DNA of 64,000 bases from Pantoea sp. Ep11b. GTDB taxonomy: Bacteria; Pseudomonadota; Gammaproteobacteria; Enterobacterales; Enterobacteriaceae. How positions within the stretch are numbered: the first letter of the stretch is position 1; each line of letters opens with the position of its first letter. Below, piece after piece: positions 1 through 64,000 of the stretch. Location: the NCBI RefSeq assembly GCF_040783975.1, contig NZ_CP160631.1, positions 124,001-188,000 on the forward strand. The letters run 5' to 3'. Made by a program: the position numbers and the translations under genes. The notes under the pieces were generated by a model, which saw only the letters and a program-made list of their open reading frames with translations, searched no databases and was not told the origin of the DNA.

Positions 1-406
1 CAAAGTCTTCCGCAACGACCCGTGACTTCGGCGCAATCGCCGCATTGTCATGCGGGTCGGGCTGCGTGTCGCCGCCATAAAACAGCGGATCGTCCGGTAC
101 ATCGCCCTCAACCGCGCGAGCGCAGGGATCGACCAGCAGCTTCGCCGGATTAAAGCGGTGCCCCTGCGCCGGTGCCCAGGGGCCATGCACCCGATAGCCG
201 TAGCGTTGTCCGGGCTTGAGTGCCGGAATGTATCCATGCCAGATATCCCCACTGCGGCCAGGCAGGTCAAAGCGCACTTCTGCGCCCTCTTCATCAAACA
301 GGCAGAGCTCTACGCGCCCGGCGTGCTGGGAAAAGAGGGTGAAGTTAACGCCTTTGCCATCGTAACTGGCACCCAGCGGTTCGGGATCGCCGGCAGTGAT
401 GATCAT
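1..406 (-). CDS. glgX: Glycogen debranching enzyme GlgX, N-terminal part
   Basis: The minus strand encodes a protein beginning [17 protein letters not shown] and running off the window edge after about 135 residues. Visible stretches such as [36 protein letters not shown] and [14 protein letters not shown] match the N-terminal carbohydrate-binding (CBM48) part of GlgX. This isoamylase-type enzyme cleaves alpha-1,6 branches of limit dextrin during glycogen breakdown in the cytoplasm. The ATG overlaps the glgB stop in an ATGA, so it is translationally coupled to glgB in the glycogen operon. The catalytic domain lies outside the window. The start is about two residues from where the E. coli protein starts. 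Confidence 0.93.
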
Positions 407-2586
407 TCCGCCTCCCGCACCAGCCAGACCGTTGCCAGCGGCGGCAGATTAAGGCTCAGCGACTGTGGTCGCCCGTGGCTGTGCTGCTCATCGGTATGCA
501 CCCGGTGAATGCGCACATCGCTGCCGTGATACTCATGCTGATCGGTGTTCAGCACTTCACGCCAGTAGCCAGGCTGGTTTACGCCAAGGCGATAGCCCGG
601 ACGCGGCACCGGCGTAAAGTTACTGATCACAATGATTTCGTTACCTTCACGGTCACGGCGCACAAAGGCGAAGACCGAGTGCTCCGCATCATCCACGACC
701 AGCCACTCAAAGCCTGCCGGATCGAAGTCGAGCTGATGCAGCGGCGTGTAGTGCTGATAGGTGTGGTTGAGGTCGCGCACCAGACGCTGAACACCGTGAT
801 GCCAGTTGTCATCGCCTTCCAGCAGATGCCAGTCCAGGCTGACGTCATGGTTCCATTCGCGGCCCTGCGCAAATTCGTTGCCCATAAACAGCAGTTTCTT
901 GCCGGGGAAGCCCCACATCCAGCCGTAATAGGCGCGCAGGTTGGCGAACTTCTGCCAGGCGTCGCCCGGCATCCGATCGAGAATCGAACGCTTGCCGTGC
1001 ACCACTTCGTCATGCGACAGCGGTAGCACAAAGTTTTCGGTGTAGTTGTACATCATGCCGAAGCTCATCAGGTTGTGATGGTGCTTGCGGTAGATGGGAT
1101 CGACCTGCATGTAGTCGAGGGTGTCGTGCATCCAGCCCAGATTCCATTTGAACCAGAAGCCCAGCCCGCCGCCTTCGGTGGGACGCGTCACGCCAGGGTA
1201 GTCGGTTGACTCCTCCGCCATCGTGACCGAACCGGGTGCCACGGTGCCGAGCGTGCGGTTGGTGTAGCGCAGGAATTCGATCGCCTCAAGATTCTCGCGG
1301 CCACCATACTGGTTCGGCACCCATTCGCCTTCGTTGCGGCTGTAGTCGCGATAGATCATCGACGCCACCGCATCCACGCGCAGGCCATCGATCCCAAAGC
1401 GTTCTGTCCAGTAAAGTGCATTGCCTGACAGGTAGTTGCTCACTTCCCGGCGGCCAAAGTTGTAGATCAGGGTATTCCAGTCCTGATGGAACCCTTCGCG
1501 CGGATCGCTATGCTCATAGAGCTGGGTGCCATCAAACCGCGCCAGACCAAAGTCATCGCTGGGGAAATGGCCCGGCACCCAGTCGAGCAGCACGTTCAGG
1601 CCCGCTTCGTGGGCGCTGTCGATAAAAGCGCGGAACTCATCACGGGTTCCAAAACGGCGGGTCGGCGCATACATCCCCAGCGGCTGATAGCCCCAGCTGC
1701 CGTCAAACGGATGTTCGTTGATGGGCAGCAGTTCGATATGGGTAAAGCCCATCTCTTTAACGTAGGGCACCAGCTGTTCAGCCAGCTCTTTGTAGCTCAG
1801 CCAGAAGTTGTTGTCGGTGTGACGACGCCAGGAGCCGAGGTGCACTTCATAGATGGAAATGGGCGCGTCAAAACCATTGGCGGCTTTACGCTCCTCTTTC
1901 ATCTCAACCGGCTCTGGCAGGCCGCAGATCATCGATGCGCTCTCCGGACGCATCTGCGCTTCGAACGCATAGGGGTCCGCCTTGATACGCAGTTCGCCAT
2001 TCGCATCGATAATTTCATATTTGTAGAGCTGGCCGTTGACGGCACCCGGCACAAAGAGTTCCCAGATCCCCAGCTCCTGACGCAGACGCATCGGATGACG
2101 GCGGCCATCCCAGAAGTTGAAGTCGCCGACCACCGAGACGCGACGGGCGTTGGGTGCCCAGACGCAGAAACGGGTGCCGGTGACGCCATCGATCACGTCG
2201 CCATGTGCGCCCAGTGTTTCATAAGGACGCAGATGCGTACCTTCCGCCAGCAGCCACAGGTCCATCTCCTGCAGCAGCGGGCCGAAACGATAGGCGTCGT
2301 CCACCAGGTTCTGCTGGCCGTGCCAGTTGACCGCCAGCTGATAGCGGAACGGATTTTTACGGCGTGGAATGACGCCACTGAAGAAGCCGCGCGCATCTTC
2401 ACACGCCAGCTGAGCCAGTTTGCGCCCGGTAGAGGTTTCAATGACCCAAACTTCGAGCGCTTCGGGGAGCAGCGCCCTGACTTCAAGGCCCTGCTGAGTT
2501 CGGTGCATCCCTAGTAACGAAAAAGGGTCAGCATAATTACCCGCAAACAGGGCATTGATCGCCTCGCGATCGGGAAGCTCTGACAT
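403..2586 (-). CDS. glgB: 1,4-alpha-glucan branching enzyme GlgB
   Basis: At 727 residues it is one shorter than E. coli GlgB. GlgB transfers alpha-1,4 glucan segments to alpha-1,6 linkages during glycogen synthesis. Order of domains: an N-terminal GlgB-specific region, a CBM48 module (about residues 120-205, with [20 protein letters not shown]), then the GH13 barrel. The three catalytic regions are visible: [10 protein letters not shown] carries the nucleophile Asp near residue 405, TMAEEST the acid Glu, and [11 protein letters not shown] the third Asp. The C-terminal all-beta domain ends [14 protein letters not shown]. It is the first gene of the glg operon here, followed by glgX with a 4-bp overlap. 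Nothing is truncated. Confidence 0.98.
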
Positions 2587-2942
2587 GACTTTCTTCCTGT
2601 GATAATTGGCAGCCGAAATGAACGCAACATAGCCTGTGGCGCTTCATCTGCGCTGCTCTTCATTGAGCCATACGTACGACGGCAAAAGGAGTCAGGCCAT
2701 TCCATGGAAAAGGGTTTTGCCGTGTACCACAACATTTAGTCCAAAAAGCAAAAGCGTTACCTGTGGCACATCATGGTTAAATCATAGCTTGGTCCCGGCA
2801 GTTGCCATGGACTTAAGCAAAATATTCTTTGTCGATCGGCAAAAAACGGAAGCCGATCACTGAGTAAGCGAAACGGCAGGTTATTTCGCATACGGTAAAG
2901 ACAAAAAAGGCCGGATAAATCCGGCCCTTGAAGAAATTTAAC
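2587..2942. other. Intergenic region between asd and glgB
   Basis: This 356-bp gap lies between two minus-strand genes. Its high-coordinate half should hold the 3' end of the asd transcript, including the hairpin at 2903-2927. The half next to glgB should hold the glg operon promoter and leader. No convincing ORF or RNA gene was seen, and no specific operator could be assigned by eye. Confidence 0.6.
2903..2927 (-). terminator. Rho-independent terminator of asd
   Basis: On the minus strand a 7-bp GGCCGGA/TCCGGCC stem with a four-base loop is followed directly by six T residues. It lies 16 bp past the asd stop codon. This is the classic form of an intrinsic terminator. Confidence 0.9.
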
Positions 2943-4052
2943 TCAGTCGATTAACAACCGCAGCATACGACGTAACGGTTCGGCTGCGCCCCACAACAGC
3001 TGGTCGCCCACCGTGAAGGCGGAGAGATATTCCGGCCCCATATTCAGTTTGCGCAAGCGGCCAACCGGCGTGGTCAGCGTGCCGGTGACGGCGGCGGGTG
3101 TCAGCTCACGCATGGTCAGCTCACGGTCATTCGGCACTACTTTGACCCACTCATTGTGTGACGCCAGCAGCTGTTCAATTTCCGCCAGCGGCAGGTCACG
3201 TTTCAGTTTCAGCGTGAAGGCCTGGCTGTGGCAGCGCAGCGCGCCGACGCGCACGCATAATCCGTCAACCGGGATGATGTCGGTGGTGGCGAGGATCTTG
3301 TTAGTCTCCGCCTGACCTTTCCACTCTTCGCGGCTCTGGCCATTCTCCAGCTGTTTGTCGATCCACGGGATCAGGCTGCCAGCCAGCGGCACACCGAAGT
3401 TATCGGTCGGCAGCGTGCCGGAACGGGTGAAGTCGGTGACGCTACGCTCGATATCAAGAATGGCGGAAGCCGGATTTTGCAGCGCAGGCGCAACGTGGTC
3501 GTGCAGCATGCCCATCTGGGTCAGCAGTTCGCGCATGTGGCGCGCGCCGCCGCCAGAAGCGGCCTGATAGGTGGCGACCGAGGCCCACTCCACCAGGTTA
3601 TGCGCAAACAGGCCACCCAGCGACATCAGCATCAGGCTGACGGTGCAGTTCCCGCCGACAAAGGTCCTGATGCCCTGGTCGATGCCCTGGCGGATCACAG
3701 CATGGTTGACCGGGTCCAGGATGATAATAGCGTCTTCTTTCATGCGCAGCGTGGAGGCCGCATCAATCCAGTAGCCCTGCCAGCCGCTTTCGCGCAGTTT
3801 TGGGTAAACGTCGCTGGTGTAGTCGCCGCCCTGGCAGGTAATAATGATATCCAGTGCACGCAGTGCCTCGATATCAAATGCATCCTGCAGGGTGCCCTGC
3901 TGCTTACCGGCAAAGGCGGGAGCCGCCTGACCGTGCTGCGACGTTGAGAAGAAGACCGGATTGATTGCATCAAAATCGCGCTCTTCGCTCATGCGGGACA
4001 TCAGCACAGAGCCGACCATACCGCGCCAACCAACAAAACCTACATTCTTCAT
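2943..4052 (-). CDS. asd: Aspartate-semialdehyde dehydrogenase Asd
   Basis: At 369 residues it is close to E. coli Asd (367). It makes L-aspartate semialdehyde from aspartyl phosphate with NADPH, the branch point to lysine, diaminopimelate, threonine and methionine. The N-terminal NADP-binding motif is [13 protein letters not shown]. The catalytic cysteine is in GGNCTVSL (Cys136). The dimerisation and substrate part contains [16 protein letters not shown] with the conserved His. It is a single-gene unit with its own terminator, divergent from yhgN, in the E. coli arrangement glgB-asd-yhgN. Confidence 0.98.
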
Positions 4053-4271
4053 GTCGTGTCCGTCTCAGGCAGTTTTACACCTGCTTTTCATTTCAGAGGA
4101 GAGAGCGGCATGCTATTTTCACGCCGCTCTGCGTAATAATAAGAGTTACCTGTCTCTGCTCACTCTACAAAATGCAGAGCGGGTAGCAAGTGAATTAATT
4201 CGATTACGCTAACTTTTTCAGCAGTGTAACTAATAACCCCGCTTTTTCGCGAACAACTGGGTGCCAGACCG

Positions 4272-4865
4272 ATGACTGAAATGATTTCAGCGACAATATT
4301 ATTGTTGTTAATTATGGATCCGCTGGGCAATCTGCCGATTTTTATGTCGGTTTTAAAGCATCTGGAGCCGAAACGGCGGCGAGTAGTGCTGATCCGCGAA
4401 ATGCTGATCGCCCTGATTATCATGCTGCTGTTCCTGTTTACCGGTGAACGCATCCTGGCGTTTCTGAATCTGCGCACCGAAACGGTGTCGATTTCCGGCG
4501 GCATCATCCTGTTTCTGATCGCCATCAAGATGATTTTCCCCTCGGCCGAAAGCAGCAGTTCTGGCTTACCGGCGGGTGAAGAGCCTTTCCTGGTGCCGCT
4601 GGCGATTCCGCTGGTCGCCGGGCCGTCGCTGCTGGCAACGCTGATGCTGCTGTCGCATCAGTATCCGAATCAGATGTCGCATCTGGTGGGCGCGCTGCTA
4701 ATCGCCTGGGGCGTAACGGTCGCTATTCTGCTGATGTCAGGTCTGTTCCTGCGTCTGCTGGGCGATAAGGGTGTGAATGCGCTGGAACGTCTGATGGGCT
4801 TGATACTGATTATGCTGGCAACCCAGATGTTCCTGGACGGCATCCGGGCCTATCTGAAGTTATAA
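4272..4865 (+). CDS. yhgN: MarC-family inner-membrane protein YhgN
   Basis: The 197 residues match the length of E. coli YhgN. The sequence is strongly hydrophobic with about six membrane segments and carries the MarC/UPF0056 signature LLLLIMDPLGNLPIF near the N terminus, plus PLAIPLVAGPSLLATLM in the middle. MarC-family proteins are integral inner-membrane proteins. Their substrate is not established, although some were proposed as amino-acid or drug exporters. The gene is divergent from asd across about 220 bp, as in E. coli. Confidence 0.93.
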   Translation: MTEMISATILLLLIMDPLGNLPIFMSVLKHLEPKRRRVVLIREMLIALIIMLLFLFTGERILAFLNLRTETVSISGGIILFLIAIKMIFPSAESSSSGLPAGEEPFLVPLAIPLVAGPSLLATLMLLSHQYPNQMSHLVGALLIAWGVTVAILLMSGLFLRLLGDKGVNALERLMGLILIMLATQMFLDGIRAYLKL

Positions 4866-4988
4866 GAGCACCTTTGTCCTTTTGAACTGACAAGCATGCA
4901 GCCACATCAATTCAGCCTGTTTATCACAAAGTTACGACATTGAAATGAACAATAATATTAATGTAATGTTGTAAAAAAGGAGATTGCT

Positions 4989-5570
4989 ATGGCGGGTAGT
5001 ATCGAAAATTATGCCGGGACAGGCGTCTTTATTATCGTTGAGCGGCTTTATAGCAGGGATGCACCGAACTGGCACGGTGTTGGCGCCTCCATGATGCAGA
5101 TTCACAAAATGGTTTACCAACTTTATCATAAACAAGATGTTTATCTGGAAGGCGCAAAGATCGAACCCGACAGCGCGACGGTCTGGCAGCGTTTAAAAAT
5201 CCTGTTTGGCGCGGATTTGGTACAGAAAAATGCAGCCGATAGCAGTACCTGCTTTTCTCTCGATTATGCAGGTTCCCGCTTTGTCACTACGCCTTTCTCA
5301 GGCGTCAACTCAAAAAAAATCCCGGAATTTTTGACCAGAGAATATACCCTGCCTGGCCGAAACGTGCTGGCCTTTGGCAGCGATCCCTTCCCGCATGTCG
5401 GCCTTTATGGCCGTGCAGATGCACGCTTTGTGATGGCGGAGGGCGGTAAAGGTGACCCGACCGCCGCCGCGAAATACGATGCAAAAAGTAAACAGCTGGT
5501 GATGGTGGACCCCGGAAAAGAGCTGCCGCAGCTGATGCAGCGGCTGAAAACCCGGAGGGAAATGCAATGA
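4989..5570 (+). CDS. Unrecognised 193-aa protein, first gene of a coupled three-gene unit
   Basis: I do not recognise this family. The protein is soluble-looking, with no signal peptide or membrane segment. It begins MAGSIENYAGTGVFIIVERL and includes NWHGVGASMMQIHKMVYQLY and a basic end KTRREMQ. AAGGAG lies a few bases upstream of the ATG (positions 4977-4982), a good ribosome-binding site. The stop overlaps the start of the next gene (ATGA at 5567-5570), so translation is coupled to two membrane-protein genes. The preceding 120 bp is AT-rich and likely holds the promoter. E. coli has no such unit between yhgN and gntU, so it looks accessory. An effector or immunity role is conceivable but unsupported. 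Confidence 0.75.
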   Translation: MAGSIENYAGTGVFIIVERLYSRDAPNWHGVGASMMQIHKMVYQLYHKQDVYLEGAKIEPDSATVWQRLKILFGADLVQKNAADSSTCFSLDYAGSRFVTTPFSGVNSKKIPEFLTREYTLPGRNVLAFGSDPFPHVGLYGRADARFVMAEGGKGDPTAAAKYDAKSKQLVMVDPGKELPQLMQRLKTRREMQ

Positions 5571-5992
5571 GGTTGTTATTACCCTTTTTCTTTGGCGCGC
5601 TCTATCTGATAACAGGTTATCTCTCCCTTCAGGAAGTCCTGGAGTATGCCAGCAGCGGCCATTCAGGGGTGATCACAGATATGCGCAGTTATCTGGTTGC
5701 CCCGCTACTCTGCGCGTTACTCTGGCTACTGGTTTATCTGGTAGCCTGGTGGGGTTTCAGAAAAATTGCCACCCTGTCCGTGGCTAAAGAAACAACCTTT
5801 CAGTCGCTATTTTTTCTGGCAAATATACTCTGTTTAGCTGGCCTGACCGTTTTATCCGTCCCGGGCCAGAAAGCGGCGTTAAATGACGTGCAACTGATGC
5901 AAGTTGACGTCACTGATTTTGCCTGGATTTACTTGCTTGCCGCCGCCATCACGCTGGTTTTTTTTGCTCTGATAAGAAGAAAATGGGCATGA
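5567..5992 (+). CDS. Unrecognised four-span membrane protein, 141 aa
   Basis: No family is recognised. Four hydrophobic segments are visible: about residues 3-22, 43-64, 78-97 and 116-135. The loops are short and a basic RRKWA tail suggests a cytoplasmic C terminus. The start codon overlaps the upstream stop and its own stop overlaps the downstream ATG, so it sits in a tightly coupled operon with the 193-aa protein and the DUF805-like protein. Co-translation suggests the three products act together, possibly as a small membrane complex. Confidence 0.75.
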   Translation: MRLLLPFFFGALYLITGYLSLQEVLEYASSGHSGVITDMRSYLVAPLLCALLWLLVYLVAWWGFRKIATLSVAKETTFQSLFFLANILCLAGLTVLSVPGQKAALNDVQLMQVDVTDFAWIYLLAAAITLVFFALIRRKWA

Positions 5993-6297
5993 ACAGTCTG
6001 CCGCAGATGATCAAAAGCTGTCTGCTGCGCACGTTTAACTATGAAGGGCGTGAAGAAAGGACGAGCTATTTTATTTTCCTGCTGTTTCAGCTGGTCTGGT
6101 TCTGCAGTTATCTGCAATGGTTTACCGGGCCAGAGCATGAAATAGGCTTAATCGCGCTGCTGCTGTTTATTTTGCCTCTATTTTCCTGCGGGGTGAGAAG
6201 AATAAATGACGCTGGCTATTCACGCGGCGTCATTGTCCTTTTGGTAGTAGCACCTTATCTGCTGTTCCCTTTTTTAATCTTCCCCCGCTCGCGGTAA
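5989..6297 (+). CDS. DUF805-family inner-membrane protein
   Basis: The protein is about 102 residues. The pattern FNYEGREERTSYFIFLLFQL followed by CGVRRINDAGYSRG is typical of DUF805 (E. coli YhaH/YhaI type), in which an aromatic, Gly-Arg-rich motif precedes the first membrane span and an R-R-x-x-D-x-G motif lies between later spans. The function of DUF805 proteins is unknown. Two starts are possible: ATG at 5983 and ATG at 5989. I prefer 5989 because it repeats the ATGA overlap used by the preceding gene pair. It is the last gene of the unit and converges on gntU. Confidence 0.75.
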   Translation: MNSLPQMIKSCLLRTFNYEGREERTSYFIFLLFQLVWFCSYLQWFTGPEHEIGLIALLLFILPLFSCGVRRINDAGYSRGVIVLLVVAPYLLFPFLIFPRSR

Positions 6298-6301
6298 AGA
6301 A

Positions 6302-6325
6302 CCTGACGGGCAGATAGCCCGTCAG
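6302..6325. terminator. Hairpin between the DUF805 gene and gntU
   Basis: An inverted repeat CTGACGGGC/GCCCGTCAG with a short loop sits between two convergent genes. No long T tract follows on either strand. It may still act as a weak bidirectional terminator or an mRNA 3'-end stabiliser. Confidence 0.5.
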
Positions 6326-6330
6326 ACTGG

Positions 6331-7671
6331 TCAGGAAAGCAATTCAAAAGCAATCATCCCGATGACCGCCCCCACAGTGCCGAGAATGGTCTCCATCAGC
6401 GTCCAGGTCTTCAGCGTTTCCGCTTCGCTGGCCCCGGTAAAGCGGCCAAAGAGCCAGAAACCGGCATCGTTGACGTGGCTGATAATGATAGATCCCCCGC
6501 CGATACAGATCGACAGCGCCGCCAGCTGGGCACCGCTGTAGTGCAGCGGTTCAATCACCGGCATGATCAGCCCGACCGTGGTCAGACAGGCGACCGTCGC
6601 CGATCCCTGAATAACCCGCACCGCACCCGACAGGATAAAGCAGGCCAGCGCGATCGGCAGGCCCGCGCCGGTCAGCGCATTGCCCAGTACCGGACCCACG
6701 CCAGAGTCCACCAGCACCTGCTTAAACACACCGCCTGCTCCAATCACCAGCAGGATAATCCCGGCGGGCTGCAGTGCACTGCCGCATACCTGCATCACCC
6801 GCTCTTTATCCATGCCCTGACGATAGGCCAGGCCATAGATCGCCACCAGCAGCGCCAGCAGAATAGCGGTGAAAGGATGGCCGATAAATTCCAGCCACTC
6901 ATACAGCGTGGTGCCTTCGGTCGTGAAGCGTGCGCCAATGGTTTTCAGCCCCACCAGCACCAGCGGGAACAGAATCAGTGAGAGGCTGAAGCCAAACGAC
7001 GGCAGCTTGCTCTCATCAACATCGGGTTGATGATCTTCCGGCGGCGCGCTGAAGGTGACATGTTTGCCGATGAAGTTGCCAAACAGCGGCCCGGCAATCA
7101 GCATACCGGGGATAGCTGCGCAGAGCCCCAGCAGGATCATCCAGCCAAAGTCCGCGTGCATCTGTGATGCCAGCAGCATCGGGGCCGGTCCGGGCAACAG
7201 AAACGCCGCCGCAGCCGCCACACCGGCAAACAGTGGGATGACCAGCTTCACCAGATTGCCCCCCGTGCGCCGCGCCACCGCAAACGCGATGCTGATCAGC
7301 AGCACGACGGCCACCTCAAAGAAGAGCGGCAGCGCGCAGATCAATCCGGCAATGCCCATCGCATAGTGCGCACGGCTCTGCCCAAAGGTTTTCAGCATCC
7401 GGATAGCGATCTGATCCACCGCGCCGGTTTCATGCAGGATTTTGCCGAACATCGCACCCAGCGCCACCACGATAGCAAGGAAGCCGAGCGTGCCGCCCAT
7501 CCCCTTCTGCATGGTTTCAGCAATTTTATTGAGGGGCATGCCGGAGAACAGCCCGGCACCGATGGAGACTAACATCAGCGCGACAAAGGCGTGCATACGC
7601 GCCTTCATCACCAGAAAAAGCAGCAGCAGGACAGAGCCTGCTGCGGTCAGAACAAGTGTTGCGGTATTCAT
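6331..7671 (-). CDS. gntU: Low-affinity gluconate transporter GntU
   Basis: At 446 residues it equals E. coli GntU. It is a GntP-family gluconate:H+ symporter of the inner membrane with about 12-14 hydrophobic spans throughout, beginning MNTATLVLTAAGSVLLLLFL. The typical GntP-family stretches LPLFFEVAVVLL and GGGSIIISHVNDAGFWLF are present. It starts 2 bp after the gntK stop, so gntK and gntU form one transcript. The GntR operator upstream of gntK should control both. Confidence 0.96.
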   Translation of the reverse strand: MNTATLVLTAAGSVLLLLFLVMKARMHAFVALMLVSIGAGLFSGMPLNKIAETMQKGMGGTLGFLAIVVALGAMFGKILHETGAVDQIAIRMLKTFGQSRAHYAMGIAGLICALPLFFEVAVVLLISIAFAVARRTGGNLVKLVIPLFAGVAAAAAFLLPGPAPMLLASQMHADFGWMILLGLCAAIPGMLIAGPLFGNFIGKHVTFSAPPEDHQPDVDESKLPSFGFSLSLILFPLVLVGLKTIGARFTTEGTTLYEWLEFIGHPFTAILLALLVAIYGLAYRQGMDKERVMQVCGSALQPAGIILLVIGAGGVFKQVLVDSGVGPVLGNALTGAGLPIALACFILSGAVRVIQGSATVACLTTVGLIMPVIEPLHYSGAQLAALSICIGGGSIIISHVNDAGFWLFGRFTGASEAETLKTWTLMETILGTVGAVIGMIAFELLS

Positions 7672-7673
7672 CT

Positions 7674-8210
7674 CTAACCCTGGCTGATTGCGTCCCGGAT
7701 CGTCGCAACTGTCGCCGCCACAACCTCGTCCAGTGAATGGGTGATATCCACGACCAGCACATCCTGCTCGTCGCTGCCCGGCTCTTCCAGCGTGGCAAAC
7801 TGCGTCACCAGCATCTGCGGCTTAAAGAAGTGGCCCTTACGCGCTTTCAGACGGGCTTCGATGGTGTCGAAATCGCCTTTCAGGTAGATGAAACGCAGGT
7901 TGTCATTTCCCTGACGCAGAATGTCGCGATAACTCTTCTTCAGGGCTGAACAGACAATCACGGAGATCGCCTGAGTACGCTGCATCGCAAAAGCGGCATC
8001 GTTCAGCGCCTGCAGCCACGGCTGGCGATCATTGTCATCCAGCGGATGACCATCGGCCATCTTCATGATGTTGGCGCGGGGATGGAGAAAATCACCGTCA
8101 AGAAAGGCTGTGTTCAGCTGGTGAGAAACCTGGTTGGCGACGGCAGACTTTCCGCTGCCTGAAACGCCCATCAGGATAAAAACGTGATGCGACGGGGATT
8201 GCGTAGTCAT
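7674..8210 (-). CDS. gntK: Thermoresistant gluconokinase GntK
   Basis: The 178-residue cytoplasmic kinase phosphorylates gluconate to 6-phosphogluconate, feeding the Entner-Doudoroff and pentose phosphate pathways. A P-loop GVSGSGKS lies at residues 15-22, followed by the family motif FLDGDFLHPRANIMKMADGH that contacts substrate, and later CSALKKSYRDILR. E. coli GntK has 175 residues. It is the first gene of the gntKU operon, with a GntR operator about 30-45 bp upstream of the start codon. Confidence 0.97.
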   Translation of the reverse strand: MTTQSPSHHVFILMGVSGSGKSAVANQVSHQLNTAFLDGDFLHPRANIMKMADGHPLDDNDRQPWLQALNDAAFAMQRTQAISVIVCSALKKSYRDILRQGNDNLRFIYLKGDFDTIEARLKARKGHFFKPQMLVTQFATLEEPGSDEQDVLVVDITHSLDEVVAATVATIRDAISQG

Positions 8211-8240
8211 TTTTCTGCTCCGGCAGGTGAGAATTTGCCA

Positions 8241-8256
8241 ATGTTACCGATAACAA
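8241..8256. promoter_or_regulatory. GntR operator upstream of gntKU
   Basis: The sequence ATGTTACCGATAACAA contains the dyad TGTTA-CCGA-TAACA. This matches what I recall of the E. coli GntR operator, ATGTTACC followed by a purine-rich centre and TAACAT. It lies between gntR and gntK, 31-46 bp before the gntK start, where repressor binding would block the gntKU promoter. Gluconate should release it. Confidence 0.85.
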
Positions 8257-8350
8257 TGTCATTTCTCATTCTCCTGGCCGCTTAACAGCCTGGCAACCTT
8301 TTTACCGGGAAAAGCGTGAAAGTGTGAGCTGACTCATAAAAACATCACAA

Positions 8351-9346
8351 TCAGATGCTGCCACCTTCACTGATCTCAAAGCCGACATCGCGCAGCCGGT
8401 TATCGCTGCTCTCACCGGCGATCCGCGCCAGCAGCAGCGCCGCCGCTTCGCGCCCCATCCGGTCGCGCGGCGTCAGCACGGTGGCGAGCTGAGGCGTCAC
8501 GACCTGACTGATATCATGGCCGTGAAAGCCGGCAATCGCCATCTGTGAAGGCACCTGTAATCCCTGACGCTGGCACTCAAACATCGCGCCGACCGCCAGG
8601 TCGTCATTGGTACAGAACAGGCTGTCCGTTTCAGGATAGAGACGCTGCGCCTCTCGCAGCAGATCGCCACCGGCACTGAAGGAGGAGGCATCCTCCATCA
8701 TCACGCTGCGTGGCGTCAGTCCCGCTTCGCGCATCGCGATTTCATATCCGCGCTGCTTCTGCAGCGTACGTTCATCCAGACGCGCGCCGAGGTAGACCGT
8801 GTAGCGATGACCTTTGCCGAGGATGGCCCGCGTCATCTGCCGCGCGGCCTCGACGTTGTCAAAGCCCACGGCCATATCCAGACAGGGCGTCACGCTGTCC
8901 ATCACCTCAATCACCGGAATCCCGGCCACCTCCAGCATCCGCAGCGTGCCCGGCGTATGGGTACGTTCGGTGAGGATGACGCCATCAATGTTCCAGCCCA
9001 GCAGCGAGCGCAGCTGCAGCTCCTCCTTTTGCGGGTTGTAGCCAAAGTGGGCGACCAGGGTCTGATAGTTGGCTTCGTCAGTGACGGCTTCGATGCCGCG
9101 CAGCACGTCGGCAAACACCTGGTTGGTGAGAGAGGGCAGCAGCACGCCGATGGCGCGGCTGGTGGCGTTAGAAAGCATATCGGGGGCGCGATTGGGGATG
9201 TAGCCCAGCTCATCCAGCGCCACCGCGATCTTATCCCGCAGGGCAACGGAGACCTGCTCAGGATTGCGCAGGTAGCGGCTGACGGTCATTTTTGTAATGC
9301 CGACGCGATCGGCAACGTCCTGTAATACCGGTCTTTTCTTCTTCAT
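8351..9346 (-). CDS. gntR: Gluconate repressor GntR (LacI family)
   Basis: The 331-residue protein is the same length as E. coli GntR. An N-terminal helix-turn-helix (about residues 8-33, LQDVADRVGITKMTVSRYLR) is followed by a periplasmic-binding-protein-like effector domain with IGVLLPSLTNQVFADVLRGI and a C-terminal VTPQLATVLTPRDRMGREAA stretch. It represses gluconate uptake and phosphorylation genes until gluconate binds. It lies upstream of gntK on the same strand, separated by 140 bp that include the operator. Confidence 0.97.
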   Translation of the reverse strand: MKKKRPVLQDVADRVGITKMTVSRYLRNPEQVSVALRDKIAVALDELGYIPNRAPDMLSNATSRAIGVLLPSLTNQVFADVLRGIEAVTDEANYQTLVAHFGYNPQKEELQLRSLLGWNIDGVILTERTHTPGTLRMLEVAGIPVIEVMDSVTPCLDMAVGFDNVEAARQMTRAILGKGHRYTVYLGARLDERTLQKQRGYEIAMREAGLTPRSVMMEDASSFSAGGDLLREAQRLYPETDSLFCTNDDLAVGAMFECQRQGLQVPSQMAIAGFHGHDISQVVTPQLATVLTPRDRMGREAAALLLARIAGESSDNRLRDVGFEISEGGSI

Positions 9347-9419
9347 CGTAGCGCCTGAGATCGCCCTGAAAGCTAAAGTACGATGAGTCTATCACTTTTT
9401 TGTCACAACATTGCCAACC

Positions 9420-9439
9420 GGGCGCGACAAGGCGCGCCC
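9420..9439 (-). terminator. Hairpin after yhhW
   Basis: A GGGCGCG/CGCGCCC stem with a six-base loop lies 10 bp past the yhhW stop on the minus strand. No T run follows directly, so termination strength is uncertain. It separates yhhW from gntR. Confidence 0.5.
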
Positions 9440-9448
9440 GTCATCGGC

Positions 9449-10150
9449 TTAAACCGGTGGCAAATCAAACAGCAGAACTTCTGCTGCGGAGCTGGCTTCG
9501 AGAGTCAGCGCGCTTTCGTCCCAGATAGCCAGCGCGTCGCTGGTGGTGACCGGATGACCGTTAACGGTCACGTCCCCTTTCACGACCTGGATCCAGATCC
9601 GGCGGCCCGTCTCAATCGCGACGTTATCCTGTTCACCCGCTGACAGCACCCAGCGCGACAGCGTCATATCCTGATAGACCTTCAGCGATCCGTCACGCGC
9701 ATCCGGGCTGAGCACCAGCTGGCGACCCTGCACATCCGGGAAGCGGCGCTGGTCATAGCGCGGCTCGATGCCGTTGCGCTCAGGCATGATCCAGATCTGA
9801 TAAAGGTGCAGCGGTTCGCTTTCGCTGGCGTTGTACTCGGAGTGACGCACGCCGGTGCCGGCGCTCATAATCTGGAACTCACCCGCCGGGATCTGCTCTT
9901 TGTTACCCATGCTGTCCTGATGCTCAACCGTACCGGAGAGTACGTAGGTCAGGATCTCCATATCTTTATGGGGATGAGTACCAAACCCCTGACCGCCATC
10001 GATCACATCTTCGTTGATGACCCGCAGCGCGGAGAAGCCCATAAAGTTGGCGTCGTAGTAGCTGGCAAAAGAGAAAGTGTGCCAGCTATCCAGCCAGCCA
10101 TGGTTTGCGTGACCGCGTTCTTCAGCTTTACGTACATAGATCATGTTCAA
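9449..10150 (-). CDS. yhhW: Pirin-family quercetin 2,3-dioxygenase YhhW
   Basis: The 233-residue bicupin protein matches E. coli YhhW (231). The N-terminal cupin carries the pirin metal-site pattern: GFGTHPHKDMEILTYVLSG supplies two His, and GTGVRHSEYN adds a His and a Glu. The C-terminal cupin (about residues 130-233) is degenerate. E. coli YhhW has quercetin dioxygenase activity in vitro, but its physiological substrate is unknown. E. coli has the oxidoreductase gene yhhX next to it; that gene is absent here, leaving yhhW next to ryhB. Confidence 0.95.
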   Translation of the reverse strand: MNMIYVRKAEERGHANHGWLDSWHTFSFASYYDANFMGFSALRVINEDVIDGGQGFGTHPHKDMEILTYVLSGTVEHQDSMGNKEQIPAGEFQIMSAGTGVRHSEYNASESEPLHLYQIWIMPERNGIEPRYDQRRFPDVQGRQLVLSPDARDGSLKVYQDMTLSRWVLSAGEQDNVAIETGRRIWIQVVKGDVTVNGHPVTTSDALAIWDESALTLEASSAAEVLLFDLPPV

Positions 10151-10279
10151 ATCTCCTCAATGTTTTTTGTAGTGTGTTCCTGAGGGGGTCAGATTGATAG
10201 CTGAAAAACTTCACTCCTCTGTTCAAAATAGTTGAATAAGGAATAGGCAGTGGCTGAAAAGCACTGAAGGAGAGCAGCC

Positions 10280-10373
10280 AAAAAAAAGCCAGCACGCGGC
10301 TGGCTAAAAATACTGGAAGCAATGTGAGCAATGTCGTGCTTTCTCAGGCTGTCATGCGACATCCCGCGAATGC
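10280..10373 (-). ncRNA. ryhB: RyhB small RNA
   Basis: The minus strand contains the conserved RyhB core: AAAGCACGACATTGCTCACA continues into TTGCTTCCAGTATT, identical to what I recall of E. coli RyhB. A GCCAGCC/TGCTGGC terminator hairpin and eight T residues end it at 10280. A -35 TTTACA (10404-10409) and -10 TATTAT (10380-10385) set a start near 10373, giving about 94 nt, close to the 90 nt of E. coli. The first 30 nt diverge. RyhB is an Hfq-dependent RNA that represses iron-using proteins during iron starvation. The locus, between yhhW and yhhY, is equivalent to the E. coli one (yhhX-yhhY). A Fur box overlaps the promoter. Confidence 0.95.
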
Positions 10374-10375
10374 AT

Positions 10376-10394
10376 GGCAATAATAATCATTATC
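10376..10394. promoter_or_regulatory. Fur box over the ryhB promoter
   Basis: The 19 bp match the Fur consensus GATAATGATAATCATTATC at 16 positions, with the right half AATCATTATC perfect. The site covers the -10 of ryhB, so iron-loaded Fur would block transcription. Confidence 0.88.
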
Positions 10395-10490
10395 ATTCTC
10401 GTCTGTAAAGCCTTTTCCGATCATTCCTGCTTGATTAACCGGATGATTTCCATGATGTTTAAAAGGTTTCTGCCGATTAGAGGAGCGCTC

Positions 10491-10982
10491 ATGGAAATCA
10501 CTGTCCGCCACGTTATGCCCGACGATGCCGCTGCGCTGCACCGGATCTACAGCCAGCCCGATACGCAGGCCAGCACACTCCATCTTCCCCACTCGTCGCT
10601 TCAGATGTGGCAGAGTCGTCTCGCCGCCCCACAGCCCAATGCGCATCTGCTGGTCGCCTGCATCGGTGAGGAGATCGTGGGTCAGTGTGCGCTGCAGGTG
10701 GAAGAGCGCGCCAGACGCCGCCATGTCGCCTCCCTGGGGATGGGCGTGGATGCGCGTTACCGGCAGCGCGGCGTGGGCACCACGCTGATGCGTGAAATGG
10801 TTGCGCTGTGCGACGACTGGCTTCAGGTGCGCCGGATGGAGCTGACGGTGTTTGTCGACAATGGCCCGGCCATCGCGCTTTATCAGCGTTTTGGCTTTGA
10901 GATTGAGGGAACGGCGAAGGGCTTTGCGATGCGGCACGGCGAGCTGATTGATGCACACTATATGGCGCGGGTTAAGGCCTGA
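10491..10982 (+). CDS. yhhY: GNAT-family acetyltransferase YhhY
   Basis: The protein is 163 residues from the ATG at 10491, which has GAGGAG just upstream; earlier in-frame ATGs lack a good site and would add unrelated residues. The acetyl-CoA-binding motif A is visible as VDARYRQRGVGTTLMREM, followed by ELTVFVDNGPAIALYQRFGF. E. coli YhhY (162 residues) N-acetylates certain amino acids such as phenylalanine and methionine. The C-terminal DAHYMARVK matches it closely. It is divergent from ryhB and yhhW. Confidence 0.95.
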   Translation: MEITVRHVMPDDAAALHRIYSQPDTQASTLHLPHSSLQMWQSRLAAPQPNAHLLVACIGEEIVGQCALQVEERARRRHVASLGMGVDARYRQRGVGTTLMREMVALCDDWLQVRRMELTVFVDNGPAIALYQRFGFEIEGTAKGFAMRHGELIDAHYMARVKA

Positions 10983-11050
10983 CGGCTGAAAGCAGCAGAG
11001 GCACCGGCGTGCCCCTGCTGCGGATACTCCCTGTCAGTTAGCGTCCGGGC

Positions 11051-12802
11051 TCAGTAGCCGGCGCTCAGATCATCAACGCTGCGCGGATCGGAGGCACCAT
11101 ACAGCATACCGTCCGGCCCGATCATGATGCTCTGGGTGCTGCCCATCGACGGCAGTACCTTCACATGCTGACCTTTATTCTCCAGCAGGCGCAGCGTGTC
11201 CGGACTGAAGCCCTTCTCAACGCGCAGCTGATCCGGCAACCACTGATGATGGAAGCGCGGCGCATTGGTGGCTTCGGCCACGTTCATGCCGAAATCGATG
11301 CTGTTGACCACCATCTGCAACACCGTGGTGATAATGCGGCTGCCGCCAGGACTGCCGGTAACCAGCCAGGTTTTTCCGCCTTTGGCGACGATGGTTGGCG
11401 ACATGGAGGAGAGCGGCCGTTTCGCCGGCTGCACGGCGTTCGCTTCGCCGCCCACCAGCCCGTAGACATTCGGCGTGCCCGGCTTGGCGGAGAAGTCATC
11501 CATCTCGTTGTTCATCAGGATGCCGCTGTTGCCCGCCACAATCCCGCTGCCAAAATAGGTGTTAAGCGTATAAGTGACCGCGACCGCGTTACCCTGCTTA
11601 TCCACCACCGAGAAATGGGTAGTCTGATTACTCTCATAAGGTTCCAGCTTGCCCGGTTTGATCTCGCTGGAAGGGCGCGCCTTCGCCACGTCGATCTGCT
11701 GCGCCAGCGTTTTCGCATAGGCCTTGCTGGTCAGCGCCTGCCAGGGCACCTTCACGAAATCGGGATCGCCGAGGTATTCCGAGCGATCGGCATAGGCATA
11801 TTTTTCTGCTTCTGCCATCACCTGCATGGCGTCGGCGCTGCCGAAGCCCATCTTCGCCAGATCGAAGTTCTCCAGGATATTCAGGATCTGCACGATGTGA
11901 ATACCACCGGATGAGGGCGGTGGCATGGAGAAGACTTCATAGCCCCGGTAGGTGCCGCTGACAGGCGTTCGTTCGACCGCCCGGTAGGCCGCCAGATCCG
12001 CTTTGCTGATCAGGCCGCCATGCTGCGCCATCTCTCCGGCGATCTCATCGGCGATCTCTCCCTTGTAGAACGCATCCGGCCCCTGACGGGCGATAAGCTG
12101 CAGGCTGTGCGCCAGGTTTTTCTGAACCAGCCGATCGCCCTTCTGCCACGGCGTACCGTCCGGCTTATAGAAGATCGCCTTGCTGTTGGGATGAGTAATC
12201 AGGACCTCTTTGCCGTAGGTTTTGAGATCATCTGCCAGCGCGTCGTTGACCGGAATGCCTTCACGCGCCAGTTTGATCGCCGGGGCCAGCAGGGTGCTCA
12301 GCGGCAGCGTGCCATATTTCTGTGCGGCCAGCGCCAGTCCGGCAACGGTGCCGGGCGTCCCGGAAGCGAGGTGTGAAGTCAGCGACAGTTTGCTGTCGGC
12401 GTTGCCCTGCTTGTCCAGGAACATATCGCGCGACGCGTGTCCCGGTGCCATTTCACGAAAATCGATGGCGGTGGCGCGGCCTGAGGCCGTGCGCAGCAGC
12501 ATAAAGCCCCCGCCGCCCAGGTTGCCCGCCTGCGGATGGGTTACGGCCAGCGCAAAGCCCACGGCGACGGCGGCATCGACCGCATTGCCGCCCTGGCGCA
12601 GGATCTCTACGCCCACCCGGGTCGCCATCGCATCCACCGACGCGACCATGCCGTGCTGCGCCTTCACCGGATGAAACGTATCGCTGTCCACCCCGTAAGA
12701 GACCGGCGGAGCCTGCACTGCCGCAGCCTGAGCGCCAGCCACCACGGTCATGCTCATCACCAGCGACCAGCTCAGCTGACGCACCCTTTTCTGCATTTTC
12801 AT
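11051..12802 (-). CDS. ggt: Periplasmic gamma-glutamyltranspeptidase Ggt
   Basis: The 583-residue precursor has an N-terminal signal peptide (about residues 1-27, ending GAQAAA). It hydrolyses or transfers the gamma-glutamyl group of glutathione in the periplasm. The proenzyme cleaves itself before Thr394 in NQTTHFSVV, and that Thr becomes the nucleophile of the small subunit. GSPGGSRIITTVLQ and the large-subunit motif QAGNLGGGGFMLLR are also typical. An in-frame ATG two codons in has better spacing to AGGA, so the true start may be 12796. E. coli Ggt has 580 residues. Confidence 0.97.
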   Translation of the reverse strand: MKMQKRVRQLSWSLVMSMTVVAGAQAAAVQAPPVSYGVDSDTFHPVKAQHGMVASVDAMATRVGVEILRQGGNAVDAAVAVGFALAVTHPQAGNLGGGGFMLLRTASGRATAIDFREMAPGHASRDMFLDKQGNADSKLSLTSHLASGTPGTVAGLALAAQKYGTLPLSTLLAPAIKLAREGIPVNDALADDLKTYGKEVLITHPNSKAIFYKPDGTPWQKGDRLVQKNLAHSLQLIARQGPDAFYKGEIADEIAGEMAQHGGLISKADLAAYRAVERTPVSGTYRGYEVFSMPPPSSGGIHIVQILNILENFDLAKMGFGSADAMQVMAEAEKYAYADRSEYLGDPDFVKVPWQALTSKAYAKTLAQQIDVAKARPSSEIKPGKLEPYESNQTTHFSVVDKQGNAVAVTYTLNTYFGSGIVAGNSGILMNNEMDDFSAKPGTPNVYGLVGGEANAVQPAKRPLSSMSPTIVAKGGKTWLVTGSPGGSRIITTVLQMVVNSIDFGMNVAEATNAPRFHHQWLPDQLRVEKGFSPDTLRLLENKGQHVKVLPSMGSTQSIMIGPDGMLYGASDPRSVDDLSAGY

Positions 12803-13009
12803 CCTGCCACCATCCTGTGTTGTTATTTACATTTTTTTATCATTTCTGCAAGTGCCTACAAATACAGCAAAATAACCGGGGTTAAGTCAAATCCGGAATA
12901 CATCTGAAAGTAAGGTCTGTGATATCGGGTAAACTTATGGCTGCGACCCCGATGTCGGTGTGCGGTATTGCGCACCCGGAACCCTGTCGCGCTTGAGAAA
13001 GGAGGAGTG

Positions 13010-13297
13010 ATGAAAAAGTGGATGATGGTTTTAGCCGCCCTGCTGCCTTTCGCCAGCCAGGCGACCACGCTGAACAGCACCAACGATCCAAACAGGCCGG
13101 GCTATAACCCCAGCCAGCAGCGGATGCAGTCGCAGATGCAGAGCCAGCAGCAGCAACAGCAGCTGAAGCTGCGTCAGGATCAGCAGCGTCAGACGCAGGA
13201 TCTGCAGCGTAAAATGCAGGAACAGCGCGACAGCGCCCGGCAGCGGGTTATCGACGCGCAGCCGGGACACCAGACGCAGAACCCGAATCAGAACTGA
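13010..13297 (+). CDS. yhhA: Glutamine-rich secreted protein YhhA (DUF2756)
   Basis: From the ATG at 13010, preceded by GGAGGAG, it encodes 95 residues. A short signal peptide ([18 protein letters not shown]) is followed by a polar segment extremely rich in Gln and Arg, probably helical. The setting between ggt and ugpQ identifies it as YhhA, which is longer in E. coli (about 146 residues). Its function is unknown. Its 3' end overlaps the convergent ugpQ by about 10 bp. Confidence 0.85.
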
Positions 13298-14033
13298 TTA
13301 AAATCGGGGCCGATGATGTCGATACTGTCGGTACAGATGGCATCGACGCCCCATTTCAGTAAGGTTCTGGCGCGATCCGGGTTGTTGACGGTGTAGACCA
13401 GAATCCTGAGGCCAGCGGCTTTGAGTTCGGCTACCCGCTCAGCGGTCAGCACGTTGTGATTCAGGTGGATCGAGACGCACTCCAGCGCAGCGGTTTTCGC
13501 CTGCCATTCCGGGTCCCAGCTGTGCGACAGCAGGCCGCGTGGCAGCTGCGGCTCGGCCTGCATTGCCGCCTCCAGGGCTTCGTAAGAGAACGAGGAGAGC
13601 AGTGGAGGCGTCTGATCCTGCCACAGGATTGCCGCAGCCTGCGCGATCGCCCGTCCGGTCTCCACTTCACTGCCAGTGGTGGGTTTGATTTCGATATTCG
13701 CCATCATCTGATGCTGGCGACAGCGGGCCGCGACCTCGTCCAGCCGCGCCAGCTTTTCGCCCGAAAACGCCCTGCCAAACCAGCTGCCCGCGTCGAGCTG
13801 AGAGAGTTTTTCCCACGGCAGCTGCCCCGCCACGCCCCAGCCGTCGCTGGTGCGGTCCAGCGTGTCATCGTGCAGCAGGAAGATCTGCGCATCTGCTGAT
13901 AATTTGGCATCAAACTCAATCATCTGATGGCCATACTTCGCGCCGATGTCGATCGCCGCCAGGGTATTTTCCGGTGCCAGTTTGCCGCCGCCGCGATGGG
14001 CGACGATACGGGGATAAGGCCAGTGTTGTGTGC

Positions 14034-14037
<4 letters not shown>
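13288..14037 (-). CDS. ugpQ: Glycerophosphodiester phosphodiesterase UgpQ
   Basis: The 249-residue cytoplasmic enzyme hydrolyses glycerophosphodiesters arriving through the Ugp transporter, releasing glycerol-3-phosphate and an alcohol. The GDPD motif [17 protein letters not shown] contains the catalytic His-Arg and Glu, and [20 protein letters not shown] supplies the metal ligands and second His. [11 protein letters not shown] ends the protein. It is the last gene of the ugp operon; its ATG overlaps the ugpC stop by 4 bp. Confidence 0.97.
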
Positions 14038-15107
<1,070 letters not shown>

Positions 15108-15108
15108 C

Positions 15109-15954
15109 TTATTTCTCACTCTCAACCAGGCCGCGCACAAAGGCACGCTGCATGACTAACACCACCACCAGCGGTGGGATCAGGGTTAATAACATCGCCG
15201 CCATCACTTCGTTCCACTGGGTCGGCGAACCGCTGGTGGAGATCATGCTTTTGATCCCCGCCACCGCCGTGCCGAGACTGGCGTCATTGATGATCAGCAG
15301 CGGCCAGAGATACTGGTTCCAGCCGTAGATAAAGGTGATAACAAACAGCGCCGCCAGATTGGTTTTTGACAGCGGCAGAACGATGTCGATGAAGAAGCGC
15401 ATGGCGCTGGCACCGTCGATGCGTGCCGCCTCCACCAGCTCATCCGGCAGTGACATAAAGAACTGGCGGAACAGGAAGGTGGCGGTGGCGGAAGCCATCA
15501 GCGGCAGGGTTAATCCGCTGTAGCTGTCGAGCAGATTGAGATCGGCAATCACCTGCACGGTAGGGAAAATACGCACCTCCACCGGCAGCATCAGAGTGAC
15601 AAAGATCAGCCAGAAAAAGAGCGTGCGCAGCGGAAAACGGAACCAGACCAGCGCAAACGCCGACAGCATCGAAACGGTGATTTTGCCGAACGTGATCCCC
15701 AGCGCCATGATCATGCTGTTAAGCAGCATCAGGCCAAACGCCGGGCCGTTGCCGTTGACGCCGTGGGTCCAGATGCGCGAGATGTTCTCCCACAGGTGCG
15801 TGCCGGGCACCAGCGTCATCGGCACCTGATAGACCGCCGCGTTATCCAGCGTGGCCGCCACAAAAGCGACATAGAGCGGAAACAGGATGGTGAGCACGCC
15901 CAGCACCAGTACGATGTGGCTGAAGAGATCCAGCCCGCGTCGATTCTCAATCAT
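15109..15954 (-). CDS. ugpE: Glycerol-3-phosphate ABC permease UgpE
   Basis: The 281-residue inner-membrane permease has six hydrophobic spans and the EAA loop [25 protein letters not shown], which contacts UgpC. It pairs with UgpA to form the channel. The start overlaps the ugpA stop by 4 bp. Confidence 0.97.
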
Positions 15955-16838
15955 TGATATTGCACCTTACGTTCAACAAAGCGGAACTGGATCACCGTCA
16001 GCCCGATCACCAGCAGCATCAGCACCACCGACTGCGCCGCCGACGCGGAGAGATCCAGCCCGGTAAAGCCTTCGCGATAGATTTTGTAGATCAGCGTCGT
16101 GGTCGCCTGCACCGGTCCGCCGCCGGTTGCAGCATCGATCACCGGGAAGGTGTCGAAGAAGGCGTAGATCAGGTTGACCACCAGCAGAAAGAAGCTGACC
16201 GGTGCTATCAGCGGCAGCGAAAGGTTGAAGAAGCGCCGTACCGGTCCCGCACCGTCAATCGCGGCGGCTTCCACCAGGGATTTTGGGATCGATTGCAGGG
16301 CGGCAAAGAAGAACAGGAAGTTGTAGCTCATCTGCTGCCAGATCGACGCCAGCACAATCAGGAACATCGCCTGGCCGCTGTTCTGCGCGTAGTTCCAGTT
16401 GTAGCCCAGGTGGTTCAGCAGGTAGCTGAACAGGCCCAGTCCAGGATTAAACAGGAACATCCAGAGCACCGCCGCCACCACCGGCGCTACGGCGTAGGGC
16501 AGCAGCAGCAGCGTCTGATAGAGGCGGCGCAGGCGCACCACATAGTCCACTAGCGCCGCCAGCAGCAGAGACGAGAGCATACCGAACACCGTCACCATCC
16601 CGCTGAATTTCAGGGTGGTCCAGAAGGTGTCGAGATAGTAGGGATCGGCAAACAGCCGCCTGAAGTTTTCCAGTCCGACAAAGCGGCTGGAGATGCCAAA
16701 GGGATCGAGACTTTGCAGCGAGTACCATAACGCTTCACCGGCGGGCCAGAGAAAGAAAATGGCGGTAATCAGCAGCTGCGGCAGCACCAGAAGATAGGGT
16801 AACAGGCTGGTGCGAAAGACGGGACGGGATGAAGACAT
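15951..16838 (-). CDS. ugpA: Glycerol-3-phosphate ABC permease UgpA
   Basis: The 295-residue inner-membrane permease has six hydrophobic spans and the EAA motif [20 protein letters not shown]. It partners UgpE. Order in the operon is ugpB-A-E-C-Q, with a gap of about 56 bp after ugpB and coupled starts downstream. Confidence 0.97.
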
Positions 16839-16894
16839 GGCGTACCTGACGTCAGAAAGAGGCGGGCCAGCCGGGGCTGACCCGCAAGGAGAGA

Positions 16895-18211
16895 TTACTT
16901 CACCTGCTGTTCAAAGCGGCGCAGCAGCGCGTTGCCACGCTTCACGGCGTTATCCAGTGCGTTCTGCGGCGACTGTTTACCGGTCCAGACGCTTTCCAGC
17001 TCCTCGTCGATCACGGTACGGATCTGCGGCATATTGCCCAGACGCATGCCTTTCGTGAACGGCAGCGGCGGCTTATTCATCATCTGACGAGTGGCGATAT
17101 CCGCGCCCGGATTTTTGTCGTAGAAGCCCTGCTGCTTTGTCAGCTCGTAGGCGGCGGTGGTGATCGGCAGATAACCGGTTTTCTGGTGCCACTCAGCGGC
17201 GATTTCCGGCTTAGCCAGAAACTGCATGAATTCGGCCACGCCTTTGTAGGTTGCCGCGTCCTTACCTTTCATCACCCACAGGCTGGCACCGCCGATCAGG
17301 GCGTTCTGTGGTGCCTCCGGCACGGTGTCGTCATATGGCATCATGCCCACGCCGAAGTTGAATTTTGCGTAGTGGCGGATATCCGCCAGCGATCCCGATG
17401 AGGCGGTTGTGATGCCGCAGTCACCGTTGTAGAACTTGGCGGTGGACTCATCCTTACGGCCAAAGTAGGTGAAGTCCCCTTTTTTGTTCATCGCTTCCAG
17501 CAGTCCGATGTGGCGAACCTGCACCGGCTTGTTGAACTCCAGAACCGCGTCCAGCCCGTCAAATCCGTTGTTTTTCGTCGCCACCGGCAGGGCATGCCAG
17601 GCACTGAAGTTTTCAATCTGGATCCAGCCCTGCCAGCCGCTGGCGTAGCCGCAGCTCATGCCCGACTTGCGCAGTGCGGCGGCATCCGTCGCCAGCTCCT
17701 GCCAGGTTTTCGGCGGCTGATCCGGGTTCAGGCCCGCTTTTTTAAAGGCGTCTTTGTTGTAGTAGAGCACCGGCGTCGAGCTGTTGAACGGCTGAGAGAT
17801 CAGCTGACCTTTGCTGTCGCTGTAGTATCCCGCCACCGTGGGCACGAACTGCTTCTCGTCAAAGGGGATGCCCGCCTCTTTAAAGACCTGATGCACCGGC
17901 ACGATCGCCTGGGAGGCCATCATGGTCGCCGTGCCGACTTCATAGACCTGCAGCACCGCAGGCGCTTTACCGCTGCGCACTGCCGCAATCCCGGCGGCAA
18001 GGCTCTGCTCGTAGTTACCTTTGTAGGTCGGAACAATTTTGTAATCGGGATGGGTCTGATTAAAACGCTGTGCCAGCGAATCGACTTCTTTGCCTAACTC
18101 GCCTTCCATGGAGTGCCAGAAAGGGATCTCAGTGGCGGCAAGCGCCTGGCCGCTGATCGCCAGACCGAGCAGCGCGCTCATCAGGCTACGACGAAAGGTA
18201 ACGACGGACAT
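16895..18211 (-). CDS. ugpB: Periplasmic glycerol-3-phosphate-binding protein UgpB
   Basis: The 438-residue precursor, equal in length to E. coli UgpB, has a signal peptide ending near QALAAT (residues 22-27). The mature protein begins [13 protein letters not shown], typical of the extracellular solute-binding family 1. It captures sn-glycerol-3-phosphate and glycerophosphocholine in the periplasm. It is the promoter-proximal gene of the ugp operon, and a tandem Pho box lies about 75-115 bp upstream, so phosphate starvation should induce it through PhoB. Confidence 0.97.
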
Positions 18212-18284
18212 AAAGTTTTCCTGTGCAGGTAAATACGCGTGAAATCACGGATTTCTGGTTCGCGAAGTAACATGACACGGAAAA

Positions 18285-18324
18285 ATGACGGATTAATAAC
18301 GGAGAGATGACAGCCGGATGACAG
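18285..18324 (-). promoter_or_regulatory. Tandem Pho boxes of the ugp promoter
   Basis: Four half-sites occur in exact 11-bp phase: on the plus strand ATGACGG (18285), ATAACGG (18296), ATGACAG (18307) and ATGACAG (18318). On the minus strand the last two read CTGTCAT-CCGG-CTGTCAT, a near-perfect Pho box. The E. coli ugp operon is PhoB-activated in the same way. Confidence 0.88.
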
Positions 18325-18784
18325 GCACAGAAGAGGAAAAGGCAGCGCGGTTAACGCAGGGTGAGAAGGATGATAACCCTGGCTGGGGTGCGGTCAGACT
18401 GAGTATGCACAGCGAACGGGGTCAGAGCGGAAAGACGCTAAATCCGTCATCCATGACATGCTGAGCCCGCGCGATTACGCACCTCATTCCTGAAATGCGC
18501 CCGTATACGGCCCGGCGCGTTGCGTTGTTCAAAACGCTCCCGGCGTTGTTGTCCATAGCGCGGGACGCTTTCCTCTTCTGCCCCTGTTCCCTGCGTCTTA
18601 AGCTTATTTGCTGCGGCCAGATTCGCCTGATTTGAGTTTGTCAGCCGCCTGAGCTGCTCTGCCCCCCCACGCCGACACCCGGAGCCGTGAACGGACAGCG
18701 CAGCCACCGGAACCTACACGTCGTACGTAAGGATGGCGAGCGCTGCCCAGCCGGAACCTGGCCAGCAGGCCAGGCCGTGCCCCA
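18325..18784. other. Long intergenic region upstream of the ugp Pho boxes
   Basis: These 460 bp between the Pho boxes and livF hold no gene I can support. An 86-codon minus-strand reading frame at 18447-18707 has low-complexity composition and no ribosome-binding site. A 45-bp segment at 18408-18452 is related to one at 41978-42022. Near livF, a GGCCTGGCC/GGCCAGG hairpin may end the liv transcript. Confidence 0.55.
18408..18452 (+). repeat. Copy A of a dispersed 45-bp intergenic motif
   Basis: Aligned without gaps to 41978-42022, 35 of 45 bases agree, including an exact 13-base core GGGTCAGAGCGGA. Both copies are intergenic. In one frame they read HSERGQSGKT and HSEQGQSGET, so either a conserved DNA element or a relic of coding sequence is possible. 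Confidence 0.5.
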
Positions 18785-19498
<714 letters not shown>

Positions 19499-19499
19499 C

Positions 19500-20267
19500 T
19501 CAGGCCTCTCCTAAATAGGCACGAATGACATCCGGATTGTTACGAATCTCCTCCGGCGTTCCGTTAGCCAGTGGCGTTCCCTGATTCACCACATAAATAC
19601 GGTCAGAAATTCCCATGACCAGCTTCATATCATGTTCAATCAGCAGCACGGAAACCTTGTGTTCGCCCCGCAGCTCCGCGATCAGCGCATCCAGCTCATG
19701 CGTCTCTTTAGGGTTCAGGCCCGCAGCCGGTTCATCCAGCATCAGGATCTCCGGGCGCGTCACCATGCAGCGTGCGATCTCCAGCCGGCGCTGCTGACCA
19801 TAGGCCAGGTTGCCCGCCTGACGGTTTGCCAGATCGAGCAGGCCGACCCGCTCCAGCCAGGTTGCGGCACGGTCCAGCGCCTCGCTCTCACTGCGGCGAA
19901 ACGCCGGGGTTTTCAGCAGGCCGGAAAACACGCCGCTTTTGAGATGCTGATGCTGCGCGACCAGCAGGTTCTCAATCACCGTCATCTCACGGAACAGACG
20001 CACATGCTGGAAGGTCCGCACGATGCCCATCCGCGCGATCTTCTGGCCCGGCAGACCTTCCAGATGCTGTTCGCGCAGTTTAATGCTGCCGCCGGTGGGC
20101 TTGTAGAAGCCGGTCAGGCAGTTAAACACGGTGGTTTTACCGGCACCGTTCGGCCCGATCAGCGAGACGATCTCCTGTGGACGCAGCTCCAGCGCCACAT
20201 TGTTCACGGCTAACAGACCGCCGAAGCGCATCATCAGGCCTTCAACGGCTAATAAAGGCTGAATCAT
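19500..20267 (-). CDS. livG: Branched-chain amino-acid ABC ATPase LivG
   Basis: The 255-residue ATPase has Walker [17 protein letters not shown], signature [14 protein letters not shown] and Walker [16 protein letters not shown]. It carries the extended C terminus of the LivG/BCA type ([21 protein letters not shown]). It overlaps livM by 4 bp. Confidence 0.97.
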
Positions 20268-21535
20268 GCCTGCTCTCCTTTTTTACCGGTTCTGAGTTTC
20301 AGATGCGGACGTTTCATCGGCAATAATCCCTGTGGCCGCCAGATCATCATCAGCACCATCAGGCCACCCAGCACCAGCATGCTGTACTCATTCAGATCGC
20401 GCATCAGTTCGCGTGACACCACCAGCAGAATGGCCGCCAGGATCACCGCAAACTGGGAGCCCATGCCGCCCAGAACCACAATCGCCAGCACAAAGGCGGA
20501 TTCGACGAAGGTAAAGGATTCCGGGCTGACAAAGCCCTGACGCGCCGCGAACAGACTGCCGGCAAAGCCCGCAAAGGCGGCGCTGATAGTAAACGCGGTG
20601 AGCTTGATACGGGTCGGACTCAGGCCCAGCGAACGACAGGCAATCTCATCTTCGCGCAGTGCTTCCCAGGCACGGCCCAGCGGCATCCGCAGCAGCCGGT
20701 TGATGACAAACAGCGTCAGCACCACCAGCAGCAGCGCCACCATGTAGAGGAAGATGATGCGATCGCTGGGGTCATACTTCAGACCAAAGAAGTTGTGGAA
20801 GGTATCCCAGCCACCCTCGCGCGGCGTGCGGCCAAACTCCAGACCAAACAGCGTCGGTTTCGGGATCTGGCTGATGCCGTTTGGCCCACCGGTCAGAGCG
20901 GTGTTGTTCAGCAGCAGAATACGCACGATCTCGCCAAAGCCCAGCGTCACAATCGCCAGATAGTCGCCACGCAGTCGTAGCACCGGGAAGCCCAGCAGCA
21001 GGCCAAACAGTGCGGCAACCATGCCGGAGAGCGGCAGACACTGCCAGAAGCCGAGACCGTAATAGTGGTTCAGCAGCGCAAAAGTATAGGCGCCGATGGC
21101 ATAGAAACCGCCATAACCCAGTACCAGCAGGCCCGACAGTCCGACCACCACGTTCAGGCCCAGACCGAGCATCACGTAGATCAGCGTCATGGTGGCGATA
21201 TCGACGGTGCCGCGTGACACCAGGAAGGGCCAGGCAATCGCGGCGACAATCAGCACTGCCATCACCAGCTTCTGCTTCGGCGTCGAACCATCCAGGCCCG
21301 GTAACAGCAGCGCCGGACCAGACATTTTCTTCAGACCGCGTTGCCACACCGGACGCAGCAGCTGGAACAGAAACACCACCACACAGCCTGTCGCGATCCA
21401 GTTCCAGCGCACGCTACCGGCGTTCTGCACCACCAGCTGTGTGCCATCGAGGTTCAGGCGCAGCCCCATAAAGAAGGTGGCGAGCACCAGCAGCATCAGG
21501 GCCGAGATCAGCGCATTGATAAAGGAAGTCTTCAT
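20264..21535 (-). CDS. livM: Branched-chain amino-acid ABC permease LivM
   Basis: The 423-residue permease is near the 425 of E. coli. An N-terminal extension with two hydrophobic segments precedes the common permease core (from about residue 90, [20 protein letters not shown]), which includes the motifs [20 protein letters not shown] and [15 protein letters not shown]. It pairs with LivH in the inner membrane. It overlaps livG and livH by 4 bp each. Confidence 0.97.
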
Positions 21536-22458
21536 ACTTTTTCGACCTCCGGGCGACCCAGAATCCCGGTCGGCATCACCAGCAGCACCACGATCAGCAG
21601 CGCAAACGAGACCACATCTTTATATTCCGTACTGAGATAGGCGGAGGTCAGCGCCTCGGCGATCCCCAGCACCAGGCCACCAATCATCGCGCCAGGAATA
21701 CTGCCAATGCCGCCCAGCACGGCGGCGGTGAACGCCTTCATACCGGCCATAAAGCCGATGAAGGGGTTAATCGAACCGTAGAACTGACCCAGCAGTACGC
21801 CAGCAACCGCGGCCATCGCGGCCCCGATCACAAAGGTCAGGGAGATCACGCGGTCGGTGTTAATGCCCAGCAGGCTGGCCATTTTCAGATCTTCTGCACA
21901 GGCGCGACAGGCCCGGCCCATGCGGGAGTAGCGAATAAACGTGGTCAGGGCCAGCATCGCCAGGAAGGTCACGACCCAGATCACCACCTGCATGGTGGAG
22001 ATAGTGGCGGCAAAGCCGTTGCTCTCACCCACCGTCCACTGCCCGGTGATCAGACTCGGCAACGCCAGGTCGCGTGAACCCTGCGTCAGGCTGACGTAGT
22101 TCTGCAGGAATATCGACATCCCGATGGCGGAGATCAGCGCAATCAGGCGCTTCGAGGCACGCACGGGGCGATAGGCGACACGTTCAATGCTCCAGCCGTA
22201 GGCGCTGGAGATAATCACCGCCATCACAAAGCCCGCCGCGATCATCAGCCAGGTGGTGTCGATGCCCATCATCATCAGGGCAGCAATCACGATAAAGGAG
22301 ACGTAGCTACCGATCATGTAGACCTCGCCGTGGGCGAAGTTGATCATGCCGATAATGCCGTAAACCATGGTGTAACCGATGGCGATCAGCGCATAAGTGC
22401 TTCCCAGGGTCACACCGTTGAACATCTGCTGAATAAAATAGAGAAACTGCTCCGACAT
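21532..22458 (-). CDS. livH: Branched-chain amino-acid ABC permease LivH
   Basis: The 308-residue inner-membrane permease matches E. coli LivH in length. It has about eight hydrophobic spans and the family stretches [33 protein letters not shown] and [14 protein letters not shown]. It is separated from livK by 133 bp that contain a hairpin terminator, the usual means of keeping binding protein in excess over the permease. Confidence 0.97.
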
Positions 22459-22499
22459 ACCTTAACCCTTACTTGTCCGATCGCAGGCGACCGGGGTAC

Positions 22500-22531
22500 A
22501 AAAAACGCCTGGCAGTGAGGTGCCAGGCGTT
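22500..22531 (-). terminator. Hairpin between livK and livH
   Basis: On the minus strand ACGCCTGGCA, a short loop and TGCCAGGCGT are followed by six T residues. The stem starts about 60 bp after the livK stop and 40 bp before livH. It probably ends most livK transcripts and allows limited read-through. Confidence 0.88.
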
Positions 22532-22591
22532 CATGTCGCAGGTCAGGCAAACCGGTTACCCGGCCTGCCATCTACCCGAAAATGACCTGGT

Positions 22592-23704
22592 TTACTTCAC
22601 AGCGGTCGAGGTGCCATCGGCATGCCATTTGAAGACGCCGAATTCAAAGCCCTTAAGGTCGCCCTTCTCATCCCAGTTCAGGTTGCCCATTACGGTTGGC
22701 ACTGCGGCACCCTCTTTCAGGTTTTTCACGATGGCATCCGGCTCGGCACTCTTGCTGCGCTCCATGCCGGTCGCCAGCGACTGCAGTGCGGCGTAGGTGG
22801 TCCAGACGAACGGACCGGTCGGATCCAGTTTCTTCGCTTTCAGCGCATCCACGATAGGTTTGTTGGTCGCCACCTGGTCATAGCGTTTTGGCAGGGTCAC
22901 CAGCATGCCTTCAGAGGCGGCACCGGCAATGTTCGACAGCGAGGCGTTACCCACCCCTTCCGGCCCCATGAACTGGGTTTTCAGACCAGCTGCACGCGCC
23001 TGGCGGACGATCTGGCCCATTTCCGGGTAGTAACCACCGAAGTAGACAAAATCGACGTTCTCTTTCTTGAAGCGAGCCACCAGCGTGGAGAAATCTTTAT
23101 CCCCGGCGGTGATCCCTTCAAACATCACGATGTTCGCGCCCTGCTTTTTCAGGCTCTCCTGCACGGCGCGCGCCAGGCCTTCGCCATACTGCTGCTTGTC
23201 GTGTACGACAGCGATGCGCTGCGGTTTCAGCTCGCTCATCACATATTTTGCCGCCGTCGGCCCCTGATCGGAGTCAAGACCGGTGGTGCGCATAATCAGT
23301 TTATAGCCGCGTGAGGTCAGGTCTGGTGCGGTCGCGGCCGGGGTGATCATCAGCACACCTTCATCTTCATAGATGTCAGATGCGGGCTGCGTGGAGGATG
23401 AACAGAGATGGCCAATCACATAGCGGATGCCGTCGTTAATGACTTTGTTGGCGACCGCCACGGCCTGTTTCGGGTCACAGGCGTCGTCATATTTCACCGC
23501 CACCAGTTTGTTGCCGTTAACGCCACCTTTGGCATTGATATCTTCAATCGCCTGAGTAGCGCCCGCGAACTGCATATCGCCATACTGCGCCACCGGACCC
23601 GACATGGCACCAACAATCGCCACTTTGATATCTTCAGCCAGCGCCGCATGGCTCATCGCCAGTGCTACACATCCCGCCAGTAATGCGCGACCTTTCATTT
23701 TCAT
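22592..23704 (-). CDS. livK: Periplasmic branched-chain amino-acid-binding protein (LivK/LivJ type)
   Basis: The precursor is 370 residues with a 23-residue signal peptide ending AALA before [13 protein letters not shown]. The mature protein is a type I periplasmic-binding fold. [13 protein letters not shown] and [20 protein letters not shown] carry the disulfide and ligand loop. By position (before livHMGF) it is livK, but its N terminus ([13 protein letters not shown]) and middle (ITPAATAP) resemble E. coli LivJ. Only one binding-protein gene is present here. The ATG at 23704 aligns with LivJ; the ATG at 23698 has better Shine-Dalgarno spacing. Confidence 0.95.
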
Positions 23705-24098
23705 CCTGACTACCCCATCTGTTTTATCGTGTATGTTGTGAGTGTTTGCGCTGCCAGATAAAGTGGAAAACTGATTAAGCATGAATGAGTTAGCTTACTT
23801 TTCTGGCATTTATTAGTAATAAGGCTTTATTTTTCAGGTTATTAAACAGGAAGTTTCTTCTGTAAATCAACTGACATATTCAGAATTGACTGAGTGAAAC
23901 AGCATAATACACTGGAGGCAATGGCCGGTTTTTCACCACTTTGCCAGCGCGTTATGCTGGGTGACCATTCGCTGTCGCTGTTTACAACTATCATCCTGGC
24001 ATCCAGGCCATCTTTTGACCTGTTTTATTGATGAAAATGTGGTGGTGCGCAGGTTGTATATTTTCGCTACACATTCCCCTATTACAGAGGTTTTTGTT
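23705..24098. other. Divergent regulatory region livK/panM
   Basis: The 394 bp are AT-rich over the livK-proximal half, as expected for a strong promoter with leader that is controlled by Lrp in E. coli. I cannot place individual Lrp sites by eye. The 5' end of panM, with ACAGAGG before its ATG, closes the region. No additional gene is supported. Confidence 0.55.
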
Positions 24099-24494
24099 AT
24101 GAAGCTCACTATTCAGCGGGTGACGATGCTGACCGCACAGGACCGCATCGATCTGGGCAAAGTCTGGCCGGATCTGGAGATGGAAAAACTGGCGCAGCAT
24201 CTGGATGAGCGGCATCGTCTCTATGCTGCGCGCTTCAACGACCGCCTGCTGGCTGGTCTGCTTCTGGAGATCGCCGGAACCCACGGCAAGATCCAGCGGC
24301 TGACCGTCCGCGATGTGACCCGGCGACGCGGCGTCGGTCAGTATCTGCTGGAGGAGACAATGAGGCAGAACAGCTCTGTGGCAGACTGGTGGGTCGCCGA
24401 TGATGGCAGTGACGATCAGCAGGTGCGGGCGGCCTTTATGCAGGCGTGTGGCTTTCGGGCACAGAGTGATGGCTGGATAAGGTCGGCAGAGTAA
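24099..24494 (+). CDS. panM: PanD maturation factor PanM (PanZ)
   Basis: The 131-residue GNAT-fold protein starts at the ATG at 24099, behind ACAGAGG; upstream in-frame codons are not needed. The motif VRDVTRRRGVGQYLLEE is the acetyl-CoA-binding loop and matches E. coli PanM closely. PanM binds coenzyme A species and the PanD proenzyme. It triggers self-cleavage to form the pyruvoyl cofactor and provides feedback on beta-alanine and pantothenate synthesis. It sits beside rpoH here. In E. coli, livJ lies between these two genes. Confidence 0.95.
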   Translation: MKLTIQRVTMLTAQDRIDLGKVWPDLEMEKLAQHLDERHRLYAARFNDRLLAGLLLEIAGTHGKIQRLTVRDVTRRRGVGQYLLEETMRQNSSVADWWVADDGSDDQQVRAAFMQACGFRAQSDGWIRSAE

Positions 24495-24524
24495 GCGCCA
24501 GCGGCTGAGCAGAGAGGGGGAAAC

Positions 24525-24550
24525 AAAAAGGGCGACATCATCTGTCGCCC
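24525..24550 (-). terminator. Rho-independent terminator of rpoH
   Basis: On the minus strand GGGCGACA, a five-base loop and TGTCGCCC are followed by five T residues, starting about 20 bp after the rpoH stop. Confidence 0.92.
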
Positions 24551-24569
24551 CTTACGGTGTTAACGTGCG

Positions 24570-25427
24570 TTACGCTTCGATCGCCATACGCAGTTTTTTC
24601 ATGGCGTTCTTTTCCAGCTGGCGCACACGCTCGGCGGAAACGCCATACTGATCGGCCAGCTCCTGCAGCGTGGTTTTGTTATCTTCGTCCAGCCAGCGGG
24701 CGCGGATGATGTGCTGACTGCGCTCATCCAGACCTTCCATCGCATAGCTCAGCTTGTCAGCCGCGTGCGCATCCCAGTTATCCTCTTCAATGCCGTCAGC
24801 AAAGTCAGAGGTTTTATCCTGCAGGTAGAGCACCGGTGCCATCGAGCGACCTTCGCTGCTCTCATCATCAGCAGACATATCAAAGGTCATATCCTGGGCC
24901 GCCATACGCGATTCCATTTCGCGCACGTCTTTGCTGCTGACGCCCAGCTCACGCGCCACCATCTCGACCTCATCCTGGTTGAACCAGCCCAGACGCTGCT
25001 TGGTTTTACGCAGGTTAAAGAAGAGCTTACGCTGTGCTTTGGTGGTCGCGACTTTTACGATACGCCAGTTGCGCAGCACATATTCGTGGATCTCAGCTTT
25101 AATCCAGTGCACGGCAAACGAAACCAGACGCACGCCCACTTCCGGGTTGAAGCGACGCACCGCTTTCATCAGGCCGATGTTACCTTCCTGCACCAGGTCC
25201 GCCTGTGGCAGGCCGTAGCCGGAGTAGTTACGAGCGATATGAACTACAAAGCGTAGGTGAGACAGGATCAGCGTCTTTGCCGCATCCAGATCGCCCTGGT
25301 AATGCAGCCGTTCAGCCAACGCTTTTTCCTCTTCTGCCGAGAGCATCGGCCAGGTGTTCGCCGCCCGGACGTAAGACTCCAGGTTGCCAAGAGGAGCAAT
25401 AGCTAAAGTTTGCATTTCTTTGGTCAT
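24570..25427 (-). CDS. rpoH: Heat-shock sigma factor RpoH (sigma-32)
   Basis: The 285-residue sigma factor (284 in E. coli) directs RNA polymerase to heat-shock promoters. Region 2 contains [18 protein letters not shown], and the RpoH box QRKLFFNLR, a feature specific to this sigma group, is intact. Region 4 has [20 protein letters not shown] as the -35-binding helix-turn-helix. GAGG lies about seven bases before the ATG. The upstream region carries a sigma-E-type promoter and a DnaA box, as in E. coli. Confidence 0.98.
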
Positions 25428-25525
25428 TCAAACCCTCACAAATTCAGTGGAATTGCCGCACATTTCCCTGCGCAGACGATACAGTAAGTCAACGTCGCGC
25501 GAAATCCGAAAGCAATCTGTGCTAC

Positions 25526-25553
25526 TTAGAGTGGCAAAGTTATCCACAAGTTC
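25526..25553 (-). promoter_or_regulatory. Sigma-E-type promoter of rpoH
   Basis: The minus strand reads GAACTT, 17 bp, then TCTAA. This resembles the sigma-E consensus GGAACTT-N16-TCTGA and the sequence of E. coli rpoH P3, which begins GAACTTGTGGATAA. It lies about 100 bp before the rpoH start codon and would couple envelope stress to the cytoplasmic heat-shock response. Confidence 0.75.
25540..25548 (+). promoter_or_regulatory. DnaA box in the rpoH promoter
   Basis: TTATCCACA is an exact match to the DnaA box consensus. It lies inside the spacer of the sigma-E-type promoter. DnaA represses some rpoH promoters in E. coli, so the position is consistent with the same control. Confidence 0.8.
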
Positions 25554-25670
25554 AATTTTACCGGTGAATATTTTACACACAGATGACAGGAAGGGAAGAG
25601 GGGGTAAGCGATCCTCTGCACCCTTTGTCGGTAGCAGAGGACCATTATAACAAAAAAATGTTGCAGGCGT

Positions 25671-26654
25671 TTACTGCGGCGTAAATCGGCGTAAATGTTG
25701 GACTGTTGCCAGCCAGGCCGCGACCCAGCCGATGATGGCTGCGATCAGCAGCAGCAGCAGTGCCTCATCCCACGAGAAGCCTTCCAGTGAGAAGGTAGTA
25801 CCAAATACGGTCGCCACGCTGGCCACCACAGACTGGAGTCGCAGCACCAGCACTTCCGACAGCAGCAGCGACAGCACCGCACCGCTGAAGCCCAGCAGCG
25901 CCCCGCCATAGAGGAACGGGCGCAGGATAAAGCCGTCGGTCGCGCCAATCAGCTTCTGCACGTTGATGGTGTCACGCCGGGCAAAGATACTGAGCCGCAC
26001 GCTGTTACCAATCACCAGGAACACCGCCACGATCATCAGCACGCCAATCATGGAGGCGATCTGCCCGACCAGTCCGGTCAGCGCCGCCAGGCGGGCAAAC
26101 CAGCTATCGTCCATGCGCACTTCATCCACGCCCTGCACTTTAGTAACCCGATCGCGCAGGCTCTGCATGGTGTCTGAGTTCTGGAAATTCAGTTTCGGCG
26201 TAATGATAGCGACCGCGGGCAGCGGATTCTGCTCCAGCATATCCATTGCACCGCCAAAGCCTGACCAGTTACGGAACTCGTTCAGCGCCTCTTCCCGCGT
26301 CAGGTAGTTGACGTTATCCACCCCTTCGACCTGTTTGAGCTGCGCCACCACGTTTTCTGCCGCCGTGTCATCCAGCGTTTTGGAGAGATAGACGGTTAAC
26401 TGCGGGGCCGGATACCACTGGGTGGCCGCCTGGCTGACGTTTTTCCAGACCATGTAGCAGACGCTGGGCAGCGTCAGTGAGATGGCGATGACCATCACCG
26501 TCAGCAGGGTGGCCAGCGGCTGACGCCACATGTCCGAGAGCGTGCCGCGCAGCGCATAGCGCCACTGCTCCTGCCAGCCGCCCTTCAGTGCTTTACTCTT
26601 CGACGGCTGCTTAGCTTTCGGCGCAGCCGGGCGTTTAATGCGTTTATTGACCAT
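25671..26654 (-). CDS. ftsX: Cell-division protein FtsX
   Basis: The 327-residue inner-membrane protein has a basic cytoplasmic N terminus, one span near residues 45-70 ([20 protein letters not shown]), a periplasmic domain, and three spans in the C-terminal half. With FtsE it forms the ABC-like complex that activates septal amidases through EnvC. E. coli FtsX has 352 residues; the difference is mostly in the N-terminal tail. It overlaps ftsE by 11 bp, as in E. coli ftsYEX. Confidence 0.96.
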
Positions 26655-27312
26655 CGTGGCCTCCGTGCAGACGTCCCTGATTCAGCGTCATCATCCGGTA
26701 GTTGCGCCGGGCGATCAGGCCGCTGTCATGTGTCGCCATCAGAACGGTGACGCCGACGCGGTTAAACTCTTCGAACAGACGAAGAATGTCTTCGGAGAGC
26801 GCGTCGTCGAGGTTACCGGTCGGTTCATCCGCCAGCAGCACGGCTGGCTTGTTCACCACCGCACGGGCAATGCCCACACGCTGCTGTTCACCGCCAGAGA
26901 GCTGAATCGGAAAACTTTTCGCTTTGTCGAGCAGCCCGACTTTATCAAGCGCCGCCGAGACGCGACGGCGGATATCTTCGCCGCTGGCCCCGGAGATAAT
27001 CAGCGGGATCGCCACGTTGTCATAGACCGAACGATCCATCAGCAGATGGTGATCCTGGAAGATCATGCCAATCTGACGACGCAGGAACGGCACCTCGCTG
27101 TTACGCAGGCGGGAGATGTCATGGCCGCTGAACCAGATTCTTCCGGCACTCGGGCGCTCAATGCCACAAATCAGCTTCAGCAAGGTACTTTTACCGGCAC
27201 CGGAGTGGCCGGTCAGAAACGCCATTTCGCCAGGGCGCAGATGAAAATCGACCCCCTGCAGCGCCTGACGTCCGCCGAGATATGCCTTACTGACCTCTTC
27301 AAAGCGAATCAT
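26644..27312 (-). CDS. ftsE: Cell-division ATPase FtsE
   Basis: The 222-residue ABC ATPase matches E. coli FtsE in length. Walker A is [11 protein letters not shown], signature [14 protein letters not shown], Walker [14 protein letters not shown]. It partners FtsX at the septum and recruits peptidoglycan hydrolase activation. It starts 5 bp after ftsY. Confidence 0.98.
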
Positions 27313-27317
27313 CCTAA

Positions 27318-28931
27318 TTAGTCCTCTCGGGCAAACAGTGCCTCAATAAAATCGTCCGCCTTAAACGGTCGTAAATCTTCAATGCCTTCGCCGACGCCGA
27401 TGTAGCGAATCGGAATACCGAACTGATCGGCCACCGAGAAGATCACGCCGCCTTTGGCGGTGCCATCCAGCTTGGTGAGCGCAATGCCGGTCAGGCCGAC
27501 CGCTTCGTTAAAGAGTCGGGCCTGGCTGACCGCGTTCTGTCCGGTGCTGGCATCCAGCGTCAGCATCACTTCATGTGGCGCGGAATCGTCCAGCTTTTTC
27601 ATCACGCGGGTGATTTTTTTCAGCTCTTCCATCAGGTGCGATTTGTTCTGCAGACGACCGGCGGTATCGGCAATCAGTACGTCAACGCCGCGCGATTTGG
27701 CAGCCTGAATCGCATCGAAGATCACCGATGCTGAATCTGCACCGGTATGCTGTGCAATCACCGGAATGTTGTTGCGCTGGCCCCACACCTGCAGCTGTTC
27801 CACCGCCGCCGCACGGAAGGTATCGCCCGCCGCTAACATTACCGATTTGCCTTCGGCCTGATACTGGCGCGCCAGCTTACCGATAGTCGTGGTTTTACCG
27901 ACGCCGTTAACGCCCACCATCAGGATGACAAACGGCGTTTTGCCTGAGACGTCCAGCGGCGCATCGACCTTCGCCAGGATCGCGGCCATCTCCGCCTTCA
28001 GCAGGCCATACAGTGCTTCGGCATCACGCAGCTGCTTGCGGCTTGCCTGCTGGGTCAGATGGGCGATGATGCGGCGCGTGGTTTCCACGCCGACATCGGC
28101 AATCAGCAACTGCTCTTCCAGCTCGTCAAACAGGTCATCATCAATCTTTTTGCCCCGGAACAGGCTGATAAAACCGGAACCGAGGTTCTGACGGGTTTTC
28201 ACCAGGCTGCGCTTCAGGCGGGCGAAGAAGCCCTCTTTGCTCGGGCGCTCCTGCTCCTGCGCGATGAGTGGCGCGGCGGCCAGCGGCAGATCGCTGACGG
28301 TATCCGCTAACGGCTCGGCGGGTGCAGTCTCCGCCACGTCGGCGTCATCCAGCGCCAGCGCAGTCAGCTCCTCTTCAGAGAGCGGCGCCTCTTCTTCGTG
28401 GTACGGGGTTTCAACGACGTCTGCGTCGCCCGGCGCCAGCGCGGTCAGTTCATCCTCAGACAGCGGCGCCTCTTCTTCTTCGCGATGCGGGGTCTCCACG
28501 ACCTCCGCGCCGCCCAGCGCCAGCGCGGTCAGCTCTTCTTCGCTTAACGGCGCATCTGCCGGTGCGTCATCGGCGATTGGCGTGATGACGTCGTCGGCGT
28601 CAATAACCGGCGTCGCGTCATGTTCAGGGGGGTCGATATCCACCTGCACTTCAGGATCGGCCTCAGCCGCATCCAGCCGCTCAGGTGCCGCTTCGTAGGG
28701 CGCGGCGGCGGTAACGTCCGCCTCACGCTGCTGGTCAGCTACCGTTTCGGTGATCGCAACCGTCTCTTCCGCCTGCGCTTCAGCCTGGCGGAGTGCCGGA
28801 TCGTCCTGTTCAGTCTGCTGCTGAGCGGGTTCCGCGACCGTCGGGGTCTGCTCTTCCGCTACAGGTTGTTTCTCTTCCTCTTTGCCAAATCCCAGCCAGG
28901 AAAAAAAGCCACGTTTTTTCTCTTTTGCCAT
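27318..28931 (-). CDS. ftsY: Signal recognition particle receptor FtsY
   Basis: The 537-residue SRP receptor docks ribosome-SRP complexes at the membrane. The N terminus MAKEKKRGFFSWLGFGK is the membrane-targeting helix. An acidic A domain follows (about residues 17-225) and contains three tandem copies of a roughly 27-residue unit (residues 127-206). The NG GTPase follows: KEGFFARLKRSLVKTR is the second amphipathic targeting region, GVNGVGKTTT is G1, IADTAGR is G3, LTKLDGTAKGG is G4. E. coli FtsY has 497 residues; the extra length lies in the acidic domain. Confidence 0.97.
   Translation of the reverse strand: MAKEKKRGFFSWLGFGKEEEKQPVAEEQTPTVAEPAQQQTEQDDPALRQAEAQAEETVAITETVADQQREADVTAAAPYEAAPERLDAAEADPEVQVDIDPPEHDATPVIDADDVITPIADDAPADAPLSEEELTALALGGAEVVETPHREEEEAPLSEDELTALAPGDADVVETPYHEEEAPLSEEELTALALDDADVAETAPAEPLADTVSDLPLAAAPLIAQEQERPSKEGFFARLKRSLVKTRQNLGSGFISLFRGKKIDDDLFDELEEQLLIADVGVETTRRIIAHLTQQASRKQLRDAEALYGLLKAEMAAILAKVDAPLDVSGKTPFVILMVGVNGVGKTTTIGKLARQYQAEGKSVMLAAGDTFRAAAVEQLQVWGQRNNIPVIAQHTGADSASVIFDAIQAAKSRGVDVLIADTAGRLQNKSHLMEELKKITRVMKKLDDSAPHEVMLTLDASTGQNAVSQARLFNEAVGLTGIALTKLDGTAKGGVIFSVADQFGIPIRYIGVGEGIEDLRPFKADDFIEALFARED
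28314..28553 (-). repeat. Three tandem repeats in the acidic domain of ftsY
   Basis: Residues 127-154, 155-181 and 182-206 of FtsY each begin APLSEEELTALA (or SED) and continue with a G/D-D-A-D/E-V-V-E-T-P pattern and a Glu run. The units are 84, 81 and about 75 bp, still similar at the DNA level, which suggests recent in-frame duplication. Confidence 0.88.
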
Positions 28932-29163
28932 TGTGTGACGACACTCCTCGATGGCTTTGTCCCGGTCGCGCGTGGTTTCCAGGGGTAAATCAATGAAAGT
29001 TGGTCAGCGCCAGACCGGCGTAAACCGCAGAATAATGCATGACTTCAGCAACTCAGTAGTCTAACACTTTCCTGCCAGCTCACCACAGCACCCTTTTTTA
29101 ACGTTTCTTCTCACCGATTGGCCCGTTAAACTACGCAACAAATTATGACGAGTTGTGAGCAAT

Positions 29164-29763
29164 ATGAATAAAAACCCCCGCAGTACAGGCGGTGCCGGGC
29201 AGATCCGTATCATCGGCGGTCAGTGGCGCGGACGCAAATTGCTGGTGCCGGACAGTGCCGGACTGCGCCCGACCACCGATCGGGTGCGCGAGACGCTGTT
29301 TAACTGGCTGGCCCCGGTACTGCCAGAGGCCCGCTGCCTCGACTGCTTTGCCGGTAGCGGCGCGCTCGGTCTGGAAGCCCTGTCGCGCTACGCAGGCTCC
29401 GCGACGCTGCTGGAGCTGGAGCGTCCGGTGGCGCAGCAGCTGACAAAAAACCTGCAGACGCTGCGCGCCACGAATGGCACCGTGATTCAGACGAATGCGT
29501 TAAGCTGGCTGGCGCAGCCCGGTGAACCTTTTGATGTGGTGTTTATCGATCCGCCGTTTCGTCAGGGATTGCTGGCGCAGACGCTGGCGTTGCTGGAGCA
29601 GAATCACTGGCTGGCCGAGCAGGCGCTGATTTATGTGGAAAGTGAAGTGGAAAATGGCGCGCCGCCGGTGCCGCCAGCGTGGGACCTCTATCGCGAAAAA
29701 ATAGCCGGACAGGTCGCTTATCGTTTGTATCAACGTCAACAGGAGACGCAGGATGTTACTTAA
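29164..29763 (+). CDS. rsmD: 16S rRNA m2G966 methyltransferase RsmD
   Basis: The 199-residue enzyme methylates G966 of 16S rRNA. The SAM-binding motif is LDCFAGSGALGLEALSR and the catalytic motif is DVVFIDPPF (a DPPF/NPPY type). GQIRIIGGQWRGRKL near the N terminus is typical of the family. I prefer the ATG at 29164 by comparison with E. coli; a GTG at 29155 would add three residues. It is divergent from ftsY, with yhhL overlapping its 3' end by 11 bp. Confidence 0.96.
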   Translation: MNKNPRSTGGAGQIRIIGGQWRGRKLLVPDSAGLRPTTDRVRETLFNWLAPVLPEARCLDCFAGSGALGLEALSRYAGSATLLELERPVAQQLTKNLQTLRATNGTVIQTNALSWLAQPGEPFDVVFIDPPFRQGLLAQTLALLEQNHWLAEQALIYVESEVENGAPPVPPAWDLYREKIAGQVAYRLYQRQQETQDVT

Positions 29764-30025
29764 TTTGGGGCGTCTGTTGATGCTATGCGTGTGGGGATTT
29801 TTACTGGCCAACGTGGTACATCCCTACCCGAAACCGCTGACCTATTTTATCAACGTTGCCCTGTTTTTCATGATCATGATGCATGGTCTGCAGCTCGTTT
29901 TACTGCGCGCAACGCAGACCAAAGATGCGCCGCCGATTGACCGCGTTACACAGATTAAGGTGTTCCTGTTCGGCGTCTTCGAGCTGGTCGCCTGGCAGAA
30001 GAAACATTTCCCACGCAAAAAATAG
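29753..30025 (+). CDS. yhhL: Small membrane protein YhhL (DUF1145)
   Basis: The 90-residue protein has two hydrophobic spans (about 5-22 and 32-52) and a basic tail KKHFPRKK. HPYPKPLTYFINVALFFMI fits DUF1145, and position after rsmD matches E. coli yhhL (89 residues). The function is unknown. It overlaps rsmD by 11 bp, which suggests coupled translation. Confidence 0.9.
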   Translation: MLLNLGRLLMLCVWGFLLANVVHPYPKPLTYFINVALFFMIMMHGLQLVLLRATQTKDAPPIDRVTQIKVFLFGVFELVAWQKKHFPRKK

Positions 30026-30029
30026 GGCT

Positions 30030-30048
30030 GGCGGGCGTTATGCCCGCC
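30030..30048. terminator. Hairpin between convergent yhhL and yhhM
   Basis: GGCGGGC, a five-base loop and GCCCGCC lie in the 25-bp gap between the two stops. No long T run follows, but the position fits a bidirectional terminator. Confidence 0.55.
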
Positions 30049-30050
30049 CT

Positions 30051-30407
30051 CTACGGCAGGGGCGTGAAGCGGATAAAGCGCGTCCCCTGCATCGTCAGCT
30101 CGCCCCGGGCGCCTTTATCCAGCTGATGATACTCCCCTTCCTTTAGCTGCACCCTGATGTCGCTGGCACCGTTCAGGGGATGAAACAGCACTTCATAGCG
30201 CATCTCTTCTCCGGCGATAACTTCGCGCTGTCGTGAACGACGATTGGGCGCAGGAAATTCGCGCTTACTGCTGACCTCAACCTGCAGAGAACGCGCAGGC
30301 GCAGCGTCATTCATGGCCCCTTCGCGACGTTGCTTAATAAACTGACGGGTCGCCAGAACGGCAATGATCGCCAGGACGATAACAAAGATTAACGGCGGTT
30401 TACTCAT
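30051..30407 (-). CDS. yhhM: Membrane-anchored protein YhhM (DUF2500)
   Basis: From the ATG at 30407 (MSKPPLIFVIVL) it has 118 residues; E. coli YhhM has 119 and starts MSKPPLFF. One N-terminal span (residues 5-20) anchors a small domain with NRRSRQREVIAGEEMRYEV, typical of DUF2500. The function is unknown. A longer reading from 30452 lacks support. Confidence 0.9.
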   Translation of the reverse strand: MSKPPLIFVIVLAIIAVLATRQFIKQRREGAMNDAAPARSLQVEVSSKREFPAPNRRSRQREVIAGEEMRYEVLFHPLNGASDIRVQLKEGEYHQLDKGARGELTMQGTRFIRFTPLP

Positions 30408-30552
30408 CGCATTCTCACGCCTGTGAAGAAGAGGGATCAGGCGGCAAAGCATACAACCAGAGTTGCCTGATTGTCACATCGCAGAGGCGTAACCTAAACT
30501 GGAAGAGATATTTTGGGATCTTTCACCATTCTGAGTAAAAAAGGGAGAAACA

Positions 30553-31182
30553 ATGCTCTGGTCTTTCCTCGCTGTCCTTTTCTCCGGCTGGCTCTATGTC
30601 GACGCCAGCTATCGCGGCCCGCAATGGCAGCGCTGGCTGTTTAAACCGGTCACTCTGCTGCTGCTGGTCGGGCTCGCCTGGCAGGCACCGGTATTGCAGA
30701 GCACGGACTATCTGATTCTGGCCGGGCTGGTCGCCACGCTGGCGGGTGATGCGTTAACGCTGCTGCCGCGTCAGCAGATGCTCTATGCCATCGGGGCCTT
30801 TTTCCTGTCGCACCTGCTCTATACCCTCTGCTTCGCCGCCAGCATGACCATGACCTTCTTCTGGCCGATTCCGCTGACGCTGCTGATCATCGGTGCTGCC
30901 CTGATCGGTATCCTCTGGAGCCGGCTGGAAGATCTGCGCTGGCCGGTCTGTACCTTTATCGGTATGACGCTGGTGATGACCTGGATCGCCACCGAGCAGT
31001 ACTTCTTCCGTCCGACCGATTACAGCTTCTCCATCATGGTCGGTGCCGGACTGCTGCTGCTGGCGAATGCTGTGTGGTTCCTCTCGCACTACCGTCGTCG
31101 CTTCGCTGCCGACAGCGCAGTTGTCGCCGCCTGCTACTTTGCCGGTCACTTTATGATCGTGCGCTCGCTGTGGGTGGTCTGA
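30553..31182 (+). CDS. yhhN: YhhN/TMEM86-family membrane protein
   Basis: The 209-residue, eight-span protein matches E. coli YhhN (208). Motifs are [14 protein letters not shown] and [21 protein letters not shown] segments. Eukaryotic TMEM86 relatives are lysoplasmalogenases that cleave vinyl-ether lysophospholipids; the bacterial role is not established. GGGAGAAAC precedes the ATG. The zntA promoter begins 11 bp after its stop. Confidence 0.92.
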
Positions 31183-31192
31183 TAAAAGTGCC

Positions 31193-31224
31193 TTGACTCT
31201 GGAGTCGACTCCAGAGTGTAGGAT
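31193..31224 (+). promoter_or_regulatory. ZntR-controlled promoter of zntA
   Basis: A -35 TTGACT (31193-31198) and -10 TAGGAT (31219-31224) are separated by an overlong 20-bp spacer. A perfect 22-bp palindrome, ACTCTGGAGTC plus its complement, spans 31196-31217. This is the MerR-family arrangement: zinc-bound ZntR untwists the spacer and activates transcription. The operator agrees with E. coli zntA. Confidence 0.95.
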
Positions 31225-31267
31225 AGCGGGATGGGCAGCGTCGCTCATCCCCTTATCCGGAGGTCAT

Positions 31268-33553
31268 ATGCAACACCATCACGCCTGTGGCTGTGGCAAA
31301 CCCCGCGCCAGCCACACCGCCACAAAACCGCTATGCCAGGTTCCTCAGGCTCGTCCCCTTACCCTTTCGATCCATGCTGCCACGCCCGTCACGGCGGATA
31401 CGGCAGGCTGTTGCTGCGACAGCGACAGCAGTCCCGGCAGTGATGGCGGGGCGGCAGAGGAAAGTGACCGGCGAGGCGGCGCTTATCCTTTCAGCTGGCA
31501 GATCCAGGGGATGGATTGCCCCGCCTGCGCCCGCACTGTTGAAACCGCCGTTCGTCAGGTGAGTGGCGTGACCGACGCCCGCGTTCTTTTCAGCAGCGAG
31601 AAGCTGATGGTCAGCGCCGACACTGACGTACAGAATGCGGTTGAACAGGCGGTGAAAAAAGCCGGATTCCGGCTCGCGGCCGCGTCCTCCCCCTCTGCCC
31701 CACAGGCCGCGCCAGGCTGGCAGCAAAACCGGATGCTGATTCTGCTGGCGCTGCTGGTGCTCGCCGGTACCCTGCTCAGCCAGCTTGCGCCGGTCTGGGG
31801 CGACCGGCTGTTTGTCGTGACCACGCTGGCGGGCCTGATCCCGGTGGCGCGCGCAGCCTGGCAGCGCCTGCGCAGCGGATCGCCATTTACCATTGAGACA
31901 CTGATGACCGTGGCGTCGGCAGGCGCGCTGATGATTGGCGCACACGCAGAGGCGGCGATGGTGCTGGTCCTGTTTCAGCTGGGCGAACAGCTGGAAAGGT
32001 ATGCCGCCTCACGGACGCGCAGCGGCGTCACCAGTCTGATGGCGTTGCGGCCCGAATCCGCGATCCGCCTGCAACAGGGCAAACGTGTTGAGGTATCGCT
32101 CACGGCGCTGCAACCTGGTGATGTGATCGAAGTCGCGGCGGGCAGCCGTTTGCCGGTCGATGGCCGGTTACTCAGCCCGATCGCCAGTTTCGATGAGAGC
32201 GCCCTGACCGGCGAATCCCTGCCCGTGGCGCGGAGCAGTGGCGAGACGCTGCCTGCCGGTGTCACCAGTATTGACCGGCTGGTGCAGCTGGAGGTGGTGT
32301 CGAAGCCCGGTGAGAGTGCCATCGACCGTATCCTGCAGTTGATTGAAGAAGCGGAAACGCATCGTGCCCCGGTTGAACGTTTCATCGATCGGTTCAGTCG
32401 CATCTATACGCCGCTGGTGATGCTGCTGTCACTGCTGGTGATGGTGGTGGTGCCGCTCTCTGGCGCAGGCGACTGGCAGCCGTGGATCTACAAAGGGCTG
32501 ACCCTGCTGCTGATTGGCTGCCCCTGTGCGCTGGTGATCTCTGTCCCCGCTGCCATCACCTCCGGGCTGGCGGCGGCGGCGCGTCAGGGCGCCCTGATCA
32601 AAGGCGGGGCGGCGATGGAGCGGCTGAGTTCGCTGCGCTGCATCGCGTTTGATAAAACCGGTACGCTGACGCTGGGCAAGCCCGGACTGACGCAGATCCT
32701 GCGGTTTGGCGCGCGCGACGAGACCGCGATCCTGGCACTGAGCGCCGCCGTAGAACAGGGGGCGACGCATCCGCTGGCTAGCGCCATCGTGGCGGCCGCG
32801 CAGGCGCGCCATCTGACGCTGCCTGAGGCGCACGATCAGCAGGTGCTGGCGGGACGTGGCATCAGCGCCAGGGTCGCAGACCAACAGGTTCAGCTGCTGA
32901 CGCCCGCGCATGCCCCCGGACTGACGCCGGAGCAAACGGCGCAGATTGCGCAGCGGGAAGCGGAAGGGGAAACCCTCGTGGTACTGCTGTGTGAGGGCGA
33001 GGTGCTGGGTGCCCTGGCACTGCGCGATCGGCTGCGCGACGACGCGGCCGCTGCGGTGCAGGCGCTGAAAAAACTGGGTATTGAAAGCCTGATGCTGACC
33101 GGCGATAACCCGCGTGCCGCTGCCACGATCGCCCGCCAGTTGCAGATTGATTATCGCGCCAGCCTGCTGCCCGCCGACAAAGTCGCGGCGGTGCGTGAAC
33201 GGAGCCGGCAGCAGCCGCTGGCGATGGTCGGGGATGGCATCAACGATGCGCCCGCCATGAAGGCGGCGACCCTGGGGATCGCGATGGGCAGCGGCACCGA
33301 TGTGGCGCTGGAAGCGGCCGACGCGGCGCTGACGCGAAATCAGCTCGGTCATCTCGCGCCGATGATTGCGCTGGCCCGCCGGACCCGCCGCATCATCCGC
33401 CAGAATATCGGCATCGCGCTGGGCTTAAAGGCGATTTTCCTGGTCACCACTCTGCTGGGTCTGACCGGACTCTGGCTGGCGGTGCTGGCCGATTCGGGGG
33501 CGACCGCGCTGGTCACCGCCAACGCGCTGCGGCTACTGCGGCGGCACGCCTGA
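31268..33553 (+). CDS. zntA: Zn/Cd/Pb-exporting P1B-type ATPase ZntA
   Basis: The 761-residue pump starts at the ATG at 31268, behind GGAGG. Its N terminus is rich in metal ligands: HHHACGCGK at the start, CCCDSDSS near residue 45, and a heavy-metal-associated domain with GMDCPACARTVE. Then come the membrane spans with the transport motif GCPCALVIS, the phosphorylation site DKTGTLTLGK, GDGINDAPAMK and AMGSGTDVALE. E. coli ZntA has 732 residues; the extra length is at the N terminus. It exports zinc, cadmium and lead from the cytoplasm and is regulated by ZntR. Confidence 0.98.
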   Translation: MQHHHACGCGKPRASHTATKPLCQVPQARPLTLSIHAATPVTADTAGCCCDSDSSPGSDGGAAEESDRRGGAYPFSWQIQGMDCPACARTVETAVRQVSGVTDARVLFSSEKLMVSADTDVQNAVEQAVKKAGFRLAAASSPSAPQAAPGWQQNRMLILLALLVLAGTLLSQLAPVWGDRLFVVTTLAGLIPVARAAWQRLRSGSPFTIETLMTVASAGALMIGAHAEAAMVLVLFQLGEQLERYAASRTRSGVTSLMALRPESAIRLQQGKRVEVSLTALQPGDVIEVAAGSRLPVDGRLLSPIASFDESALTGESLPVARSSGETLPAGVTSIDRLVQLEVVSKPGESAIDRILQLIEEAETHRAPVERFIDRFSRIYTPLVMLLSLLVMVVVPLSGAGDWQPWIYKGLTLLLIGCPCALVISVPAAITSGLAAAARQGALIKGGAAMERLSSLRCIAFDKTGTLTLGKPGLTQILRFGARDETAILALSAAVEQGATHPLASAIVAAAQARHLTLPEAHDQQVLAGRGISARVADQQVQLLTPAHAPGLTPEQTAQIAQREAEGETLVVLLCEGEVLGALALRDRLRDDAAAAVQALKKLGIESLMLTGDNPRAAATIARQLQIDYRASLLPADKVAAVRERSRQQPLAMVGDGINDAPAMKAATLGIAMGSGTDVALEAADAALTRNQLGHLAPMIALARRTRRIIRQNIGIALGLKAIFLVTTLLGLTGLWLAVLADSGATALVTANALRLLRRHA

Positions 33554-33590
33554 GGATGGAGCAGGCTGACGGCGGTCCGTCCGGCCGTCG

Positions 33591-33842
33591 TTAACCTGCC
33601 ATGCCTTTGCGGATCAGGAACTGATAGGGCAGCGTGTCGGTCTGCTGCGCCAGCAGGCCATGCTCCATAAAGCGGCAGAAGCCGGGAATATCGCGGGTGG
33701 TCGCCGGATCATCGGCGATGATCAGCAACGTCTCGCCATCCTGCAGGCTGCGTACGGTTTTGCGCACCATCATGACCGGCTCCGGGCAACGCAGGCCACG
33801 GGCATCCAGCTGATGGTCGGCAGAGGAAAAAGCATCGCTCAT
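33591..33842 (-). CDS. tusA: Sulfur carrier protein TusA
   Basis: The 83-residue protein (81 in E. coli) accepts sulfur from IscS on Cys19 in LRCPEP and passes it to TusBCD for 2-thiouridine formation in t[22 protein letters not shown] and [14 protein letters not shown] are typical. It converges on zntA, with about 37 bp between the stops. Confidence 0.97.
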
Positions 33843-34012
33843 AATCGACTCGGTTCAGGTAAGGGGCGCTCATTCTAGCGCGTGCGGGCGGTGACGCAAG
33901 GCGATAACGATTGCGCTAAAATTAACCATTGCATAAAAAGCACAACGCGATAAGATGCCGCCGCTTTTTACTCATAAAACTGCCCGCCACCGCTCGAACG
34001 GTGTCGCGCAAT

Positions 34013-34040
34013 GGGTTCCCTCACCCCAACATTAAAAAGG
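34013..34040 (+). promoter_or_regulatory. Type III preQ1-I riboswitch upstream of yhhQ
   Basis: The RNA reads GGGTTCCCTCACCCC, AACATTA, AAAAGG. GGG and CCC form the P1 stem. The loop bases CCT can pair with AGG of the Shine-Dalgarno in the A-rich tail, giving the small H-type pseudoknot of preQ1-I. E. coli yhhQ has a type III preQ1-I riboswitch in which the metabolite is sensed with the Shine-Dalgarno itself, and the layout here is the same. The expected effect of preQ1 is to hide the ribosome-binding site. Confidence 0.85.
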
Positions 34041-34046
34041 TCGATT

Positions 34047-34712
34047 ATGCTCGCATTTTCTTCACGTCAGCGCATGCATGCGCTTTTCTGGTTGTCGCTG
34101 TTTCACCTGCTGGTGATCACCTCCAGTAACTATCTGGTCCAGCTGCCGGTTGCTATCTTTGGTTTCCACACCACCTGGGGCGCATTCAGCTTTCCGTTTA
34201 TCTTTCTGGCGACCGATCTCACCGTGCGTATCTTTGGCGCACCGCTGGCCCGACGCATTATTCTGGCGGTCATGATCCCGGCGCTGTTTATCTCCTATGG
34301 CATCTCTTCCCTCTTCTATCAGGGAGAATGGCAGGGCTGGCAGGCGCTGGAACAGATGAACCTGTTTGTGGCTCGTATCGCCTGCGCCAGCTTTATGGCC
34401 TACGCGCTGGGTCAGATCCTTGACGTTCACGTCTTTAACCGTCTGCGCCGGCTGCCGCAGTGGTGGGCCGCACCGGGCTGCGCCATGTTCCTGGGGAACA
34501 TCAGCGACACCCTGGCCTTCTTCTTTATCGCTTTTTACAAGAGCCCCGATGCGTTTATGGCGCAGCACTGGGTCGAGATCGCCCTGGTGGATTACAGCTT
34601 CAAGGTGCTGATCTGCATGATCTTCTTCCTGCCTGCCTATGGTGTGCTGCTCAACGCGGCGCTGAAACGCCTGGCGGAACGTCAGGCCACCCGCCAGGTC
34701 AACTTCGGCTAA
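34047..34712 (+). CDS. yhhQ: Queuosine-precursor transporter YhhQ
   Basis: The 221-residue inner-membrane protein equals E. coli YhhQ. It belongs to the COG1738/QPTR family and imports the 7-deazaguanine precursors preQ0 and preQ1 for tRNA queuosine. About six spans are visible, with LLVITSSNYLVQLPV, GAFSFPFIFLATDLTVRIF and GNISDTLAFFFIAF. The start is the ATG at 34047, with AAAAAGG seven bases upstream; that Shine-Dalgarno is part of the riboswitch. Confidence 0.97.
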   Translation: MLAFSSRQRMHALFWLSLFHLLVITSSNYLVQLPVAIFGFHTTWGAFSFPFIFLATDLTVRIFGAPLARRIILAVMIPALFISYGISSLFYQGEWQGWQALEQMNLFVARIACASFMAYALGQILDVHVFNRLRRLPQWWAAPGCAMFLGNISDTLAFFFIAFYKSPDAFMAQHWVEIALVDYSFKVLICMIFFLPAYGVLLNAALKRLAERQATRQVNFG

Positions 34713-34891
34713 ACCTGGCCCGGCAGGCGTCAGAGGCAGACGGACAAACAGACGTCTGCCCGGCCAGAGGCTCATCCGCTCTGCCATTCCGGCAATTATC
34801 CGCTAAGATCTTCTGACAATCATCAGGTTGCGTTTGCAGCCTGATTCCTGTTGTATGAGTGCCTGACCGGAAACTGAAAAAAGGGATTCTG

Positions 34892-35446
34892 ATGCGCAAG
34901 CTGGTGAAATATGTAGGAATGAGTTTACTGGTGCTGGGCTTAGCGGCCTGTGACCAGAAGAAAGAGGAGGCGGCGAATGACAACGGCGTCAGCGCCAGTC
35001 AGTCAGCCCAGACTGTCACACTTATGGATGGCAAGCTGAGCTTCTCACTGCCACCAGGCATGTCAGATAAAAGCGGTAAGCTGGGTTCGCAGACCACTAA
35101 CATGCACGTTTATGCCGATGAAACCGGTGCCCGCGCCATTATCGTGATTGCCGGCGAGCCGACCAGTGACGCGCTGGATGTGCTGTCACAGCGCATGGAG
35201 CAGCAGCAGCGTAATCGTGATCCGCAGTTGCAGGTGGTGTCGAACAAAGCCGTGACGCTGAAAAATCAGCCCGCGCAGCAGCTGGATACCGTGATTTCCG
35301 CCAATAATCAGACCTCATGGTCGTCCGTGATTCTGGCGAAAGTCGATGGCAAGCTTGTGACGCTGCAGATTACGCTGCCAGGCGATAATCAGCAGCAGGC
35401 GCAGAGCGACGCTGACAGTATTGTGAAAAGTATTACCCTGAAGTAA
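34892..35446 (+). CDS. dcrB: Lipoprotein DcrB
   Basis: The 184-residue protein has a lipobox: the signal MRKLVKYVGMSLLVLGLAAC ends at Cys20. E. coli DcrB (185 residues) is an inner-membrane lipoprotein needed for phage C1 and C6 infection and involved in lipoprotein maturation. NMHVYADETGARAIIVI and SRDPQLQVV-like stretches agree. The ATG at 34892 is chosen because it gives the signal peptide. In E. coli the next gene is yhhS; here the inositol cluster intervenes. Confidence 0.95.
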   Translation: MRKLVKYVGMSLLVLGLAACDQKKEEAANDNGVSASQSAQTVTLMDGKLSFSLPPGMSDKSGKLGSQTTNMHVYADETGARAIIVIAGEPTSDALDVLSQRMEQQQRNRDPQLQVVSNKAVTLKNQPAQQLDTVISANNQTSWSSVILAKVDGKLVTLQITLPGDNQQQAQSDADSIVKSITLK

Positions 35447-35453
35447 ATCGCAG

Positions 35454-35484
35454 GCTGACTTCTCTGCCCGGCAGAGAAGTCAGC
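35454..35484. terminator. Bidirectional terminator dcrB/iolE
   Basis: A 14-bp stem, GCTGACTTCTCTGC and its complement with a CCG loop, lies between the convergent dcrB and iolE. T-rich or A-rich tracts flank it. It marks the left border of the inositol cluster. Confidence 0.88.
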
Positions 35485-35495
35485 TTAAAAGCCTT

Positions 35496-36392
35496 TTACA
35501 GACCGGCATTCTCGCGAATATATCTGCGGGCTTTAACCGCATATTCGAAGGGATTCGCCAGCGCCGGATCCTGCTCCGCTTCCACCACCATCCAGCCTTT
35601 ATAACCATAATCATCCAGAATTCTGAACACCGGCTTAAAGTCGATCACGCCATCGCCCGGTACGGTAAAGGTGCCCTTTTTGACCCCTTCCAGAAACGAG
35701 AGATGGTTCTCGCGGACGTCGGCGACGACCTCATCGCGCACATCCTTGAGGTGAACGTGGAAGATACGCGGCAGGTGCGTTTCCAGTACCGCCAGCATCT
35801 TCTGCTGTGAGCCCTCGGAGTAGTAAATATGGCCGGTGTCGTAGAGCAAACCGACCTGCTCGTCAGTCATCGCCATAAAGCGATCGATCTCTTCCGGGGT
35901 CTGAATACCGGTGCCCATGTGATGATGCAGCGTGACGCGCATCCCCTTCTCTGCCGCAATCCGCGCCAGCTCATTGTAGCCTTCTGCGGTTAAGCGCCAC
36001 TCTTCATCCGTGAAAACGGGTTTCTGCTCAAACACCGCCAGTTCGGTGCCCTGAATACTTTTGCTCTGCTCTGAGCAGCCAATCACCCGTGCGCCCATCG
36101 CATGCAGGAAGTTCATGTGTTCGATGAACGCGCTGAGCGTTTTCTCTCTGTCACCACGGGCAAAAAAGGTGCTGAACCAGGCGTTACAGATCTCAATGCC
36201 GCGAATGTCGAGCATCGGTTTCAGAATCGCCGGATCGCGGGGATATTTACTGCCGACCTCGCTGCCGGTAAATCCAGCCAGCGCCATCTCACTGACCGTC
36301 TGCTGAAAAGTATTTTCACTGCCAAGCGCCGGCATATCGTCATTGGTCCAGCCGATCGGCGCGATCGCCAGTTTTACATTCTCTTTGTTCAT
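35496..36392 (-). CDS. iolE: Inosose dehydratase IolE
   Basis: The 298-residue TIM-barrel enzyme dehydrates 2-keto-myo-inositol to 3D-(3,5/4)-trihydroxycyclohexane-1,2-dione, step 2 of inositol breakdown. [18 protein letters not shown] at the N terminus is the IolE signature. Metal ligands lie in [20 protein letters not shown] and FHVHLKDVR, plus a late Glu in MVVEAEQDP. The ATG at 36392 has better spacing to GGGA than the ATG at 36398. It is the last gene of the iolDGE unit. Confidence 0.94.
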
Positions 36393-36424
36393 CGTCATGT
36401 TCCCGGGCCGCATTCAGGGCGAAA

Positions 36425-37435
36425 TCAGTTGTAAAAAGCAGGGCGTGGCGGCATCTCTACCGGCTCAATGGCACCGCTGTTTTGCGCTTTAATGCAGGCA
36501 TCGGCGGCCACAGAGGCGGCAAAACCATCCCAGGCAGAAGGACCGGTCAGCTGTCCTGCCTGAATGTCGTTGATAAATGCCTGCAGCTCCACGTCATAGG
36601 CTTCGATAAAGCGATCTTTCCAGTCCACCAGAATCGTGTTCGACAGACGGGCATCTTTACGCAGCTGTACCGAAGAGGGTTCCGGCAGACGGGCAATGCC
36701 CTCTTCGCCAACCACTTCGCACTGAATGTCATAGCCATACGCGCAGTTAACGAAGATTTCGACGTCGATGCGCACCCCTTTCTGAGTTTCAAACAGCACG
36801 ATCTGCGGATCTTTCAGCTGACTGTGAGACTTCGACGTCACGCGCGGGAAGACCACCTGCACCGTTTTGTAGTCGTCGCTGGTCAGCCAGCGCAGCACGT
36901 CCAGCTCATGGATCAGGGTGTTGGTAATCGCCATCGGCGTGGTGTAGTTCTCCGGCACGGTCGGGTTGCGGTGTGCGCAGTGCAGCATCAGCGGCTCACC
37001 AATGTCGCCGTCGGTGATCACCTTTTTCAGCGCACGGTAGCCCGCATCGTAGGGACGCATAAAGCCGACCTGCACCAGACGTTTTCCTGCCTGAATCTCC
37101 GCATCGACGACCCGGCGGCAGCCCTCGGCGCTCATCGCCAGCGGCTTCTCGCAGAACACCGGTTTACCGGCGGCAATCGCCGCCAGGGTGAACTCTTCAT
37201 GGGTCGGATCCCATGAGGTCACCAGCACCGCATCGACGTTGGGCGACTGAATCACATCATGGCCATTCTGGAACACCTCCGCCTCGATGTTCAGGCGCTG
37301 GAGGGCGGCACGCGCACCGTCGACATTAATGTCAGAGACGGCCACAACCTGGGCACCCTGCAGCACATGGCTGCAGCGGCGAATATGTTCCTGACCAATT
37401 GCACCTGTACCGATAACACCAAGTTTCAAAGTCAT
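36425..37435 (-). CDS. iolG: Inositol 2-dehydrogenase IolG
   Basis: The 336-residue NAD-dependent enzyme of the Gfo/Idh/MocA family oxidises myo-inositol to 2-keto-myo-inositol, the first step of the pathway. The Rossmann motif is [12 protein letters not shown], the family motif is FCEKPLAMS with the catalytic Lys, and [13 protein letters not shown] supplies the Asp-His region. It lies between iolD (51 bp upstream) and iolE (32 bp downstream), on the same strand. Confidence 0.94.
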
Positions 37436-37486
37436 AATTACACCTGTGTAGGGTTCGTACGGAGAAGAGGAAAACGGCTCTTAAAA

Positions 37487-39427
37487 TTAATATTTTCGTG
37501 CCTGATCCAGATGGCTGTTGAGCTTATCCGCCACCGCCTGCGCGCGTTCAGTGTTTGAAGCCTGCGCCACGCCGACATGCCACCAGCTGAAATATTTGTG
37601 GATCATGGTTTTTGGCAGCACTTTGATGTCGATAAGGGTCGAAACCGTCTGAGTACGTGCATCTTCCAGCGCGGCGCTGAGTTCCTCCAGCGTGGTCACA
37701 CGGTAGGTCTTACAGCCGTAACCGGCGGCGATCGCGGCAAAATCGACCGGGATAAAGCCGCCATCCAGCCTGCCACTCTCCGGATTACGGAAGCGGAACT
37801 CGGTGGTAAAACTGTCCATGCCGTGTTCCATCTGCAGATTGTTGATGCAGCCGTTGGTCATGTTATCCAGCAGCACCACGTTGATCTTCGCCCCCTCCTG
37901 AACCGACGTGACCAGCTCAGAGTGCAGCATCATAAAGGAGCCATCACCGACCAGCGCATAGACCTCGCGCTGCGGCTGGGCCAGCTTCGCGCCCAGCGCC
38001 GCATTGACCTCGTAACCCATGCAGGAGTAGCCATATTCGACGTGATAGGCGTTGTAATCCCGGGTGCGCCAGACACGCTGCAGGTCGCCCGGCAGGCTGC
38101 CCGCGGCTGCCACGATGACCGCCTCTTTCGGCAACTGCTCATTGAGGGTGCCGAGCACGCTGCTCTGCGTCAGCAGGGATTGTGTCAGGCGGCGGAACTC
38201 CGCAAATACCGCCTCGCGATCCAGATGGTCAGCGATCTCCGGCACAAAGTCGCCATCGTGATATTCGGCCTGATAGACGCGCTGCGTCTCTTCCAGCAGC
38301 TGACGCTGCGCCTGCGCAATCTGACTGCCCCAGTCATTGCTGTAGTGCTGTGAGGCCAGTCCCGCCGTCAGCGCCGTCAGTCCCTCACGGGCGTCGGCCA
38401 GCAGCTGGACACCGTCCAGCTTGTAGCTGTCGAAGTTGCTGACGTTAACGTTCAGGAAACTCACTTCGGGATGCTGGAAAATCCATTTCGAGGCGGTGGT
38501 GAAGTCGGTATAGCGGGTGCCAATCCCGATCACCAGGTCAGCCTCTTTCGCCAGCAGGTTAGCGGCCAGCGATCCGGTCTCGCCCACGCCGCCCAGGTTC
38601 AGCGGATGATCGGAAACCAGCGTGCCTTTGCCCGCCTGCGTCTCTGCGAAAGGGATCTGATAGCGTTCGGCGAACTGCCGCAGCGCCTCGCCCGCTTCGG
38701 CGTACTTCACCCCGCCGCCGCAGATAATCATCGGCTTGCGCTTACGGGTGATCAGCGTCAGGGCATCCGCCAGCTGTGCTGCCACCGGCAGGCGGCGATC
38801 CAGACGGTGAACCCGTTTCTGGAAGAAATAGTCGGGATAGTCCCAGGCTTCGCCCTGTACATCCTGCGGCAGCGATAGCGTTACCGCACCGGTTTCGGCC
38901 GGATCGGTCAGGACACGCATGGCATTGATGCAGGCGGACATCAGCTGTTCCGGGCGGCTGACGCGATCCCAGTATTTGCTGACGGCACGAAAAGCGTCGT
39001 TGGTACTGATGCTGAGATCGTAGCTCTGCTCAATCTGCTGCAGTACCGGATCGGGCTGACGGGTGGCGAAGACATCGCCGGGCAGCAGCAGCAGTGGAAT
39101 ACGGTTAGCGGTCGCGGTTGCCGCTGCGGTGATCATATTGGCCGCGCCAGGCCCCACAGATGAACTGCAGGCGATAATCTGACGACGCAGTGACTGGCGG
39201 GCAAAACCGGTGGCGGCGTGGGCCATGCCCTGCTCGTTACGCCCCTGCCAGACCACCAGATCGCCGCTGTCCTGCTCCAGCGCCTGGCCCAGCCCCAGCA
39301 CGTTGCCGTGGCCGAAGATAGCGAAGATGCCTTTAACAAACTTCGTTTCAACACCATCCACATCGATAAATTGATTATCAAGAAATTTAACCAGCGCCTG
39401 TGCCGTGGTCAGTCTGATTGTGCCCAT
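37487..39427 (-). CDS. iolD: Trihydroxycyclohexane-1,2-dione hydrolase IolD
   Basis: The 646-residue thiamine-diphosphate enzyme opens the ring of 3D-(3,5/4)-trihydroxycyclohexane-1,2-dione to 5-deoxy-glucuronate. The N-terminal Pyr domain has the catalytic Glu in a [17 protein letters not shown] context. The C-terminal PP domain has [12 protein letters not shown] and [14 protein letters not shown], the ThDP-binding GDG-N motif. The ATG at 39427 lies five bases after AAGGA; the ATG two codons earlier abuts it. It is the first gene of iolDGE, divergent from iolC. Confidence 0.95.
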
Positions 39428-39571
39428 ATTCATCCTTACATGCTGGTGGACCCCGACCTCCGCGACACCCCGCCATACGTGGTTATCGACGGAACAGGCG
39501 ACCGGAATAACTGAAACGTGAGGCGATTATAAACAAATATATTTTTCATAAAACATGATTACAGAAGAAAC

Positions 39572-39597
39572 ATTTCATTTTGCGAGTGAGATCAAAT
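39572..39597. promoter_or_regulatory. Candidate IolR operator, iolDGE side
   Basis: ATTTCAT, 12 bp, then ATCAAAT. The arms form a dyad with one mismatch. The spacer equals that of three other sites in the cluster. It lies 145 bp upstream of iolD. Confidence 0.6.
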
Positions 39598-39828
39598 TTA
39601 GCGGTTGCAGCGGGTCTGGCGGGAGAAAGCGGCAGGAAAATCCGGAACGTTTTACCGTGCAGCAAGCGGGATGAAAAAATTCATTTCAGTGGGGGCAGCG
39701 TGCCCTGGCGACGAAGAGATCTCTGCGATCGGCCTCACAACCCTGACATGGCGCGCATCGGGATAGCGGATTGCGCGCCGGTGGGTCAGGATCAGGAGTT
39801 TTACCTGGTTCACATATTTGCGACGGAT

Positions 39829-39854
39829 ATTTCATTACAAGTTGTTTATGAAAT
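39829..39854. promoter_or_regulatory. Candidate IolR operator upstream of iolC
   Basis: ATTTCAT, 12 bp, then ATGAAAT: a perfect 7-bp dyad. It lies 119 bp before the iolC start codon. It is the best-conserved of the four sites. Confidence 0.65.
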
Positions 39855-39973
39855 TTTTATTCCTCATACTGCCGCTACAGCCAGTGAGACATTCACAGAC
39901 CCGGGAGCCGGGCAGACATGACGTTGCTCGTTTCGCTCGCCAGCTCTGCTAATCACAGAAGGAAACCACAGGT

Positions 39974-41887
39974 ATGCGTACAGAACAGAAGCCGCTTGAT
40001 GTGATTTGTATCGGGCGAATCGCCGTTGATTTTTATGGCCAGCAGATCGGGGCGAGACTGGAAGATGTCACCTCCTTCGCGAAATATCTGGGAGGTTCGT
40101 CAGGCAATGTCGCCTATGGCACCGCCATTCAGGGACTGAAATCGGCGATGCTGGCGCGCGTGGGCGATGAGCACAACGGTCGCTTTCTGCGTGAAGCGTT
40201 GCAGCGTGTGGGCTGTAACACTGACGCGCTGATCACCGATCCGCGGCGTCTGACCGCCCTGGTGATCCTCGGTATTAAAGATGAAGAGACCTTCCCGCTG
40301 ATTTTCTACCGCGATAACTGTGCCGACATGGGCCTGGTGCCGGAAGATATCGACGAGGCCTTTATTACCTCTTCCCGCGCGGTGGCGGTGACCGGAACTC
40401 ACCTGTCGCACCCACAGACGCGGGCAGCCGTGCTGAAAGCGCTGGATATCGCCCGCCGTCACGGCCTGCGCACCGCGCTGGATATCGATTATCGTCCGGT
40501 TCTGTGGGGGCTGACCTCGCCGGGCGATGGCGAAACCCGCTTCATTGAGTCCTCTCAGGTCACTCAGCAGCTTCAGGAAGTGGTGCACTATTTCGATCTG
40601 ATCGTCGGCACCGAAGAGGAGTTTCACATTGCCGGTGGCAGCACCGATACTCTGACCGCGCTGAAGAGCGTGCGTCAGGCGAGTCAGGCTACGCTGGTCT
40701 GCAAACGCGGCCCGCTGGGCTGCGTGGTATTTGAGGGTGAAATACCGGATAGCTGGGACCAGACGCAGCTGCACACGGGCGTGCGGGTTGACGTGCTAAA
40801 CGTGCTGGGTGCGGGCGATGCCTTTATGTCTGGCCTGCTGCGCGGCTGGCTGAACGATGAGGGCTGGGAACAGGCGTGCCGCTACGCCAACGCCTGCGGC
40901 GCACTGGTGGTTTCACGCCACGGCTGCGCCCCCGCTATGCCTACCAGGGCGGAGCTGGATGATTTTCTGAGCCGCGATGATGCGGTAAAACGTCCCGATC
41001 TCGACAGTCGTCTGAACCATCTGCACCGCGTCACCACCCGCAGGCAGTCCTGGCCAGAGCTGAATGTCTTCGCCTTTGACCACCGCAAGCAGCTGGCGGA
41101 GATGGCCCAGGAGGCGGGTGTCGATGAAAGCCGCATCCCGCCGCTGAAGCTGCTGCTACTGAAAGCGGCACAGCAGGCGGCCGAAGAGGCGGGATTAGAG
41201 AATAAAAGCGGCATTCTGGCCGATACCACCTACGGACAGAAAACGCTGAATGCCATTACCGGTAAGAACTGGTGGATTGGTCGCCCGATCGAGCTACCGG
41301 GCTCACGTCCGCTGCGTCTGGAGCATGGCAATATCGGCTCTCAGCTGATCGACTGGCCCGCCGAGCATGTCGTGAAATGTCTGGTCTTCTATCATCCTCA
41401 TGACAGTGCTGAACTGCGAAAAGAGCAGGATGAGCTGCTGCTTGACGTCTGGAAGGGCTGCAACAAGAGCGGTCACGAACTGCTGCTGGAGGTGATTCTG
41501 CCTGAGAGCCATCCGGACAAGAACGAGGTTTATTACGTCGATATGCTGAGCCACTTCTACAGCCTGGGCATTAAGCCTGACTGGTGGAAACTGCCGCCGC
41601 TTTCGGCCGAATGCTGGCAGACGATTGGTCGCCTGATTGAGCAGCAGGATCCTGACTGTCGCGGCATTCTGCTGCTTGGCCTGGATGCGCCCGAAGAGAA
41701 GCTCAAAGCTGGTTTTGCGGCGGCGGCTGACGCACCCTGGGTAAAAGGTTTCGCGGTAGGCCGCACCATCTTTGGTCAGCCTTCCCGCCAGTGGCTGCAG
41801 GGTGAGCTGGATGATGAGGCGCTGATTGAGACGGTTAAGGGCAACTATCTGCGGCTGATTGAGCACTGGCGCACTGCCCGTGCCTGA
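39974..41887 (+). CDS. iolC: Bifunctional 5-dehydro-2-deoxygluconokinase / DUF2090 aldolase-like protein IolC
   Basis: The 637 residues form two parts. Residues 1 to about 325 are a PfkB-type sugar kinase (KYLGGSSGNVAYGTAIQGL, NVLGAGDAFMSGLL with the catalytic Asp) that phosphorylates 5-dehydro-2-deoxy-gluconate. From about residue 345 follows a DUF2090 domain (LNVFAFDHRKQLAEMAQEAG, GFAVGRTIFGQP), annotated in relatives as 5-dehydro-2-deoxyphosphogluconate aldolase. This would supply the IolJ step, and no separate iolJ is present. The kinase starts after a short AGAAGGAAA leader. It is divergent from iolD and probably transcribed alone. Confidence 0.93.
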   Translation: MRTEQKPLDVICIGRIAVDFYGQQIGARLEDVTSFAKYLGGSSGNVAYGTAIQGLKSAMLARVGDEHNGRFLREALQRVGCNTDALITDPRRLTALVILGIKDEETFPLIFYRDNCADMGLVPEDIDEAFITSSRAVAVTGTHLSHPQTRAAVLKALDIARRHGLRTALDIDYRPVLWGLTSPGDGETRFIESSQVTQQLQEVVHYFDLIVGTEEEFHIAGGSTDTLTALKSVRQASQATLVCKRGPLGCVVFEGEIPDSWDQTQLHTGVRVDVLNVLGAGDAFMSGLLRGWLNDEGWEQACRYANACGALVVSRHGCAPAMPTRAELDDFLSRDDAVKRPDLDSRLNHLHRVTTRRQSWPELNVFAFDHRKQLAEMAQEAGVDESRIPPLKLLLLKAAQQAAEEAGLENKSGILADTTYGQKTLNAITGKNWWIGRPIELPGSRPLRLEHGNIGSQLIDWPAEHVVKCLVFYHPHDSAELRKEQDELLLDVWKGCNKSGHELLLEVILPESHPDKNEVYYVDMLSHFYSLGIKPDWWKLPPLSAECWQTIGRLIEQQDPDCRGILLLGLDAPEEKLKAGFAAAADAPWVKGFAVGRTIFGQPSRQWLQGELDDEALIETVKGNYLRLIEHWRTARA

Positions 41888-41977
41888 TTCACTGCGGCTC
41901 TGCCAGACGCCATCCCGGACGGGATGGTGTTAACCTTTCTGACGACGTCTGCATGGGCTGCTGTGAGGCCGTGCAGC

Positions 41978-42022
41978 CACAGTGAACAGGGTCAGAGCGG
42001 AGAAACGTCATCGCCGCCATCC
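41978..42022 (+). repeat. Copy B of a dispersed 45-bp intergenic motif
   Basis: It agrees with 18408-18452 at 35 of 45 positions without gaps, with an exact GGGTCAGAGCGGA core. It lies about 90 bp after the iolC stop. Confidence 0.5.
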
Positions 42023-42193
42023 CTGCTCGTTAAGCTAAGCCGCTGCAGCCAGCTCCGATTGTTCAGCACTCCGCCCTCCTCCCACCCGGATGTTATTCTG
42101 ACCCGTGACGCTCCTCTCCCCCGCAGACATTCCACGCCGCTCTTTACACGGTTATTGCCTGTCAGGCGGCGCGCTGACGCTAATCTGTGAACC

Positions 42194-42213
42194 ATTTCAT
42201 AAAGACATGAAAT
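42194..42213. promoter_or_regulatory. Variant dyad upstream of iolR
   Basis: ATTTCAT-AAAGAC-ATGAAAT is a perfect dyad with the same arms as the other iol sites but a 6-bp spacer. It lies about 100 bp before iolR and may serve autoregulation, with the regulator bound in a different arrangement. Confidence 0.45.
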
Positions 42214-42310
42214 AAATTGTACTGCTGACGCAAAAAAATGAAATTTTCCATCCATCTGGTACTATAGCGCTCATTATGCAGCCATTATTTCCAGGACACG
42301 GGCAGACGTG

Positions 42311-43153
42311 ATGAACAATAATCCCACCCAACTTTCTCTGTTGCAGGACGATATTCGTCGCCGCTACGAAACGCTGAGTAAGCGGCTTAAACAGGTTGCG
42401 CGCTATATCCTTGATAACAGTAACAGTATCGCCTTTGATACCGTTGCCTCAATTGCCCAGCAGGCCGATGTGCCGCCTTCAACGCTGATCCGTTTTGCCA
42501 ATGCGTTTGGCTTCAGCGGCTTCAACGAAATGAAACAGGTTTTTCGTCAGCACCTGATGGAGGAGACGGTCAACTATACCGAGCGCGCGCGTCTGTTCCG
42601 TCAGACCGCCACGGACGACAGCGCCAGTGCGCCTGAGAGCCCGGCGGAGATCCTGAATGTCTTTACCATGGTGAACAGTCAGGCCCTGCAGCAGCTGGCG
42701 ATGCAGGTTAATCCTGAGCAGCTCAACAAAGCGGTGAAGCTGCTGAACGAGGCGGAAAATATCTATGTCATCGGCCTGCGCCGCTCTTTCAGCGTGGCCT
42801 CCTATCTGGTCTATGCGCTGCGCCATCTGGAGCGTCGTGCGTTCCTGATCGATGGTCTGGGGGGGATGTTTACCGAGCAGCTCAGCCTGGTGAACCCGAA
42901 GGATGTGGTGATTGCGATCAGCTACTCACCCTATGCGCGCGAAGCGGTTGAAGTGGTGGAGATGGGGGCCAAGCGCGGCGCACATCAAATCGCCATTACC
43001 GACAGCCAGGTCAGCCCGCTGGCCGCCTTCAGCGATGTCTGCTTTGTCGTGCGTGAGGCCCAGGTTGATGGCTTCCGTTCTCAGGTCGCCTCTCTCTGTC
43101 TGGCGCAGACGCTGGCGGTTTCCCTGGCGCTCAACAACGCGGAAACCTCCTGA
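42311..43153 (+). CDS. iolR: RpiR-family transcriptional regulator IolR
   Basis: The 280-residue regulator has an N-terminal RpiR helix-turn-helix (residues 1-77; IAFDTVASIAQQADVPPSTLIRFANAFGF) and a C-terminal sugar-isomerase (SIS) domain (about 120-260; IYVIGLRRSFSVASYLVYAL, VVIAISYSPYAREAVEV). In Salmonella the IolR of this family represses iol genes until an inositol intermediate binds. Its location in the cluster makes it the local regulator. A GTG one codon earlier (42308) is possible. It is convergent with iolB. Confidence 0.92.
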   Translation: MNNNPTQLSLLQDDIRRRYETLSKRLKQVARYILDNSNSIAFDTVASIAQQADVPPSTLIRFANAFGFSGFNEMKQVFRQHLMEETVNYTERARLFRQTATDDSASAPESPAEILNVFTMVNSQALQQLAMQVNPEQLNKAVKLLNEAENIYVIGLRRSFSVASYLVYALRHLERRAFLIDGLGGMFTEQLSLVNPKDVVIAISYSPYAREAVEVVEMGAKRGAHQIAITDSQVSPLAAFSDVCFVVREAQVDGFRSQVASLCLAQTLAVSLALNNAETS

Positions 43154-43175
43154 ATCTGACCGGCTCGCCTTGCAG

Positions 43176-43204
43176 AAAGGGCAGCCCACGGGCTGCCCTT
43201 TTTC
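43176..43204. terminator. Bidirectional terminator iolR/iolB
   Basis: AAAGGGCAGCCC and GGGCTGCCCTTT form a 12-bp stem with a short loop. A T tract follows on the plus strand and the matching A tract serves the minus strand. It lies between the convergent iolR and iolB. Confidence 0.93.
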
Positions 43205-43226
43205 ACTGCCTGAAACCGTTCCGGCG

Positions 43227-44045
43227 TTACTCGGTGCGCGGATAGCGGTCGCTGTTGACCCAGGCGTGATCTTTCTCCCAGCTGAATTTCCACAGCCGCA
43301 CCGGCCCTGCCATGACATTCAGATAGTAGTTGTTGTAACCCGCCAGCGTTGCCACCGGATGATAGCCGCGTGGCACCATCACCACATCGCGATTGTAGGG
43401 GGCCATACAGAGATCCAGCGAACGGTCGTCGGTGTAAACGCGCTGCATGGCAAAACCCGGCTCCGGATCGAAACGGTGATAGTAGGTCTCTTCCAGATAG
43501 GTTTCGTTTTCACTCTCCTCCTGGTCGTGCTTGTGGCTGGGATAAGAGCTGGTGTCGCCCTCGTTGGTATAGACCTCAACCACCAGCAGACTGTCTGCCG
43601 GTTCACTGTCAGGCAGAATATTGTGGACCAGGCGCTGATTGCGCCCTTTTCCGCGATGTTCGACGCCGACATCCGCAGGTGAAATCAGTCGCGCCGGCAG
43701 ATTCCCCTGACCGGGTGCGTTACAGACGGCCAGTTCGAGATCGCTGTCCGCGTAAACGACCACCTCATCATCATGCGGTACGTAGACGGAATAGGGCGGC
43801 ACGCGCTCAAAGGGCGACATGCGCTGACCAATGCCGGGGAACTCAGCATGGCGGGTTTTTACCGAGGCCAGCCCGGCAACCAGCACCAGGCACAGCTCTT
43901 TATCACCGCTGCTCAGGTGCAGGGTTTCCCCTTTTTTAAGCAGATAGGCATCAAAGCCAACATAACGCCAGCCTGCCCGCTCAGGCGTAACATGCTGAAT
44001 ACGGCCCTGCGCGTCAGGGGCCTGGGCTTTCGACAGTAAAGACAT
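43227..44045 (-). CDS. iolB: 5-deoxy-glucuronate isomerase IolB
   Basis: The 272-residue bicupin isomerase converts 5-deoxy-glucuronate to 5-dehydro-2-deoxy-gluconate, the substrate of IolC. The metal-binding cupin motif is SYPSHKHDQEE...ETYYHRF, with His and Glu ligands. GYHPVATLAGYNNYYLNVMAG near the C terminus adds the last His. The ATG at 44045 follows an AGGAGG-AT-CAGG leader. It is 117 bp downstream of iolA on the same strand and probably shares its transcript. Confidence 0.94.
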   Translation of the reverse strand: MSLLSKAQAPDAQGRIQHVTPERAGWRYVGFDAYLLKKGETLHLSSGDKELCLVLVAGLASVKTRHAEFPGIGQRMSPFERVPPYSVYVPHDDEVVVYADSDLELAVCNAPGQGNLPARLISPADVGVEHRGKGRNQRLVHNILPDSEPADSLLVVEVYTNEGDTSSYPSHKHDQEESENETYLEETYYHRFDPEPGFAMQRVYTDDRSLDLCMAPYNRDVVMVPRGYHPVATLAGYNNYYLNVMAGPVRLWKFSWEKDHAWVNSDRYPRTE

Positions 44046-44162
44046 CCTGATCCTCCTCTCTGTCACGATTGACGCTGCAGTACCTCGCTGCGCGGTGCCA
44101 GCGAATAACGCGACCGGCAGAGTAGCCTGCCGGTCGCGCATCCTGATCAGCGTTGAAATAGA

Positions 44163-45668
44163 TTAGCCGAGTGTCGGCATACTGAATTCAGACACGGTCT
44201 GCTGCCCGGATGGCCAGCGCACGGTGGCCGTCTTCATTCGGGTGTAGAAGCGAACGCCATCCGGCCCGTGAACATTGAGTGCGCCAAAGACGGATCGTTT
44301 CCAGCCGCCGAAACTGTGAAACGCCATCGGCACCGGAACCGGCACGTTAACGCCCACCATGCCCGCTTCCACGTTCTGCACAAATTCACGCGCGGTATGC
44401 CCGTTGCTGGTGAAAATCGCACTGCCGTTGCCAAACTCATGGCTGTTAACCAGCTGCAGCGCCTGGGTATAGTCGGGCGCACGCATGATGCTCAGCACCG
44501 GTCCGAAGATCTCTTCACGCCAGATCACCATGTCCGGCGTGACGTTATCGAACAGCGTGCCGCCGACGTAGTAACCTCCGGCGTGGCCTTCCACCTGGAC
44601 GTGACGGCCATCGACCACCAGCTTCGCCCCTTCCTGCTCGCCTTTGTCGATGTAACCCAGCACTTTCTTCTGGTGCGCCGCCGAGACCACCGGTCCCATC
44701 TCATTCTCATCCGCGCCCTGATTCATGCCAGGGCCGATGCGCAGCGCCTTCACCAGCGGTGTCAGACGGGCAATCAGTTTGTCGGCCGTATCATTGCCTA
44801 CCGCGACCACGACCGGCAGCGCCATGCAGCGTTCACCGGCGGAACCAAATGCCCCGCCCATAATGGCGTTCACGGTGGCATCCAGATCGGCATCCGGCAT
44901 CACAATCGCGTGGTTTTTCGCCGCGCCAAACGCCTGGACGCGTTTGCCATGGGCGCTGGCCGTTTTATAAATATGTTCTGCCACGCCCGAAGAGCCGACA
45001 AAGCTGACTGCGGCAATGCGGGGATCTTTATAGAGCTGTTCGGCATCTTCATTTGAGCTGTGGACTACGTTGAAGACCCCATCAGGCAGGCCCGCTTCGG
45101 TCAGCAGTTCCGCCATGCGCACCGAGGCCGAAGGGTCCAGCGCAGGGGGCTTCAGTACAAAGGTGTTACCGCAGGCCAGCGCGATCGGGAACATCCAGAG
45201 CGGCACCATTGCCGGGAAGTTAAACGGCGTAATGCCTGCCACGACCCCGACCGGTTGCATCAGCGAGAAGCTGTCCACCCCGCCGCCGACATTCGGCGAG
45301 TACTCCCCTTTAAGCAGATGCGGGATCCCGCAGGCAAACTCGATGACTTCAATGCCGCGTGTCAGTTCGCCCAGCGCATCTGACCAGACTTTGCCATGTT
45401 CAGAGACAATCAGTGCCGCCAGCTCATCGCGATGCTGTTCCATCAGGGCTTTAAAGTTAAACAGCACGCGGGCGCGACGCAGCGGCGAGGTTTTCGACCA
45501 GTCGGCAAACGCATTGTGCGCCACGCCAATCGCATGGGCCACCTCATCAGCGGTGCTTTGCGTCAGTTCACGGATGACGTTGCCCGTGGCGGGATCGTAA
45601 ACAGGAATGGTTTCGTTGCTGGCGCTGAGGGTAGTTTTACCGCCAATGAAGTTACCTATGATCGTCAT
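44163..45668 (-). CDS. iolA: Methylmalonate/malonate-semialdehyde dehydrogenase IolA
   Basis: The 501-residue CoA-acylating aldehyde dehydrogenase converts malonate semialdehyde to acetyl-CoA and CO2, the last step of inositol breakdown. NAD-binding motif is ITPFNFPAMVPLWMFP. The catalytic Cys281 lies in GSAGERCMAL. FGAAKNHAIVMPDAD and GALNVHGPDGVRFYT fit the MmsA subfamily and not other aldehyde dehydrogenases. A dyad operator lies about 115 bp upstream. Confidence 0.95.
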   Translation of the reverse strand: MTIIGNFIGGKTTLSASNETIPVYDPATGNVIRELTQSTADEVAHAIGVAHNAFADWSKTSPLRRARVLFNFKALMEQHRDELAALIVSEHGKVWSDALGELTRGIEVIEFACGIPHLLKGEYSPNVGGGVDSFSLMQPVGVVAGITPFNFPAMVPLWMFPIALACGNTFVLKPPALDPSASVRMAELLTEAGLPDGVFNVVHSSNEDAEQLYKDPRIAAVSFVGSSGVAEHIYKTASAHGKRVQAFGAAKNHAIVMPDADLDATVNAIMGGAFGSAGERCMALPVVVAVGNDTADKLIARLTPLVKALRIGPGMNQGADENEMGPVVSAAHQKKVLGYIDKGEQEGAKLVVDGRHVQVEGHAGGYYVGGTLFDNVTPDMVIWREEIFGPVLSIMRAPDYTQALQLVNSHEFGNGSAIFTSNGHTAREFVQNVEAGMVGVNVPVPVPMAFHSFGGWKRSVFGALNVHGPDGVRFYTRMKTATVRWPSGQQTVSEFSMPTLG

Positions 45669-45780
45669 GATGTTGCCTCTTTAAATGGTGAAGTTCCCTG
45701 CAGACGGCCCCTGCAACCTGCCACGCTGCCTGACCAGGCAAACCTGAAAGCGTGGTATGAAGCTATTACAGTGGAATAAA

Positions 45781-45806
45781 TTTTTCAAATAGTTCTTTTT
45801 GGAAAA
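45781..45806. promoter_or_regulatory. Candidate IolR operator upstream of iolA
   Basis: TTTTTCA, 12 bp, then TGGAAAA: a dyad with one mismatch, arms diverged from ATTTCAT but with the same geometry as the other iol sites. Confidence 0.5.
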
Positions 45807-46017
45807 TTTGCTTTTAGCGGCACAGATCGCATTTTCCCGGTTGCTCTTGCCCTGAAGGCGTGCTGCTGGTCGCAGGAGGTTATCTCAGGCCAGCACACGC
45901 CTGGCCGTGTCACATCCGGGGCGTACAGGGGAGAGAACAGTGCGAACTCTAGCGGGTTTTGAGGCATCTGACTGAAACGCAGCAGGGAATTAATGCGAGG
46001 CTGATCTAACAATTTAA

Positions 46018-46043
46018 ATTTCACAATCCCCTATTAATGAAAT
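46018..46043. promoter_or_regulatory. Candidate IolR operator upstream of the iolI-like gene
   Basis: ATTTCAC, 12 bp, then ATGAAAT. The site ends 47 bp before the start codon at 46091, a position suited to repression. Confidence 0.6.
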
Positions 46044-46090
46044 AAATGTTTTCTTTAGTCGCCATACCCTCCCCTTCCTGGAGTTATCGC

Positions 46091-46906
46091 ATGGCTATCG
46101 ATCCCACCCGTTTCTGCATCAATCGCAAAATTGCGCCCCGGCTTTCGCTGGAGGCATTTTTTCAGCTGGTTCAGCGGCTGGGACTGAGCAAAGTTGAGCT
46201 GCGCAATGACATGCCGGGCGGCAGCGTCACCGACGATCTCAGCACCAGCCAGCTGCGGGCGCTGGCCGACAGATATCAGATCGATATCGTGACCATCAAT
46301 GCGCTCTATCCGTTTAACCGTATTGATGACGAGCTGCTCGACCGCGCGGAGGCGCTGCTTCGGACAGCACAGCAGATCGGCGCGAAGGCGCTGGTCATGT
46401 GCCCGCTGAATGAGGGCATCGCCCTGTCCTCTCAGCAGACCCAGGCGGCGATGCAGCAACTGGCCCCGCGCTTTGCACATTACGGCATTCAGGGGCTGGT
46501 TGAGCCGCTGGGTTTCCCCGTCAGTTCGCTTCGTTCAGCCGTACAGACGCAACAGTTAATCGCTGCGGCGGGCGTGCCCTTTAAGCTGCTGCTGGACACC
46601 TTCCATCATCATCTTTATGAGGAGGCTGAGCAGGAGTTTCCGGCGGGCATTGATGCGGAACAGATCGGGCTGGTGCACCTGTCCGGCGTGGAAGATCGCC
46701 GTCCGACCGCCGAACTCACCGATGAGGAGCGCATCATGCTGAGTGACAGTGATGTGCTGAAGAGCGTGGTGCAGGTCAGACGCCTTGAGATGCTGGGCTA
46801 TAAAGGGCTTTACGCCTTTGAGCCTTTCTCCAGCCAGCTTAACAACTGGACTCCGGCAGAGATTGAGCGCCAGATCCGCCATAGCATTGAACTGCTGCAA
46901 GCCTGA
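46091..46906 (+). CDS. iolI: IolI-like TIM-barrel isomerase/epimerase
   Basis: The 271-residue protein starts at the ATG at 46091 behind GGAG; earlier residues of the frame are not family-like. It has the AP-endonuclease-2-type TIM barrel with metal-ligand motifs LVEPLGFP, LLLDTFHHH, LVHLSGVEDR and a late Glu in YAFEPFS. The pattern fits B. subtilis IolI, 2-keto-myo-inositol isomerase, which links scyllo and chiro isomers to the pathway. The setting supports this, but IolH-type proteins look similar, so the exact symbol is tentative. Confidence 0.8.
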   Translation: MAIDPTRFCINRKIAPRLSLEAFFQLVQRLGLSKVELRNDMPGGSVTDDLSTSQLRALADRYQIDIVTINALYPFNRIDDELLDRAEALLRTAQQIGAKALVMCPLNEGIALSSQQTQAAMQQLAPRFAHYGIQGLVEPLGFPVSSLRSAVQTQQLIAAAGVPFKLLLDTFHHHLYEEAEQEFPAGIDAEQIGLVHLSGVEDRRPTAELTDEERIMLSDSDVLKSVVQVRRLEMLGYKGLYAFEPFSSQLNNWTPAEIERQIRHSIELLQA

Positions 46907-46971
46907 GTGCGGCATTGCACAGGTTGCGGGCGGGCACCGGACACGACGCGGCGCCGTCGTCGTGCCCGATG

Positions 46972-48183
46972 CTAGTCTGAAGCGGCGTCTGCCGCCTGAC
47001 GCCGCTGCAGGCGCAGCGTGCAGAAAAACGCCACACAGACCAGTAAAGCCGTCAGCAGATAGACGCGGGAAACCCCGGCGTAGGTCATGATGAATCCGGC
47101 CAGCGGGCCGGTAATGCCCAGCGAGAGATCCATAAAGGCGGTGTAGGTTGCCAGCGCACTGCCCTGATTCTGCGGCGGCATCACTTTTACCGCCACCACG
47201 CCCAGCGCCGGGAACACCAGCGAGAATCCGGCCCCGGTCAGAAAGGCGCCCGCTTTGGCCATCCAGGGCTCGCCCGCCGCGGCAACCAGAAACAGCCCGG
47301 CCGCTTCAACCGCCAGGCAGAGGCTGGCGACCCGCAGGCCACCGTGACGGTTAATGGCGTTCGGGAACAGCAGACGCGCGCCGACGAAGGCGCCGCTGAA
47401 CAGAGAGAGGGCAAAGGCGGCCCCTTCCCAGCCCTTCTCCTGATAGAACAGAGTAATAAAGGTGGCGATGACGCCAAATCCGGCCGATCCCATCGCAAGG
47501 ATGGCACCAAAACCCGCAACTTTTCCCAGCACCGCCCTAAACGGCAGCGGCCTGGCCCGGCTCGCTTTTACCGCCGGGCGCGGCACCGCGCAGGCGATAC
47601 CCACAATGCAGATAGCCACAATCACCAGCGACAGCCACAGCAGTCCGCCCGCCCGGAATATCATCACGCCGAGCGGCGCGCCTATCGCCATCGCGCCGTA
47701 GGTGACGATGCCGTTCCAGGAGATGACCCGGCCGATGTGCAGCGAACCGACCCGCGCCACCCCCCACAGTGAGGTGCCCGTGCCGGTAAAACTCTGACCC
47801 ACGCCAAGGATCAGCCTGCCCAGACAGAGCAGCGTCAGGCTTAGCAGCGGTGAGGCGATCAGCGCCGCCAGCAGAATACAGAAACCGCTGATCAGGCAGC
47901 CTGCCAGGCCTATCACCACCACTTTTTTTGGGCCCCAGAGATCGGCATAGCGTCCGGCATGCGGGCGGCTCAATAGGGTCGCCACATACTGCAGGCTGAT
48001 CACCAGCCCGGCCCAGAACGCGCTGAACCCCAGCTGCTCATGGACCCATCCCGGCAGCACCGCCAGCGGCAGACCGATGGTGAGATAGCTGGCGAAGTTG
48101 TAGGCCACGATAGAGAGGATCAGCAGAGAGATGCTCAGGTTTCCGGCTGGCGTATTCGGTTCCGCTGCAGGCTGTTCAGGCAT
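46972..48183 (-). CDS. yhhS: MFS transporter YhhS
   Basis: The 403-residue, 12-span major facilitator protein matches E. coli YhhS (405). SYLTIGLPLAVLPGWVHE, SRPHAGRYADLWGPKK (the MFS loop 2-3 motif) and GRVISWNGIVTYGAMAIG are nearly the same. YhhS has been linked to arabinose and other efflux, but its natural substrate is uncertain. In E. coli it follows dcrB; here it marks the right edge of the inositol cluster. Confidence 0.95.
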   Translation of the reverse strand: MPEQPAAEPNTPAGNLSISLLILSIVAYNFASYLTIGLPLAVLPGWVHEQLGFSAFWAGLVISLQYVATLLSRPHAGRYADLWGPKKVVVIGLAGCLISGFCILLAALIASPLLSLTLLCLGRLILGVGQSFTGTGTSLWGVARVGSLHIGRVISWNGIVTYGAMAIGAPLGVMIFRAGGLLWLSLVIVAICIVGIACAVPRPAVKASRARPLPFRAVLGKVAGFGAILAMGSAGFGVIATFITLFYQEKGWEGAAFALSLFSGAFVGARLLFPNAINRHGGLRVASLCLAVEAAGLFLVAAAGEPWMAKAGAFLTGAGFSLVFPALGVVAVKVMPPQNQGSALATYTAFMDLSLGITGPLAGFIMTYAGVSRVYLLTALLVCVAFFCTLRLQRRQAADAASD

Positions 48184-48459
48184 GAGTCCTCACGCGTGTA
48201 TTTGGCTGAATGATAAGGTTTATCCTTTCACTATACCTGCTTTCGCCACCGGCGCATCCGAATGGCCGGCGATCCGGCGGCTGCGTCTGCCCCGACAGGC
48301 CGCCGTACACCGGCCGGAAAGTGATGGCGAGAGCGGAATGGGGTGGCGCTGATTATCCCGCCTTTCCGCCGCTGCGATTTACCGTTTCTCTGATAAATCA
48401 GATTGTTAATTTTCTTTCAGCTAAACTGGTAACAGCCAATTTACGTCACGGGAGAGGGC

Positions 48460-49515
48460 ATGAGCGAGCTGCAACGGGAAAAGATCGGACAAAACATTCT
48501 GATTAAACTGGCGATGCTGGTCATCATCCTCGCCGGTATCCGGGCTGCGTCCGATATTCTGGTCCCGCTTCTGCTGGCGGCGTTCTTTGCCATCGTCCTC
48601 AATCCGCTGGTCACGATGCTGATGCGCCGTGGCTTCCGTCGCGGACTGGCGATCGGGCTGGTAATCACAGTGATCTTCTGTGTGATCGTCCTGCTGGGGG
48701 CGGTCATTGCCAGCTCGATGAGCGAATTTTCCGAGCTCTATCCGCAGCTGCGCGCCACTATGGAGCAGAAAATGACGGTGCTGCAGCATCTGGCGGCAGG
48801 CTTTCATCTCAATATCTCCACCAATGCGCTGGTTCAGCATTTCGACCCGAATACCATGATGAATCTGGCCCGGGCGGCGCTGAGCGGTTTTTCCGGGGCG
48901 ATGACCAACACCGTGCTGCTGGTGCTGACCGTGGTCTTTATGCTGTTTGAGGTCCATCACCTGCCTTACAAGATGCGCAACGCGCTGGTGAATCCGAAAA
49001 TCCGCATCGCCGGGCTGCATAAAGCACTGAAAGGCGTTACACACTATCTGGCGCTGAAAACTCTGGTAAGTCTGATTACCGGGCTTTCGGTCTGGCTGAC
49101 GCTCTATCTGCTGGATGTGAAGTTCGCGCTGCTGTGGGCGGTCGTGGCCTTTATCCTCAACTTCATTCCCAACATTGGCCCGATTATCGCCGGCATTCCC
49201 CCTTTCCTGCAGGCGCTGCTGCTGAACAGCTTGTTTGATGCGGCGATGGTGGCGGCGCTGTTTACCGCGATCCATATGGTGTTCGGTAACATGCTGGAAC
49301 CGCGTTTGATGGGGCGCGGTCTTGGCCTGTCGACGCTGGTGGTGTTCCTGTCACTGGTGTTCTGGGGCTGGCTGCTGGGCCCGGTCGGCATGCTGCTCTC
49401 GGTGCCGCTCACCAGCATTACTAAAATCCTGATGGAAACCACGCCGGGCGGCAGCCGTCTGGCGATCATGCTGGGCACCGGCAGACCGAAGCGGGCGCGG
49501 GGATTAACCAAGTAG
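48460..49515 (+). CDS. yhhT: AI-2E-family membrane protein YhhT (PerM type)
   Basis: The 351-residue protein has about eight spans in the AI-2E pattern: two N-terminal pairs, a cytoplasmic helical segment, and the C-terminal motif FILNFIPNIGPIIAGIPPF. E. coli YhhT has 349 residues. Members are proposed transporters, but the substrate is unproven for this one. GGAGAGG precedes the ATG. Its 3' end overlaps the convergent GntR-family gene by 12 bp. Confidence 0.93.
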   Translation: MSELQREKIGQNILIKLAMLVIILAGIRAASDILVPLLLAAFFAIVLNPLVTMLMRRGFRRGLAIGLVITVIFCVIVLLGAVIASSMSEFSELYPQLRATMEQKMTVLQHLAAGFHLNISTNALVQHFDPNTMMNLARAALSGFSGAMTNTVLLVLTVVFMLFEVHHLPYKMRNALVNPKIRIAGLHKALKGVTHYLALKTLVSLITGLSVWLTLYLLDVKFALLWAVVAFILNFIPNIGPIIAGIPPFLQALLLNSLFDAAMVAALFTAIHMVFGNMLEPRLMGRGLGLSTLVVFLSLVFWGWLLGPVGMLLSVPLTSITKILMETTPGGSRLAIMLGTGRPKRARGLTK

Positions 49516-50187
49516 CCGCTGCTGAACGTGCTGCAGATGGCGCGCCATCGCCTGGCGGGCCGCCACGTCATCGCCCGCCACAATGGCCTGCGCAATCTGC
49601 TGATGGTCAGCATTCATCTCCTGCGCAACGCTGTTATCAGCGAAATAGCGTTCCAGCCGCTGCACATGCGGGCTGTGGCGTCGGTTCCATAATTGCTCCA
49701 GCATGTCGCGCAGGAGATCGTTACCGCTCATCTCGCTGATCAGCAGATGAAAGCGTTTATCCTGTGCCAGAAAAGCCGCATCGTTTTCATTGTGCTGCTG
49801 CAGTTCTGCGGTCAGTGCCAGCAGTTCTGCCCGCTGCGCGTCAGTACCGTGCCGTGCCGCCAGGCCTGCCAGCATCCCCTCAAAGGCTTCGCGCGCCTGC
49901 AGAAGATCCTGCAGACTGCAGGCTTCACTCTCCTGCGGCATCGCGCTCTGCGGCAGCGGCTGTGCAACAAAGACGCCGGTGCCGGTGCGGATATCGACCC
50001 AGCCGGTCATCTCCAGCGCAATCAACGCCTCACGCACTGACGAGCGGCTGACGCCCAGCTGCTTCGCCAGCTCACGTTCCGGCGGCAGCAGTCCTCCCGC
50101 GACGAACTCCCCACGCGCGATACCGTCCATAATGGCGTTGGCAATCTGGCGATAGAGACGCTCAGTTTTGATTACAGCCAGGGTCAT
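49504..50187 (-). CDS. GntR/FadR-family regulator (UxuR/ExuR-like)
   Basis: The 227-residue regulator has a winged helix-turn-helix (residues 10-75; LPPERELAKQLGVSRSSVREALIALEMTGW, then the wing RTGTGVFVA) and an all-alpha FCD effector domain with metal-site His residues (DKRFHLLISEM, MNADHQQIAQAI, AMARHLQHV). UxuR and ExuR of E. coli belong here and sense hexuronate intermediates. Divergent placement from uxuA suggests it controls that gene. E. coli UxuR has 257 residues, so orthology is not certain. Confidence 0.85.
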   Translation of the reverse strand: MTLAVIKTERLYRQIANAIMDGIARGEFVAGGLLPPERELAKQLGVSRSSVREALIALEMTGWVDIRTGTGVFVAQPLPQSAMPQESEACSLQDLLQAREAFEGMLAGLAARHGTDAQRAELLALTAELQQHNENDAAFLAQDKRFHLLISEMSGNDLLRDMLEQLWNRRHSPHVQRLERYFADNSVAQEMNADHQQIAQAIVAGDDVAARQAMARHLQHVQQRLLG

Positions 50188-50286
50188 TACCTTCTCCTTT
50201 TACTCCGCTTAACAGCGGTCGCGGCCGATGCAGTTTGTCACGCTGCGATCCGGATCACGGCCCTGTTTTTCCCGCTATCATACTCT

Positions 50287-50305
50287 TGGTCCAGCGGCCT
50301 GACCA
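50287..50305. promoter_or_regulatory. Candidate operator between the GntR-family gene and uxuA
   Basis: TGGTC, 9 bp, then GACCA is a perfect interrupted dyad, ending 28 bp before the uxuA ATG. FadR-subfamily regulators commonly bind TGGT/ACCA half-sites. The link to the neighbouring regulator is inferred. Confidence 0.5.
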
Positions 50306-50333
50306 CTGGGCCACATCACAGTAAGGAGTGAAG

Positions 50334-51518
50334 ATGGAACATACATGGCGATGGTACGGCCCGAACGACCCGGTTTCACTGGATGATGCGCGTCAGGCGG
50401 GCGCGACCGGTATCGTGACGGCGCTGCACCATATCCCCAATGGCGAAGTCTGGCCGGTTGAGGAGATTAAAGCGCGTCAGGCCCTGCTGGCGGAAAAAGG
50501 GCTGGTCTGGTCGGTCGTGGAGAGCATCCCGGTTCATGAGGCAATCAAAACGCAGCGAGGTGACTACCTGCGCTATATCGCCAATTATCAGCAGTCGATA
50601 CGCAATCTGGCCGCCTGCGGCATTGATACCGTCTGCTACAACTTCATGCCGGTGCTGGACTGGACGCGCACCGATCTCGCCTGGACGCTGCCGGATGGCG
50701 CAAAAGCCCTGCGCTTTGACGCCGACGCCTTCGCCGCCTTTGAGCTTTACCTGCTAAAGCGGCCCGGCGCAGAGCAGGATTACAGCGCAGCCGAGCAGCA
50801 GGCCGCCGCTCAGTGCTTCGCCGCCATGAGTGAAGAGGAGAAAAACACCCTGGTCCGCAACATTATCGCCGGTCTGCCGGGTGCCGAAGAGGGGTACACC
50901 CTGGAGCAGTTTCAGGTTCAGCTGGCGCAGTATGACGGCATTGATAAAGCAAAACTGCGTGAGCATATGGCGACCTTCCTGCGCGCCATCGTGCCGGTTG
51001 CGGAAGAGACGGGTATCCGGCTGGCGGTTCACCCGGACGATCCACCGCGCCCTATCCTGGGTCTGCCGCGCATTATCTCTACCCAGGAAGATATGCAGTG
51101 GCTGAAGGAGACGGTGGACAGCCTGCATAACGGCTTCTGTTTCTGCACCGGCTCCTATGGGGTCCGTGCCGACAACGCGCTGGTTGAGATGGCGGAAACC
51201 TATGCTGACCGCATTAACTTCGTCCACCTGCGCGCCACGAAACGCGAGGAAAATCCGGCCAGTTTTCATGAGGCGGCGCATCTGGCGGGCGACGTCGATA
51301 TGGTCGGCGTGATTAAAGTGATTCTGGCGGAAGAGCAGCGCCGTCGCCGGAGCGGCCAGTTGAGAGCGATTCCGATGCGTCCCGATCATGGTCACCAGAT
51401 GCTGGATGACCTGCACAAACGCACGAACCCTGGCTACTCCGCCATCGGCCGTCTGAAAGGGCTGGCTGAGCTGCGTGGCGTCGAAGTGGCGCTGACGCAG
51501 ATCTATTTTGCCGACTGA
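50334..51518 (+). CDS. uxuA: Mannonate dehydratase UxuA
   Basis: The 394 residues equal E. coli UxuA. It dehydrates D-mannonate to 2-keto-3-deoxygluconate in glucuronate breakdown, in the cytoplasm. [16 protein letters not shown] is the usual start. [23 protein letters not shown] and [19 protein letters not shown] carry the metal ligands, and MRPDHGHQM comes later. AAGGAG is five bases before the ATG. The partner uxuB is not in the window, so mannonate supply must be encoded elsewhere. Confidence 0.96.
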
Positions 51519-51520
51519 GC

Positions 51521-51558
51521 AGCAGAACCCTGGCCCGCGAGCGGGTCAGGGTTCTGCT
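51521..51558 (+). terminator. Long hairpin after uxuA
   Basis: AGCAGAACCCTGGCCCGC and its near-complement form an 18-bp stem with a 2-base loop, starting 2 bp after the uxuA stop. No T run follows, so it may protect the mRNA end more than terminate. Confidence 0.7.
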
Positions 51559-51789
51559 GCCGGCTGCGGCCGCCAGGCGCGCCGTCTCTCCTCCCGTTAT
51601 CAGCGGATCTGCGCTGAAAGCCAACGAAGCCAAAACAACCTGTCAATAAATGCAAAGTCTGGTCGATAATTGACCTGAGTCAGTTCTGTCGATCGCAAAA
51701 ACGCTAATCTGCACCGCCCGGAGAAATGCTATGCTGCACCACGTATTAGCCCCTCCGCTCAATACGAAAAAATCTCAGAGGATTTAGCG

Positions 51790-53394
51790 GTGCCGCTACT
51801 GAAACGAAAACGTGACTACGCCAGGCTGGTGATTATTATTGCCGGCCTGCTTCCTCTGGTTATTGGCCTTTTCTTTACCGCGCTTGATGCGCGCCACACC
51901 GTCCACCAGCAGCAGGTGAGCGCGGCAACTACGCTGCTCTCGCAGGCCGAACGAATGAGCGACAGCGCCTGGAATATGATCACCACGCTGCGCCAGTTTC
52001 AGCATCAGCCCTGCAGCCAGATTGAAAGCCAGTTACAGCGCATCGGCTCACTGAATCCCTATTTCCGCGCCGTCGGCAAGATCGAGCGGGGTGAGATCGC
52101 CTGCTCATCAGCCTACGGTTCAGAGCCTACCCCGCTGAAAGAGATGATCATGCGTGACAGGCCGATCACCGGCAAAGCCTGGTGGAGCCTGTCAATTGCC
52201 GGAACCTCCGGCGTGCCGGATCGGCCGGCCGTGATTTTCATGCGCGAGCTGCCCGACGGTGAAGGATTCTGGGCCGTGATCGACGGGCAGTATCTGATCG
52301 ATTTTATGCGCGCGATCGGCAGCACACACCATTATCGTTTCAGCATGACCTTCAGCGACGGCGCACCGATCGCGTCTGGCGCACACATCACGGCATCCCG
52401 CTGGTTTGAGCCGCTGATTTATCAGACCCGCTCCGGCCGCTATCCGCTCTCCGTCACGCTCATCGCCTCTCCCTCTGAGCTGATCGCCGCGTGGCGTCAG
52501 GTGATGTTTATCATCATGCCGATGGCGGCCATTTTCTCTATTCTGCTGATGATACTGATGTCGAACTGGCTGCAACGGCGGATTTCGTGGCGCGATGAGA
52601 TCCGGCGGGCCATCGCCAGCGACCAGTTCAGGGCGCACTATCAGCCGGTTTATGACAATCAGCGGCAACGCTGCAGCGGCGCGGAAGTGCTGCTGCGCTG
52701 GATCACACCCGATGGTCAGGGCATCCGGCCCGATATTTTTATCGGTGCGGCCGAAGCGGAGGGGATGATTGTGCCGCTGACCCGCCATCTGCTCGATCTG
52801 GTCGCCGACGATGTGCAGACGTGGCAGGTTGCGCCCCACTTTCATCTGGCGATTAACGTGGCGGCAGACCATCTTCAGCATCCCGACTTTGTGGACGACA
52901 TGCTGCAGTTTGCCGAGCGGGTAAAGAGTAAACAGTTCCTGATTACCCTGGAGCTGACCGAACGCAGCCTGATCAAAGATGGCGCGGAGGTCGCCCGCAA
53001 GCTGGACCGGTTACGGCGCTGCGGAATGAAGGTCGCCATTGATGACTTTGGCACCGGCCACTGTTCGCTGAGCTACCTGCAGACCTTCACGATGGATTAT
53101 CTCAAGATCGATCGCGGCTTTATCAACGCGATTGAATCCCTTGAGGGCCGCACCCCGGTGCTGGACGCGATTATCCAGCTCAGTCATCAGCTGGAACTGG
53201 AGGTGCTGGGTGAAGGCGTTGAGAGTGCGTTGCAGTTTCGCTATCTGCAACAGCGCGGCGTCGTCTTTATTCAGGGCTACTACTATGCCCGTCCGATGGA
53301 TAACGAGGCGCTGGTCGCCTGGCTGGCCGCCCAGGGTGAAGAGCCGGTTAAGCTGGAACCCCATCTGCAGAAGCCGGAGAGTGCCAGCGCCTGA
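51790..53394 (+). CDS. Membrane-bound cyclic-di-GMP phosphodiesterase (CSS-EAL)
   Basis: The 534-residue protein starts with GTG, seven bases behind AGAGGAT. Two spans (about 12-32 and 238-258) bracket a periplasmic CSS domain with the cysteine motif QPCSQ and ACSSAYG. The EAL domain (about 265-515) keeps its active-site motifs: EVLLRW (EVL replaces EAL, a common variant), INVAAD, LELTERS, IDDFGTG, KIDRGF and VLGEGVES. Activity is therefore likely. E. coli relatives are the Pde proteins that sense periplasmic redox through CSS. No cyclase partner is adjacent, but a GGDEF gene lies 3 kb away. Confidence 0.88.
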   Translation: MPLLKRKRDYARLVIIIAGLLPLVIGLFFTALDARHTVHQQQVSAATTLLSQAERMSDSAWNMITTLRQFQHQPCSQIESQLQRIGSLNPYFRAVGKIERGEIACSSAYGSEPTPLKEMIMRDRPITGKAWWSLSIAGTSGVPDRPAVIFMRELPDGEGFWAVIDGQYLIDFMRAIGSTHHYRFSMTFSDGAPIASGAHITASRWFEPLIYQTRSGRYPLSVTLIASPSELIAAWRQVMFIIMPMAAIFSILLMILMSNWLQRRISWRDEIRRAIASDQFRAHYQPVYDNQRQRCSGAEVLLRWITPDGQGIRPDIFIGAAEAEGMIVPLTRHLLDLVADDVQTWQVAPHFHLAINVAADHLQHPDFVDDMLQFAERVKSKQFLITLELTERSLIKDGAEVARKLDRLRRCGMKVAIDDFGTGHCSLSYLQTFTMDYLKIDRGFINAIESLEGRTPVLDAIIQLSHQLELEVLGEGVESALQFRYLQQRGVVFIQGYYYARPMDNEALVAWLAAQGEEPVKLEPHLQKPESASA

Positions 53395-53843
53395 TCCCGC
53401 CTTAAGCCGCAGTGAAACGCCAACGCTGCGGCTCCCCTTCATCCGCTTTCAGCGCAGTTCCGGCCCCGAAACCGCTGTTTCTGCTAATCTGAATCGGTGC
53501 CGGCAGCCGATTTCCGGCATTGCTCATCATTTGTCGCTCATTTTTCCTGTTTATCCGCTGAAAAAACCGGCAGTCGTCACGCAGCGTGATAATTTTCTGG
53601 CGTCGCTAAACAGCGTAAATCCCCAGCCCTGACGGTCAGTTATGGCTCAAACATGACAGATATCACACAAAAACGGTATACTCTGTCGCTGTTCGGAATA
53701 ATTACAACAGTAATTATTGTATCGGCGAACGCCTGAATAGCGCTTATTTACGGCTATGCTTAAATTTCTCAACGCAGCGGTCTGACTGCTTCATCCCGGC
53801 TCGCGCCGTTGAGAACTTTCGTGTTCCATTACAGGGTAATTCT
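53395..53843. other. Intergenic region upstream of proP
   Basis: These 449 bp contain an AGCCGCAG/CTGCGGCT hairpin at 53405-53432 that may end the phosphodiesterase mRNA. Near 53652-53667 there is a CRP-like sequence and a TATACT at 53677-53682. A further AT-rich inverted repeat TAATTAC...GTAATTA follows at about 53700. No gene is supported. Confidence 0.6.
53652..53682 (+). promoter_or_regulatory. Candidate CRP-responsive promoter of proP
   Basis: CATGA-N6-TCACA matches the CRP consensus TGTGA-N6-TCACA in the right half completely and in three of five left bases. It overlaps the -35 region of a promoter with -10 TATACT, about 165 bp before proP. E. coli proP P1 is also CRP-controlled and lies at a similar distance. 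Confidence 0.5.
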
Positions 53844-55349
53844 ATGAAATTGCGTAGGAAGCGTGTAAAACCAATTGGGATCAATGATGTCACCATCATT
53901 GATGATGCCCGTTTACGTAAAGCCATCACCGCAGCCTCTCTGGGTAACGCGATGGAGTGGTTCGACTTTGGTGTTTATGGCTTTGTTGCCTATGCGCTGG
54001 GTAAAGTCTTCTTCCCCGACGCGTCACCGGGTGTGCAGATGATCGCAGCACTGGGCACCTTCTCCGTGCCCTTCCTGATCCGTCCGCTGGGTGGTCTGTT
54101 CTTCGGTATGCTGGGCGACAAATATGGTCGCCAGAAAATTCTCTCTATCACCATTATCATCATGTCGGTCAGTACCTTCTGTATCGGCCTGATACCTTCT
54201 TATGCCTCTATCGGCATCTGGGCACCGATTCTGCTGCTGCTCGCCAAGATGGCGCAGGGCTTTTCGGTGGGTGGTGAGTACACCGGCGCCTCGATCTTTG
54301 TCGCCGAGTATTCGCCTGACCGTAAACGCGGCTTTATGGGAAGCTGGCTCGACTTTGGCTCCATCGCAGGCTTCGTGCTGGGCGCGGGCCTGGTGGTACT
54401 GATCTCCTCGATTATCGGCGAAGCCAACTTCCTTGAGTGGGGCTGGCGTCTGCCGTTCTTCGTGGCGCTGCCGCTGGGGATTATCGGTCTTTACCTGCGC
54501 CATGCGCTGGAAGAGACCCCGGCCTTCCAGCAGCATGTGGATAAGCTGGAACAGGGCGACCGCGAAGGCCTGCAGGATGGCCCGAAGGTGTCGTTTAAAG
54601 AGATTGCGACCAAACACTGGCGCAGCCTGCTCTCCTGTATCGGTCTGGTTATCGCCACCAACGTCACCTACTACATGCTGCTGACGTACATGCCGAGCTA
54701 CCTGTCTCACAACCTGCACTACAGCGAAGATCACGGCGTGATGATCATCATCGCCATCATGATCGGTATGCTGTTTGTTCAGCCGATGATCGGCATGATG
54801 AGTGACCGTTTTGGCCGTCGTCCCTTTGTGATTATCGGCAGCCTCGCCCTGATGATCTTCTCGATTCCCGCCTTCATGATGATCAACAGCGGCGTGCTGG
54901 GTATGATTTTTGGCGGTCTGCTGCTGATGGCGGTGATCCTCAACGCCTTTACCGGTGTGATGGCCTCTTCCCTGCCAGCGATGTTCCCGACGCACATCCG
55001 CTACAGTGCGCTGGCCAGTGCGTTTAACATTTCGGTGCTGATTGCCGGTCTGACGCCAACCCTGGCGGCCTGGCTGGTTGAAACCACGGACAACCTCTAC
55101 ATGCCTGCCTACTATCTGATGGTGGTGGCCGTGATTGGTCTGATTACCGGTCTGTTCATGAAAGAGACGGCGAACAAGCCGCTGAAAGGCGCAACGCCGG
55201 CCGCCTCTGACATGGAAGAAGCGCGCGAAATTCTGCAGGAGCATCACGATAACATCGAGAACAAAATCGAAGATATCGACGCAGAGATCGCCCGTCTGGA
55301 AGCGAAACGTAAAAACCTGGTGCAGCAGCACCCGGATATCAACGAGTAA
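53844..55349 (+). CDS. proP: Osmoprotectant/proton symporter ProP
   Basis: The 501-residue MFS protein (500 in E. coli) imports proline and betaine at high osmolarity. It has 12 spans with AMEWFDFGVYGFVAYALG in span 1 and GGLFFGMLGDKYGRQKIL in loop 2-3. The C-terminal cytoplasmic extension (about 440-501; EHHDNIENKIEDIDAEIARLEAKRK) has heptad hydrophobics and forms the coiled coil that tunes osmotic activation in E. coli. It ends before a strong terminator. Confidence 0.97.
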   Translation: MKLRRKRVKPIGINDVTIIDDARLRKAITAASLGNAMEWFDFGVYGFVAYALGKVFFPDASPGVQMIAALGTFSVPFLIRPLGGLFFGMLGDKYGRQKILSITIIIMSVSTFCIGLIPSYASIGIWAPILLLLAKMAQGFSVGGEYTGASIFVAEYSPDRKRGFMGSWLDFGSIAGFVLGAGLVVLISSIIGEANFLEWGWRLPFFVALPLGIIGLYLRHALEETPAFQQHVDKLEQGDREGLQDGPKVSFKEIATKHWRSLLSCIGLVIATNVTYYMLLTYMPSYLSHNLHYSEDHGVMIIIAIMIGMLFVQPMIGMMSDRFGRRPFVIIGSLALMIFSIPAFMMINSGVLGMIFGGLLLMAVILNAFTGVMASSLPAMFPTHIRYSALASAFNISVLIAGLTPTLAAWLVETTDNLYMPAYYLMVVAVIGLITGLFMKETANKPLKGATPAASDMEEAREILQEHHDNIENKIEDIDAEIARLEAKRKNLVQQHPDINE

Positions 55350-55356
55350 TCGTTCT

Positions 55357-55388
55357 GCTCTCCCGCCGCCCGGCGGGAGAGCACTTTT
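55357..55388 (+). terminator. Rho-independent terminator of proP
   Basis: GCTCTCCCGCC and GGCGGGAGAGC pair with a GCCC loop, followed by ACTTTT, just after the proP stop. Confidence 0.88.
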
Positions 55389-55476
55389 CCCCGCGCACGA
55401 CCGCACACAAACCTTCATGCTCCGCAGGCAAAGAGAGTAAACTGTCGTTACTTTTTTCACCTGTGTAAGAATGAAA

Positions 55477-56454
55477 ATGTCTGATTATTCCCTTATCCAG
55501 CGCCCAAGAAGATTGCGCGCCAGCGCCCCGATGCGTGAACTGTTCCAGGAGTCTTCGCTGAGCCTGAACGATCTGGCTCTGCCTATCTTTGTTGAAGAAG
55601 AAGTCGACGATTACAAACCGATTCAGGCGATGCCTGGCGTGATGCGAATCCCGGAAAAGCGTCTCGCGTATGAAATCGAGCGCATCGCTAAAGCGGGCAT
55701 CCGCTCGGTGATGACCTTTGGTATTTCACACCATACCGATGCCACCGGCAGCGATGCCTGGAATGAAAACGGTCTGGTGGCGCGCATGTCCCGCATCTGC
55801 AAGGAGACCGTGCCGGAAATGATCGTGATGTCCGACACCTGTTTCTGCGAATACACCAGCCACGGCCACTGCGGCGTGCTGTGCGATCACGGTGTCGATA
55901 ATGACGCCACCCTGGCTAACCTGGGCAAACAGGCAGTCGTCGCAGCCGCAGCCGGTGCCGATTTTATCGCCCCGTCAGCCGCGATGGATGGTCAGGTGGA
56001 AGCGATCCGTCGGGCACTCGACGCGGCGGGCTTTACCCGGACGGCGATCATGTCCTACTCCACCAAGTTCGCCTCGTCGTTCTACGGGCCGTTCCGCGAA
56101 GCCGCTGGCACCGCGCTGAAAGGCGACCGTAAAACCTATCAGATGAACCCGATGAACCGCCGGGAAGCGATCCGTGAATCCCTGATCGACGCGGCACAGG
56201 GTGCCGATTCGCTGATGGTGAAACCGGCGGGTGCCTATCTGGATATCCTGCGCGATATCCGTGAGCGCACCGAACTGCCGCTGGCGGCTTATCAGGTCAG
56301 TGGCGAATACGCGATGATTAAATTTGCGGCCCAGGCCGGTGCCATTGATGAGCGTAATGTGGTGCTGGAAAGCCTCGGTGCGATCAAACGTGCCGGTGCA
56401 GACCTCATTTTCAGCTATTTCGCCCTTGATCTCGCAGAACAAAAAGTGCTCTGA
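55477..56454 (+). CDS. hemB: Porphobilinogen synthase HemB
   Basis: The 325-residue zinc enzyme joins two 5-aminolevulinates to porphobilinogen in heme synthesis. The zinc-site cysteines are in [20 protein letters not shown] and the Schiff-base lysines in [13 protein letters not shown] and [11 protein letters not shown]. The ATG at 55477 gives [12 protein letters not shown], aligned to the E. coli start MTDLIQRPRR; an ATG two codons earlier is the alternative. It stands alone between proP and a GGDEF gene. Confidence 0.97.
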
Positions 56455-56555
56455 TCCCCTCCTCATAAAGAGCGTGGTCGCTATGCCGCGCTCTTCTTCT
56501 CCGCCGTAAGGCAAACACCAGAACCTGGTTTCAGCTCAAACAAAAGGTCTCTGTG

Positions 56556-57524
56556 ATGAAAGCACCTGGAATTCCTGCCGATGAGGCACAACGTTTATCG
56601 CAGTTGCGTGCGCTGAACATCATGAACACCCCAGCGGAAGAGCGTTTCGATCGTCTGACCCGCCTGGCGCGCCGCCTGTTTGACGTTCCTGTCGCGTTAG
56701 TCAGTCTGCTGGAAGCTGACCATCAGTGGTTTAAATCCGCCCAGGGCTATGAACCTGCAGGATCGCCACGCAACATCTCCTTCTGCGGTCACGCCATCCT
56801 GCAGGATGAGATCATGATCGTTGAAGATACGCACAATGATGTCCGCTTTCATGATAATCCGCTGGTGACCGGCGAGCCACACATCCGCTTTTATGCGGGC
56901 TGTCCGCTGCGCGCGCCGGGCGGTGCAAAGATGGGGACGCTCTGCATCATCGGTCGTGAGCCGCGTCAGTTTAACGAAGAGGATCTGGCCACCATGCGTG
57001 ACCTGGCGGCAATGGCTGAAGCGGAGCTGGTCGCGTTTCAGACCGCCACCTGCGATGAACTGACGCAGATTACCAACCGGCGCGGTTTTATGACGCTGGG
57101 ACAGATGGTGCTGAATGAGTGCCGGATGAAAAACCGCCCCGCCTGTCTGACCTTTCTCGATCTCGACAGGTTCAAGCAGATCAATGACACCCTGGGCCAC
57201 TGCGAAGGCGACCGCGCGCTGATGGACTTTGCTGATGCGATGAAAGTGGTATTTAAGCACTCCGATCTGTTTGCCCGTCTGGGCGGTGATGAGTTTGTGG
57301 TGCTGCTGAACGGGCGATGCCAGCAGCAGAGTGAAGCTCTGTTAGCGCAGTTTGCCCGCTACCTGCGCCAGCAGTCTGTCAGCCTGAATCGGCGCTATCA
57401 GCTGCAATTCTCTTCCGGCGTCGTGGAGTTTGATCCGGCCCATCCGCAAACCCTGGAGCAGTTGCTGCACGACAGCGATCAGCAGATGTACCGGAGCAAA
57501 AAGCAGAAGCGGGCCACGGCATAA
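56556..57524 (+). CDS. GAF-GGDEF diguanylate cyclase
   Basis: The 322-residue soluble protein has an N-terminal GAF domain (about residues 20-155; FDVPVALVSLLEADHQWFKS, FCGHAILQDEIMIVEDT, GTLCIIGREPRQF) and a GGDEF domain (about 165-320). The active site RLGGDEFVVL is intact, as is LDLDRFKQINDTLGH. The inhibitory I-site position is K-H-S-D in place of R-x-x-D, so feedback inhibition may be weak. A GTG one codon earlier could be the start. The upstream AAAGG fits either. The signal bound by GAF is unknown. Confidence 0.9.
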   Translation: MKAPGIPADEAQRLSQLRALNIMNTPAEERFDRLTRLARRLFDVPVALVSLLEADHQWFKSAQGYEPAGSPRNISFCGHAILQDEIMIVEDTHNDVRFHDNPLVTGEPHIRFYAGCPLRAPGGAKMGTLCIIGREPRQFNEEDLATMRDLAAMAEAELVAFQTATCDELTQITNRRGFMTLGQMVLNECRMKNRPACLTFLDLDRFKQINDTLGHCEGDRALMDFADAMKVVFKHSDLFARLGGDEFVVLLNGRCQQQSEALLAQFARYLRQQSVSLNRRYQLQFSSGVVEFDPAHPQTLEQLLHDSDQQMYRSKKQKRATA

Positions 57525-57540
57525 GGCCGGGCCCGGCGGT

Positions 57541-58563
57541 TCAGGGGCGCGCCAGATCGTCGAGCAGCGTCTGGTTAAATGTCGCCGGCGCCTCCATCTG
57601 TGGCGCGTGTCCCATGCCAGGAAATTCGATTAACCGCGCGCCCGGAATGCGTTGAGCCGCCGCTTTACCCAGGACCGCATATTTTCCCAGTTGCGCTCTG
57701 ACCGCCGGTGAGGCGATGTCGCTGCCGATTGCGGTGGTATCGGCGGTGCCGATCATCAGCGTCGTGGGCACCTTCAGGTCACCCAGCTCATAGAACACGG
57801 GCTGCGTGAAGATCATGTCGTAGAGTAAGGCGGAGTTCCAGGCAACCTTCTGATGCCCTGGCCCCCCGTTGAGGCCCGCCAGCATATCGACCCAGCGATC
57901 GTATTCCGGTTTCCAGCGTCCGGCATAGTAAGTCTGCTGCTCATATTTCCGGATGCCCGCAGCGCTGAGCCTGAGCTCGCGCTGATACCACTGATCGACG
58001 GAGCGCCACGGTGCGCCCTTCGCCTTCCAGTCCTCCAGCCCGATCGGGTTAACCAGCACCAGCTTCTGCGTCTGATCCGGATACATCAGGGCATAGCGGG
58101 TAGCCAGCATTCCGCCCGTGGAGTGACCGATGATCACCGCCTGTTTCACCCCCAGCCGGGCAAGCAGCTGATGGGTATTGTCGGCCAGCTGCTGGAAACT
58201 GTACTGGTAGCGATCGGGCTTGGTGGAACTGCAGAATCCAATCTGGTCGGGCGCGATTACACGATACCCCTGCTGACTCAGCACCCGAATCGTCTCTTCC
58301 CAGGTCGCGCCGCAGAAGTTTTTGCCATGCATCAGCACCACCGTTTTGCCGTTGGCCTGTTGCGCCGGTCTGACATCCATATAGCCCATGCTCAGCGACT
58401 GCTGCTGGGAGTGAAACTCAAAATGGTGCAGCGGCCAGGGATAGGTAAAGCCTTCCAGCTGTTCGCCATACACCGGCGTGGCACTGGCAGAGGCCGGTGC
58501 AGATAAAGCCAGCAAGGTGAGCAAAGCGGCAAGCGGTTTTTTCAACGCGTATGTCGGGCTCAT
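57541..58563 (-). CDS. Secreted alpha/beta hydrolase
   Basis: The 340-residue precursor has a signal peptide (residues 1-28, ending ASASAT). The alpha/beta-hydrolase core shows the oxyanion loop VVLMHGKNFCGATWEE, nucleophile elbow IIGHSTGGM, acid region LMIGTADTTA and catalytic His in GMGHAPQMEAP. AGGAG is seven bases before the ATG. The natural substrate cannot be told from the sequence. Neighbours give no pathway hint. Confidence 0.85.
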   Translation of the reverse strand: MSPTYALKKPLAALLTLLALSAPASASATPVYGEQLEGFTYPWPLHHFEFHSQQQSLSMGYMDVRPAQQANGKTVVLMHGKNFCGATWEETIRVLSQQGYRVIAPDQIGFCSSTKPDRYQYSFQQLADNTHQLLARLGVKQAVIIGHSTGGMLATRYALMYPDQTQKLVLVNPIGLEDWKAKGAPWRSVDQWYQRELRLSAAGIRKYEQQTYYAGRWKPEYDRWVDMLAGLNGGPGHQKVAWNSALLYDMIFTQPVFYELGDLKVPTTLMIGTADTTAIGSDIASPAVRAQLGKYAVLGKAAAQRIPGARLIEFPGMGHAPQMEAPATFNQTLLDDLARP

Positions 58564-58871
58564 CCGGGGTTCTCCTGATGAAAGATGAACCCTAAGCCTG
58601 GCATGTCACCGTCAGAAATCTATTGATGCGACGTGCGATAGCGATAATGAGAAAACGTGTTTTCTGATAATGTAGCGCGGCGAATTATTTTTATTTCATT
58701 ACTTCATAATTATCAACACATCAATTACAACTCATCCTTTTTATTAAAAAAGGATGGTCAAATGAACATCTCTCGAAATAAATATTAAAATACTGAAAAA
58801 TCTTTTACGCAAGGAATAAGCACATTAAGATAAATAATTCATCATTGCCGGACCTGAAACAGGGAGGCTCT
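58564..58871. other. AT-rich region upstream of the MarA-like gene
   Basis: These 308 bp are clearly more AT-rich than their surroundings and hold runs such as TTTTTATTAAAAAAGG. They must contain divergent promoters for the hydrolase and regulator. No specific operator was identified. The composition suggests H-NS silencing or horizontal origin. Confidence 0.55.
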
Positions 58872-59369
58872 ATGACCGACAATAAACATAACGAAAGCGT
58901 AATTATTTCTATAACCGAGTGGATTAATCACAATCTCGATCAGCGTTTAAGCGTGGACGATATTGCAGAAAAAGCGGGTTACTCAAAATGGTATTTACAG
59001 AAGCTCTTTGCCCGTTATCACAATGAAACGCTGGCGCGCTATATCCGCAAGAAAAAGCTTAACGCCAGCGTGAATGATTTAAAGAACAGCCACGCCCCGA
59101 TCATCGCGCTGGCGCTGAAATACCATTTCGAAAGTCAGCAATCTTTTACCCGTTCATTCAGGCAGATCATGGGCTGCACGCCCAGCGCCTGCCGGAAGCG
59201 TCAGCTGAGCGACGCGGCAAAGCAACAGCCGGGCTATACGGATAACCCCTGTGCGCAGTGCAGTTACGGGCAACACGACAGCGGACCGGACGGCAGCGTT
59301 ACGCTGCGGCCGGTGATGACCGCCACGCACGGCCATGCACAGGCCGCGACCTGTCGCAACGCAGGATAA
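58872..59369 (+). CDS. AraC-family regulator, MarA/SoxS/RamA-like
   Basis: From the ATG at 58872, preceded by CAGGGAGG, it has 165 residues. Residues 10 to about 110 form the two helix-turn-helix DNA-binding domain: ISITEWINHNLDQRLSVDDI, AEKAGYSKWYLQKLFARYHN, and FESQQSFTRSFRQIMGCTPS. This matches the stand-alone MarA/SoxS/RamA type. Beyond it lies an extra tail of about 45 residues with a CAQC motif and a late Cys, absent from MarA and SoxS. Targets are probably efflux and stress genes, but this is inferred from the family. Confidence 0.85.
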   Translation: MTDNKHNESVIISITEWINHNLDQRLSVDDIAEKAGYSKWYLQKLFARYHNETLARYIRKKKLNASVNDLKNSHAPIIALALKYHFESQQSFTRSFRQIMGCTPSACRKRQLSDAAKQQPGYTDNPCAQCSYGQHDSGPDGSVTLRPVMTATHGHAQAATCRNAG

Positions 59370-60029
59370 TCAGGACTCATCAGGCTGATAATATTGCACA
59401 CCAATCTGAATACGCTCACGTCCCTGGGCGACGCGATGACGATTGGTGTCGCGCAGGGAATAGACACAGCCGCAATACTCCTGCTGATAGAAACTTTCGC
59501 GCTTGCTGATTTCAATCATGCGCGCCGAACCGCCGCCTTTACGCCAGTTAAACTCCCAGTAAAGCAGGTCCGGATAGGCCGCCGCGGCGCGTACACCGCA
59601 GCTGTTAATCTGTTTCATATCTTTCCAGCGCGAAATCCCCAGGCAACTGGTCATGACCGGGAAGCCGTTCTCATGCGCATAGAGTGCCGTACGCTCGAAG
59701 CGCATATCAAAGCACATGGTGCAGCGCTCGCCCCGTTCCGGCGACCACTCCAGTCCGCGCGCGCGCTCAAACCAGTTATCCCGATCGTAGTCAGCATCCA
59801 CAAAGGGCACGCCAAACTTTTCGGCAAAGCGGATGTTCTCCTCTTTACGCAGTTCATACTCTTTAAGTGGATGAATATTCGGGTTGTAGAAATAGATCGT
59901 GTAATCAATGCCGGAGGCCAGCATCGCTTCCATGACTTCGCCCGAACAGGGCGCGCAGCAGGAGTGCAGCAGGACTTTGTTATGACCGCCTGGCAGAGGC
60001 AGTGGCTGACGCTGGAAAGGTTCAGACAT
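59370..60029 (-). CDS. queH: Epoxyqueuosine reductase QueH
   Basis: The 219-residue protein carries the QueH (DUF208) cysteines: [12 protein letters not shown] near residues 22-32, [12 protein letters not shown] in the middle, and [15 protein letters not shown] at the C terminus. QueH makes queuosine from epoxyqueuosine with an iron-sulfur cluster and a second metal, replacing cobalamin-dependent QueG. E. coli has queG and lacks queH. It stands end-to-end with the MarA-like gene (stops adjacent). AAGG is seven bases before the ATG. Confidence 0.92.
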
Positions 60030-60248
60030 AAGCACCTTCAATCAATGGCAGAAAAGCGGCAGTGTAATGCCGCAGGCGGAGAGTTGCAAAAGCCACCCTT
60101 TCCTGCCCGGTTTTGCGTAATCGTGCCCCACTTCCCTTTTCCCGCCATTGGGCCATCCCGCTGATCTCTGGCGTTTTCTTTTCGCCATCCCTTCTGCCAG
60201 GCAGGGTGATGCGTAAAAGTGTGATCGGCACCACACCAGCATCAGCTA

Positions 60249-60267
60249 TGTTTACATAACGTTAACA
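60249..60267. promoter_or_regulatory. Dyad in the galP promoter region
   Basis: TGTTTACATAACGTTAACA agrees with its own reverse complement at 14 of 19 positions and lies about 33 bp before galP, next to TTGACA. It does not match the GalR/GalS consensus as I know it. The binding factor is unknown. Confidence 0.4.
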
Positions 60268-60300
60268 ATATTGACATAACATCGGCGCAGGGAGACTCGC

Positions 60301-61689
60301 ATGGGAGCAGCTAAACGATCGGGACATCAACAGAACCGCTTTACCTGGTTCGTCTGTTTTATGGCGGCGCTGTCCGGCCTGCTGTTTGGCCTGGATATCG
60401 GCGTGATTGCCGGTGCCCTGCCATTTCTGGCGAAGGATCTGCAGATCACTAATCATCAGCAGGAGTGGGTGGTCAGCGCGATGATGTTTGGTGCGGCGCT
60501 GGGTGCGCTGGCTGCAGGCTGGATGTCGTCAAAGCTGGGCCGTAAAAAAAGTATGCTGGCGGGCGCGACGCTGTTTGTCGTCGGTTCGCTGTGGTCGGCC
60601 TTCTCTCCCGATGTCACCTCGCTGGTCTGCGCCCGCGTGATGCTGGGTCTGGCTGTCGGAATCGCCTCTTATACCGCCCCGCTCTACCTGGCGGAGATCG
60701 CGCCGGAACGGATTCGCGGCTCCATGATCTCGATGTATCAGCTGATGCTGACCACCGGCATTGTGGTGGCCTATCTCTCTGATACCGCCTTCAGCTACAG
60801 CGGCAACTGGCGCGCCATGCTGGGTATTATCGCTATTCCGGCGGTAATCCTGTTTATCGGCGTGCTGTTTCTGCCGAACAGCCCGCGCTGGCTGGCCGCC
60901 CACGGTCGCTTTAATGAGGCGCAGCGGGTGCTGGATCGCCTTCGCAACAGCAGTGAGCAGGCGCGCGAAGAGCTGGAAGAGATCCGCGAGAGCCTGCAGG
61001 TGAAGCAGCGCGGCTGGTCACTGTTCCGCTCGAACACCAATTTCCGCCGCGCGGTGTGGCTGGGGATGCTGCTGCAGGTGATGCAGCAGTTTACCGGCAT
61101 GAACGTGGTGATGTACTACGCGCCGAAGATCTTTAACATCGCCGGTTTCTCCAGCACCAGCGAGCAGATGTGGGGCACGGTGGTTGTCGGGCTGGTCAAC
61201 ATGCTGGCGACCCTGATTGCCATCTTCTTTGTGGATCGCTGGGGACGTAAACCGATGCTGACCACCAGTTTCCTGGTGATGGCGATCGGAATGGGGGCGC
61301 TGGGCACGCTGCTGCACGTCGGCGTGGAGACAGATTTCCGCAAATACTTTGCCGTCGCGATGCTGCTGATGTTTATTGTGGGCTTCGCTATGGCGGCCGG
61401 GCCGGTGATCTGGCTGCTCTGCTCAGAGATTCAGCCGCTGAAAGGGCGTGACTTCGGTATCACCGCCTCCACGACCACCAACTGGGTCGGCAATATGATT
61501 GTGGGCGCGACCTTCCTGACGCTGCTGGACCAGCTGGGCAACGCCAATACTTTCTGGTTCTACGGTGCGCTCAACCTGGTGTTTATTCTGCTGACGCTGA
61601 TGCTGGTGCCCGAGACCAAGCATGTGACGCTGGAGCACATCGAACGCAATCTGATGAAGGGCAAAGCACTGCGTGATATCGGGGCGTAA
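60301..61689 (+). CDS. galP: Galactose/proton symporter GalP-like sugar porter
   Basis: The 462-residue MFS sugar porter (464 in E. coli GalP) has 12 spans. Sugar-porter motifs are [54 protein letters not shown] and [12 protein letters not shown]. High similarity to GalP favours galactose/glucose:H+ symport. Arabinose and inositol porters (AraE, IolT) share these motifs, so substrate is inferred. Transport in this class is inducible, and a dyad lies in its promoter region. Confidence 0.92.
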
Positions 61690-61704
61690 CCGCCCCGCGT
61701 CAGC

Positions 61705-62382
61705 CTACCATTGCAGCGTCTGGCCAGCGTAGTCGACATAGTGATGGCCACCGCGCCCCCGCCAGTGGGCGAGCTGCTGAACAATGCCCGCTGCGCTCTC
61801 TTCGGCGGTCAGGGGCGCACTCTCACCGCCCATATCCGTTTTTACCCAGCCGGGATGCAGCGTCAGCAGCGTCCCGCGCTGCGCGTCAACCGCGCCTGTC
61901 AGCGTGCGGCTCAGCATATTCAGCGCGGCTTTGCTGGCCGCGTAGATCGGCATCTGCGCCGTGGGGTTTTCGTTCAGGCTGCCGAGCTGCGAGGAGGTGA
62001 TCGCCAGCACGCCCTCCGGCTGCAACAGCGGCAGCAGGATCTCTGCAGTGCGCACCGGTGCAATCGTATTGGTCAGGAACAGCTGTGCCAGCGCCTGATC
62101 GTCACTCTGTAACAGCGACTGATGCGCAGGGCCGCTGATCCCGGCGTTGATCAGCATCGCCGCAAACGTCCCTTTATGCAGCTGGCCGGCAAGCTGCTGT
62201 ACCGCCGCCGTGTCGGTCATCTCCAGCGCATGCCATCGGATGCCAGAGTGGTTGCCCTGCGCCGGTATGCCGCTGCGGTGCGTGGCCGTAACCTGCCAGC
62301 CCTCATCGGCAAACGCCCGGGCGACGGCCAGACCAATGCCGCGCGATGCACCAATAATCAGAATCTCTTTTTGCTGAGCCAT
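61705..62382 (-). CDS. Short-chain dehydrogenase/reductase
   Basis: The 225-residue classical SDR has the cofactor motif ILIIGASRGIGLAVARAFAD (GxxxGxG), NAG in MLINAGISGPA, catalytic Ser in LAITSSQLGSL and YAASKAAL with the active Tyr-x-x-x-Lys. The ATG at 62382 follows AGGAG by five bases; a GTG two codons earlier is less likely. The basic residue after the first strand (HRSG) suggests NADP. Substrate unknown. Confidence 0.88.
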   Translation of the reverse strand: MAQQKEILIIGASRGIGLAVARAFADEGWQVTATHRSGIPAQGNHSGIRWHALEMTDTAAVQQLAGQLHKGTFAAMLINAGISGPAHQSLLQSDDQALAQLFLTNTIAPVRTAEILLPLLQPEGVLAITSSQLGSLNENPTAQMPIYAASKAALNMLSRTLTGAVDAQRGTLLTLHPGWVKTDMGGESAPLTAEESAAGIVQQLAHWRGRGGHHYVDYAGQTLQW

Positions 62383-62555
62383 ATTCACTCCTGGTTGATT
62401 GTCTCATGACAAGCTTAACCGCTAATCCGCTCAGGCCATGGCCAGGTGTGCTGTCTGGCGGAGAGTGCGCCTCTGCCAGGGCAGCGCGCGGGTAGGGAGA
62501 GGTCAATGTATCTGATTGTCCTCTGGCCTGCGGTCAGAGGAACCCATGGAACGGT

Positions 62556-63383
62556 TTAATCCGGCGTGTCCCGGCTTTCTGCATCCGGGCGGTCGCCATC
62601 CTCGGTGCCCTGGCTCTTTTCGACCTCCTGGGGATGTCCCATGGAGAGCGCGGTGGCACTGGCAGGATCGAACAGCGACAGGCTCTCAATCTGGTCAACC
62701 ATGATCACTTTGCGGAACGACATTGCATCCTTAGGCGATGAGTCGAGCGTGATGTTGTGCTCGGCGTACCATTTGCTGTAGTTGTGCTCCACCGCCAGCT
62801 TCAGCGTCTTGCTGTCGCGATACCCGCTCAGCATCGGGATCAGCACAATGTTCTTGGTGCTCTCATACTCAAAGGTGGAGGCGTGCACCATGCCGATATA
62901 GATACGGCGTGACTTCAGGGTAATCCACGCCAGCTCCCCCTCTTCCATGCACTGAAACAGCAACTGCTCTACGCCGTTGGAGCGCGAAAGGCGCTGATAG
63001 AGATCTTTACGACCGGAGACGTTGAGCCGCGCGCTGCCTGCCCAGTTCGAGCGATAGAGGCAGAGCAGAATGGCAAAGGCGAGCATGACCACCACCGGTG
63101 CCTGGATGCCGAGAAAGCTCCAGTTCATAAACTCCACCTGCCACTTCAGATGGACGCCAGGGATCATCTGTACGGCATTGGCGATGCCGGAGACGCAGAG
63201 CAGCAGCAGCCAGACCAGCCCGGTCGCGAATACCCCCTGCAGAACGAAGATACAGCCGTAGAGCGCCACCAGGAAGTAGACATCCCAGCCTGACGAGCGG
63301 CGGATTTTAAAGCGGCTGTTTAAATCACGGCTGGTATACCAGTAACCACTGACCATCAACACCATAAATATCGCGGTACCCAC
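62556..63383 (-). CDS. Unrecognised membrane protein, 275 aa
   Basis: No family is recognised with confidence. The N-terminal half has four hydrophobic spans: about residues 1-17, 31-62 (two close segments) and 89-110. The C-terminal half is soluble and includes WITLKSRRIYIGMVHA and VIMVDQIESLSLFDP, then a charged tail (EVEKSQGTEDGDRPDAESRD). It starts 1 bp after the 65-aa gene upstream, so both share a transcript. The arrangement suggests a membrane protein with a cytoplasmic sensor-like domain. Confidence 0.7.
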   Translation of the reverse strand: MGTAIFMVLMVSGYWYTSRDLNSRFKIRRSSGWDVYFLVALYGCIFVLQGVFATGLVWLLLLCVSGIANAVQMIPGVHLKWQVEFMNWSFLGIQAPVVVMLAFAILLCLYRSNWAGSARLNVSGRKDLYQRLSRSNGVEQLLFQCMEEGELAWITLKSRRIYIGMVHASTFEYESTKNIVLIPMLSGYRDSKTLKLAVEHNYSKWYAEHNITLDSSPKDAMSFRKVIMVDQIESLSLFDPASATALSMGHPQEVEKSQGTEDGDRPDAESRDTPD

Positions 63384-63384
63384 C

Positions 63385-63582
63385 TCATACTCCCTTTAAC
63401 GTGTTCACATGGCGGGCAAAATCTTCATGGACTTCCTCGCTCAGCGTATTGACTGAGATATTGCCGTTCTCATCAATGATGATCCGCTCACCTTCCGCGA
63501 TCGAGTCGTTGATATCCTGACGGCTCATGATCTGCAGAAACTTCTCGGGACTGGCAAAGACCGACGAAATAAATTTAAACAT
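63385..63582 (-). CDS. Unrecognised 65-aa protein upstream of the membrane protein
   Basis: From the ATG at 63582, preceded by GGTGGA, it reads MFKFISSVFASPEKFLQIMS then an acidic segment. There is no clear membrane span. It is probably translated with the 275-aa gene (1 bp gap). The function is unknown; a small partner or regulator is conceivable. Confidence 0.6.
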   Translation of the reverse strand: MFKFISSVFASPEKFLQIMSRQDINDSIAEGERIIIDENGNISVNTLSEEVHEDFARHVNTLKGV

Positions 63583-63866
63583 GGCGATCCACCTGGTAGC
63601 CTGAAAACATGAAGTATGTGACCGAATCCACACTCTCGCCTGTTTAATTTCAGGTGAAATTTCTTAAAATCAATTAATTAGCGAAGCGGTGAAGGCCCGA
63701 ACGCCGCCGTTTTTCCCGGAAAACGTCAACGTTACCAGCAGCCTGCCGATGCGCTGCACCGCGACGATCTGCCGCATCATCCGGTCGCCTCTGCGCCGGA
63801 AAGCGCTAAGCTCAATGGTTAGCCCTCTTCTGTCACCCTGTCTGAAACGCATCGAGGAATGTTTGC

Positions 63867-64000
63867 ATGAAACTACGAACACTGGGCCGTACCGGTCAGC
63901 GCGTCTCTGAAATTGGTTTTGGCGCATGGGCCATTGGCGGCACCTGGGGAGAAGTGAGCCTGGAGGATGCCAGAGCAGCCCTCAACGCTGCGCTGGATGC
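63867..64000 (+). CDS. Aldo/keto reductase, N-terminal fragment
   Basis: The 44 visible residues (MKLRTLGRTGQRVSEIGFGA, then WAIGGTWGEVS and EDARAALNAALDA) match the start of the aldo/keto reductase barrel. The gene runs off the window. ATCGAGGAATG lies just upstream of the start. The rest, including the catalytic Tyr and Lys, is not visible. Confidence 0.85.
   Translation, partial: MKLRTLGRTGQRVSEIGFGAWAIGGTWGEVSLEDARAALNAALD

Follow-up and report, generated by a model that had tools for sequence, protein, structure and literature searches.

Paired GRAA-N6-TTYC palindromes as predicted IolR operators at the inositol promoters of Pantoea sp. Ep11b

A stretch of 64,000 nucleotides from Pantoea sp. 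Ep11b (contig NZ_CP160631.1; the window) contains an iol gene cluster in which iolC, iolD, iolA, an iolI-like gene and the RpiR-family repressor gene iolR each have operator-like sequences upstream (Table 1). The product of the repressor gene matches PF01418 (HTH_6) and PF01380 (SIS) above cut-off and, in an equivalog search, no NCBIfam model above its cut-off; the name IolR is given because of the neighbouring genes and annotated relatives. In each pair of sites, A is the stronger and B its upstream neighbour.

Table 1. Operator-like, promoter-like and CRP-like features of the iol cluster (window coordinates).
Feature	Position	Strand	Remarks
-10-like TATAAT after iolD operator A	39526-39531	-	offset 17; mean 5.53 of 6 matches, 55 promoters
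iolD operator A (sense TGAAAAATATATTTGT)	39533..39548	-	window rank 2
iolD site B, 29 bp from A	39562..39577	-	score 6.8 at offset 29; contains dyad arm at 39572
CRP-like site before iolD, TTTGA-N6-TCGCA	39581..39596	-	48 bp upstream of core in 46/55
Third operator-like site, middle of iolC-iolD intergenic region	39673..39688	.	score 16.0
CRP-like site before iolC, TTTTA-N6-TCACA	39799..39814	+	50 bp upstream of core in 48/55
iolC half-site TTTCA of weak upstream B	39830..39834	+	inside left dyad arm; best whole-site partner 1.2
iolC operator A, TGAAATTTTTATTCCT (GAAA-N6-TTCC)	39849..39864	+	window rank 3; core at least 8 in 55/55 iolC promoters
-10-like CATACT directly downstream of iolC operator A	39865-39870		
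CRP-like site before iolR, TGTGA-N6-TCATA	42186..42201	+	at least 8 of 10 in 40/57; 48 bp upstream of core in 25/57
iolR upstream site TGAAATAAATTGTACT	42208..42223	+	window rank 6; overlaps right dyad arm at 42207
iolR promoter-proximal site	42234..42254	+	ambiguous register: AAAAATGAAATTTTCC 42234-42249 or TGAAATTTTCCATCCA 42239-42254
iolR, RpiR-family repressor gene (HTH_6 + SIS)	42311..43153	+	open reading frame starts at GTG 42308
-10-like TGTAAT after iolA operator A	45765-45770	-	
iolA operator A (sense TGAAAAATTTATTCCA)	45772..45787	-	window rank 1; GRAA-N6-TTYC in 49/49
iolA site B, TGGAAAATTTGCTTTT on plus strand, 28 bp from A	45800..45815	-	score 9.1; contains right dyad arm
iolI-like gene site B, AACAATTTAAATTTCA, 30 bp from A	46008..46023	+	rank 8; 12.2 at -30; overlaps left dyad arm
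iolI-like gene operator A, TGAAATAAATGTTTTC	46038..46053	+	window rank 4

An earlier note had described an inverted dyad with a constant 12-bp spacer before four of these genes, with a 6-bp form before iolR, and read it as the IolR operator of a compact regulon. Re-reading of the sequence confirmed the letters, coordinates and placement of all five: ATTTCAT-N12-ATCAAAT at 39572 (iolD), ATTTCAT-N12-ATGAAAT at 39829 (iolC), ATTTCAT-N6-ATGAAAT at 42194 (iolR), TTTTTCA-N12-TGGAAAA at 45781 (iolA) and ATTTCAC-N12-ATGAAAT at 46018 (iolI-like gene). The dyad is beyond chance: shuffling the window gives an expected count of 0.00 for the exact form (spacer 4-14), and the 4.03-Mb genome has it at only two places, both in the iol cluster (iolC and iolR; reversed-pattern control 0). 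With up to three mismatches the N12 form has five window matches against 1.44 expected, two of which, overlapping at 58693 and 58701, fall outside the iol cluster. The constant 12 follows from the choice of arm boundaries: if TTTCA and TGAAA are taken as the arms, the spacer becomes 14 at iolC and iolI, 12 at iolA and 8 at iolR. Among 57 non-redundant iol loci TTYCA-N14-TGRAA is kept at iolC (51/55) and iolI (29/38), is absent from iolD (0/55) and iolR (0/57, with N8 in 19/57), and is found at iolA in 6/49 promoters at scattered positions elsewhere in the promoter (N12 in 24/49). By these counts the geometry holds in relatives at two of the five sites, iolC and iolI, and fails at iolD, iolA and iolR.

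A palindromic unsupervised search of 254 promoters from the 57 loci, with genes weighted equally, returned the unit tGAAAtATATaTTTCa, i.e. GRAA-N6-TTYC, and recovered GAAA-N6-TTTC at 8/9 widths. When symmetry was not forced, TGAAATaTTT.TTCC emerged at widths 20 and 28 (92 promoters, 21 loci). The strict motif is present in 51/55 iolC and 49/49 iolA promoters, counted over relatives that are not independent, and in 2/51 iolB and 0/30 MFS control promoters; the adjacent MFS gene at 46972 was accordingly rejected as a target. At iolD (13/55), iolR (11/57) and iolI (8/38) mostly degenerate forms occur. At least one of the promoters counted for iolI (L041) contributes the iolA core of the shared intergenic region. 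A width-16 matrix built from 14 distant loci placed iolA, iolD, iolC and iolI at ranks 1-4 in the window. When each gene was left out in turn, starting from a hand-chosen N6 seed word, the omitted promoter ranked 1 (iolA), 3 (iolC), 5 (iolD), 5 (iolI) and 8 (iolR). The iolD and iolR sites are also compatible with an N2 register, which came out marginally ahead of N6 when iolA was omitted (181.9 vs 181.0).

A/T-rich stretches do reach moderate scores with this matrix (95% level 7.9), as expected if the sites resembled one another by chance, being A/T-rich promoter DNA, and were retained through shared ancestry. This reading is disfavoured and very improbable, since leave-one-gene-out and distant-only training still select the iol promoters and both genomic copies of the exact dyad are iol. 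It is quite unlikely that one IolR dimer, or a dimer pair, reads the inverted ATTTCAT-N12-ATGAAAT dyad as such. The spacing kept at iolC and iolI speaks for it, as does a seeded inverted-N14 model that ranks iolC, iolD, iolI and iolA 1, 2, 3 and 5 in the window, with iolR at 13. At equal width 24, however, the seeded N6 palindrome reaches a weighted log-likelihood ratio of 336 vs 241 for the inverted dyad, which besides is missing from iolD and iolR in relatives and differs from the published IolR form (PMC2597717). We therefore rejected the N12 dyad as the operator; the regulon itself is supported by the comparison, with GRAA-N6-TTYC as the better-fitting unit.

Also counting against the dyad, its iolD arm ATCAAAT and iolR arm ATTTCAT overlap CRP-like sites. 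Matches to at least 8 of 10 CRP positions occur in 50/55 iolC, 47/55 iolD and 40/57 iolR promoters (shuffled 1.3, 1.7 and 2.3), and do not exceed shuffles at iolA (5/49 vs 3.3) or iolI (0/32 vs 1.0). CRP control has been reported for Salmonella iol promoters (PMC10783015); the CRP-like sites before iolC, iolD and iolR are predicted here by sequence, and iolA and iolI differ from these three. We also considered whether the N6 dyad before iolR forms a separate class of operator and rejected this, since its left arm shows only partial conservation and falls on the right half of the CRP-like site. Two direct ATGAAAT copies in the iolR promoter are kept in many relatives.

The arms of the earlier dyad are mostly the facing halves of two neighbouring palindromes 28-31 bp apart. 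At iolC, iolI and iolR the right arm is the left half of a GRAA-N6-TTYC site, and at iolC and iolI the left arm is a half-site of the neighbouring one. The best second site lies 28-30 bp away in 128/247 promoters (shuffled flanks ∼16) and 25-26 bp away in 46/247 (shuffled flanks ∼13). The highest mean partner offset is −29 at iolD (55 promoters), and −28 and −29 at iolA (49 promoters); at iolI and iolR the mean partner scores in relatives' promoters are negative. Site B is weak relative to A, and three of the six window partners (iolC 1.2, iolD 6.8, and −6.7 for the 39673 site) fall short of the 95% level for A/T-rich sequence. The distance from the iolC core to the iolD core is mostly 315-317 bp, and a counterpart of the 39673 site, scoring at least 10, lies 140-141 bp from the iolD core in 21/54 loci.

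The matrix also finds iol promoters in other genomes. The top three matches in 20.8 kb of Klebsiella are iolA, iolC and iolD. In 16.8 kb of Sinorhizobium meliloti the top four comprise two matches before iolC, spaced by exactly 30 bp, one before iolR (score 5.4) and one before the Gfo/Idh/MocA gene that lies upstream of iolR. The Gfo/Idh/MocA gene is iolY by operon order (PMC8877191), and the proven IolR sites of this species, as cited in that paper, are just those before iolY, iolR and iolC, so that all three regions are matched. Its IolR is only 41% identical to the one here. Of the five best matches in 5.2 kb of Salmonella, four precede iolR, iolT1 and iolT2; these are placed by sequence alone and score modestly (8-12), under a match inside mpl (14.9). 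Salmonella IolR shifts iolR, iolT1, iolT2, iolA, iolC1, iolD1 and reiD in EMSA, and SPR gave one high- and one low-affinity site at iolT1, iolR and reiD (nM-range and >300 nM at iolR and iolT1), with oligomer binding (PMC5349611).

Previously, the RpiR-type IolR of Caulobacter crescentus was reported to act through the palindrome GGAANATNCGTTCCA, or GGAA-N6-TTCC, before iol genes (PMC2597717). The motif class is thus already published for alphaproteobacterial IolR, and the sites here belong to it, with more A/T (G[A/G]AA-N6-TT[T/C]C). C. crescentus iolC has two copies, 104 and 45 bp before the start, and mutating one raises expression; these are 59 bp apart, as compared to 28-31 bp here (PMC2597717). 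For enteric IolR, that of Salmonella included, our literature search, which covered sources other than subscription papers and RegPrecise, found no printed motif, in line with the earlier note. Another RpiR-family protein, Streptococcus pneumoniae NanR, binds an 18-bp near-palindrome, TCTGAAAGTACTTTTAGA, and has been proposed to bridge, as a tetramer, this full site and a degenerate half-site at a distance of 23 bp, resembling A and B (PMC12713135, preprint). NanR differs in being an activator, in its closer half-spacing and in an effector that leaves DNA affinity unchanged (PMC12713135).

We rejected the single site as a regulon finder, with too many matches: the strict pattern gives 31 genomic matches (27 places, 2 of them iol) vs 15 for the reversed control, and among the 20 of 25 non-iol places retrieved, five score 17.9-18.7. 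Pairs recur in a satellite locus outside the training set, where promoters flanking a lacI-type gene have a second site at 29 bp in 18/18 timE promoters and at 29-31 bp in 17/19 gfoB promoters. Relatives of timE (E ≤ 1e-100) occur in 7/295 genomes of the order, three of the seven from one genus, and 6/7 have IolR vs 36/295 overall. The distant ones (L231-L234) lack the pair, as do both timE copies of one further genome (G011), so that IolR is at most a possible sole owner of the satellite sites. An isomerase-like gene (G000:C1:793652-794527), 627 kb from iolR in this genome, carries such a pair, and its counterpart lies inside the iol operon in Klebsiella and two relatives. Neither of the two genes most similar to iolT1 (34% and 31% identity) shows a site above 6.4 within the stretches scanned, and the idea of an inositol transporter as a distant target was rejected.

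It is unlikely that these sites are bound by a different A/T-reading protein, be it H-NS or, for the satellite locus, its own LacI-type regulator. H-NS sites are unlike a defined palindrome with fixed spacing, which counts against H-NS. In favour of H-NS, the Salmonella iol island has 16 regions with which it interacts (PMC10783015). The LacI-type reading draws on the position of the satellite promoters and on G011, in which the LacI-type protein has a different beginning and neither timE copy has the pair, even though IolR is kept (92% identical). Against it, the ORFs read within and close to the iol cluster include no lacI-type gene. The recurrence of the motif upstream of iol genes in species from Klebsiella to S. 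meliloti, over IolR identities of 84 to 41%, and the frequency of IolR in timE-carrying genomes argue for IolR over either protein.

The sequence comparisons give good support to a compact regulon in which the RpiR-type IolR has its operators in the iol promoters. From sequence, conservation, spacing and held-out prediction we infer IolR binding, oligomer bridging, promoter positions and release, and consider the following arrangement probable. One operator would be a palindrome of 16 bp, TGRAA-N6-TTYCA, whose centre is rich in A/T and which an IolR dimer presumably binds. At iolD and iolA, and less clearly at iolC, the −10-like hexamer comes right after a strong A, so that IolR bound there would sit over the core promoter. 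Upstream of A, at a distance of ∼30 bp or three helical turns, a weaker B or half-site would lie on the same DNA face (at iolC and iolD, in the stretch that separates A from the CRP-like site), so that both could be occupied by two dimers or by a single tetramer. The dyad seen earlier at iolC, iolI and iolA would be the inner half-site pair of A and B. Release of the repressor would come about through DKGP, a product of inositol breakdown, as has been reported in Salmonella; DKGP also releases S. meliloti IolR (PMC8877191).

More tentatively, and with somewhat less than even confidence, Enterobacterales IolR may bind as a tetramer to paired sites separated by three helical turns; the regulon would then be defined by the pair, not by the common single palindrome, and relocated inositol genes would stay under IolR. 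The strong A and weaker B fit the high- and low-affinity sites of Salmonella IolR (PMC5349611), whose authors tie the two affinities per promoter to the long, bistable lag on inositol. A concrete operator, a pair spacing and a place in the promoter make this two-affinity model directly testable in a plant-associated laboratory strain, and the matrix also indicates a candidate target outside the iol cluster.

In order, the iol cluster of this 4.03 Mb genome comprises iolE, iolG and iolD on the minus strand, iolC and iolR on the plus strand, iolB and iolA again on the minus strand and, on the plus strand, an iolI-like TIM-barrel gene. Its IolR carries HTH_6 and SIS domains. The earlier note had described five arm pairs here, all of which we found in the window as spelled. 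The reported repeat is non-random, and the exact dyad with a spacer of 4 to 14 occurs at two places in the whole genome, both in the iol cluster. We compared 84 loci (57 non-redundant retained), comprising the window, the best 80 of 338 confirmed places in a scan for relatives (IolR 88–99% identical) and three more (IolR 62–84%). Aligned on TTTCA/TGAAA, ATTTCA-N14-TGAAAT has 73 occurrences spread over 58/84 loci, and the version with N8 has 46 in 45/84. The note had taken the spacer to be constant; N14 is kept at iolC (51/55) and iolI (29/38) but never at iolD or iolR, and iolA has N12 (24/49). The spacers split by gene because the right arm, GAAA, mostly pairs with TTCC or TTTC six bases downstream; TTCC, TTTC or a near form stands there in most loci in upstream alignments of 24–33 chosen loci.

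Of 5426 complete E. coli genomes, 57 carry an iolR-like gene (60–80% DNA identity), with 53/60 places chromosomal. Several PLSDB plasmid records with such a gene (H1, H3, H14) look chromosomal, with sizes of 5.4 Mb or 4.1 Mb, or with fbp and mpl beside iolR. In a relative's 1.4 Mb assembly the iolR match (G051:C8:70991-71824) contains one in-frame TAA.

A spacing-blind expectation-maximisation palindrome search, with random starts and equal gene weights, gave GAAA-N6-TTTC at 8 of 9 widths (14–30) and the GAAA-N2-TTTC register at width 22. When symmetry was not forced (92 promoters, 21 loci), widths 20 and 28 yielded TGAAATaTTT.TTCC and width 16 yielded AAATGAAAttTTT.tT. The N6 palindrome scored 336 versus 241 for the inverted dyad in a seeded comparison at width 24. 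A held-out matrix of width 16, trained on 14 distant loci (Serratia, Yersinia and three others), ranked sites at four iol promoters first to fourth among all window positions, with 39673, 42208 (iolR), 37482 and 46008 taking places five to eight in that order. At width 24 the top seven were iol promoter sites, and at width 20, where the search reached the N2 register, so were the top eight. Leaving out one gene at a time in the seeded N6 register, the omitted gene's promoter ranked 1–8. With random starts and a smaller set, omission of iolA or iolI led to the N2 register (ranks 7 and 9), and with iolA omitted the N6 and N2 registers tie (181.0 and 181.9).

Candidate IolR sites, CRP-like sites and the outlying isomerase-like gene (plain coordinates are window positions)
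Feature	Position	Remark
iolA site	45772	held-out width-16 rank 1
iolD site	39533	rank 2
iolC site	39849	rank 3
iolI site	46038	rank 4
Third site	39673	next after top four
iolR site	42208	next after top four
Palindrome TAAAATTAATATTTTC	37482-37497	next after top four; score 15.8; end of iolD, before iolG
Further site	46008	next after top four
CRP-like site, iolC	39799-39814	near-fixed 48–50 bp upstream of core
CRP-like site, iolD	39581-39596	as above
CRP-like site, iolR	42186-42201	as above
Isomerase-like TIM-barrel gene	G000:C1:793652-794527 (L175 3650-4528)	preceded by IolR-like site pair

Promoter positions were predicted from sequence, using consensus forms of the −10, −35 and CRP words. 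A TATAAT-like hexamer begins 17 bp from the start of the core at iolD (mean 5.53/6) and iolA (4.59). The best downstream place at iolC, 16 bp, is weak (3.95) and equalled by offset 0, and no clear hexamer was found near the core at the iolI and iolR promoters. CRP-like sites occur upstream of the core by 50 bp at iolC (48/55), 48 bp at iolD (46/55) and 48 bp at iolR (25/57), and two of the arms in the note overlap them. Matches at iolA (often at 44 bp, and poor) and iolI were not above shuffles. CRP is reported to bind Salmonella iol promoters (PMC10783015).

For site pairs, we took the best site in 247 of 254 promoters (seven scoring below 8 were excluded) and its highest-scoring neighbour up to 60 bp away. 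The latter lies 28–30 bp away in 128/247 promoters and 25–26 bp away in 46/247, compared with about 16 and 13 for shuffled flanks. Mean partner scores peak on the upstream side of the core in every case: for iolC at offsets −25 and −30, for iolD at −29, for iolA at −28/−29, for iolI at −30 and for iolR at −26 and −31. These means at iolI and iolR are negative, and therefore many of these promoters have a poor partner only. Taking 7.9, the 95% level of A/T-rich non-iol DNA, as yardstick, the window partners at iolA (9.1, 28 bp), iolI (12.2, 30 bp) and iolR (12.4, 31 bp, core taken as 42239) lie above it, and those at iolD (6.8, 29 bp), iolC (1.2, 25 bp) and the third site (−6.7, equivalent to no partner) below. 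The conserved element upstream of iolC is a half-site at N14 only. The third site recurs 140–141 bp from the iolD core in 21/54 loci.

A strict-pattern search of the genome found 27 places, 25 outside iol. Among the 20 of these 25 examined for partners, one had a strong pair (17.9 and 11.3, 30 bp apart), before an isomerase-like gene 627 kb from iolR that adjoins a lacI-type gene. This gene is present in 37/40 genomes of the genus group, and in Klebsiella (L141) and three further loci (L041, L202, L203) it lies between iolE and iolG (84–90% identical). A site above 9 directly upstream was found only in the window's own genome, L184 and L197 among 25 loci. One genome, G013, keeps the gene with no site; this genome lacks a close IolR (best E 1e-12), and the stretch read also lacks the rest of the satellite locus. 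At L205 and L206 the gene stands behind gfoB in that locus, with a lacI-type gene and timE, which is iolE-like and below the IolE cut-off. The 25 stretches covered include two that lack all of these genes and the near-identical pair L204 and L205. In them the best second site is 29 bp away in all 18 timE promoters and 29–31 bp away in 17 of 19 gfoB promoters, some of these partners being weak (to −0.8); in two of the three isomerase promoters it is 30 bp away. Genome G023 adds one timE with the pair, and G033 repeats a locus already counted; the pair is absent at timE of G011 (two copies) and of four distant relatives. That these sites belong to the locus's own LacI-type protein is a live alternative to IolR.

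A cross-species matrix was trained on Erwiniaceae, Serratia and Yersinia from an N6 starting word chosen by hand. Its top three matches in Klebsiella (20.8 kb) are at iolA, iolC and iolD. The top four in S. meliloti (16.8 kb) comprise two before iolC at a distance of exactly 30 bp, one before iolR and one before the Gfo/Idh/MocA gene lying upstream of iolR, which is iolY by published gene order; IolR sites are reported before iolY, iolR and iolC (cited in PMC8877191). In Salmonella (5.2 kb) the top match (14.9) is inside mpl, and four of the top five, scoring 8–12, precede iolR, iolT1 and, twice, iolT2 (30 bp apart, one of the two within a small hypothetical gene). For Salmonella IolR, shifts of the iolR, iolT1 and iolT2 promoters have been reported, and surface plasmon resonance revealed sites in the low-nM and the >300 nM range at iolT1, iolR and reiD (PMC5349611). 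The top E. coli match (11.0; 5.8 kb) precedes iolR, and unannotated records of Proteus and Photobacterium also hold strong matches. Second iol-like clusters in L052, L053 and L060, whose RpiR protein is 36–37% identical to IolR, have mostly weak matches to the motif (one of 17.5 in L060).

The literature searched, as far as its text was available and including PMC7239862, PMC9430895 and PMC6288124, yielded no printed operator for enteric IolR; RegPrecise and subscription papers lay outside the search. The reported Caulobacter motif, GGAA-N6-TTCC, of which mutation of one copy raises expression (PMC2597717), is of the same class as the N6 palindrome before the iol genes here. The note's reading of an IolR operator was probably right about the regulator, but its arms were mis-paired. 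The operator class itself is already known, and the pair architecture is a useful new detail.
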